Origin: a virus
Length of the DNA: 31,333 nt
Direction: 5' to 3' (one strand)
IMG/VR virus record: IMGVR_UViG_3300031839_000799
Coordinates: 1-31,333 of that record
The notes beneath the pieces are model-generated. The model saw only the letters and a program-made list of their open reading frames with translations, did not search any database and was not told where the DNA came from. Made by a program: the position numbers and the translations under genes. Position 1 is the stretch's first letter. Each line of letters starts with the position of its first letter. Below, piece after piece: positions 1 through 31,333 of the stretch.

Positions 1-3000
1 TCTCTAGAGTGAATTTTTTGTATACTACCATATATAGGGTTTAATTCTTTTGTTATTTTTTCTCCAGCTATAAATTGATTTAAATTATTAACGTTACCAA
101 CGCCATTATATATACCAGAGTATATTAAACCATATTTTCTACGCTCTTGCTTGTAATCTTCTTCTTCTTCTAAAACCGTAGATACTCTAGCTCCGTTAGT
201 TATAAATGGTAAGTTGAAACCATCTTTAATTCTATTTGATTCAACACCATTTCCAAAAGAAAAGCAATTATGCCAATTCAAAGTGTACTCAGTATTAGTG
301 TTGTAAAGATTTTGTGATATATATATTTTACTAGCAGTTGTTCCGTTTTGATCAACCTCATAACCACCAACAGTTACAGTTATAGAACTACCGTCTGGCT
401 TAGTTATTTTTAACTTTGATTGTGGTTCTATGTATGGCGAACCAATGTAAGGGTTTGTAATATTGGAAAGTCCTTCTGGAATTGCAAAAGATATAAACCA
501 ACCTGAGTCTTGTGGGTAATTATTTGTTAGAGGTGTTTGAAAACCTACATTTAAAACAGTTGTTCCAACAGAAACACTACTTGCGTTTGCTGGATGCTCA
601 ACTTTAGATCCAACTGGTATTGCCAAGTGTTTTGTTTCTTCTTTTAACTCTATTGGGTTTAATCCACTAGCTTCGTAATATACGTCTAAAGGTGTGTTTT
701 CTTTTGGCTCTGTTTCCCAGATAGCAGGATTAGTAGGTAATTCAGAATCACCTTCAACTGCTTCTAAAAATTCTATAGTGTGGCTAACAGCATATAAACC
801 TGGGTTAGCTATACTAAAGTTTGGCGATTGAGCATTTATTCTATTTGTAGAGAAGCTACTATAACCGTTCATAACAGCTTGTCTAAACACCATATTTTGC
901 CCAACTGTAGGTTGTGTAGTAAATATAACGTGGGTACTTTCTAGCAAGTCAACGTAACCAGTCAAGTGTATTAAAAATTCAGTATTGCTTACCTCTTCAA
1001 TTTTCCAAACTACTAGATATTTATTAGTACCAGCTGCATCATAGGTATGACCTCCATTACTGTGAGACTCAAGTATCATACCTTTTTTAATCTGATGTTT
1101 AGTTCCGTCAGTATGATCCGCTAGTAAAGTTCCCACTCTAACACTACAACTTGAGCCAAAAGTAGCGGTACCAGCAATACTATGATGTGCTATAGTTAAT
1201 TTTAAACCATCACTAGAAATAGGTCCTAAAGCTCCAGTTGGATCCCAGTTCATATTTCCATTACCATCTTCGTTTTTTATTTTTAAATTCCAAGTTTTAG
1301 TTAAGTTTGGTGACAACTGTGCTATTTGGTTGTCTGGATCACTAAAACCAGTGACACTTCCACCTCCATTATCACCATCGTGATATCTAAGTCGTTGAGA
1401 AGTAGTGTTTGTTTGTATTGTATATACTGTTTGTGATGGGTCTTCTTTAAACCTAAATATTCTACCTGTGTTAAATTGAGAAACCAACCCAACAGTATCA
1501 GGGTCATTGTGAAAATCGTTCGCACCACCATCTATACCTATATCCCAAAAACCAGATATACTAGCATCACTAGCTGTTGAAATTTCATTGTGAAACAATC
1601 CACCTATACCAATTCTAAGTGTTGCTTGAGAATTTCCACCGCTTTGATTTGTAATACCCTGCATCGTACCATCTACAAGACTAACCCAAGACCAGTTCAA
1701 AGATCCATAGCCATCTCTAGCGCCAGAATATTGACCAGCATCAATAAACCAAACTTCATCATCTTCAGCTTCGAAGTTTTTAACATGACTATTACTATCA
1801 TTAGGATCTTCTAAGTATATATCACCTTGTTTTAAGTTTGAAACATCTCTACCACTAGCTTGAGTGTAGTCCCAACTTCCAACCCAACCATCATTAGAAG
1901 AGTTTTGGCCACTACTAGTATAATCTAAAAATTCATTTTCCCAGTGTGAATTTACACCAAACCTATACTGTCCAGCATCCGTACTTACTATTGTTGATGA
2001 AGAATCTCTAAAATCTATTTTGCTACCAGCGTCATCAGCATTATACCTATAATTTCTAAAAAAAGCAGCGTATCTACCAAAATCACCACCAACAGCGGTA
2101 TCATACATACCGTCAGTTTGACCTGTTATAGATCCAGCGTGTGTAGTAGCTATATCATCTTTTAAATAGTATAATTTCTTAGACGTAGCAACTCTATAGT
2201 TAACAGAAATATTAACGTTATCCATTACGTTTTTAACAAAAACAACATCTTTAAGCAACTTAACAAAAAATCTACCATCAAACTCAGGTGAGTTTTCCGC
2301 TTTGTATTTATATATGTTTACTATAGTACCGTCTAAAATCTTAGTACCATCAGTTATAAAGTCTACATCTTCACCTAATTTTTTATCTAGCTTTAAAAAA
2401 TAAGAAGCATCCGCTGTGTTGTTTACCGTTTGATGCCTCCAGTTTGTATCTATTTTATTTATTCTATATCTTTTTGATGTTCCAGCTATAGAACTAAACT
2501 CTATATAAAAAACGCTACCATCATCAATTAAATCAATGTTAGCGCCAGCGCTATTAAGAAAAGGTCCATATGTAAGCTCTATAGCGTCTTCACCTGACAA
2601 AGGAGAAGAATTAGAAATTAAAGTATCTCCAAATATATTGTTTGTAGCAAATATATGTTCTTTAGATTCTATTAAAGCTCGTTTTGTTTTAATGTAGTCT
2701 GGAGCTTCATTTTCTATAGCTATAACTTTATATCTAGCTGGTTCTTTAACTTGATAATCAACATCTGCTCCTTTTTTTAATATTAAAAAATCATCTAAAG
2801 AAACTTTGTTAACATCTGAAGAAGCGAAAGAAACCCAAACGTGATCGTCTTCAGCTTGCCAAAATCTATCCATAGCTAGATTATAGTATTCTCCAGAAGT
2901 TTCTTTTACAAAAAACTTAAAAAACTCAGTGTCTTTCATGAAGTCACTACTATCAAGCTTAACTTTTATTTTATTTTGTTTGTCGGCAAGCTCGTTTTCT

Positions 3001-5651
3001 ATTTTTATACCGCTTTTAGTACTGCTATCTTGACTTGCTATAACAGGCGTTTCTCTACCGTATTTATCAACAAAAGCAATACCAACTTGATAATCTCTAG
3101 CCGATTTAACAGAAGGTTTAGTTCTGCTTTGAATTAGTTTTTGCTCAACGCTAGTTGTTATTTTTGGATAGTAAACATCGTTATTTTGGTTTATCAAATC
3201 GTAGCCTTGCTCGTAGTTAGCATATATAATTCTATTACCAGTAACATCTTGTGCTAAAGCTTTTTTAGGGACATTGTCCCAAGGTCTTATAAGTTGATTT
3301 GAGGGTACAGATCTGTTTACAGCCTCTGAAGTTATAGTGTATGGAGTATTCCACTTGTCAGATCTTATAGAGTCTAAAACGTAAACATTTGTAGAATTAT
3401 CTTCTTTGTATAAAATGTCAATAAACACAGCATCGTCAGGATGTACATCTGTATCAGGATGTAAAATAACGCTAGTGGTTAAGTTTGTCATACCTAAGTT
3501 ATAACCTTTCTTTGGGTGGTAATCAAAACCACCTGGTAAAAACGCTACTTGTGTAAAAGGTGAGAAAGCAGAATATTCTCCGTCTTGATATCTATATCTA
3601 GTGGCAAATCTAGGAAGTTTAAATTGATAAAGTTTTTCTTGAGTATCAAGTCTATCAACGGCATATTTTAGCTCACCATTACCAGTTTCTACAGTTGGTG
3701 GCGTACCTACTATATCTGTTATTTTAAACTTAACTCTAGCATTATCTGAATTTAAGTTTACTATAGATACAAAATCTATATCGCCTTCAAAATCAGCATT
3801 ACCATTTTGTATAAAAAATCTACCAGCATAACTACCATAGTTAGAGCTGGTATAAGCTGAATTTATATCAAGAACTATATCTTGCGTGAAAGTACCATTG
3901 CTATCTATAAGATCTGAATACCAATAGTAAGCGTTCTGATTTGCGTTTGTATTCGCTACTACAAAATAAACTCTTAAGCCATTAGCGTTAGAAGCGCTAA
4001 CGTTAGATAATTTAACCGTAATTCTATAAAGGCTATCTGCTCCAGTTTCCCAACTGCAATTATTCGCAAACCATATTTTTTTATAGTTTCCACCTCCTCC
4101 TTGTCCACCACTATAATTAGACGTGTTTACGATTATTTTATCATTAGCATTATCGTATGATGCAATTCCATTATTCCAACCATAATTTAAAGGTTTTGTT
4201 CCACTAGTGTTTGGAAAAATAAAATCACCGTTTTCAGCTTTTTCATCTTGTTTGTCAGTAAATGTATTAAGAGTTCCTGTTGGGTTGTTATTACTAATAT
4301 TAGGGTTGTAAAAGAAATCTGATATTGTAGCTTTTATAGAGTAATTTGTTATAGGTAAAGATGGTGGTTCACCATTTTGATCAAACTCTTTAAAAACAAC
4401 AGTGTCACCTGGTTGCCATTGTAAAGTGAAACCGCTATTACCTTCTATATTTGTTTCTATAGCAGTTTTAAACTCATCTCCAATTTTAAATGTAGAAAAA
4501 TCATAATGAGGATGATTAGTTATACTTCCAAAACTGTTAAAAGAAGATGTGTTGTTAACTGCAGTAGTAGGCTCTGTTATACGCATAACCCCAGTATACG
4601 TGTAAGCTTCATTTCTTTCCGATACTAGCTGTATTTTAGGAGCTATAGATGGAGCTTTTTTTATAACTGTTATATGTTTTTCTTCTATAGGTATTGATGT
4701 ACCTGTTTTAGGATTTAAAAAAGAAGTATGAGTAATTCCGTTTGGATCAGTACCATCAATACATCTTTGTATGTTTATTTTTTTAGGCTCACTATTATTG
4801 TCAGTCCAAAACAACATGCCGTCTATAATGTTTATTCCTGTTACAATACTATTAGTTTGAAACTTTAAAACGTCTTCATGGTCAACTAAAACTGGAGTTA
4901 TAGAGTTTAATCTAGTATCATGTTGAATTATTGAATTTCCTTTTTCTTTTAAAGATATACTTTTAAGTCTTACTGTTTTAGCAAAATTATTACCATCAGT
5001 TAACTCTACACGAAAACGCATTTCTGTTAAATTACCGTTTAATGACTGGTTAAAAGTAAATACATTTTTGTATTTTCCATTAATAAGTATTTTTACAGGT
5101 TCGTTCGCTTCATTATAGTAAGGTCTATAGCCAGTAGGATCACCAATACCTACCATGTAAAATTTAGTATTATCTGTCGAACCACCATCATCAAGATCGC
5201 TAAACTCAACATCTAACTCATATGTTTTACCGTCAACTAAATCAAAACTAGTTGATTGAAATAATGGGTATTGGCTTGCTGATGAATTTATCGAAGATGT
5301 AAGTAAAACACCATCACCGCTATAATCTTCGTTTATTATAGAGCTGCTATTCCACTCTGTGCTATCTAAAAGACTTGAATCGTTTAATGATTGTTGCGCC
5401 GTTATAAAATAATAAACTTTGTCATTTGCTTCGTCAGCAACAGAACCAATACATACAGAGTTAGTACCTATAAAATCTTGACCAGAAACTAAAGAATTAC
5501 CTAATATGTTTTGAACGGTACCAACAGCAGATCCTTCTGAAGTTGAAACCTGTATGTTTTCTGCATGTCTATACTCACCGTTAGGAACAAGACGCTCGTC
5601 AAGGTCTTTATTCATTTTACCTCCGGTAAACTGATGTTTAATTTCTGGCAT
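1..5651 (-). CDS. Giant virion protein, probable tail nozzle/stabilisation protein (partial)
   Basis: The reading frame is open from an ATG at 5651 to the left edge, giving at least 1883 residues with no stop, so the C-terminus is outside the window. The start lies three bases after the stop of the upstream connector gene. The N-terminus (GGKMNKDLDERLVPNGEYR, then a VGTVQNILGN stretch) has the layout of podoviral nozzle proteins of the T7 gp12 / P22 gp10 kind, and similar N-termini occur in phages of marine Bacteroidota. Two beta-rich segments, at about residues 120-237 and 475-630, look like inserted carbohydrate-binding-type sandwiches. The rest is beta-rich and rich in Asn, Ser and Thr. 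It is the last gene of the connector run (connector, connector, nozzle), as in T7-like gene order. Being a virion tail protein is well supported; the specific nozzle role is inferred. A fibre or adhesin function of the unseen C-terminus is possible. Confidence 0.75.
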   Translation of the reverse strand, partial: MPEIKHQFTGGKMNKDLDERLVPNGEYRHAENIQVSTSEGSAVGTVQNILGNSLVSGQDFIGTNSVCIGSVADEANDKVYYFITAQQSLNDSSLLDSTEWNSSSIINEDYSGDGVLLTSSINSSASQYPLFQSTSFDLVDGKTYELDVEFSDLDDGGSTDNTKFYMVGIGDPTGYRPYYNEANEPVKILINGKYKNVFTFNQSLNGNLTEMRFRVELTDGNNFAKTVRLKSISLKEKGNSIIQHDTRLNSITPVLVDHEDVLKFQTNSIVTGINIIDGMLFWTDNNSEPKKINIQRCIDGTDPNGITHTSFLNPKTGTSIPIEEKHITVIKKAPSIAPKIQLVSERNEAYTYTGVMRITEPTTAVNNTSSFNSFGSITNHPHYDFSTFKIGDEFKTAIETNIEGNSGFTLQWQPGDTVVFKEFDQNGEPPSLPITNYSIKATISDFFYNPNISNNNPTGTLNTFTDKQDEKAENGDFIFPNTSGTKPLNYGWNNGIASYDNANDKIIVNTSNYSGGQGGGGNYKKIWFANNCSWETGADSLYRITVKLSNVSASNANGLRVYFVVANTNANQNAYYWYSDLIDSNGTFTQDIVLDINSAYTSSNYGSYAGRFFIQNGNADFEGDIDFVSIVNLNSDNARVKFKITDIVGTPPTVETGNGELKYAVDRLDTQEKLYQFKLPRFATRYRYQDGEYSAFSPFTQVAFLPGGFDYHPKKGYNLGMTNLTTSVILHPDTDVHPDDAVFIDILYKEDNSTNVYVLDSIRSDKWNTPYTITSEAVNRSVPSNQLIRPWDNVPKKALAQDVTGNRIIYANYEQGYDLINQNNDVYYPKITTSVEQKLIQSRTKPSVKSARDYQVGIAFVDKYGRETPVIASQDSSTKSGIKIENELADKQNKIKVKLDSSDFMKDTEFFKFFVKETSGEYYNLAMDRFWQAEDDHVWVSFASSDVNKVSLDDFLILKKGADVDYQVKEPARYKVIAIENEAPDYIKTKRALIESKEHIFATNNIFGDTLISNSSPLSGEDAIELTYGPFLNSAGANIDLIDDGSVFYIEFSSIAGTSKRYRINKIDTNWRHQTVNNTADASYFLKLDKKLGEDVDFITDGTKILDGTIVNIYKYKAENSPEFDGRFFVKLLKDVVFVKNVMDNVNISVNYRVATSKKLYYLKDDIATTHAGSITGQTDGMYDTAVGGDFGRYAAFFRNYRYNADDAGSKIDFRDSSSTIVSTDAGQYRFGVNSHWENEFLDYTSSGQNSSNDGWVGSWDYTQASGRDVSNLKQGDIYLEDPNDSNSHVKNFEAEDDEVWFIDAGQYSGARDGYGSLNWSWVSLVDGTMQGITNQSGGNSQATLRIGIGGLFHNEISTASDASISGFWDIGIDGGANDFHNDPDTVGLVSQFNTGRIFRFKEDPSQTVYTIQTNTTSQRLRYHDGDNGGGSVTGFSDPDNQIAQLSPNLTKTWNLKIKNEDGNGNMNWDPTGALGPISSDGLKLTIAHHSIAGTATFGSSCSVRVGTLLADHTDGTKHQIKKGMILESHSNGGHTYDAAGTNKYLVVWKIEEVSNTEFLIHLTGYVDLLESTHVIFTTQPTVGQNMVFRQAVMNGYSSFSTNRINAQSPNFSIANPGLYAVSHTIEFLEAVEGDSELPTNPAIWETEPKENTPLDVYYEASGLNPIELKEETKHLAIPVGSKVEHPANASSVSVGTTVLNVGFQTPLTNNYPQDSGWFISFAIPEGLSNITNPYIGSPYIEPQSKLKITKPDGSSITVTVGGYEVDQNGTTASKIYISQNLYNTNTEYTLNWHNCFSFGNGVESNRIKDGFNLPFITNGARVSTVLEEEEDYKQERRKYGLIYSGIYNGVGNVNNLNQFIAGEKITKELNPIYGSIQKIHSR

Positions 5652-5654
5652 ATA

Positions 5655-7208
5655 TTAGTGCTTTATCCACTTAGACTTGCCTCTAAGTATTTGAGTTAAT
5701 TCTTCTATTTTTAAGCTTGATAATCTTAGTTTTGCTTTTCTTACCTCTGCAAATTTTTCTTTTTTAAATCTAGGTACTAGTTGTTGGCCATAAACAGTAG
5801 TTGATAATATAGCGTATGCTATACACTTATACATAGCTTCTTCAGCAAACTTATGAACTTGCATTTCAGCGTCAGTACCAAGACTATCACTTATGTAATC
5901 TAAGATCACAGTTTTTCCTGAAATATTAGAGCTAAAGTTAATCTTTCCTAATCTATTGTCTATATAAAAAGATCCATTAGCTTGAGCGTGTTGAGGATCT
6001 AACCCATATCTATTACCACGCATTGGCCAATACGTATCGTCTTCATAGTCATCATTATTGTTTTCTGAAGGTGTTGTAGATTTGTAGTTAGCCCAAGCTG
6101 TTGACTCTAGGTTTTGTGATAAATTTGGTAATAAAGAATCTCCAATTATAGTGACATTGTCAATAGTATTTGTACTTTGATTAGCATCTCCATTTGAAAG
6201 TGTGGTAAAATTCTTAACAGTACTTATTATAATAACATAGGCAAACTTGTCTCCATTTACGTCTTCTTGTACACTTGTTAAATCTAAGTCAAGAGTTTTT
6301 GTTTCTTGCGTTGCACTGTCAAAGTCAATAAAAGAACGCAAACCACTAGTTGTTGTTAGCGTAAAAATATCATCATCATTTAACTTACAATTATCTAAAC
6401 CGCTAGCTGTTAATGCTTCTGGGTTTTGAACGTTAGCATTAAACTCTACATTAGGAGTATTACTTGATCCTGGCTTTAAAGAAGTTATACCTATTCTTAC
6501 ATCGCCTTTTCCCTTGATACTTGCCGTTTCGTCAGCAACGGTAGCTGTAGCGCTAAACTCTAAGTTATCTACTCCAGCTAAATTAATTCTTTGCCACGCA
6601 AAATAAATATTAGCCGTAACAACAGTACTATTGTTTCTAGTTCTAGAACCATGCTTGAAGGTTAGTTTGTTATCAGAAACAGATATAGAGTCTGTGCTCA
6701 ACGCAGTAGTTGCAAATATACTTGATGTTTTCCAACTAGCATCTCCGGATTGACCTTCTCCAACACCAGATGTAGAAGTAAAATTGTAATTAGTTAAAAA
6801 GTTTGTTGCCTCCGAGGTAAAATCGTATTCTTTATTTTCTGCTTGTTTTATTGAGAAAGGATTTGATGTAGAGTTTGTTTTGTATAAAGGATGTTTTATA
6901 CCAGCTGAATCAACCCAAGATACTTTTGTATAGTTAACATAATCGTGAGGAAGAATCATACTTAAAGATGGTGGTAAAACTATTTCTTGTGCTTTTACAG
7001 ATTTAAACGTATCAAAAGATAATTCTTGTAAAGCTCTTTGCGCGTGAAACGCAATATCTGCTCTTTTTATTTTAGGTATTATTTTTCCTTCACCAACATA
7101 TGCAATTTGAAATTGACTTATTATATCGTCTAGTGATGTAAACTGATAATTACCAAGATCGTTTCCTTGATAATAACTTAACTGTGTTTTACCGTCTAAT
7201 AATCCCAT
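5655..7208 (-). CDS. Head-tail connector / tail tube-like structural protein with beta-rich insertion
   Basis: This 517-residue protein has a helical N-terminal part (about residues 20-90, with an ADIAFHAQRALQEL helix) and a helical C-terminal part (from about residue 425 to the basic end RGKSKWIKH). That arrangement resembles T7 gp11-type adaptor or tail-tubular proteins. Between them, about residues 120-360 form a Thr/Ser/Asn-rich beta segment that looks like an inserted binding domain. The gene starts four bases after the stop of the 254-residue protein and ends three bases before the nozzle-like protein, so the three are tightly coupled. Virion structural status is confident from context. 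The exact ring or adaptor position is inferred. The inserted domain is unusual for an adaptor and may be surface exposed. Confidence 0.65.
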   Translation of the reverse strand: MGLLDGKTQLSYYQGNDLGNYQFTSLDDIISQFQIAYVGEGKIIPKIKRADIAFHAQRALQELSFDTFKSVKAQEIVLPPSLSMILPHDYVNYTKVSWVDSAGIKHPLYKTNSTSNPFSIKQAENKEYDFTSEATNFLTNYNFTSTSGVGEGQSGDASWKTSSIFATTALSTDSISVSDNKLTFKHGSRTRNNSTVVTANIYFAWQRINLAGVDNLEFSATATVADETASIKGKGDVRIGITSLKPGSSNTPNVEFNANVQNPEALTASGLDNCKLNDDDIFTLTTTSGLRSFIDFDSATQETKTLDLDLTSVQEDVNGDKFAYVIIISTVKNFTTLSNGDANQSTNTIDNVTIIGDSLLPNLSQNLESTAWANYKSTTPSENNNDDYEDDTYWPMRGNRYGLDPQHAQANGSFYIDNRLGKINFSSNISGKTVILDYISDSLGTDAEMQVHKFAEEAMYKCIAYAILSTTVYGQQLVPRFKKEKFAEVRKAKLRLSSLKIEELTQILRGKSKWIKH

Positions 7209-7212
7209 TTAT

Positions 7213-7977
7213 TTATTGTTTTTCTTGTTGAACCTTAGCTCCTTCTAAAGCAGCTGCTGTTTGTGTTAGTTCTGGTTTTTGAATAGCTAAACCTGCTAAA
7301 GCTAATATTCTGTATACTAATTCTGATTCTTCAGACTCATGTAGCTCAAAGTTGTTAGAATTATCAGAATTGTACAAAGCTTTCTCTCCAACTATCTCAT
7401 AACCCCATTCTGGTTTTATTGGCTTCTCTATATAACTTATATACAAATCGTTTGAAGAAACCATTTCTGGATATATTTTTATTGTTGGTTTTTTACCTAG
7501 AGCAGGTGAAGTAGGGTTAGAATTTATTTCTGTGAACCTAGAATATACTGGTCTTTTTTTAGTAGGAACACCAAGTTTAGACCCTACGTATTTATTTAAC
7601 TCGTTTATTTGTATTTCTTCGGCATCAACTTTACCTTGACCGTAGTCAACTCTAACCATAGATAATCTATACAAAGACGGAGCTCCACTATTAGTTACAC
7701 CTAGTAAATTATATTCACTATCACTTACATTTGAAACTTTTCTATCGTACCTTTCAAATAAACTTATTTTTTCTTCTATATTAGTTACAATATCAGAATG
7801 CCCAGCATTATTGCCAGGCAGTCTCATTGATTGGTTTAAATCATAAAAATACTGTTCGAATATCTCTTGTTGTGCTTGATCAGCAAATAAGTTAAACTCT
7901 TGTGGAGTTATATATCCTCTTTGCTCTTTATTAGCGAGGGCTAAAACTTTTTGATACACGTCGTTTATACTTACCAT
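7213..7977 (-). CDS. Head-tail connector/adaptor-like structural protein
   Basis: This 254-residue protein has a helical N-terminus carrying the block QEFNLFADQAQQEIFEQYFY, a pattern I associate with conserved connector or adaptor proteins of marine phages. A mixed central part is followed by a helical C-terminus rich in Glu, Gln and Ala. There is no signal peptide or membrane segment. It lies between the capsid block and the larger connector-like protein, the usual place of the first ring bound to the portal. Its start follows an A-rich leader and a hairpin at 7993-8031. The family pattern supports a virion protein; the precise ring assignment is an inference from gene order. Confidence 0.6.
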   Translation of the reverse strand: MVSINDVYQKVLALANKEQRGYITPQEFNLFADQAQQEIFEQYFYDLNQSMRLPGNNAGHSDIVTNIEEKISLFERYDRKVSNVSDSEYNLLGVTNSGAPSLYRLSMVRVDYGQGKVDAEEIQINELNKYVGSKLGVPTKKRPVYSRFTEINSNPTSPALGKKPTIKIYPEMVSSNDLYISYIEKPIKPEWGYEIVGEKALYNSDNSNNFELHESEESELVYRILALAGLAIQKPELTQTAAALEGAKVQQEKQ

Positions 7978-7992
7978 AATTTTTTTTTAATT

Positions 7993-8031
7993 TGTAGTTT
8001 GCAATCGCCCCGTAGAGCGACTGCATCTACA
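7993..8031 (-). other. Intergenic hairpin upstream of the connector gene
   Basis: GCAATCGC (8001-8008) pairs with GCGACTGC (8017-8024) with one mismatch. An outer TGTAG (7993-7997) pairs with CTACA (8027-8031). On the minus-strand transcript it sits between the stop of the 276-residue gene and the 254-residue gene and is followed by A-rich sequence, not a U-tract. It is therefore more likely an mRNA processing or stability hairpin than a classical terminator. Confidence 0.4.
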
Positions 8032-8037
8032 GTTAGA

Positions 8038-8868
8038 TTAATTTAATCTTTTTTCAATATTTTGGTATATCTCCATACCTTCATCGGTTTTAAACCAAGC
8101 TGCTAAAGCTGAGTAAGGGTGTTCGTCAAATGGAACGTTCATTAACTTTCTGTCGTTAGAACCCCACAAAAAAGTTCTTTGATCAGAAGATAATTTTAAT
8201 ATCCCCATTTCAGTTGCTCTAATACCAAAGTTTCTAAGAACAACATTTTCATCATTTACTAATTCTAAGAACAATACTGGGTTTTTCTTGGCATACAATA
8301 GTAAATCTCTTTTAAGTTCTTTAGAACTCATGTCTGATACCTTAGAACCCACTTCAACACGCATAATTGCTTCGGCCATATCTATATCCATAGACTGAGC
8401 AGCATTTAGTGCTTTAATCTCTGTTTCTATATTTTGCACTTCGTCAACCGCTATTTTCACGTTATCTTGTTCAAAGTACCTTCTGCCTTTATGTGGGTGG
8501 TAGAGTGATAATAGTTTTTGTAAAACCGTTTTATTTTTAGGTACTAATAAAAAACCATTTTGAAAAGTTATGTGCTCAAGTCTTTGATCACCAACCATCT
8601 CATCTACAAAACAGGTTCTTTGATTAGAAGTATATTTTAATTCTCTTTCGTATCCTAATTCTTCGTCAAAATAATATATGTCCGTGGATTTTATAGTCGC
8701 TGTTAACGGTTTTTTACCTTGAGCTAAATAATAAGTTCTATCTTTTATTTCCCAAGTATCTTTATTTTTTTTAGGTAATGGTTTTTCCACAACCGGTGTT
8801 TCAACTTTTGGTTGCTCTACAACCTGTGGAGTTGTTTCCACTTCTGTTTTTTTAGCTTTTTTTGCCAT
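8038..8868 (-). CDS. Conserved virion-associated protein of unknown function
   Basis: This 276-residue protein begins with a Lys-rich tail (MAKKAKKTEVETT) and a low-complexity Pro/Val/Glu linker to about residue 35. A folded part follows that contains a basic aromatic block (LLSLYHPHKGRRYFEQD) and a helical C-terminal half. The flexible basic N-terminus suggests contact with DNA or capsid lumen. The gene lies directly behind the major capsid gene and its terminator and ahead of the connectors, so a head protein is plausible. I do not recognise a named family. It has its own AT-rich leader with a TATTATATTATG start context, also seen before the scaffold-like gene. Confidence 0.55.
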   Translation of the reverse strand: MAKKAKKTEVETTPQVVEQPKVETPVVEKPLPKKNKDTWEIKDRTYYLAQGKKPLTATIKSTDIYYFDEELGYERELKYTSNQRTCFVDEMVGDQRLEHITFQNGFLLVPKNKTVLQKLLSLYHPHKGRRYFEQDNVKIAVDEVQNIETEIKALNAAQSMDIDMAEAIMRVEVGSKVSDMSSKELKRDLLLYAKKNPVLFLELVNDENVVLRNFGIRATEMGILKLSSDQRTFLWGSNDRKLMNVPFDEHPYSALAAWFKTDEGMEIYQNIEKRLN

Positions 8869-8892
8869 AATATAATATATAATAAAATTAAT

Positions 8893-8930
8893 AAAAATAA
8901 AGGGACTGGGAAATTAATCCCAGTCTCTTT
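8893..8930 (-). terminator. Intrinsic terminator after the major capsid gene
   Basis: A 13 bp stem (8899-8911 with 8918-8930, one G-U type pair) has a 6-base loop. On the minus strand it is followed by a U-rich tract (TTTATTTTTATT in DNA terms). It lies just downstream of the capsid stop codon at 8944. A leaky terminator here would give high capsid expression relative to the downstream connectors, as known from T7-like phages. Confidence 0.75.
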
Positions 8931-8943
8931 AAAATAATTGTGC

Positions 8944-10383
8944 TTAGTTTAATAACATAAAGTTATTTCCACCTTGAACTACTAAACATCTTTCAGATAA
9001 GTAGTTAATAGTCATTGCATCTAAATCAGAAGTAGCAGCTCCAACTGAGTCAGTAACCCAAGTTTTAAGTTTTCTACTTTCTGTTTGAGAAGCTCTGTAT
9101 CTAAGGTGTAAGAAAGGACGTTTCATGTTTTTACCTAACATTTCGTCATAAACTGAAGTTACACCAGCTGGTATAACAACACCTCTAACGTCATTATAAG
9201 TTAAACCACCTCTTAAAGATCCATCGTTTAAGTATTTCCAGTCAGTTTTGTAGAAGTCATAAGAACCTCTTCTGAAACCAGAGAAACCTAAGTTTAATGC
9301 CATATCTTCAGAGTTATCAAATACTCCATAAGAAGTACCACCAGCTCCGTAAGAATTCATAGAAGCTAACATGTCATCCATTGCTAGAGCAGTTGCTCTA
9401 TTAACAAACATCATATTTTCTTCAATAGCACCTTGCTTGTCAAACTTTGCTAACATAGCGTCAAACTCAGCTAAATCAGTAGCAGCGTTAACACCTGTAA
9501 CACCAGTAGAAGTGTGACCTCTATCAGTAATAGCAGCAAATAAACCTTCAGTACCAGAATTACCATCACCTAAATCAGAACCACCAATAGCTCCAGAACC
9601 TGCAGCTAATTTACTTTCTAATAAAGCCATTTCACAGTAATCTCCAAAACGAGCCATAGTATCACCATTAGCTTTTAAGTACCATAAGTAACCGTTTTGA
9701 CCTTCTTCACCAGAAACTTCAACCCAACCAATTTGAGAAGCATCTGACCCAGAAACTCTATAAGTATCTTTTAAGATAAGCATTTTTGATCTAAAAGACT
9801 TGAAAGAAGGTTCAACTGATTGAAAATCGTTTGTTCCTCCACCAAGACCCATTCCATTAGTTCCTTTGTTAAATTCAGAACCATAAACGAATAATGAAGC
9901 TGTATTAGAAGCTGAATCATCAGTTGTTCCAAATCCTGCAACAGCACCAACTGTAGCTGCTTCGTAAGGTAATAATGTTGCTGTAGTTTGATCAGCTGCA
10001 ATAGCTGATACGTAACATGGTATAACCGTGTCAACGTTATCACTCAAAAGAACTGTTGCTCCCAAACGGATAGCGTGAGTTCCTGAAGATGCTACTGTAA
10101 ATACACCCGCGTTTGTTACTTCACCATCGTAAGATAAGTGTAATCTTCCTTGTTCAGACCAAACAACTGCGTCTGCTGAAGAAGCTTCTTCCGCCCCTAC
10201 TTGTGCTAAGAATCCAGAAACAGTTCTTTTACCGTATCTTTCAACTTCTTTTTCCATTAAATCTGGTAAGTATTGTTGTTCCCAACCCGTACTACCGTCA
10301 ATAAAATTTATGAAATTTGAAGGTGACGCCTGCATTGCTGGTGCCGGTACCACGTTTAAATTTCCTCCTGCCGTAATTGCCAT
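8944..10383 (-). CDS. Major capsid protein (probable, HK97-like fold)
   Basis: This 479-residue protein has no signal peptide and a Gly/Ala/Ser-rich composition. Its helical N-terminal segment (YLPDLMEKEVERYGKRTVSG) resembles the start of many phage capsid proteins. The identification rests mainly on position, with portal, acidic scaffold-like protein, this gene, terminator and connectors in order, and on length in the usual 300-500 range. The codon use looks more C/G-tolerant and regular than its neighbours, consistent with high expression. It is the gene immediately followed by the strongest terminator in the left half. The fold itself cannot be shown from sequence alone. Confidence 0.75.
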   Translation of the reverse strand: MAITAGGNLNVVPAPAMQASPSNFINFIDGSTGWEQQYLPDLMEKEVERYGKRTVSGFLAQVGAEEASSADAVVWSEQGRLHLSYDGEVTNAGVFTVASSGTHAIRLGATVLLSDNVDTVIPCYVSAIAADQTTATLLPYEAATVGAVAGFGTTDDSASNTASLFVYGSEFNKGTNGMGLGGGTNDFQSVEPSFKSFRSKMLILKDTYRVSGSDASQIGWVEVSGEEGQNGYLWYLKANGDTMARFGDYCEMALLESKLAAGSGAIGGSDLGDGNSGTEGLFAAITDRGHTSTGVTGVNAATDLAEFDAMLAKFDKQGAIEENMMFVNRATALAMDDMLASMNSYGAGGTSYGVFDNSEDMALNLGFSGFRRGSYDFYKTDWKYLNDGSLRGGLTYNDVRGVVIPAGVTSVYDEMLGKNMKRPFLHLRYRASQTESRKLKTWVTDSVGAATSDLDAMTINYLSERCLVVQGGNNFMLLN

Positions 10384-10402
10384 AATTTATTTTTTTAAAT
10401 TG

Positions 10403-11617
10403 TTATTTGTTTTTGTTTTTAATTTTAAACTTAAAATCAGAAGAATTATCACCTAGCACTTTAAACTTCATACCACCCGCTTCAATTTTACCATGACTTT
10501 GTCTTGGGTTCATATCGACGTTTTTGGCTTTAGCAACACTATTTTTCATAGCGTCAGCTTTTCCTTGTTCGTAAAAGTGTTTTGCAACAGCATCTGCATT
10601 CATCGCCGTATATAGAGATTTGTGATAACCCTTAGCATCTGATAATGTATTATTTTTATCTAAAAACTTTTTAGTAAAATTATTTATATCGCTCTGAGTG
10701 TTTTTAACCTCTTCAGCATTGTTTACATTAAACCTGTATTTTTTATCACCGACGTTATATTCAAAACCTTTGAACTTGTCGTTAAAAACGTTATTTGTTT
10801 TTTGCGCAAAAATATCAGAGTTCTTTTTAACTGTTTTTTGAGTTGCTTCTGACTCCTCGTTGTACCTATTAAAGAAATCAACTGCTTTTTGTTGCTCACC
10901 CGTAAGTTTGCTTCCAGCTTTGATGTCTTCATAGTATTTGGACTTTTGCCCGTCCAAGTGGCTTTTAGCGTTCGCAACTTGCTCTTTTAACGCTAATTTT
11001 TTTCTTCTTATATCTATCTCCTCATCTTCTTCTTCATCCCAAGAAAATTTATCTTCTAACATGAAGTTTATTTCTTCTGAATTTAAATGAGGTTTTGTTT
11101 GTTTGTAGTACTCGTAAAGTAAATCTGAATCTTCTAGTTTACTATAATCTTGATTAAGTTTTACATAATCGTTTAAATCACCCCCAGTCTCTTCCATAAA
11201 GTCCATCAACTTTTGGATATTCTCTGGTAACGGTTTTCCTGTAGCTTCGGCTTCTGCTACAGCTTCTTCTATCTGCTCCTCAACCTCAGCAACTTCTTCT
11301 TCCGTAGATTCTTCAGTAATTTCTTCTAATACTGCAGCTTCTTGTGCTTCTTCTTTCGGTTGTACTTCTTCTTGTTCTTGTGTGGGCTCGGCATCTTCAG
11401 ACTCTGCAACCACTCCGCTGTCGTCAGCGTTATCTTCTTTAGTTTCATTTTCTTCTTTTGGTGTTGGTGGTTTACTTAAATCTACTTTTATTACACTGTC
11501 ATCTTCAGCAGATTCAAATTTACTTTTATCAACTTTTACCACGTTTTCGTCACCTGGATCACCTTGATTATTTTTCGGTGTAGTCTCTTCGACTACGTTT
11601 TCTTTTTCTTCTTCCAT
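10403..11617 (-). CDS. Acidic scaffold-like head assembly protein
   Basis: This 404-residue protein has a strongly acidic, low-complexity N-terminal half (about residues 1-130, mostly Glu with Asp, Val, Pro and Thr), so it is probably disordered. A helical, charged C-terminal half ends in a basic KFKIKNKNK tail. An acidic disordered part plus a basic helical C-terminus, encoded between portal and major capsid protein, is the classic arrangement of podoviral scaffolding proteins such as T7 gp9. No protease motif was seen. The function is inferred from composition and gene order. Confidence 0.65.
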   Translation of the reverse strand: MEEEKENVVEETTPKNNQGDPGDENVVKVDKSKFESAEDDSVIKVDLSKPPTPKEENETKEDNADDSGVVAESEDAEPTQEQEEVQPKEEAQEAAVLEEITEESTEEEVAEVEEQIEEAVAEAEATGKPLPENIQKLMDFMEETGGDLNDYVKLNQDYSKLEDSDLLYEYYKQTKPHLNSEEINFMLEDKFSWDEEEDEEIDIRRKKLALKEQVANAKSHLDGQKSKYYEDIKAGSKLTGEQQKAVDFFNRYNEESEATQKTVKKNSDIFAQKTNNVFNDKFKGFEYNVGDKKYRFNVNNAEEVKNTQSDINNFTKKFLDKNNTLSDAKGYHKSLYTAMNADAVAKHFYEQGKADAMKNSVAKAKNVDMNPRQSHGKIEAGGMKFKVLGDNSSDFKFKIKNKNK

Positions 11618-11644
11618 AATATAATATAATAATAATTAATAAAT

Positions 11645-14065
11645 TTATCTAGGGTCAAACGAACCTAAATCAAATCCTCCGCCTAGTATATCATTACCTG
11701 CAGACTCAAAGTTTTTAGGTGGTTTTCCACTATTTCTTTGTTCAATCATCTCTGATTGTTGTGTAGCTTGTATTTTTGTTCTTTCGTCTTTACGATCTTC
11801 TTTTTCTTTTTCCCTGCTTTTCATACCATCAACCTCAACTCCTTTAAGTTGCATGTTATATTGAAACTCTAAAGCCATCAACTCTTTTTTATGCAATACT
11901 TCTTGTTGCATTTTTTGAGCTTCAATTTGAGCTTTCATTTGTTCTAGTTGCGCTTGGCCTTGCGCTAACGCTTGTTCTTTTTGTAATTCAACTTGAGCAG
12001 CGGCTTGAGCAGCTTGAGTATTAGCTTGAGCTTGCATTTGAATATTTTGCTGCTGAATAGCCTGGTCTTTTTCTCCTTTCTTTTTTCTACGTATTTTAAG
12101 AAGTTGATTAGCCATTTTAATATTCTTAATATCTCTAAGATCTATAGCATCTTCAAGCTCTATACTTTTTTGCTGTAAAGCCATTTGAATATTATTTTCT
12201 AAAATAGCTTTCTCTTCTTCGTCTGGCATTAAATCTATAAATATACCAAAATCGTATAAATGTAAACTTTGCATCTCTTCAAGAGTCGCAACATTATGAA
12301 CTCCTATTGCTTGTATAAAAGCATCTTTAGTTGGAGAATACTCTATAATATCAGATATCCTTAATGATAAACACTCTGCTGTTTCAGCTGTTAAATATAA
12401 ACCAGCTTGTAATATATGTCTAGTTGCTGTATTACTATTTGCAGCCGCTAACTTCTGAACGCCTACTAAAGCATTTTTATCTGGCATACTACCGTCTCTA
12501 GCTTCATTAAGTCCGGTTACATCTCTTATCATTTGTAAATAATAGTTGTAGTTACCTATAAGTGCTTGCATTTTATTTCCACCACTACCTGATGTAATTT
12601 CTTGAATAGGTACTTTACCTGGATTCATGTCACCTTCTGACGTAAAGCTTCTTCCTATTACGGATCCAGTTTGGAAGAACATATTTAAAGCTTCTTGTGG
12701 GTTGTAGTTTGTACCATTTCCTAAATCAACTTCAGCTAAACCGTCAGCGTCTAAGTAAACACCATCTGGAACCATTCTAGCCATAACTTGTTGTAACTTC
12801 AAGTGTGTCAACTGAATCATATCAGCAAAACCAGTTATACGCTTTACTAGTGAGTCTATCTTACCGTTGTACATTCTAGGCGCTACAATAGCATAATTCA
12901 TTTTTACTTTAGTAAAATCACTTTTAGGTCTCATCATATTTCTTGACATTTCCCACCTAAGTAATTTATCAGTACCTAATATCATTGCTCCATCATAAAG
13001 ACACTCAATAGATCTTAGCATTCTAGTGTAACCACCTTCTTTATCTTGTGGTGGATTAAACGAATCATCTTTAGGTATTATTTTATCAGCACCAGTCGCT
13101 GTTTCTTTTACTTTATATACCTCATTCATGTAGGTCTTGTAATTAAAGTATAAAACCTGAATAGTATTATTATCTTCTTTATCTTCGCTATGTCTAGAAT
13201 TATAGTTTGATCTGTTATAAGATTTATTCTTCATTATATCCTCAAGATCACTTTCTGTTAAATGTGGAAATTGTTTTGCCAACTCATTAACAGGTATACT
13301 TTTCGCTTCACCAACATAATATATATCGTCAAAATATGGGGACTCAGTGTAAGAGTAAACTAAGTTTGCAGGATCAACATAATCTATAACAACACCTTCA
13401 GACGTATTAAACGAAGTTTTAACAGCACCTATCCCTAAAACTGTCAAATCATAATAGAATTGCTTTTTAATAAGTTCGTACTTATTACCTTCAAACAAAG
13501 TATTTATAGCTTGTTCTTCAGCTATTTCAACAGATTGTTTGTATGTTAGCTGCATGTGAAGCTCTAGCTCTTCAATAGTTTCTGGTAATTTTTCAATATC
13601 ATTTTCAGCAGTTGATATACCAAAATTTTCTTTTGCAAAAGCGTCTAACTCTTTAGTACGCATGTCAGCCAATATAGACTCCATGTAATCTGTACGTTTA
13701 GCTACTCCATATGGATCTTGAGAATAAGCTTTTACATCGTAAGTTCTTTCAGCAATACCGTTAACAACTATATCTACAAACTTAGATATGATAGGCACAG
13801 GCTTCCAGTCTAAATTAAGATAGGACAAATCACCGTTTATAGATAACTCATCCTTATATTTTTGTATTGATTGTTCGCCTCTAGCATACAATCTTAAATT
13901 ATGAAAATCATTTTGATTAGTTCTATATCTATTAAAACCTCTGTCGTTGTTAAACCACTCTTGCTCTATTGCTTTACCTACCTTCAAACCATAGTCATAG
14001 CTTAACTTTTCAGCGTCGCTAACTGTTTGACTCGGGAAATAACTTCTAATGCCAGACTCTGCCAT
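11645..14065 (-). CDS. Portal protein
   Basis: This 806-residue protein lies directly downstream of TerL, with five bases between the genes, and upstream of the scaffold-like and capsid genes. That is the canonical portal position. It is a large, mostly helical protein with a conserved-looking core (EEQAINTLFEGNKYELIKKQ; a stem-like MIRDVTGLNEARDG segment) and a long Gln/Ala/Met-rich helical C-terminus (about residues 650-720) resembling the barrel or crown helices of podoviral portals. The length matches the 700-800 residue portals of P22-like and crAss-like phages. The start at MAESGIRSYFPS follows the TerL stop closely. Confidence 0.8.
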   Translation of the reverse strand: MAESGIRSYFPSQTVSDAEKLSYDYGLKVGKAIEQEWFNNDRGFNRYRTNQNDFHNLRLYARGEQSIQKYKDELSINGDLSYLNLDWKPVPIISKFVDIVVNGIAERTYDVKAYSQDPYGVAKRTDYMESILADMRTKELDAFAKENFGISTAENDIEKLPETIEELELHMQLTYKQSVEIAEEQAINTLFEGNKYELIKKQFYYDLTVLGIGAVKTSFNTSEGVVIDYVDPANLVYSYTESPYFDDIYYVGEAKSIPVNELAKQFPHLTESDLEDIMKNKSYNRSNYNSRHSEDKEDNNTIQVLYFNYKTYMNEVYKVKETATGADKIIPKDDSFNPPQDKEGGYTRMLRSIECLYDGAMILGTDKLLRWEMSRNMMRPKSDFTKVKMNYAIVAPRMYNGKIDSLVKRITGFADMIQLTHLKLQQVMARMVPDGVYLDADGLAEVDLGNGTNYNPQEALNMFFQTGSVIGRSFTSEGDMNPGKVPIQEITSGSGGNKMQALIGNYNYYLQMIRDVTGLNEARDGSMPDKNALVGVQKLAAANSNTATRHILQAGLYLTAETAECLSLRISDIIEYSPTKDAFIQAIGVHNVATLEEMQSLHLYDFGIFIDLMPDEEEKAILENNIQMALQQKSIELEDAIDLRDIKNIKMANQLLKIRRKKKGEKDQAIQQQNIQMQAQANTQAAQAAAQVELQKEQALAQGQAQLEQMKAQIEAQKMQQEVLHKKELMALEFQYNMQLKGVEVDGMKSREKEKEDRKDERTKIQATQQSEMIEQRNSGKPPKNFESAGNDILGGGFDLGSFDPR

Positions 14066-14070
14066 ATTTA

Positions 14071-16284
14071 TTATTTGATTATTTGTGAATTTGTTCCAGT
14101 ATTACTATACTTGGAAATGTTTATGTTTAGTGGTTGTTTTTCAACCTTTACGTTTGGTGCGTATAAATGTCTGTTGTTAGCCATTATAGCTAAACCAGAA
14201 CTTATAGACGCATCAAACTTTGTTCTTTTGTTTATATCAAACCTACTCCAGTCGTTTAAAAGATCATTAAAATATAAATCTCCAAACGTTCCATCTTGCT
14301 TCATACCTACGTGATCTTGTATATACATTTCGATTGCAGCGGCATGTGCTTGTTTTATATCTTCGCTAGAGTTAGGTATACCACCTACTTCTTTTTCTGC
14401 AACGGATAATTTGTTCCATACTTTATCAGGTCTATTCATACTGAACCCTCTATATCCTCTACGCCTCAAATAATACAAGAGACGAGGTTTATTGTTCTCT
14501 GCGAGTATAGGCATTCCGTAAAATACTAAAGCCATTAGAACGTCCTCAAAGAAGATCTCGGCTGTTGGTGGTCTTGATAAGTATTCTAAAAAGAAACTGT
14601 TCGCTGGTGCGTCTTCCATACTGAACCTAGTTAAGCCGTGTAAAGCTCCTTTTGATCCTTCACCATCTACTGTACCTGATATATCATAACTATCACAACC
14701 AAAAGCACCCATATGTTCGTTGCCAGGATATTTAATACCGTTTTTAAGTATTACTCTGTTTTGTATTTGTGATGGTGGCACCCAACTTACTTTAAACCTA
14801 CCTTTTGGATCTGGGTAAAATATTACTTGTGAATCTTTTATACCGTTAACCCATTGAAAATTACCTTTAGTTACACCTAGTGTTCTAGACATTTCCTCAT
14901 TGTAATCTATCTGCTCGTATAATTTAACTAAGTTAAATATACTATTCTTAGTCTCATCTCTAAACGCGTGCTCTGTAGTTCTTGGAAACTGGCGGTAGAA
15001 TTCATTTAAAGCATCTTGATCATCTTTTAAACCATCTACTTCGTTTTGCCAGTTATCTATTACACCTACATCTATTAATTCACCGTCTGGAGCGAACACG
15101 TCGATATCAGGAGTAGTGAAAACTGGAATTCCGTACTCGTCAATAAATCCTTCGTAGTTCCATTCCATTGGGATAAACAAAGAGTATAAACCAGATTTTG
15201 TTTGACCATTTCTATTTCTTTTAGTGACATCTGATGCATTGTATAATTTTTTAAAGTTATCGCCTCCTTTATCTAAAGCGTTTGATGTTGAACCCATCAT
15301 ACACTTACCTATAATTCTACTACCTAATCTTAAACATGTTTTTGTAACACGCCAGTTATTTAATATATTATCAGGCCTTTCCCACTTACCACTTTCATCA
15401 TGTACTAATAACGCTAGCTTTTCACCGTCATAGCTATTGTCACCTGTGTTTTTCCAATCTATTGTTGTATCTAATCCTTGTATGTCTTCCAGCTTTTCAT
15501 TAGCTGTTATTTTCTTTCTTGTAAACTTACTAGCAGGTACTCTATACGCTAGCTCTGTTTTTGGTCTATCCATACCATCTTGAACTGGTTTGAAGAAAAA
15601 TGGATAGTTAATTGATATTGGCACTACTTTATCTGTAAACATTTTCTTTGCATCAGCACCTGTTTTAGATAGTATACCATATCTACTATCACTTGCAAGA
15701 GTGGCTAAGTTAACTGTTTCTGCAGATGACATGAAAGAAAACCCTGATCTTCTGTTCTTTAGGTAACACATACCATAACATCTTTTATCTGCTTTACAAG
15801 CTTCCCAAAATATAAAGAACAATCTGTTTGCCTCTCTAAAATCTGGTGCACCTACATCTATCTTGCTCCATTGCAGGTACATATAGTGAGTTCCTGGTAT
15901 CCACGTTGGTTTTCCATTATTAGTAAACCAAAAACCTTCTTCTCTACGTTTAAACTCTTCATCTATATAATCGTGCCACTGGTCTTTCTGATCATCAGGA
16001 TATGCTCTCCAATCAAATATGTTTTTCAAACGCTCAAGCTCTTTAGGTTGTTCAAACTTAACCCACTTGTTTTTATCGTTGCTATACACACTTTTCGGTA
16101 CTTTCGGTAATGCTATAGCTAAATTCTGTATTTCTATAATCTCGCCGATTTGACCACTGCGTGATAACACTATAATATCATGGTCTTTATCGTAACCGTA
16201 TTTCCACTTTTTACCTTTGTTAAGTCTACTGATAGTAGTTTTCTTAACTGGCTCAATAGTCTTAACTAAATCTTGCTCGTACAT
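14071..16284 (-). CDS. terL: Terminase large subunit (TerL)
   Basis: This 737-residue DNA-packaging motor is an ATPase plus nuclease. A Walker A-like segment (KNRRSGFSFM, about residues 176-185) is of the divergent R-x-S/G-G-F-S type found in many phage terminases. Walker B with catalytic acid is ALLVHDE (about 291-297). A coupling-motif candidate is GSTSN (331-335). A C-terminal RNase H-like nuclease is suggested by Asp531 in the GCDSYD segment and acidic residues in FFEDVLMAL (578-586). The protein is somewhat longer than typical T7-like TerL. The upstream small helical gene stops at the same base at which TerL starts, and the portal follows immediately. No intron or frameshift was seen. 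Confidence 0.9.
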   Translation of the reverse strand: MYEQDLVKTIEPVKKTTISRLNKGKKWKYGYDKDHDIIVLSRSGQIGEIIEIQNLAIALPKVPKSVYSNDKNKWVKFEQPKELERLKNIFDWRAYPDDQKDQWHDYIDEEFKRREEGFWFTNNGKPTWIPGTHYMYLQWSKIDVGAPDFREANRLFFIFWEACKADKRCYGMCYLKNRRSGFSFMSSAETVNLATLASDSRYGILSKTGADAKKMFTDKVVPISINYPFFFKPVQDGMDRPKTELAYRVPASKFTRKKITANEKLEDIQGLDTTIDWKNTGDNSYDGEKLALLVHDESGKWERPDNILNNWRVTKTCLRLGSRIIGKCMMGSTSNALDKGGDNFKKLYNASDVTKRNRNGQTKSGLYSLFIPMEWNYEGFIDEYGIPVFTTPDIDVFAPDGELIDVGVIDNWQNEVDGLKDDQDALNEFYRQFPRTTEHAFRDETKNSIFNLVKLYEQIDYNEEMSRTLGVTKGNFQWVNGIKDSQVIFYPDPKGRFKVSWVPPSQIQNRVILKNGIKYPGNEHMGAFGCDSYDISGTVDGEGSKGALHGLTRFSMEDAPANSFFLEYLSRPPTAEIFFEDVLMALVFYGMPILAENNKPRLLYYLRRRGYRGFSMNRPDKVWNKLSVAEKEVGGIPNSSEDIKQAHAAAIEMYIQDHVGMKQDGTFGDLYFNDLLNDWSRFDINKRTKFDASISSGLAIMANNRHLYAPNVKVEKQPLNINISKYSNTGTNSQIIK

Positions 16285-16559
16285 TATTTAGATCTACCTT
16301 CTGCAAATCCTTTGAATACTTTTGCTTTTGCCTCTTCTGGTGTTTTTCCCTCGAGTAGGTTTTCTTCTTCTTGGATTCTGTTAAGTATTTCAAATGCATC
16401 GAATATAGCTAGTTTTTTAGTAGCTGCTGCATTTTTAAGTCTATCTGCTGTTAAGTCGTCATCTGAATCTACAATAGCTTCTTTAGCAACTTTAATCAGC
16501 TCTTCAACTGCTTTGTGCCCAGCTTGGATTATACTCTTCTTCGTTTCCTTGATGTTCAT
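16284..16559 (-). CDS. Small helical protein upstream of TerL, possible small terminase subunit
   Basis: This is 91 residues from the chosen start MNIKETKKSI. A longer in-frame start at 16646 would double the overlap with the preceding gene and adds a segment unlike the rest, so I prefer 16559. The protein is all-helical and charged, and it ends one base into the TerL start. Small terminase subunits commonly occupy this place and are helical, which is the only basis for the suggestion. No DNA-binding motif is clear. It could instead be an unrelated small head protein. Confidence 0.5.
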   Translation of the reverse strand: MNIKETKKSIIQAGHKAVEELIKVAKEAIVDSDDDLTADRLKNAAATKKLAIFDAFEILNRIQEEENLLEGKTPEEAKAKVFKGFAEGRSK

Positions 16560-17094
16560 ATTTGATTGTAATAAAATTAGATAATATTCTGTATAGTCTT
16601 TCGCCGTTAACAACAAACTCGTATTCACTTCCTGGTCTAAAACCAATTAGATCGTTAACCCCTACTGTTTCATCTGAGTATTTAATAATACCTTGTAAAG
16701 GTTTTTCAGACTCAATATTAAATTGATCCGTAGCTTTTAAAGGTATAACAAAACAATATCCTTTTGGAGCTTTCCACTCGTTATCTCTTTTGTATAAAAA
16801 GATTTGATCTTGTGTTATAAAGTAAGTAGATTCATTAAAATAACTTCTACTATTCTTTTCTTTACCCTTAACATCGTGCCATCTTCTAAACACATTGTGA
16901 TGTACTATAACTGTATCACCGGGTTTTATATCTGTTTGTCCTACCATAGGTGTAGATACCACAATAGCTTCTCTATTTACATATTGATGGTTAAATATCT
17001 CAGTATTAAGAATAAGCTTTCCACCGTCTACTTCTTTTGTATTATTGTATCTATCTCCTTTTGGCGTTACAACAAAGTTGTATACGCTTTTCAT
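16504..17094 (-). CDS. GroES-like beta-barrel protein (putative)
   Basis: This 196-residue protein has the order of elements of the Cpn10/GroES fold. It starts with a strand (SVYNFVVTPKG), then a glycine-hydrophobic turn (GGKLILN) in the mobile-loop position, REAIVVSTP and IKPGDTVIVHHN (compare GroES GEVLAVG and VKVGDIVIFND), and STYFITQDQIFLYK where GroES has its closing strand. A C-terminal extension of about 70 residues (from about residue 125) is unlike GroES. T4 gp31 is a precedent for a divergent phage co-chaperonin needed for capsid folding. The gene overlaps both neighbours, so it is cotranslated with packaging genes. The call is from pattern only; a structural role using the same barrel is possible. 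Confidence 0.4.
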   Translation of the reverse strand: MKSVYNFVVTPKGDRYNNTKEVDGGKLILNTEIFNHQYVNREAIVVSTPMVGQTDIKPGDTVIVHHNVFRRWHDVKGKEKNSRSYFNESTYFITQDQIFLYKRDNEWKAPKGYCFVIPLKATDQFNIESEKPLQGIIKYSDETVGVNDLIGFRPGSEYEFVVNGERLYRILSNFITIKYEHQGNEEEYNPSWAQSS

Positions 17095-17315
17095 TAGTAT
17101 TCTAGATTATATTCTACAGACACAGCCATGTTCTTGTTAAAATCTTTCCAAGGCAATACGTCTTTGTTCTTTTTGATGTAGATAGAAAACTTGTCTTCCT
17201 CCTCTATGATGTCACAGATAGTATGACCACCATACACTTCTTGCCCCACGGCATAGTGCATAGCGTCATTCTTATAATTTGATCCGATACTAATCTTTCT
17301 TATTAGCTTCGACAT
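17094..17315 (-). CDS. Small hypothetical protein
   Basis: This 73-residue protein has a beta-rich look, with strands around KFSIYIKKN and AVSVEYNLEY. It has no signal peptide or membrane segment. It overlaps the upstream coiled-coil gene by 26 bases and shares one base with the downstream GroES-like gene, so it is translationally coupled in the morphogenesis operon. I recognise no family. Confidence 0.6.
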   Translation of the reverse strand: MSKLIRKISIGSNYKNDAMHYAVGQEVYGGHTICDIIEEEDKFSIYIKKNKDVLPWKDFNKNMAVSVEYNLEY

Positions 17316-17565
17316 CGTAATTTATTGTTCCATCTTGGATGTTAATATCTACAGTACCATATTCTTTTTCAAGCTCAGTTTGTAATTTACCTAGCTCTTC
17401 TTGAATACCGTTAATCTGGTGCATCAAGTTGTGTTTCTTAACTTCCATAGAGCCTAATTCTATCTGACCTCTATTAATGTTACTTACTACTTCTTGAATA
17501 CTTTTTAACTGCTCGTCAGTTATCTTTGCAGGTTTAAGGTCTACCACCTTTTCTTTTGTTGCCAT
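17290..17565 (-). CDS. Small coiled-coil protein
   Basis: This 91-residue protein has a long amphipathic heptad-like stretch between about residues 15 and 70 (QIELGSMEVKKHNLMHQING onward, rich in Glu, Leu and Gln), ending in an acidic tail. Small coiled-coil proteins are common in virion operons as chaperones or minor structural parts. It has a short AT-rich leader upstream and overlaps the next gene by 26 bases. Function unknown. Confidence 0.6.
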   Translation of the reverse strand: MATKEKVVDLKPAKITDEQLKSIQEVVSNINRGQIELGSMEVKKHNLMHQINGIQEELGKLQTELEKEYGTVDINIQDGTINYDVEANKKD

Positions 17566-17596
17566 TTTATTTAATTTAATTTAAGTTAATTTGTTT

Positions 17597-18358
17597 TTAT
17601 TTTTCAAATCCTAATACTATTTTAATAGGATTTATATTGTAAAGTATATCACCATCTACTAAATCGGTTGCCGAGGTACTGGTAAGCGTTATTTGTGTTG
17701 CACTATCAGCTGATGCAACCGTACCAATAAGACTATCAGCAGCTGGAGTACCTACTGAAGTTCCAATGTGAACAACATCGCCTGCCGCAAAATGTTCTCT
17801 AACATCCATACTTGTACCATCCATTGTTATAACTTGAGTTGAAGCAGCTCCCGCAGTTCCAGCCTCAGCTATAGCATTTATAGATCGAAAATCAAAAGAA
17901 CCACCAGCTATCATAGCTACATATATAGTGTCAAAACCTACGTTATTACCTGTCGTTGGATCTCCCTGTAACACTAGTGGGGGTGCAGCAGCGGCTGAGT
18001 CGGTACCTAATGTAGCTATTGCTGTACTTTCAAGTGATGCTGATGAAAAGTTCTCTGCGTCAAAGTTCAAAACTCCAATAAAATCATTACTTGGTCTATG
18101 ATCCAGACCTGCACGAAAACTACCTAAAGAAACGGTATTTGTTTTTGAAAAGGCAAGGTGAAAAGCATTAACATTTTCTGTTGGCGTCGCATCACCTTTT
18201 GCTCTAATTAACACCGTAGCAGATCTCAAGCAAGAAGCGCCTTTTGGTATTTCAATAGCTGTCCAATCAACTAATAATTGGTCTGCTGTAGCGGCTCCTG
18301 AATGTTGGTCTGAAGCGGATATAGTAAGTAGTTTTTCTACTGTAAAATATTTTCCCAT
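17597..18358 (-). CDS. Putative virion structural protein, beta-rich
   Basis: This 253-residue protein is Ala/Ser/Thr/Asp-rich with alternating strand patterns and almost no Cys. The N-terminal half (SADQHSGAATADQLLVDW, then AIEIPKGASCLRSATVLI) reads like a decoration or sheath-type domain. The C-terminal half carries a DVVHIGTSVGTPAADSLIGT segment suggesting a small beta-barrel. It is followed by the coiled-coil gene and preceded after four bases by the holin-like gene. A head decoration or minor tail protein is plausible but not shown. Confidence 0.55.
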   Translation of the reverse strand: MGKYFTVEKLLTISASDQHSGAATADQLLVDWTAIEIPKGASCLRSATVLIRAKGDATPTENVNAFHLAFSKTNTVSLGSFRAGLDHRPSNDFIGVLNFDAENFSSASLESTAIATLGTDSAAAAPPLVLQGDPTTGNNVGFDTIYVAMIAGGSFDFRSINAIAEAGTAGAASTQVITMDGTSMDVREHFAAGDVVHIGTSVGTPAADSLIGTVASADSATQITLTSTSATDLVDGDILYNINPIKIVLGFEK

Positions 18359-18362
18359 AATT

Positions 18363-18749
18363 TTATTTTTTTACTTTTTCTAATGATCTACCGCCAAAAT
18401 AAGCGCCGATCACAGTTATTAATACTAATTGCAAAAGATCTATATAAGAGTCTTTTACGTTAAATTTTATTGCACCTGCGTCTATAAATATCAATAGCAT
18501 GGTGCATACTATTAAAAAAATCAATACCATTGGCCTAACATTTTTACTTAGCCAAGAATCTGATTTTAAATCTGCTTCCCAGCGAGATGTTATATTCTTT
18601 TCCATCTCTATTTCGTAGTTAGCAATTAATTCTTTTATTTTTCTTTCTGCTTCTAGCTTTTCTTCACCAGAGGTATGTAGGTTATCTATCACGCTACCAA
18701 CACCTTTTATAAGTTCTGTTGCTCCACCTGAAAATAATTTACTTAACAT
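18363..18749 (-). CDS. 3TM-type holin-like membrane protein
   Basis: This 128-residue protein has an amphipathic N-terminal part (LIKGVGSVIDNLHTSGEEKL), a charged helical middle (EAERKIKELIANYEIEMEKN) and two strongly hydrophobic segments (VRPMVLIFLIVCTMLLIFID, about residues 71-90, and LLQLVLITVIGAYFGGRSLE, about 105-124). The WLSKNVRP..G.YFGGRSLEK pattern matches the '3TM holin' family known from phages and gene transfer agents, which permeabilises the inner membrane at lysis. Its start codon overlaps the stop of a 16-residue cysteine peptide. No endolysin is identifiable beside it; lysis partners may be the small membrane and secreted proteins to the right. Confidence 0.75.
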   Translation of the reverse strand: MLSKLFSGGATELIKGVGSVIDNLHTSGEEKLEAERKIKELIANYEIEMEKNITSRWEADLKSDSWLSKNVRPMVLIFLIVCTMLLIFIDAGAIKFNVKDSYIDLLQLVLITVIGAYFGGRSLEKVKK

Positions 18750-18793
18750 TTGCAGTTCTTTTTAAATCGTTTACACTTTTTACACTTTTTCAT
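18743..18793 (-). CDS. 16-residue Lys/Cys-rich micro-protein
   Basis: The frame encodes MKKCKKCKRFKKNCKC, 16 residues with four cysteines spaced C-x2-C-x6-C-x-C, enough for a tiny zinc knuckle. Its stop codon overlaps the ATG of the holin-like gene (AAATGTTAA), the usual sign of translational coupling. It could be a real micro-protein or only a leader that controls holin translation. The non-random Cys/Lys composition favours selection on the peptide, but there is no direct proof. Confidence 0.45.
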   Translation of the reverse strand: MKKCKKCKRFKKNCKC

Positions 18794-18802
18794 AACTTAT
18801 TT

Positions 18803-19042
18803 TTAATAACTACTACCTCCAGTGTTAGTGTTAGTAGTTGGAGTTGTTTGTGGTTGTTGTGGCGCGTTTGTATTCAGTGGCATGCCAGTAGCTTCTAAGT
18901 GATTTGCACCACCCATATACCCTTGTACACCTTGGTGGCTGTGAGTATGAAAACCAGTTAAACCGTTTTCACTAGCCCAGTTTAAAGCTTCTTCAACTGT
19001 TGAGAATAAAGGTATACCAGCTATAGTTGTTAGTATTGCCAT
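18803..19042 (-). CDS. Small conserved protein with His-rich HTHSH and GYMGG motifs
   Basis: This is 79 residues from the start MAILTTIAGI; an upstream in-frame ATG would overlap the previous gene by 43 bases and adds only a basic segment. An N-terminal helix (VEEALNWASENGLTG) leads to a conserved-looking block, HTHSHQGVQGYMGGANH. That block resembles short His-rich motifs in other marine phage proteins and could bind a metal. A Pro/Thr/Asn-rich flexible tail ends in GGSSY. The gene starts two bases after the stop of the small membrane protein. Function unknown. Confidence 0.6.
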   Translation of the reverse strand: MAILTTIAGIPLFSTVEEALNWASENGLTGFHTHSHQGVQGYMGGANHLEATGMPLNTNAPQQPQTTPTTNTNTGGSSY

Positions 19043-19044
19043 TT

Positions 19045-19257
19045 TTATTTTTTTGCAAATTTTTCTACACCACTTATACCGAAGCATCCTAACACTACAA
19101 ATACAAATGAATCGTATACAAATTCGTTAATTATTAAATCTTTACCTACATAACCAGTTACAAGGTCTACTATCATTATCACACACATTATTGAAAATGC
19201 AATAAAACCTATGATAGATTTTTCGTTCCAGTTGTTATTATCTTTAAATATCTCCAT
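19045..19257 (-). CDS. Small membrane protein
   Basis: This is 70 residues from the start MEIFKDNNNW. An ATG nine bases upstream (MVEMEI) is also possible, and longer versions run deep into the preceding gene. There are two hydrophobic helices, SIIGFIAFSIMCVIMIVDLV and a second around FVFVVLGCFGISG, with a basic C-terminal end (KFAKK). The topology suits a pinholin or holin-associated protein, and a 3TM holin-like gene lies two genes downstream. It overlaps the HExxH gene by 14 bases. A lysis role is inferred from context only. Confidence 0.55.
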   Translation of the reverse strand: MEIFKDNNNWNEKSIIGFIAFSIMCVIMIVDLVTGYVGKDLIINEFVYDSFVFVVLGCFGISGVEKFAKK

Positions 19258-19675
19258 TTCCACCATTATTTGCGTCTTCTTCCCAAGGAAAACCAGTATC
19301 ACCAGCTTCTTTCCACTGACCGTCTACAAGTATTGAATCAACACCGTTAATATCTTTTCTTTCAAATCTTTCTCCATTATACATAATATTATTGTCATCA
19401 TAAGCCAACTTACCAAGCTTCATATCCGTAGCATGTCTCATTTCATGGTTTATAACTTGACGATATTCATAGCTTCCTGGTATTATATTTTCGTTAACAT
19501 ATATAGTTCCATCCATATTAGCTTCACCCATAACACCTTCATTTAATGGTACTCTAATAATAGGTGTGCCAGGTATAGAGCCTTCACCACCAGCTTGTTT
19601 ACCAAAACGCATTTTTGTTTTGATCTCACCGCTAACAGCATAATTACCTCTATTTTTTCCTAGTTTAAATCCCAT
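19244..19675 (-). CDS. HExxH-motif protein, putative zinc metallopeptidase domain
   Basis: This 143-residue protein contains HEMRH at about residues 77-81, inside a helix after a strand (YEYRQVINHEMRHATDMKLG). This is the gluzincin/metzincin-type zinc motif. An Asp follows shortly after (ATD), and later acidic residues could give a third ligand. The N-terminus is basic (MGFKLGKNRGNYA), and the rest is rich in Gly and Asn with an acidic end. There is no signal peptide. Its place next to membrane and holin-like genes fits a virion-associated or lysis peptidase, but a non-enzymatic metal-binding structural protein is possible. It shares a single base with the upstream winged-helix gene. Confidence 0.6.
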   Translation of the reverse strand: MGFKLGKNRGNYAVSGEIKTKMRFGKQAGGEGSIPGTPIIRVPLNEGVMGEANMDGTIYVNENIIPGSYEYRQVINHEMRHATDMKLGKLAYDDNNIMYNGERFERKDINGVDSILVDGQWKEAGDTGFPWEEDANNGGNGDI

Positions 19676-20115
19676 TATCTATCTTTATCTTTTATCATAT
19701 CATCTATAGCTTTATTATAAACTTTATCTGTATATGATTTATTATTGTAAAATACACTTCTATCTGAAGTTGGTAGGTCTTCCTCACCTAATAGTATTCT
19801 GTATATCCTACTAATTACTTGTGAACATTTAAACGAGGTTTTAAATACAGAGTACATTATAGTAGTTCTGTTTCTGTGTCTCCACGTTTCTATCCACCCA
19901 TCTCTTTTAAGTCTTTCCCAACGGTTTTTATCCCAACTCATAGTGTAAACTCCGTCAATAAAATCCTTTCGTGTAAATCTTCCTTTACAATCTAAATAAA
20001 TTAATAATTCTAAATCTGCATCTTTTAACCCGTAAGTTTTACAGACCCACTTTCTAGTGAGCCTGTAATACTTAAGGATATTCATATCACGCAAATCTTG
20101 CGCGGTTAACCTCAT
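19675..20115 (-). CDS. Winged-helix DNA-binding protein (putative)
   Basis: This 146-residue protein has a helical segment ADLELLIYLDCKGRFTRKDF followed by MSWDKNRWERLKRDGWIE and a beta-type turn WRHRNRTTIMYSV. That is the helix, recognition helix and wing order of MarR-like winged-helix proteins. The aromatic and basic C-terminal part (RIYRILLGEEDLPTSDRSVF) is unlike typical MarR. Phage proteins of this sort can be late transcription regulators or DNA-packaging accessories. Its location in the middle of the late cluster, next to the HExxH gene, does not decide between these. Confidence 0.55.
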   Translation of the reverse strand: MRLTAQDLRDMNILKYYRLTRKWVCKTYGLKDADLELLIYLDCKGRFTRKDFIDGVYTMSWDKNRWERLKRDGWIETWRHRNRTTIMYSVFKTSFKCSQVISRIYRILLGEEDLPTSDRSVFYNNKSYTDKVYNKAIDDMIKDKDR

Positions 20116-20118
20116 CTA

Positions 20119-20508
20119 CTATGATAATGCAGCAGCAGGTGTGATCGCTCCAACAGCTGTAACTTCTGATACAGCGTAAGTGCTTGATAAATCATCTGCA
20201 ACTACGATGAAACCATCGTGGTGTATACCGCCGTTAGCAGCTCCAGCAAATAATCTAGCTAAAGCAGTCATAGCATCTTTGTGATCGTTTGTTCCAACAG
20301 TTAGCACAATTGAGTCGTTGTTTGCTACGTTACCATCTTGGCCGTCAGATACATTTCTGATTTGAGGCGTGTAAAAAATAGTTAACGCAGTATCACTTGT
20401 TGGGTGCATACCTTTAAAACTAGATAAAGGAATACAACACGATTGAGCTGAATCATCGTCATCTGCTAGAGTAGCTTGTGTACGAAAGTACAAATAAACT
20501 TCTTTCAT
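20119..20508 (-). CDS. Small hypothetical protein, possibly structural
   Basis: This 129-residue protein has a beta/alpha look, an Asp-rich patch (LADDDDSAQSCC) and a Gly/Ala/His segment (FAGAANGGIHHDGFIVVADD). It has no signal peptide or membrane span. It sits between groES, after a 71-base AT-rich spacer, and the winged-helix gene. Its Ala/Thr/Asp-rich composition resembles the 253-residue virion protein at 17597-18358, which suggests a minor capsid component, but no family was recognised. Confidence 0.5.
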   Translation of the reverse strand: MKEVYLYFRTQATLADDDDSAQSCCIPLSSFKGMHPTSDTALTIFYTPQIRNVSDGQDGNVANNDSIVLTVGTNDHKDAMTALARLFAGAANGGIHHDGFIVVADDLSSTYAVSEVTAVGAITPAAALS

Positions 20509-20579
20509 TTTTTTTGTTTTTTAATAATTAATAATTTGTTTTTGTTTTTAGGTTCTGGGGTTTTGGTTTATGGTTTAGG

Positions 20580-20837
20580 TTAATCTACTAGAACAACATC
20601 GCCATCACGAATAACCCTATAAAGAGTATCTTTCCATGATATGTCGTGTCCAGCATGTTTATCGTAATATATCGTATCACCATCTTTTAAACCTTCTACA
20701 AGGTTTCCGCACGATATTATTTTTGCTTTTATATAACGGTTGTCTTGATCAGTTTCATCTGTCATGATCAACCCAGCAACCTTTTTAGGTTCTGTCTTTA
20801 TTCTGTCTACTATAATGTATCTATTGATTGCTTTCAT
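20580..20837 (-). CDS. groES: Co-chaperonin GroES
   Basis: This 85-residue protein is the lid of the GroEL folding chamber. NRYIIVDRI matches the first barrel strand of GroES, and GLIMT (about residues 22-26) replaces the IVL contact tripeptide of the mobile loop. AKIISCGN corresponds to GEVLAVGNG, LKDGDTIYYDKHAG to VKVGDIVIFNDGYG, and RVIRDGDVVLVD to the closing strand. The roof loop is shortened relative to the 97-residue E. coli protein. The ATG lies inside the end of groEL, with a 17-base overlap, so translation is coupled and the order is groEL then groES, the reverse of bacterial operons. Confidence 0.9.
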   Translation of the reverse strand: MKAINRYIIVDRIKTEPKKVAGLIMTDETDQDNRYIKAKIISCGNLVEGLKDGDTIYYDKHAGHDISWKDTLYRVIRDGDVVLVD

Positions 20838-22386
20838 TTGTTCTCATGTTTGAAATTACACAATCTGCAGATATAATCGTTGATACTACACTTACTGCAT
20901 TTTTAAGTGCTGACTTGGTAACTAACACTGGATCTATAATACCAGCTGAAATCATAGTAGCATCTTCTCCTGTTACTACATCTATGCCTTGACCTTCTGG
21001 TTCGTTATGTTCTACATAGTCTATACCAGCATTTTCAAGTACAGTGTAAAAAGGAGCTTTTATAGATCTTAGTAGTATCTCTTCACCTACCGCTTTAGCG
21101 GAGATTTTCTGAGAGGCATTTAATAGTGCAACTCCGCCACCTGGTACAATACCTTCTTTTAAAGCTGCTTTTGTAGCATAGATAGCATCTTCAACTCTAT
21201 CTTTCTTTTCTTTAAGTTCAACTTTAGAATCAGCGCCTACTTTTACCATACCCACTGATCCTGATAGCATAGCTAACCTTTGTCTATGTTTCTTTTGTAT
21301 AAACGGGTTTTTCTCCCATTTATCTATAGTTTTGTTAATACTAGCTATTCTTTCCTCCATTTCATCTTGTGGAGTCTCTATAGTAAGAACTGTATTTTTA
21401 TCGTCAGTTATAGCTGTATAAGCAACTCCTAGACAATCTATATCTATAAGATCTAAATCATCACCAAGTTCTTCGTTTATAACTTTAGCACCTACAAGAA
21501 AAGCAAGATCTGCTACTGTATCATCTTTAGTAGGACCAAAGCCTGGCAAGTCAACTATATTAACTTTTATATTACCTTTTACTTTATTCATAAGAAGTGC
21601 AGCTTTAACTTGCTGATCAACTGGAGCTACAATTAACAAAGAACGTTTGTTTTTTATAACATGTTCTAATATCTTTTGTATTTTTCTTATATTAGGTATT
21701 TCTGAAGATACTATTAATACTAATGGGTTATCAAGCTCACATATCTGCTTGTCCTTATCAGTAACGAAATGTGGAGATGTGAGTCCTGAATCTACTTGTA
21801 CGCCGTCAACTACTTCGACATATGTTTCTTCAGTTGGTGACTCTTCCATTAATACCACACCATCCTTACCTACTTTAGTATAAGCTTCTGCTATAATCTC
21901 TCCTAGCTCCTCATCATTATTACAACTAATTGAACTAACAGATCTCAGCATATCGCCCTCGATCTTTACAGAAATCTTATCTAGGTAATCATTAACCTTT
22001 GTAAGACCGGATTTAATCCCGTCTTTAATTTCTCTAATGCTAGCATCGTTTTTGCTAACCTCTTTTAATAGTGATTCAGCAAGGACGGTAGCTGTAGTAG
22101 TACCATCACCTGCTTCTCTCACTGTGTTTCTAGCAGCTTCTTTAATAAGGGTTGCACCCATATTTTCAACCGGGTCAAATAAGACAACCGATTCTGCTAC
22201 GGTTACTCCGTCTTTTGTTATGACCGGGAGTCCTCTGGCGTCTTCGTATATAACGCACTTTCCAGATGCTCCTAGGGTTGATTTTACTGCTTTAGCTAGT
22301 TTTTCAACGCCAGCTACTATTTTACTATTTGCGTCATTGCCAAAGTTTACGTCTTTGACAATCTCGCTTGGTTGATTGTATTCCAT
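20821..22386 (-). CDS. groEL: Chaperonin GroEL (Cpn60), phage-encoded
   Basis: This 521-residue protein forms the ATP-driven folding cage. The ATP-site blocks are present: TLGASGK (37-43), TKDGVTVA (58-65, Asp59), GDGTTTAT (93-100, Asp94) and VEDAIYATKAA (398-408, Asp400, the hydrolysis Asp), then GIVPGGGVAL. The equatorial and intermediate domains look intact. The apical substrate/GroES-binding face differs from E. coli: Tyr199 to Leu202, Tyr203 to His206, Leu234 to Gln237 and Leu259 to Lys261 by my alignment, while the Phe204 and Leu237 equivalents remain. The flexible Gly-Gly-Met tail is absent, and the protein ends in RTNESNQ. It is probably used for capsid or giant-tail-protein folding. 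Confidence 0.93.
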   Translation of the reverse strand: MEYNQPSEIVKDVNFGNDANSKIVAGVEKLAKAVKSTLGASGKCVIYEDARGLPVITKDGVTVAESVVLFDPVENMGATLIKEAARNTVREAGDGTTTATVLAESLLKEVSKNDASIREIKDGIKSGLTKVNDYLDKISVKIEGDMLRSVSSISCNNDEELGEIIAEAYTKVGKDGVVLMEESPTEETYVEVVDGVQVDSGLTSPHFVTDKDKQICELDNPLVLIVSSEIPNIRKIQKILEHVIKNKRSLLIVAPVDQQVKAALLMNKVKGNIKVNIVDLPGFGPTKDDTVADLAFLVGAKVINEELGDDLDLIDIDCLGVAYTAITDDKNTVLTIETPQDEMEERIASINKTIDKWEKNPFIQKKHRQRLAMLSGSVGMVKVGADSKVELKEKKDRVEDAIYATKAALKEGIVPGGGVALLNASQKISAKAVGEEILLRSIKAPFYTVLENAGIDYVEHNEPEGQGIDVVTGEDATMISAGIIDPVLVTKSALKNAVSVVSTIISADCVISNMRTNESNQ

Positions 22387-22416
22387 GTATTAAATTAAAT
22401 TTGATTAAATTTTACT

Positions 22417-22710
22417 CTATTCGAAAGTTTTTACAACCTTTGGCCCTTTCGTAGCCTCTAATTTGTCAGCGAAGTGCTTTACGCTGCCATTTATGGCTGT
22501 CTCCGCTCCTTCTATTGTCTCTCTACGTGTAACATCTTGCCATTCGTCTTCCTTGTCGGGATTTAAGCACTCTGTTTGGTAAAATCCATTAGGTAATTGG
22601 GTTATTCGCCAGTTTTTCTTCTCAGCAAGATGTTTCCAATGGTTAATTGTTGTTTCATTTGGTTTTAGGTTGCCAGTGTATGTGCTGGTCTTGTAGTATA
22701 AATAAGTCAT
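22417..22710 (-). CDS. Small conserved phage protein
   Basis: This 97-residue protein has strand-rich halves around WRITQLPNGFYQTECL and the block DVTRRETIEGAETAINGSVK. It resembles small proteins I have seen in several marine phages, but I know of no function. There is no signal peptide. It is encoded upstream of groEL with a 30-base AT-rich spacer and probably belongs to the same transcript. Confidence 0.55.
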   Translation of the reverse strand: MTYLYYKTSTYTGNLKPNETTINHWKHLAEKKNWRITQLPNGFYQTECLNPDKEDEWQDVTRRETIEGAETAINGSVKHFADKLEATKGPKVVKTFE

Positions 22711-22754
22711 TTTTTGGTTTTTTTGGTTAATTTGACTAGGTTTAGGGTCTATCC

Positions 22755-22991
22755 CTATTTTTTCTCTTTTTTAGTGCCCTTACCATCGTTACCGCGGTTG
22801 GCCTTAACGGATTTAAACTTACCATCTTTATGATCGTAGTCCATACCCTTAATATTTTTACCTGCTTTTAACGCAGAGCGTCTCTTTCTTTGGTTTTCAG
22901 CCTTTTTTTTACGTCTAGCCGGTGTCATCGCGGTTTTTTTATCGCGAATAGCTTTCATACGTTTAGCTGTGGGTGAGAGTTTCTGTGTCAT
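22755..22991 (-). CDS. Very basic small protein with HNH-like DHKDG segment
   Basis: This 78-residue protein is about one third Lys and Arg. An N-terminal basic helix runs to residue 45 (AKRMKAIRDKKTAMTPARRK), followed by GMDYDHKDGKFKSVKANRGN. The DYDHKDG..F.SVKANRGN stretch recalls the His-Asn core of HNH nucleases but lacks the full ββα-metal set, so nucleic-acid binding is more likely than cleavage. The start codon is near a short plus-strand AT-rich stretch, and the next gene upstream is the secreted 104-residue protein. Confidence 0.55.
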   Translation of the reverse strand: MTQKLSPTAKRMKAIRDKKTAMTPARRKKKAENQRKRRSALKAGKNIKGMDYDHKDGKFKSVKANRGNDGKGTKKEKK

Positions 22992-23025
22992 ACGTAGTAT
23001 GATTACATATTTAATTCACTATTTA

Positions 23026-23340
23026 CTAAAATGGTATTGTAACTACTATAGAACCAAACGTAGAACCTATTATATCAGCTATAAGATCACCTTTCTCAGC
23101 ACCACCGTTTCTAGCATCATATATCTCTTTGCCAATACCTATAGCCATACCTGTACCTATACCTATTAATATAGCTTTTCTTTTGTTACCAGTTTTCTTT
23201 AACACATAGCTAGTAGTAGCAGATGATATAATATAAGTATATCCTACATGTAACTGCTTATCTTGATGTAAAGACAAAACATTTAAGCTTTGTGCATTGC
23301 AACTTATACTTATTAGTAGTAATCCTATTATTCTGACCAT
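23026..23340 (-). CDS. Secreted/membrane YfiM- or DUF2279-like small protein
   Basis: This 104-residue protein has a short hydrophobic signal peptide (MVRIIGLLLISISCNAQ) ending in the AQ pattern common in Bacteroidota exports; the Cys is in a weak lipobox. Then comes DKQLHVGYTYIISS, a glycine-rich membrane-like hairpin (AILIGIGTGMAIGIGKEIYD) and KGDLIADIIGSTFG. DK..H at the start plus KE.YD and D..AD..G later is the signature of the YfiM/DUF2279 lipoprotein group. In phages such proteins may act at the envelope during lysis, but no function is established here. Its start overlaps the end of the next secreted gene. Confidence 0.6.
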   Translation of the reverse strand: MVRIIGLLLISISCNAQSLNVLSLHQDKQLHVGYTYIISSATTSYVLKKTGNKRKAILIGIGTGMAIGIGKEIYDARNGGAEKGDLIADIIGSTFGSIVVTIPF

Positions 23341-23783
23341 TTATAAATCCTATTATTTTTAATGTACATTATACCTTTAGGTATAGAAGTAAGCTCTCTA
23401 CCTAATAAGTCATATATTTTGTTGTTTAATAATATTGGATTTAATTCATTAACATGTGTAACTGTATTAACTAGTTGCCACGCACCGTTTACAAACACTA
23501 CATACTGGCATGTATCACACATCCACACTGGTGATAGGTCATAACATACTTTAACAGTATCAAGCATATTTACATCAGGAAACATACCTACATCACCACT
23601 TGCTGAGTAACACTGCTCTGTATCACAAACTTCCCACATAAACGTTACACTGTCAGTTGAGTTATTAGTACCTATAAGTGTTAACGTCTGTCCACCACTT
23701 ATACTATATGACACTGAGTCACACACTGTCTGTGCGCTCACGTATGTAGTACATAGTAGAAAGATTGCTATAAGTTTATTCAT
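23328..23783 (-). CDS. Secreted Cys-rich protein with T9SS sorting-like C-terminus
   Basis: This 151-residue protein has a classical signal peptide MNKLIAIFLLCTTYVSAQ with cleavage after Ala or Gln. The middle is beta-rich with several Cys (CDSVSY, WEVCDTEQCY, VWMCDTCQYV), suggesting disulphides outside the cytoplasm. The last ~33 residues contain KIYDLLGREL, then a GIMYIKNN stretch and a basic end. That is close to the type A C-terminal sorting domain of Bacteroidota type IX secretion substrates. It is the first gene of the leftward cluster and overlaps the next secreted gene by 13 bases. An envelope- or surface-modifying role in the host is inferred. Confidence 0.6.
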   Translation of the reverse strand: MNKLIAIFLLCTTYVSAQTVCDSVSYSISGGQTLTLIGTNNSTDSVTFMWEVCDTEQCYSASGDVGMFPDVNMLDTVKVCYDLSPVWMCDTCQYVVFVNGAWQLVNTVTHVNELNPILLNNKIYDLLGRELTSIPKGIMYIKNNRIYKWSE

Positions 23784-23787
23784 ATAT

Positions 23788-23823
23788 TTATAGTTACTCG
23801 AATATGATTTTATTTAAAGTGTG
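23788..23823 (-). promoter_or_regulatory. Degenerate minus-strand copy of the phage promoter motif
   Basis: Read on the minus strand, CACA-CTTT-AAATAAA-N10 is followed by GTAACTATA one base further on. This parallels the plus-strand motif CACA-N4-AAATACG-N10-GATAATATA with the same inner spacing. It lies immediately upstream of the first leftward gene (ATG at 23783) and shares the TGTCACA arm of the adjacent palindrome. The -10-like box matches only partly, so this is tentative. Confidence 0.3.
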
Positions 23824-23866
23824 ACAATTGCCTGTTACTATCTACTATTAACTAGCTAATGTCACA
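23820..23866 (+). repeat. Imperfect palindrome, copy A (operator candidate)
   Basis: A 47-base element runs from TGTGACA to TGTCACA with GCC/GGC-type inner matches; it shares GCCTGTTACTAT with copy B and GCTAATGTCAC with copy C. It lies in the control region between the divergent clusters, between the leftward first gene and the first rightward promoter motif. A symmetric protein-binding site is the simplest reading, but an RNA hairpin is possible. Confidence 0.6.
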
Positions 23867-24016
23867 AAAAGTATTGTAAATATTGGGGTATAGTGTAGCC
23901 CCCCCTCCCCCCGGCACTAGTCACAAATTAAAAACGCTTTTCTTTAGCCCCACGGGCCCATTTTCATTATCATTTCCTTAAAAGTTTTTAGCTTTTGTAA
24001 TACAGACTAGTCAGAG
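23867..24016. other. Non-coding remainder of the divergent control region with a C-tract
   Basis: No gene is visible. A C7-T-C6 tract at 23899-23912, preceded by a GGGG and a TATAGTGT stretch, is conspicuous in AT-rich surroundings. A second GC island, CCCCACGGGCCC, lies near 23950-23961. GGGG (23885-23888) can pair with the C-tract. The second decayed CACA-N4-AAAAACG near 23925-23940 has no -10-like box. The region could hold a control structure or an origin; neither is shown. Confidence 0.4.
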
Positions 24017-24050
24017 CACAAACTAGTTACGACTACACCCAGATAATATA
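24017..24050 (+). promoter_or_regulatory. Phage promoter motif, copy 1
   Basis: CACA-AACT-AGTTACG-N10-GATAATATA, 34 bases, lies 33 bases before the ATG at 24084. The middle box deviates (AGTTACG for AAATACG), while the spacing is identical to the six other copies. The motif precedes the first rightward gene. Confidence 0.7.
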
Positions 24051-24083
24051 TACAGATAATAACTAACTAAACTAAATACTACT

Positions 24084-24323
24084 ATGTCAAAAGAAATTAA
24101 CAACATCACTACTAAAAGATTCGTAATCCGTAAATCATTAATCGGTAAGCACACTATCATTACATTCGTCAACAAGAAACAAGAGACTGTCCAGTACAAC
24201 CATGATGATGTGTACACTAAACACAAAGATAGATTCGACGCTATGCCTTGCTTTGCTAAGTACAAGAACTACACTAATAGTAATGCGATGCCAGCATTCT
24301 GCAGAGACCTACAAATTAAGTAG
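24084..24323 (+). CDS. Small basic protein, paralogue 1
   Basis: This 79-residue protein is clearly homologous to the one at 24765-25001: both have a K-RFV-RKSL-GK block, an I-F-NKK region, a YNHD motif, and a CxAKYK(N/S)YT segment. The spacing is the same throughout, so this is a duplication within the region. It is basic and probably a single beta-rich domain with no membrane span. It has its own promoter motif upstream and the copy B palindrome just downstream. Function is unknown; duplicated small early proteins are often host-takeover factors, which is only an inference here. Confidence 0.65.
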   Translation: MSKEINNITTKRFVIRKSLIGKHTIITFVNKKQETVQYNHDDVYTKHKDRFDAMPCFAKYKNYTNSNAMPAFCRDLQIK

Positions 24324-24334
24324 GCTCTCAGAAA

Positions 24335-24382
24335 TGTGACACTAGCCTGTTACTATATCCTTATTAATAGGCTTATGTCACA
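24335..24382 (+). repeat. Imperfect palindrome, copy B (operator or hairpin)
   Basis: A 48-base element with the best symmetry of the three copies: TGTGACA-N2-AGCCT-N-TTA against TAATAGGCT-N-ATGTCACA. It lies 11 bases after the stop of the preceding gene and 65 bases before promoter copy 2, and it is followed by CTTTTCTC. Position allows either a terminator for the first gene or an operator for the next promoter. Confidence 0.65.
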
Positions 24383-24446
24383 CTTTTCTCTACACCTGAA
24401 ATGGTGTATAGCACTTGTGTATAGCAACCTCACTCGCCCACCATGT

Positions 24447-24480
24447 CACAAACTAAATACGACCACCTTCAGATAATATA
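24447..24480 (+). promoter_or_regulatory. Phage promoter motif, copy 2
   Basis: CACA-AACT-AAATACG-N10-GATAATATA. It is preceded by TG and T, giving a full TGTCACA like the palindrome arm. The -10-like box ends 23 bases before the ATG at 24504. Confidence 0.75.
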
Positions 24481-24503
24481 TATGTAACCAAAAATAATAA
24501 ACT

Positions 24504-24641
24504 ATGTTAGAAACTATTAAACTAAAACTAATTAAACTACTAATTAACTCAACTTTTAAATACAACAATGACGAGTGCAGGGATAAATGGTTGGAAACTA
24601 CCATGGACGACTTGAGTTGGATGTTGAGGGATACAGAGTAG
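24504..24641 (+). CDS. Small protein of 45 residues
   Basis: The frame starts MLETIKLKLIKLLINSTF and ends DLSWMLRDTE. The N-terminal 18 residues form an amphipathic helix, and the C-terminal part is acidic with three Trp/Asp-rich turns. It has its own promoter motif and is the only frame before copy 3, so it is likely translated. Function unknown; the amphipathic helix could associate with membrane or a protein target. Confidence 0.5.
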   Translation: MLETIKLKLIKLLINSTFKYNNDECRDKWLETTMDDLSWMLRDTE

Positions 24642-24686
24642 TACCTAACAACTAATTCTATCACTCAAATAAAGTATATACTTTTA

Positions 24687-24720
24687 CACAATGTAAATAC
24701 GATAAGTGTCAGATAATATA
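24687..24720 (+). promoter_or_regulatory. Phage promoter motif, copy 3
   Basis: CACA-ATGT-AAATACG-N10-GATAATATA, followed by AAATGTAAC as in copy 2. The gene at 24765 begins 44 bases downstream. Confidence 0.75.
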
Positions 24721-24764
24721 AATGTAACAAAACTAAACTAATATAAACTAAAAAAAAACTAATT

Positions 24765-25001
24765 ATGTCAAAGTCAAATTCAATCAAATCAAAAAGGTTC
24801 GTAGTACGTAAGTCATTGGTAGGTAAGAACCAACTAATAGAATTCACTAATAAAAAGGGTGAGTTAATAAAGTACAACCATGACAAAGTGTTCTCCATAA
24901 TGCAAGAAGGGTTAGAAAAACTAAACTGTTGGGCGAAATACAAGTCTTACACTGCGAGTGGTAACATACCTACAATACTAAGAGGTAAAGAGTTAGTTTA
25001 G
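24765..25001 (+). CDS. Small basic protein, paralogue 2
   Basis: This 78-residue protein is a paralogue of the 24084-24323 product with the same motif order (KRFVVRKSLVGK, then EFTNKKGELIKYNHD, then CWAKYKSYTASGN). The central QEGLEKL segment replaces KHKDRFDAM, so the copies have diverged mainly between the YNHD and AKYK blocks. The C-terminus is more basic (RGKELV). It is followed at once by a strong terminator, so it forms a one-gene unit with promoter copy 3. Function unknown. Confidence 0.65.
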   Translation: MSKSNSIKSKRFVVRKSLVGKNQLIEFTNKKGELIKYNHDKVFSIMQEGLEKLNCWAKYKSYTASGNIPTILRGKELV

Positions 25002-25012
25002 TAGTTAGTTTT

Positions 25013-25051
25013 GAGTTGAGATGGCGCGCGAGCGTCTTCTCTTCTCTTTTT
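25013..25051 (+). terminator. Intrinsic terminator after the second paralogue
   Basis: The 5' arm GAGTTGAGATGGCGC (25013-25027) pairs with the 3' arm GCGTCTTCTCTTCTC (25032-25046). There are 12 pairs and three T-T mismatches, a GCGA tetraloop, and five Ts directly after the stem. It lies 11 bases past the stop codon at 25001. This is a strong rho-independent terminator on the plus strand. Confidence 0.85.
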
Positions 25052-25109
25052 AAAACTAATACAATGAAAGTAATAATAGTGGTAATATGGCCTTCAAAAA
25101 ATAAGTAAT

Positions 25110-25220
25110 ATGAGAACAATAATAATAGTAATAATCACAATAGTATGTCTATCAAGTTGTGCGACTACATATAGTCACGGTGCAAATGGTAACAGGTTAA
25201 TGTGTGTAGAAAGAAGATAA
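25110..25220 (+). CDS. 36-residue lipoprotein precursor
   Basis: MRTIIIVIITIVCLSSCATT is a short signal peptide with a good lipobox (LSSC). Cleavage before Cys17 would give a lipid-anchored mature peptide of 20 residues (CATTYSHGANGNRLMCVERR). A possible 14-residue frame (25064-25108) ends one base before it. The next gene starts one base after its stop. No promoter copy precedes this unit directly, and it follows the terminator, so it needs another promoter or read-through. Tiny phage lipoproteins are known to block receptors (for example T5 Llp), but whether this one does is not shown. Confidence 0.6.
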   Translation: MRTIIIVIITIVCLSSCATTYSHGANGNRLMCVERR

Positions 25221-25221
25221 T

Positions 25222-25464
25222 ATGAGTAGAGAAGAATTAAAGAGATTATGGTTTAATATAGACCACTCTAATACACCAGAGATGAAGAGAATAACTATAA
25301 CTATGGACAAGTACAAAGACAGAATAGGTCAAGGTATTGTAAAGATAGAAAGACAAGGGCCAAATGGTTATAGTAGTCGTAGTTCACACCAAAAACACCC
25401 ATTCACTTACGCAACAAATAGTGAAGAGTACAAATCAGGTGAATATGAGTTAATCACAATATAA
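25222..25464 (+). CDS. Small hypothetical protein
   Basis: This 80-residue protein starts with a charged helix (MSREELKRLWFNIDHSNTPE), then strands around RITITMDKYKDR and a Ser/His-rich basic region (GYSSRSSHQKHPF), and ends in EYELITI. It has no signal peptide or membrane span. Its stop overlaps the CACA box of promoter copy 4, so the promoter begins inside the gene. Function unknown. Confidence 0.6.
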   Translation: MSREELKRLWFNIDHSNTPEMKRITITMDKYKDRIGQGIVKIERQGPNGYSSRSSHQKHPFTYATNSEEYKSGEYELITI

Positions 25465-25488
25465 ATACAATACAAGTAAGATAATATA
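25455..25488 (+). promoter_or_regulatory. Phage promoter motif, copy 4
   Basis: CACA-ATAT-AAATACA-N10-GATAATATA. The last base of the middle box is A instead of G. The motif starts within the final codons of the preceding gene, and the -10-like box ends 11 bases before the ATG at 25500, leaving at most a very short leader. Confidence 0.7.
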
Positions 25489-25499
25489 ATAAACAAATT

Positions 25500-25745
25500 A
25501 TGGCAGAAAGACAATTTAGAATAACAAAGAGAGATGGCGAGATGTACAATGCAGAAGTCACCGATAGTTACGGTACTAAACACCAAAACTGGTTTGATAC
25601 CGCGGCTGAAGCAAATGACTGGATATACTTCATATGGGAACAGGAAGACTGGTTTGCTAATGTAAACAACGAAGAATTACTTGCAAATGCTATACACGAC
25701 TGCCGCCAGATCGACGAGCGTAGCCACATAAAAGCGATAATGTAA
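25500..25745 (+). CDS. Small hypothetical protein
   Basis: This 81-residue protein is acidic and aromatic-rich. FRITKRDGEMYNAEVTDSYG gives beta strands, NDWIYFIWEQEDWFANVN has five aromatic residues, and a helical end DERSHIKAIM follows. The pattern resembles small host-interaction proteins but no family was recognised. The stop codon overlaps the next short frame (TAATG), indicating coupling. Confidence 0.6.
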   Translation: MAERQFRITKRDGEMYNAEVTDSYGTKHQNWFDTAAEANDWIYFIWEQEDWFANVNNEELLANAIHDCRQIDERSHIKAIM

Positions 25746-25816
25746 TGGTAGCGTGGATAATACTCATAATAATAACGGTGCTAATGGGTGCACACTTACT
25801 AAGTGACACAATATAA
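25745..25816 (+). CDS. 23-residue single-pass membrane peptide
   Basis: MVAWIILIIITVLMGAHLLS is one continuous hydrophobic stretch with Trp near the start, and the peptide ends SDTI. The ATG overlaps the preceding stop by one base (TAATG), which supports translation. Its end overlaps the CACA box of promoter copy 5. A tiny membrane peptide could modify the envelope or be an accessory lysis element; only topology is visible. Confidence 0.5.
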   Translation: MVAWIILIIITVLMGAHLLSDTI

Positions 25817-25840
25817 ATACGATTCACCTAAGATAATATA
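25807..25840 (+). promoter_or_regulatory. Phage promoter motif, copy 5, abutting a start codon
   Basis: CACA-ATAT-AAATACG-N10-GATAATATA. The box ends only three bases before the ATG at 25844. With a normal -10 to start-site distance the transcript would begin at or near this ATG, so it would be leaderless. Confidence 0.75.
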
Positions 25841-25843
25841 TGT

Positions 25844-26053
25844 ATGAAATGTAAATGCAACAAACCAATTCCAACAGGTCGACTACGCCTCGGCTTCAAA
25901 GTATGTGTCTCCTGCTCTTCAGTTGAAGCGTATGGTTGTGCACCAGTAATTAACCACAAAACAGGTAATTCTATTCAAATTATGAGTAGTGATGATGCCA
26001 AGCGCATAGCTAAAATGACTCAACGTCGTGGCTATGGCACAATGTTAGGATAA
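25844..26053 (+). CDS. Small Cys-rich zinc-ribbon-like protein
   Basis: This 69-residue protein begins MKCKC, and Cys3, Cys5, Cys21, Cys24 and Cys32 (C-x-C ... C-x2-C) fit a small zinc ribbon. The C-terminal part is basic with a DDAKRIAKMTQRRGYG helix suited to nucleic-acid contact. The start codon lies three bases after promoter copy 5. A downstream ATG (residue 47, MSSDD) is the only other in-frame alternative and would lose the cysteines, so the first start is preferred. Function unknown. Confidence 0.55.
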   Translation: MKCKCNKPIPTGRLRLGFKVCVSCSSVEAYGCAPVINHKTGNSIQIMSSDDAKRIAKMTQRRGYGTMLG

Positions 26054-26064
26054 AAATAAAGAAT

Positions 26065-26241
26065 ATGAGCTATATAACAGTACTAGATTTTGAAGCAGGA
26101 AGAGTGTTTCAATATAAACTTAACTACATAGGTCCAGAGTTGGAGAGTGAGTATTTTGAAGAGTATTTAACTAACAGAGGTCATAATTTGAGTAACTGCG
26201 AGTGGATGCAACACAAGAACCCACGGGTTGTCACAGATTAA
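26065..26241 (+). CDS. Small acidic hypothetical protein
   Basis: The 58-residue frame starts MSYITVLDFEAGRVFQYKLN and has an acidic helical middle (PELESEYFEEYLTN) and a C-terminal CEWMQHKNPRV. It starts 11 bases after the zinc-ribbon gene's stop and ends inside the middle box of promoter copy 6. It is compact and probably folded, but matches no family I know. Confidence 0.55.
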   Translation: MSYITVLDFEAGRVFQYKLNYIGPELESEYFEEYLTNRGHNLSNCEWMQHKNPRVVTD

Positions 26242-26265
26242 ATACGACTAACTAAAGATAATATA
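26232..26265 (+). promoter_or_regulatory. Phage promoter motif, copy 6
   Basis: CACA-GATT-AAATACG-N10-GATAATATA. It is preceded by TGT, so TGTCACA is complete, and it starts within the last codons of the upstream gene. The gap to the ATG at 26290 is 24 bases. Confidence 0.75.
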
Positions 26266-26289
26266 AACGTAATCAATAAATAATATACT

Positions 26290-26466
26290 ATGCAACAAAC
26301 TATCAAACTACTAAAAAACAACAAAATCAAGCTTAACGGCTTAACTTACAAGCCATATCTTATATGCGAATTGCCTGCTAACTTTGGCTGTATCGAGTTC
26401 AAAGAACGTGAAGGTATCAGTGAGTGGTTCAATCACAAAGGTTTAACTTATATCCTAGATAACTAA
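26290..26466 (+). CDS. Small hypothetical protein
   Basis: The 58-residue frame (MQQTIKLLKNNKIKLNGLTY) carries a short basic helix followed by strand-like segments KPYLICELPANFG and GLTYILDN. The stop overlaps the next ATG by one base (TAATG). It is the first gene of the copy 6 unit. Function unknown. Confidence 0.5.
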   Translation: MQQTIKLLKNNKIKLNGLTYKPYLICELPANFGCIEFKEREGISEWFNHKGLTYILDN

Positions 26467-26570
26467 TGAGTCCTTGGGATATGGTGGCTGAACTCGGTAT
26501 ATATACTGAAGAACAGATTGAAGAAATGACATTGGCAGAATGTGCCGAAATATTAACAGCAGAAAACTAA
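26466..26570 (+). CDS. 34-residue acidic peptide
   Basis: The frame MSPWDMVAELGIYTEEQIEE continues to AECAEILTAEN. It is helical and strongly acidic. Translational coupling by TAATG on its left and a three-base gap to the next gene on its right support expression. A small acidic peptide of this kind could be a DNA mimic or protein inhibitor, but nothing in it proves this. Confidence 0.5.
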   Translation: MSPWDMVAELGIYTEEQIEEMTLAECAEILTAEN

Positions 26571-26573
26571 ATT

Positions 26574-26789
26574 ATGAGAAAATTTAATATACAAGACAGA
26601 ATAGTCTTAGACGAAATGATAGATGCTTTCAAAAGAGAGCTAGTCAAAACTCACGTAGCTTACAAGCTAGAAAACAAAAGACCAATAATTACCCAACAAT
26701 ATTGGGAACAGATGATTGATGAGGTTCAAAGCAAGATAGATAGTTTTACTACTAGTAAAGCTCTCGAACAAAGCAACAAGTATAGGTAA
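26574..26789 (+). CDS. Small charged helical protein
   Basis: This 71-residue protein is mostly helical (DRIVLDEMIDAFKRELVK; YWEQMIDEVQSKIDSFTTSK), with a basic start and end. It closes the copy 6 gene set; its stop codon overlaps the first bases of the structured RNA region. The composition is like small coiled-coil regulators. No family recognised. Confidence 0.55.
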   Translation: MRKFNIQDRIVLDEMIDAFKRELVKTHVAYKLENKRPIITQQYWEQMIDEVQSKIDSFTTSKALEQSNKYR

Positions 26790-27027
26790 TTGAGGTTGGG
26801 TGGTAGCAAACTCTAAGGTTCGACTGATTCTGGTCAAGACGAAAGACTCTTATGAGGCTTGGTTCTTATAAAGTAGATCCAGATAAGTGTGAAGGGATAA
26901 GGCAAAACGGCAGGATAAAGCAAAAATAGTGACAACACTGTACAGGCATTAAGTACGTTTGTTCTAGAATACAACTGAATGTGTCTCAGACGTAAACACT
27001 ATAGAACCACACCTGCCCACCTCAATT
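26788..27027 (+). ncRNA. Structured RNA domain U1 (paralogous pair, first copy)
   Basis: This 240-base element is closed by a 9 bp stem AATTGAGGT (26788-26796) with ACCTCAATT (27019-27027). Inside are GGGTGGTAGC (26798-26807), GGCAAAACGG and CAGGATAAAGCAAAAA (26901-26926), and TAGAACCACACCTGCCC (27002-27018). GGCAGG (26909-26914) pairs with CCTGCC (27012-27017). GTGG (26800-26803) could pair with CCAC near 27007-27010, which would cross that stem and make a pseudoknot. No long reading frame is present. U2 repeats the same blocks. A structured RNA is well supported by covariation; its function is unknown. Confidence 0.6.
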
Positions 27028-27048
27028 ATGCTATACACACCACAATAT

Positions 27049-27227
27049 ACGAGGTGAGGGTGGTAGCGCGTGAGATGTGTACGCTTGGAAGTTAGCGCAT
27101 AAATCTGCAAGACAGTAGCCCACTAACTCATATAGCGATCTTACTCACTTGGCAGAACGGCAGGATAAAGCAAAAACCGAAACTCGGCTCACCGAAACTC
27201 GGTAGAACCACACCTGCCCGACCTCGT
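27049..27227 (+). ncRNA. Structured RNA domain U2 (paralogous pair, second copy)
   Basis: This 179-base element is closed by ACGAGGT (27049-27055) with ACCTCGT (27221-27227). It matches U1 in GGGTGGTAGC (27058-27067), the 26-base block at 27151-27176 (one change), and TAGAACCACACCTGCCC (27203-27219, identical). Where U1 has T-A/A-T pairs at the end of its closing stem, U2 has C-G, a compensatory change. The variable middle holds two tandem CCGA-AAC-TCGG hairpins. The intervening sequence differs in length between copies, as expected for RNA, not protein. A T-tract follows the closing stem. Confidence 0.6.
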
Positions 27228-27266
27228 TTTAATAGGGTGCGTGCTTTAAATTAGCCGCCCAACAAC

Positions 27267-27323
27267 TCTCTTATTGGTATTATGATGATACCTTTGACAC
27301 ACCGCAATCATAGTGGTAAGAGA
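27267..27323 (+). ncRNA. Small closed RNA domain E3
   Basis: This 57-base element has closing stem TCTCTTA (27267-27273) with TAAGAGA (27317-27323). It contains a hairpin GGTAT/ATACC with a 7-base loop, and a second hairpin CCGC/GTGG with a 7-base loop directly abutting the 3' closing strand. The outline is that of a reduced tRNA without its D-arm, but the 7-base loops lack T-loop or anticodon signatures. Support is structural only. Confidence 0.35.
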
Positions 27324-27327
27324 TGGA

Positions 27328-27413
27328 TAACTAGGTATGGCATGCGAACTATAAGACGATTATAGTGGTTATGTACTACTGACGAGTATGAGGTTCGATT
27401 CCTCACTAGTTAC
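27328..27413 (+). ncRNA. tRNA-like domain E4 with canonical T-arm
   Basis: This 86-base element has acceptor-like stem TAACTAG (27328-27334) with CTAGTTA (27406-27412). Before it lies a T-arm TGAGG-TTCGATT-CCTCA (27389-27405) that fits the GGTTCGANTCC consensus exactly and joins the 3' strand with no gap. The length equals a long-variable-arm tRNA. However, no normal D-arm is visible and the middle hairpin ACTATAA/TTATAGT has no U33-type anticodon loop, so a functional tRNA is doubtful. A tRNA mimic or decayed tRNA is more likely. Confidence 0.5.
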
Positions 27414-27418
27414 AAATA

Positions 27419-27615
27419 GCCCAAGTACAAGGTGAACAGTAAATCTATGGTAATGTGGGAACACTGCACAGGTGTATGAGGTTTTTAGCCCTCCACCTCA
27501 GTCGTTAACAAAAATAGAGCCTTGCCGCTACAACAACCGAAAAGCGGTTCATTAAGTAACCTGCGAATCGGTAGTAGTACTAGGAAAATAGGTGGTTCGA
27601 ATCCACCCTTGGGCG
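27419..27615 (+). ncRNA. tRNA-like domain E5 with T-arm and long insert
   Basis: This element is about 197 bases. GCCCAAG (27419-27425) pairs with CTTGGGC (27608-27614). The T-arm GGTGG-TTCGAAT-CCACC (27591-27607) directly precedes the 3' strand, again with the GGTTCGANTCC consensus. It is far too long for a tRNA and has no recognisable D or anticodon arm or intron signature. Inside are TGAGGT/ACCTCA and CCGCT/AGCGG hairpins. It follows E4 after five bases and is followed almost at once by promoter copy 7. The pairing of T-arm and acceptor is unlikely by chance in both E4 and E5. Confidence 0.5.
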
Positions 27616-27619
27616 CATG

Positions 27620-27653
27620 CACAAACTAAATACGAATTAGTTTGGATAATATG
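27620..27653 (+). promoter_or_regulatory. Phage promoter motif, copy 7
   Basis: CACA-AACT-AAATACG-N10-GATAATATG. The last base of the -10-like box differs. It starts right after the tRNA-like region and leaves a 26-base gap to the ATG at 27680. It is the last copy in the window, so the downstream genes to the HTH gene and beyond probably form one transcript from it. Confidence 0.75.
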
Positions 27654-27679
27654 AATATAAATAATTAAATTAAATAGAT

Positions 27680-28081
27680 ATGAATGCAAAAGATTTAGAG
27701 CTAAAGATCTCCGGCTTAGAAAAGGCGATCGAAGAAAAAACTGCTGATGCAAGCAGATTTCAAGATGAGTTAAAAATAACCAAACAACAATTAGCAGATG
27801 TTAATAAACCAGAACTAACAGGTTCTCAGTTAGATGACATACAAGAAGCTATTGAAAAAGCTGTAGATACTTTTGACTTTGATGATACTGATAACTATGA
27901 TAAAGAGTTTGAACTTGACTATGATGGTAGAGTACAGCTTGCACACTTTGATTTCACTAATACACAAGATTTAGTTGAAATGATAGTAGAAAAAGTACAC
28001 AAACTGTTTGTTGAAATTGAAGATGAAGAAGATGACAATAGCCAATTAAACACACAAACAGTAGCGGAAAAAATTATATAG
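27680..28081 (+). CDS. Acidic coiled-coil protein
   Basis: This 133-residue protein starts with a long helix with heptad-like spacing (residues 5-48: LELKISGLEKAIEEKTADAS onward). A very acidic region from about residue 60 follows (FDFDDTDNYDKEFELDYD), with a helical tail. The acidic surface would suit a DNA-mimic or chaperone role, but no family is recognised. It is the first gene after promoter copy 7, followed after one base by the next gene. Confidence 0.6.
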   Translation: MNAKDLELKISGLEKAIEEKTADASRFQDELKITKQQLADVNKPELTGSQLDDIQEAIEKAVDTFDFDDTDNYDKEFELDYDGRVQLAHFDFTNTQDLVEMIVEKVHKLFVEIEDEEDDNSQLNTQTVAEKII

Positions 28082-28082
28082 T

Positions 28083-28376
28083 ATGAACAAAGAAAATAAA
28101 AAACTAATGGAAAATATTAAAAAGCATGACAAAGCTAAGCTACCTAAATGGTTTCTTGGTGAGTTGTATGATGAAGGCGCGGTTGTACGTAACAGATTTT
28201 CAGGTGACAGTTGCCAGTTAAACAATGTAGAGTTATCAATGTATGACTTTGTAATGGGCTCAGTACATCTTATAGAGATGGGTAGATACAAAGCTACTGA
28301 CGCTAGACTATTACAAAAAGGTTTAAACTGGTTTAGAAAAAATAATCCTGAAGCATACTATATACTATTAGACTGA
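28083..28376 (+). CDS. Small hypothetical protein
   Basis: This 97-residue protein has a basic helical start (NKENKKLMENIKKHDKAKLP), a strand-rich middle (GAVVRNRFSGDSCQLNN), and a helix with KATDARLLQKGLNWFRKNNP near the end. There is no signal peptide or membrane span. The stop TGA overlaps the ATG of the Gp88-like gene by one base. Its conserved-looking helix is reminiscent of small phage proteins of unknown function. Confidence 0.6.
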   Translation: MNKENKKLMENIKKHDKAKLPKWFLGELYDEGAVVRNRFSGDSCQLNNVELSMYDFVMGSVHLIEMGRYKATDARLLQKGLNWFRKNNPEAYYILLD

Positions 28377-28984
28377 TGAATTTACTTACACAAAACTCAA
28401 AGCTCAAACGCACGTCAAAAGAACTAAACGTAAGAGTGTTTAACTTCGGTATACCTGCATACAAATCTGCATCAGGTAAGCTAACATGCCCAATGGCTCA
28501 AGAGTGTGTTAAGTTCTGCTATGCTAAAAAAGGCGCATACATATGGAGTAATGTACAACCTGCATTCGAAAAGCGTTATCAACTAAGCAAGACTGATAGC
28601 TTTATAAGCAAGATGATGGATGAAATAGATAAGAAAAAGCCTGACTATGTACGTGTACATGACTCTGGCGATTACTATTCTAAAAAATATCTACAAAAGT
28701 GGATTGACATTGCTATCATGAACCCAAAGGTAAAATTTTATAGTTATACTAACTGTGTAGATATGCTTAAAAAAGTAGATCTACCTAATAACTATGACAT
28801 TATATACTCAGACAGCGGTAAGCAAAAGCATTTAATAGATCAAAGCAAAGATCGTCATACTAAAATATTCCACGATCATAATAAGTTGTTGTCTAGTGCG
28901 TACATAGACGCATCTAAGATTGATTTATATGCAACCAAATGGTTTAACAAACATAATATTAACGTAGGATTACTATCACATTAA
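28376..28984 (+). CDS. Gp88-family protein
   Basis: This 202-residue protein resembles mycobacteriophage L5 gp88-type proteins ('gene product 88' family). It has a Cys-rich N-terminal block TCPMAQECVKFCYAKKG with Cys38, Cys44 and Cys48 (C-x5-C-x3-C), then VRVHDSGDYYSKKYLQKWI and YSYTNCVDM strand/turn elements of a barrel-like fold. The three Cys in this spacing recall an iron-sulphur cluster site, and radical-SAM-like ideas exist for the family; neither is shown here. The role is unknown. It overlaps the preceding gene by one base and lies in the copy 7 operon. Confidence 0.7.
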   Translation: MNLLTQNSKLKRTSKELNVRVFNFGIPAYKSASGKLTCPMAQECVKFCYAKKGAYIWSNVQPAFEKRYQLSKTDSFISKMMDEIDKKKPDYVRVHDSGDYYSKKYLQKWIDIAIMNPKVKFYSYTNCVDMLKKVDLPNNYDIIYSDSGKQKHLIDQSKDRHTKIFHDHNKLLSSAYIDASKIDLYATKWFNKHNINVGLLSH

Positions 28985-28997
28985 AACAAATAAAAAT

Positions 28998-29378
28998 ATG
29001 AGTACAAGAGCACAAATTAGATTCGCAACACGCGAAAAAGGTCAATCATTTTCAAAACACCCAAATGCTATACATGCGCAGTTTTACGTGCATAGTGATG
29101 GCTTTCCAGATGGGCTAGGTGTTGATCTTGCAGAGTCTTTAATAGACAATAAAAAAATACCAATGGAAATAGAATCATTAACAGCAAAGCATGGTGATCT
29201 AGAATATATATACTATATATGGCAAGCGCCTGATAAACCAACATACATAAGTGTATTTGACTTGTTTGTATTTGATCAAGAGTGTGACAAGTGTGGCACG
29301 AGACTAGAACATTCAGAAAAATGTATATTTGTTGGCTCTCCACTAGAATTAATTAATAAATTTAAAGACACATACTAA
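28998..29378 (+). CDS. Conserved phage protein with C-terminal CxxC
   Basis: This 126-residue protein starts STRAQIRFATREKGQSFS, a pattern I associate with short phage-conserved proteins, then AQFYVHSDGFPDGLGVDLAE and a Cys pair CDKCG (Cys96, Cys99, with Cys109 nearby) that could bind zinc. It is mostly beta with no signal peptide. It follows the Gp88-like gene after 13 bases and precedes the UVR-like gene by one base. Function unknown. Confidence 0.6.
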   Translation: MSTRAQIRFATREKGQSFSKHPNAIHAQFYVHSDGFPDGLGVDLAESLIDNKKIPMEIESLTAKHGDLEYIYYIWQAPDKPTYISVFDLFVFDQECDKCGTRLEHSEKCIFVGSPLELINKFKDTY

Positions 29379-29379
29379 T

Positions 29380-29721
29380 ATGACTGAAAGCAAAAGAGTA
29401 ACAAACAAACAAATACTAGATAAAATAGATGCTTTAAAAGTAGGTGATGAAGGTCTTAACTTGTTGGCTATCAAGATAGTAAGCCGTATGGTAAAGCTAA
29501 AGTCTATGGAAGACTGGTTTGACCACGTTAATAAAACCGAAATAGCTTGGTCTGTGGCTTATAAAGATCTTGAGTTAACAGAAGAAGAAGATGCTATCGG
29601 TGAAGCTGCAAAGCTAATGACGCTGATGAATCTATTTCAAGACGCAGAAGAGTATGAAAAATGTGCTATAATAAAAGGTAGAATGGCGCAGGTAAATAAA
29701 ATATTAAAAAAAGGAAAATGA
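29380..29721 (+). CDS. Small helical protein with UVR-like motif
   Basis: This 113-residue helical protein has a C-terminal segment LFQDAEEYEKCAIIKGRMAQ that follows the UVR motif pattern of UvrB/UvrC/ClpC adaptors (acidic-helix, E-Y-E-x-A-A/C-I-I/L-K). The N-terminal part is basic (ESKRVTNKQILDKI). UVR motifs mediate protein contacts, so an adaptor role is plausible. Its stop overlaps the next ATG (ATGA). Confidence 0.55.
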   Translation: MTESKRVTNKQILDKIDALKVGDEGLNLLAIKIVSRMVKLKSMEDWFDHVNKTEIAWSVAYKDLELTEEEDAIGEAAKLMTLMNLFQDAEEYEKCAIIKGRMAQVNKILKKGK

Positions 29722-29825
29722 CACGTAATGAACAGCAGTTATACAAGGACATTAGCGAGTTAACTAAAGCGGTACAAAAGCTTGTTAAGTTATTAACTAA
29801 AATAGCAAAAGACCAAAATGACTAG
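29718..29825 (+). CDS. 35-residue coiled-coil peptide
   Basis: The frame MTRNEQQLYKDISELTKAVQ continues KLVKLLTKIAKDQND. It is a single amphipathic helix with leucine-like heptads. It shares four bases with the upstream stop (ATGA) and overlaps denV by eight bases, so coupling is tight. Function unknown. Confidence 0.5.
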   Translation: MTRNEQQLYKDISELTKAVQKLVKLLTKIAKDQND

Positions 29826-30180
29826 AATAAATGTAGGAATACAACCAGAAGAATTAATTAATCAACATTTAATAGCTGAACATAGAGAAATTAAACGTAT
29901 ACCAAATTGTATTGCAAAAGGTAAATATAATATGGAGGGTATACCTGATAAATTTAAATTAGGTACTGGTCATGTTAAGTTCTTCTATAACAAACTGTTA
30001 TATCTTAAAAATAGATATATTAGTTTATATAATGAATGTATTAAACGAGGTTTTAATGTACAGAATTACATAGGCGCATGGGATAATGTACCGCAAGAAT
30101 TAATGAATGATTATAAAGTAAAAGCAAACGATATAATAATAATAAAGAAAAGAATAGATGAGCGAAGACCTAATAAGTAA
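29818..30180 (+). CDS. denV: DenV-like pyrimidine-dimer DNA glycosylase/AP lyase (T4 endonuclease V family)
   Basis: This 120-residue protein would remove UV-induced pyrimidine dimers and nick the resulting site. The N-terminus MTRIN matches T4 DenV, so Thr2 is the catalytic amine after Met removal. AEHREIKR carries Arg23 and the catalytic Glu24 (T4 Glu23), and Arg27 matches T4 Arg26. LGTGHVKFFYNKLLYLKNRY matches [20 protein letters not shown], and NVPQELMNDY matches DIPQEFRGDY. It is 18 residues shorter than T4 DenV and lacks the C-terminal aromatic block (WYKYYG) that helps bind the dimer. It overlaps its upstream neighbour by eight bases. Confidence 0.9.
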   Translation: MTRINVGIQPEELINQHLIAEHREIKRIPNCIAKGKYNMEGIPDKFKLGTGHVKFFYNKLLYLKNRYISLYNECIKRGFNVQNYIGAWDNVPQELMNDYKVKANDIIIIKKRIDERRPNK

Positions 30181-30307
30181 AATAAAAAAATGGAATGATA
30201 TGAAATATGGTAATATTGATTACACTGATAGAACAATAATTATTTTAAAAACATTAAAACCAGAGGGTGTGACAACAGCCTCTAAAGTATATAGAGTAAT
30301 AGGCTAA
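30158..30307 (+). CDS. Small hypothetical protein upstream of the HTH gene
   Basis: The 49-residue frame MSEDLISKIKKWNDMKYGNI starts inside denV (23-base overlap) and ends KPEGVTTASKVYRVIG. The C-terminal third looks like part of a small winged or helical fold. The stop TAA overlaps the ATG of the next gene by one base. The 3' end lies within palindrome copy C. Coupling to both neighbours makes it likely to be real. Confidence 0.5.
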   Translation: MSEDLISKIKKWNDMKYGNIDYTDRTIIILKTLKPEGVTTASKVYRVIG

Positions 30308-30314
30308 TGTCACG
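30268..30314 (+). repeat. Imperfect palindrome, copy C, spanning the HTH gene start
   Basis: A 47-base element runs TGTGACA-N2-AGCCT ... AGGCTAATGTCACG; the last base of the 3' arm differs from copies A and B. It runs from inside the 49-residue gene across the ATG of the HTH gene at 30307. Conservation of arms here, in coding sequence, is notable. Confidence 0.6.
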
Positions 30315-30921
30315 TAACTTAAACTATTTTAATAACAACCGCATCGTCTACAAGCGTAACCCTATAAATGACAAGCCAACACATGAGACTAATCAGTACA
30401 TGTTCTTTGAACAAGGTACTCATGAATGTTATGCGTTGTTTGCTAGTAAAGCTAAGATAACTACGTTTAAGTCTCTTAAATGGCATTTATTAGTATTGTG
30501 GTATTTAAATCCTCAGCTTGATCAAGACTCTTTTATGATTGTAGCAGAGATTATAGCTCACAAGCCTAATGGCTTTACAAGTTTTGCTATACACGCCGAT
30601 TTACTACGTAAAATAGTATATGAAGTTAGCATGTTAGATTTAGACGAGCCACCTAAAAATAAACTACGTAAGGTTATATTTAAGTATGGTAGTGGTTTAA
30701 CTAAAGAAGAGAAGTTGTCTATAGTAGGTGAATTGATCGGCAGAACTAAGCGTATACATGAGGATGATATATACCAGTGTATGCTAGATTTAAATGACTT
30801 AGGTAAAAAGATTACAATAACCCAGTTAGCATTGTATTTAGAGTGTTCTACTAGAACGATACAAAGAAATATAGGTGAAGATCTTAAACGAGAAAAAGAA
30901 TTATTAAACAGAGAACTATGA
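30307..30921 (+). CDS. HTH protein, candidate regulator binding the palindromes
   Basis: This 204-residue protein ends in a good helix-turn-helix, KKITITQLALYLECSTRTIQ and RNIGEDL (about residues 167-193): helix, turn and recognition helix with STRTI as the start of the second helix. The N-terminal two thirds contain aromatic and hydrophobic helices (KWHLLVLWYLNPQLD) suited to dimerisation. A conserved-looking GLTKEEKLSIVGELIGRTKR segment precedes the HTH. Its ATG lies inside palindrome copy C, so it may regulate itself and, through copies A and B, the control region. The binding is a hypothesis. Confidence 0.65.
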   Translation: MSRNLNYFNNNRIVYKRNPINDKPTHETNQYMFFEQGTHECYALFASKAKITTFKSLKWHLLVLWYLNPQLDQDSFMIVAEIIAHKPNGFTSFAIHADLLRKIVYEVSMLDLDEPPKNKLRKVIFKYGSGLTKEEKLSIVGELIGRTKRIHEDDIYQCMLDLNDLGKKITITQLALYLECSTRTIQRNIGEDLKREKELLNREL

Positions 30922-31244
30922 AAGAAAATTTAACACAAGTAGCGAGCTATGATCAATATTCAGATAGTGAATATGAGTATGACTTTTATATAGAAGGAAT
31001 AATTATGGCATTAAAAGATATTGGATCAGTGTGGGATGTAACTGTACACAATGGAAATTGGAAAGGTCAAACTGGAACATTAACATCTTCAGATCCTGAG
31101 AGAGTTGCAGAAGCATTATTAATGCACGATGGACAATGTCGAACTGAGGTATGGATTGGAGAAGAAGATAATACACTGGAAGGTGTTTGTTATCACCATG
31201 ATGCTCCAACAGGAAGTACATTTTATATTAAGGGAAATAAATAA
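30918..31244 (+). CDS. Small hypothetical protein
   Basis: This 108-residue protein has an acidic N-terminus (YDQYSDSEYEYDFYIEG) and a beta-rich centre (WDVTVHNGNWKGQTGTLTSS), ending in HHDAPTGSTFYIKGNK. The ATG overlaps the HTH stop (ATGA). An internal Met (residue 30, MALKDIGS) is a possible start giving a more compact beta domain. No family recognised. Confidence 0.55.
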   Translation: MKENLTQVASYDQYSDSEYEYDFYIEGIIMALKDIGSVWDVTVHNGNWKGQTGTLTSSDPERVAEALLMHDGQCRTEVWIGEEDNTLEGVCYHHDAPTGSTFYIKGNK

Positions 31245-31304
31245 AACTAAAACAATAGATAATAACAGAGTAAAGACCTTCTCACTAATATAGGCATTAT
31301 AAAG

Positions 31305-31333
31305 ATGGAATTAACATTAAGACAACAAACAAA
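31305..31333 (+). CDS. Possible start of a further gene (partial)
   Basis: An ATG at 31305 opens a frame (MELTLRQQT) that runs off the window edge. It lies 60 bases after the previous stop, with AAAG just before the ATG. Only nine residues are visible, so this is tentative. Confidence 0.3.

Follow-up and report, generated by a model that had tools for sequence, protein, structure and literature searches.

The window analysed here, the whole stretch of 31,333 bases of a virus record, carries an array of five closed elements composed, as we propose, of two RNA kinds not listed before: a pseudoknotted RNA that we call scaffold A (elements 1 and 2) and tRNA-like elements without a D-arm (TLEs, elements 4 and 5). 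Parts of this array are shared by dozens of related phages, and together they represent an RNA system that is real and, it seems, new. Our main reading, to which we give a probability of about one half (0.48), is that the array is a 3'-UTR composite in which scaffold A caps mRNA 3' ends and the TLEs are processing signals for RNase P and RNase Z.

The capsid, portal and terminase genes of the window are related to those of podophages of Flavobacteriia: the capsid protein shows 40-45% identity to those of Flavobacterium phage elemo, Maribacter phage Panino and MW202828, and the portal 27-54% identity over the relatives listed. The structural genes occupy the minus strand up to ~24 kb, and beyond this point there are small genes on the plus strand. 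The phage also encodes GroEL (20821-22386, minus strand), as do related flavophages. The array is placed within this plus-strand part, between a small ORF of 71 aa (26574..26789, plus strand), whose stop codon abuts the first copy of scaffold A, and a gene of 133 aa without a PHROG match (27680..28081, plus strand), the first one past the array. All five closed elements that the original prediction had placed here are present, and the ~830 bases that they span contain no credible gene, as it had also claimed. Among the 50 records with scaffold A or a TLE, 45 have the terminase in common, at ~58-93% identity in 44 of them and at 26% in the distant L005. Within this phage clade, many of whose records are fragments, both scaffold A and the TLEs are patchy, and therefore neither is essential.

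Elements 1 and 2 represent the same RNA, previously unlisted, in two copies. Both hold AACGGCAGGATAAAGCAAAAA and TAGAACCACACCTGCCC, and both present a closing stem P1, a GUGGU/ACCAC helix, a GGCAGG/CCUGCC pseudoknot and an AUAAAGC core. In copy 1 (26788..27027, plus strand), P1 is formed by 26788-26796 and 27019-27027 (AATTGAGGT/ACCTCAATT), GUGGU at 26800-26804 is matched by ACCAC at 27006-27010, and GGCAGG at 26909-26914 by CCUGCC at 27012-27017; the core lies at 26915-26921, arm P2 at 26805-26908 and arm P3 at 26922-27003. The corresponding parts of copy 2 (27049..27227, plus strand) are P1 at 27049-27055/27221-27227 (ACGAGGT/ACCTCGT), the helix at 27060-27064/27207-27211, the pseudoknot at 27159-27164/27213-27218, the core at 27165-27171, P2 at 27065-27158 (module M1) and P3 at 27172-27204 (module CCGAAACUCGG twice). 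The general order is P1-5', GUGGU, P2, GGCAGG, AUAAAGC, P3, GA, ACCAC, R, CCUGCC, P1-3', with P2 taking from 5 to 131 nt ahead of the next strand. Since the GUGGU/ACCAC and GGCAGG/CCUGCC pairings interleave, they imply a pseudoknot within P1. It is the 3' half of this pseudoknot, and no hairpin arm, that adjoins the 3' closing strand in these two elements; the internal arm claimed at this place for all five was found in elements 3, 4 and 5.

The 21-mer core of elements 1 and 2 occurs exactly in 15 IMG/VR contigs, and relaxed patterns extended these exact matches to 35 distinct copies from contigs of uncultured phages; loose patterns also drew unrelated coding matches (L036, L096-L098), which were discarded. 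When the copies were collapsed to 16 distinct sequences, 98.5% of cells were paired. Double-compensatory changes were observed at 6/6 pairs of P1, a figure slightly favoured by the choice of P1 registers by best pairing, and at two pairs of the pseudoknot (AGUAGG/CCUACU in L020, UGUAGG/CCUACA in L037), whose pairing was not picked in this way. GUGGU/ACCAC is invariant, and L018 is the single sequence that breaks two outer pseudoknot pairs. A nested GGG/CCC pairing was considered as an alternative to the 6-bp pseudoknot; it is missing in L018 and L037, and therefore it is not the conserved pairing of scaffold A.

The two perfect T-arms of the original prediction are real and belong to elements 4 and 5, each directly against the 3' acceptor strand. 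Element 4 (27328..27413, plus strand), a D-arm-less TLE of type B, has the closing stem TAACTAG/CTAGTTA with the acceptor AACTAG/CTAGTT, followed in order by GUAUGG, a variable arm, UGACGAGUA, the T-arm TGAGG-TTCGATT-CCTCA and, past the acceptor, A-C. Element 5 (27419..27616, plus strand) presents the acceptor GCCCAAG/CTTGGGC, a GG 5 nt past it, the T-arm GGTGG-TTCGAAT-CCACC and a final G-C; its 165-nt insert contains the module AUGAGGUUUUUAGCCCUCC and the internal loop ACCGAAAAGCGGUU/AACCUGCGAAUCGGU. As in tRNA, both have an acceptor stem, an abutting 5-bp T-stem and a TTCRANY loop. The D-arm and the anticodon arm with a 7-nt loop are lacking, the inserts of TLEs being of 10-170 nt without a D-stem, and in the miniature TLEs (39-41 nt) a second arm is altogether absent. 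The shortest insert, of 10 nt, is found in L019, whose 39-nt TLE reads GTGTAGT-AATGGTTTTT-GTGAG-TTCGATT-CTCAC-ACTACAA. None of the elements is a normal tRNA: ARAGORN returned 0 genes and the RF00005 cloverleaf was not matched. The idea of a series of tRNA mimics holds structurally in the case of elements 4 and 5, with their acceptor/T-arm half and recurring relatives; elements 1 and 2 are a separate pseudoknotted family and not tRNA-like.

Searching the viral collection for the exact T-arm of element 4 gave 24 contigs. In this set, selected by the T-arm only, a complementary acceptor is present in essentially every copy with differing sequences (AACTAG/CTAGTT, GGATAG/CTATCC, AACCAG/CTGGTT, AGACAG/CTGTCT, AGCTAG/CTAGCT and AGATAG/CTATCT), followed by GUAUGG in most copies, a variable arm and UGACGAGUA. 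A scan for an acceptor with an abutting T-arm in 529 kb of related loci gave 49 elements, three of them true tRNAs, against 0, 0, 1, 0 and 0 in shuffles, the stem-pairing counts being partly by construction since the scan demanded pairing. In ten related phage records (63-79 kb), 10 TLEs and 3 tRNAs were found and none in shuffles; each genome has just 0-2 TLEs. The common features of TLEs are a UUCGANU T-loop, a GG soon after the acceptor (3-5 nt past it in 33/40) and a C past the discriminator. The GG could stand in for G18G19 of the D-loop. By a fixed rule, C follows the discriminator in 37/43 TLEs, with a background C of ~0.19, and it does so in 40/40 ARAGORN tRNAs of related isolate phages. 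This C is unneeded for the stem, which suggests that TLEs use the tRNA 3'-end machinery. The isolate Maribacter phage Panino itself has one unannotated, ARAGORN-negative TLE, with its acceptor at record position ~4941 and ~23 nt ahead of the next start codon.

Other observations were made beside these elements. Two tRNA-like repeats, CCGCGAwAGGAA..GAGUUCGAAUCUCCCUGCGGUU, with a T-arm of a different family, lie just ahead of a type B TLE in L071 (~330-490, matched strand). Intergenic, unannotated tRNA or tRNA-like genes missed by ARAGORN are present in Cellulophaga phage phi40:1 (L233, 20817-20679, minus strand) and in phi13:2 (L235, 27796-27875). The TLE linker CUGACGAG resembles the CUGANGA box of a hammerhead, yet no GAAA box comes after it, and this candidate was rejected.

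Element 3 (27267..27323, plus strand) is predicted to fold as a closed unit with two hairpins, the second being a 5-bp arm with a 7-nt loop that abuts the closing stem. This stem, TCTCTT/AAGAGA, has 6 bp, and perfect closing stems of 7-9 bp, expected for all the elements, exist in the other four. One further occurrence of element 3, with one substitution, is located directly ahead of the TLE of L018; it is inherited together with element 4. Elsewhere in the window there is a conserved hairpin, UGACAnnAGCCUGUUACUA..UUAAUAGGCUUAUGUCA, at 23819-23870, 24335-24381 and 30268-30312, which is common to many related loci, with the strict form in L006, L017 and L019; the copy at 30268 includes the start codon of the ORF 30307-30921. 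In addition, a compound element, CUAGCUCCUUAAGCGAUAGC..GUGCUGUUGGGAG, with its own swappable arm, is located between scaffold A and a TLE in L007, L009, L016 and L072.

It should be noted that the closing stems alone have no statistical weight: with a span of 40-260 nt, 8 perfect stems of 7 bp or longer were counted against 7.6 expected in shuffles, no better than chance. The folding z-score was -1.9 for the whole region and -3.3 for element 5 alone. The array is significant because its parts are conserved elsewhere, namely the 21-nt core and the acceptor/T-arm geometry, and not because of the closing stems. With the Rfam 15 models, the window gave no match at the gathering score or at E<=10 beyond junk level, and L009 and L016 gave only junk-level matches at E<=5. 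The window was below threshold (gathering score and E<=10) for the GOLLD and ROOL covariance models, it contained neither a tmRNA model match of Rfam nor an ARAGORN tmRNA, and no Rfam ribozyme or riboswitch model matched. By DNA, the 50,697 phage records of INPHARED showed no nucleotide relatives of the array parts. In the GTDB genomes, scaffold A had 0 matches and the TLE pattern 2, chance-like by their context. No description of such RNAs was found in the open-access literature.

The arms are mosaic, with identical modules in both arms of scaffold A, in TLEs and at other sites. The module GGGAUAGACGUUUYACGAAAUCUCC is found in arm P2 (L007, L027), in arm P3 (L008) and elsewhere (L009, L070); AUGAGGUUYUUAGYCCUCC in P3, in P2, in a TLE insert (element 5 of the window) and at other sites; GUAAACGUUUUYACGAGC in the inserts of nine TLEs, in L013 as part of P3 and in L018 standing free. 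The CCGAAACUCGG-like halves are mostly in P3, and also in P2, in a TLE insert and at other sites; in L013, a 50-nt block is nested between two of them. The modules themselves are well conserved among phages, and M2 can be drawn, by manual inspection, as an H-type pseudoknot. Modules are inserted only at fixed docking sites, which have the matched linkers AAAAA/UA, AGAA/AA and GAGUU/AGAA, and no target duplications were seen at these sites. Furthermore, the internal-loop strands ACCGAAAAGCGGUU and AACCUGCGAAUCGGU of element 5 occur in swapped order in L070 (~684-735), which would agree with a recycled 3D motif more than with plain copying. These properties bear on the proposal that the modules are tiny mobile palindromic elements entering permissive loops of scaffolds without an array-level function. 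The same modules at many sites, and the nested insertion, would agree with it, but we consider it very improbable, given the fixed docking sites with matched linkers, the lack of target duplications and the swapped strands, which transposition does not explain.

With regard to location, in 20/35 copies scaffold A starts at a distance of -9 to 11 nt relative to a stop codon, and a U-run follows P1 in 24/35, copy 1 of the window being without it. The copies of L001, L004 and L005 are leader-like, 26-43 nt ahead of an ATG. Large TLEs, where they occur with scaffold A, are within ~0.4 kb of it (G009, G016, G033, G035, the window and L018), and miniature TLEs are ~2-3 kb away. In L017 and L031, a true tRNA-Asp directly follows scaffold A, in the place of the TLE. 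Just past the array there is a promoter-like motif, AAATACGA-n9-GATAATAT (27628..27652, plus strand), with 5 copies in the plus-strand region of the window (24455, 24695, 25815, 26240 and 27628) and 0 expected; a looser form has 189 copies in 494 kb of related loci. A sigma-70 promoter scan showed no enrichment. The motif is found 7-15 nt past P1 in 11/35 copies of scaffold A, and its presence near only about a third of them counts against the composite 3'-UTR reading. It follows 8/20 of the copies that end in CCUCGUU and 3/22 of the other stems, and with only 8/20 such ends the idea of an insulator is only partly supported.

Our main reading can be worded as follows. The array would be a composite non-coding segment directly 3' of an early-type gene, ending just ahead of the promoter-like motif of the next gene. 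Scaffold A would be an H-type pseudoknot locked in a closing stem, with two docking sites that take exchanged hairpin or internal-loop modules. Its 3' strand (ACCAC-R-CCUGCC-P1) would pair continuously with three separate upstream strands, often with a U-run after it, and most likely it gives the upstream mRNA a knotted 3' end, as a terminator and/or a block to 3'-5' exonucleases. The TLEs seem to retain only the tRNA half recognised by RNase P, RNase Z and the CCA-adding enzyme, that is, acceptor, T-arm, GG and N73-C74. They are most likely processing signals excised from the transcript, as in mascRNA or mitochondrial tRNA punctuation, and such excision would set the 3' end of the preceding RNA and the 5' end of the following one. 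In support of this reading are the location, the U-run, the tRNA-type 3' signature and the fact that true tRNAs can occupy the same spot. Our confidence is only near one half because of the invariant core of scaffold A and the leader-like copies of L001, L004 and L005; the AUAAAGC core points to a role beyond that of a 3' cap. As a broader and more tentative proposal, the Flavobacteriia-type podophages might possess a modular RNA system in which two scaffolds with no relation to each other, one a pseudoknotted element at mRNA 3' ends and the other a tRNA half that lacks the D-arm and is read by host tRNA-processing enzymes, dock shared exchangeable RNA 3D modules, punctuate operons and possibly counter RNA-targeting host defences.

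Among the alternatives, an anti-defence function would see mosaic arms and tRNA-like halves as decoys that titrate host anti-phage proteins, such as nucleases that read the tRNA tail or elbow and RNA-binding toxins, an arms race driving the module exchange. Comparable cases exist: the pseudoknots of the phage RNA pseudo-ToxI counteract a type III toxin (PMC3475682), and Cas12a3 defends against phages through cleavage of tRNA tails (PMC12851939). The exchange between scaffolds does look like diversifying evolution, and the H-type pseudoknot that can be drawn for M2 would agree with this function. However, the conservation of the modules, the low number of TLEs per genome and the lack of matches to the known antitoxin RNAs in Rfam make this explanation unlikely. 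The miniature TLEs, being without an anticodon arm, argue against decoys for anticodon nucleases and not against decoys for proteins that read the acceptor/elbow half.

Scaffold A could also be a new self-cleaving ribozyme or a ligand-binding aptamer. A pseudoknot surrounded by an invariant AAC..AUAAAGC..GA, and arms without a fixed length, have the look of small ribozymes and riboswitches, and the three leader-like copies would suit such a function. Against this, most copies come after a stop codon and not in a leader, the Rfam ribozymes and riboswitches were unmatched, and no permuted version was seen, since every copy opens at the same stem; we regard it as rather improbable.

The original prediction had also offered a single ornate RNA of large size, in the manner of GOLLD. 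The ~830 nt, the phage, the pseudoknots and the tRNA neighbourhood are as in GOLLD and ROOL (PMC12286853), but neither GOLLD, ROOL nor any other Rfam family matched, and the units are separable, alone in most genomes or reordered in other phages (examples are the lone 71-nt scaffold A of L004 and the 39-nt TLE of L019), so that this claim is unsupported and scarcely credible. Least probable of all are functionless, decaying tRNA genes, even though L017 and L031 have true tRNAs in the corresponding position, for acceptor and T-stems pair perfectly across many different sequences and the D-arm-less layout recurs with conserved linkers, and decay would break the stems first.

Structured RNAs so conserved and modular, with internal-loop blocks re-used across scaffolds even strand-swapped, are undescribed in Rfam or in the open-access literature searched. 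Scaffold A together with the shared-module architecture would constitute a categorically new kind of RNA, and the TLE taken alone would be a new form among tRNA-like structures. In the 39-nt TLEs, bacterial viruses would possess minimal tRNA halves of natural origin. TLEs make tRNA punctuation outside organelles directly testable, one of them being in the isolated phage Panino, and scaffold A, a compact pseudoknot with clear covariation, is suited to structure determination and function tests.

Among known systems, pseudo-ToxI of phage PhiTE resembles the array in idea only, as RNA pseudoknots that may be anti-defence mimics (PMC3475682); the array differs in sequence and is not made of tandem repeats of one unit. 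The STAXI motif of Enterobacteriales, a pseudoknot unit typically in 2-3 tandem copies and present in Rfam (PMC2864571), is like scaffold A in being a pseudoknot unit that can exceed one copy per locus, but its Rfam model was unmatched here. GOLLD and ROOL, ornate RNAs whose function is not established (PMC12286853), share with the array the phage location, the pseudoknots and the tRNA neighbourhood, whereas the array consists of separable small domains and not of one conserved large fold. The tRNA-like domain of tmRNA has, like TLEs, an acceptor and a T-arm, no D-stem and a second arm replaced by other RNA; in TLEs, no tag reading frame was found, no CCA is encoded, and inserts are of any kind or of just 10 nt. 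In mascRNA of MALAT1 and in mitochondrial tRNA punctuation, a tRNA or tRNA-like unit lies between other RNAs, and the acceptor and T-arm half acts as a processing signal. TLEs would resemble them in both respects; however, mascRNA and mitochondrial tRNAs keep a D-arm remnant or the full cloverleaf, whereas TLEs are without a D-stem, some of them without a second arm, and reside in phages, where their cleavage is putative.
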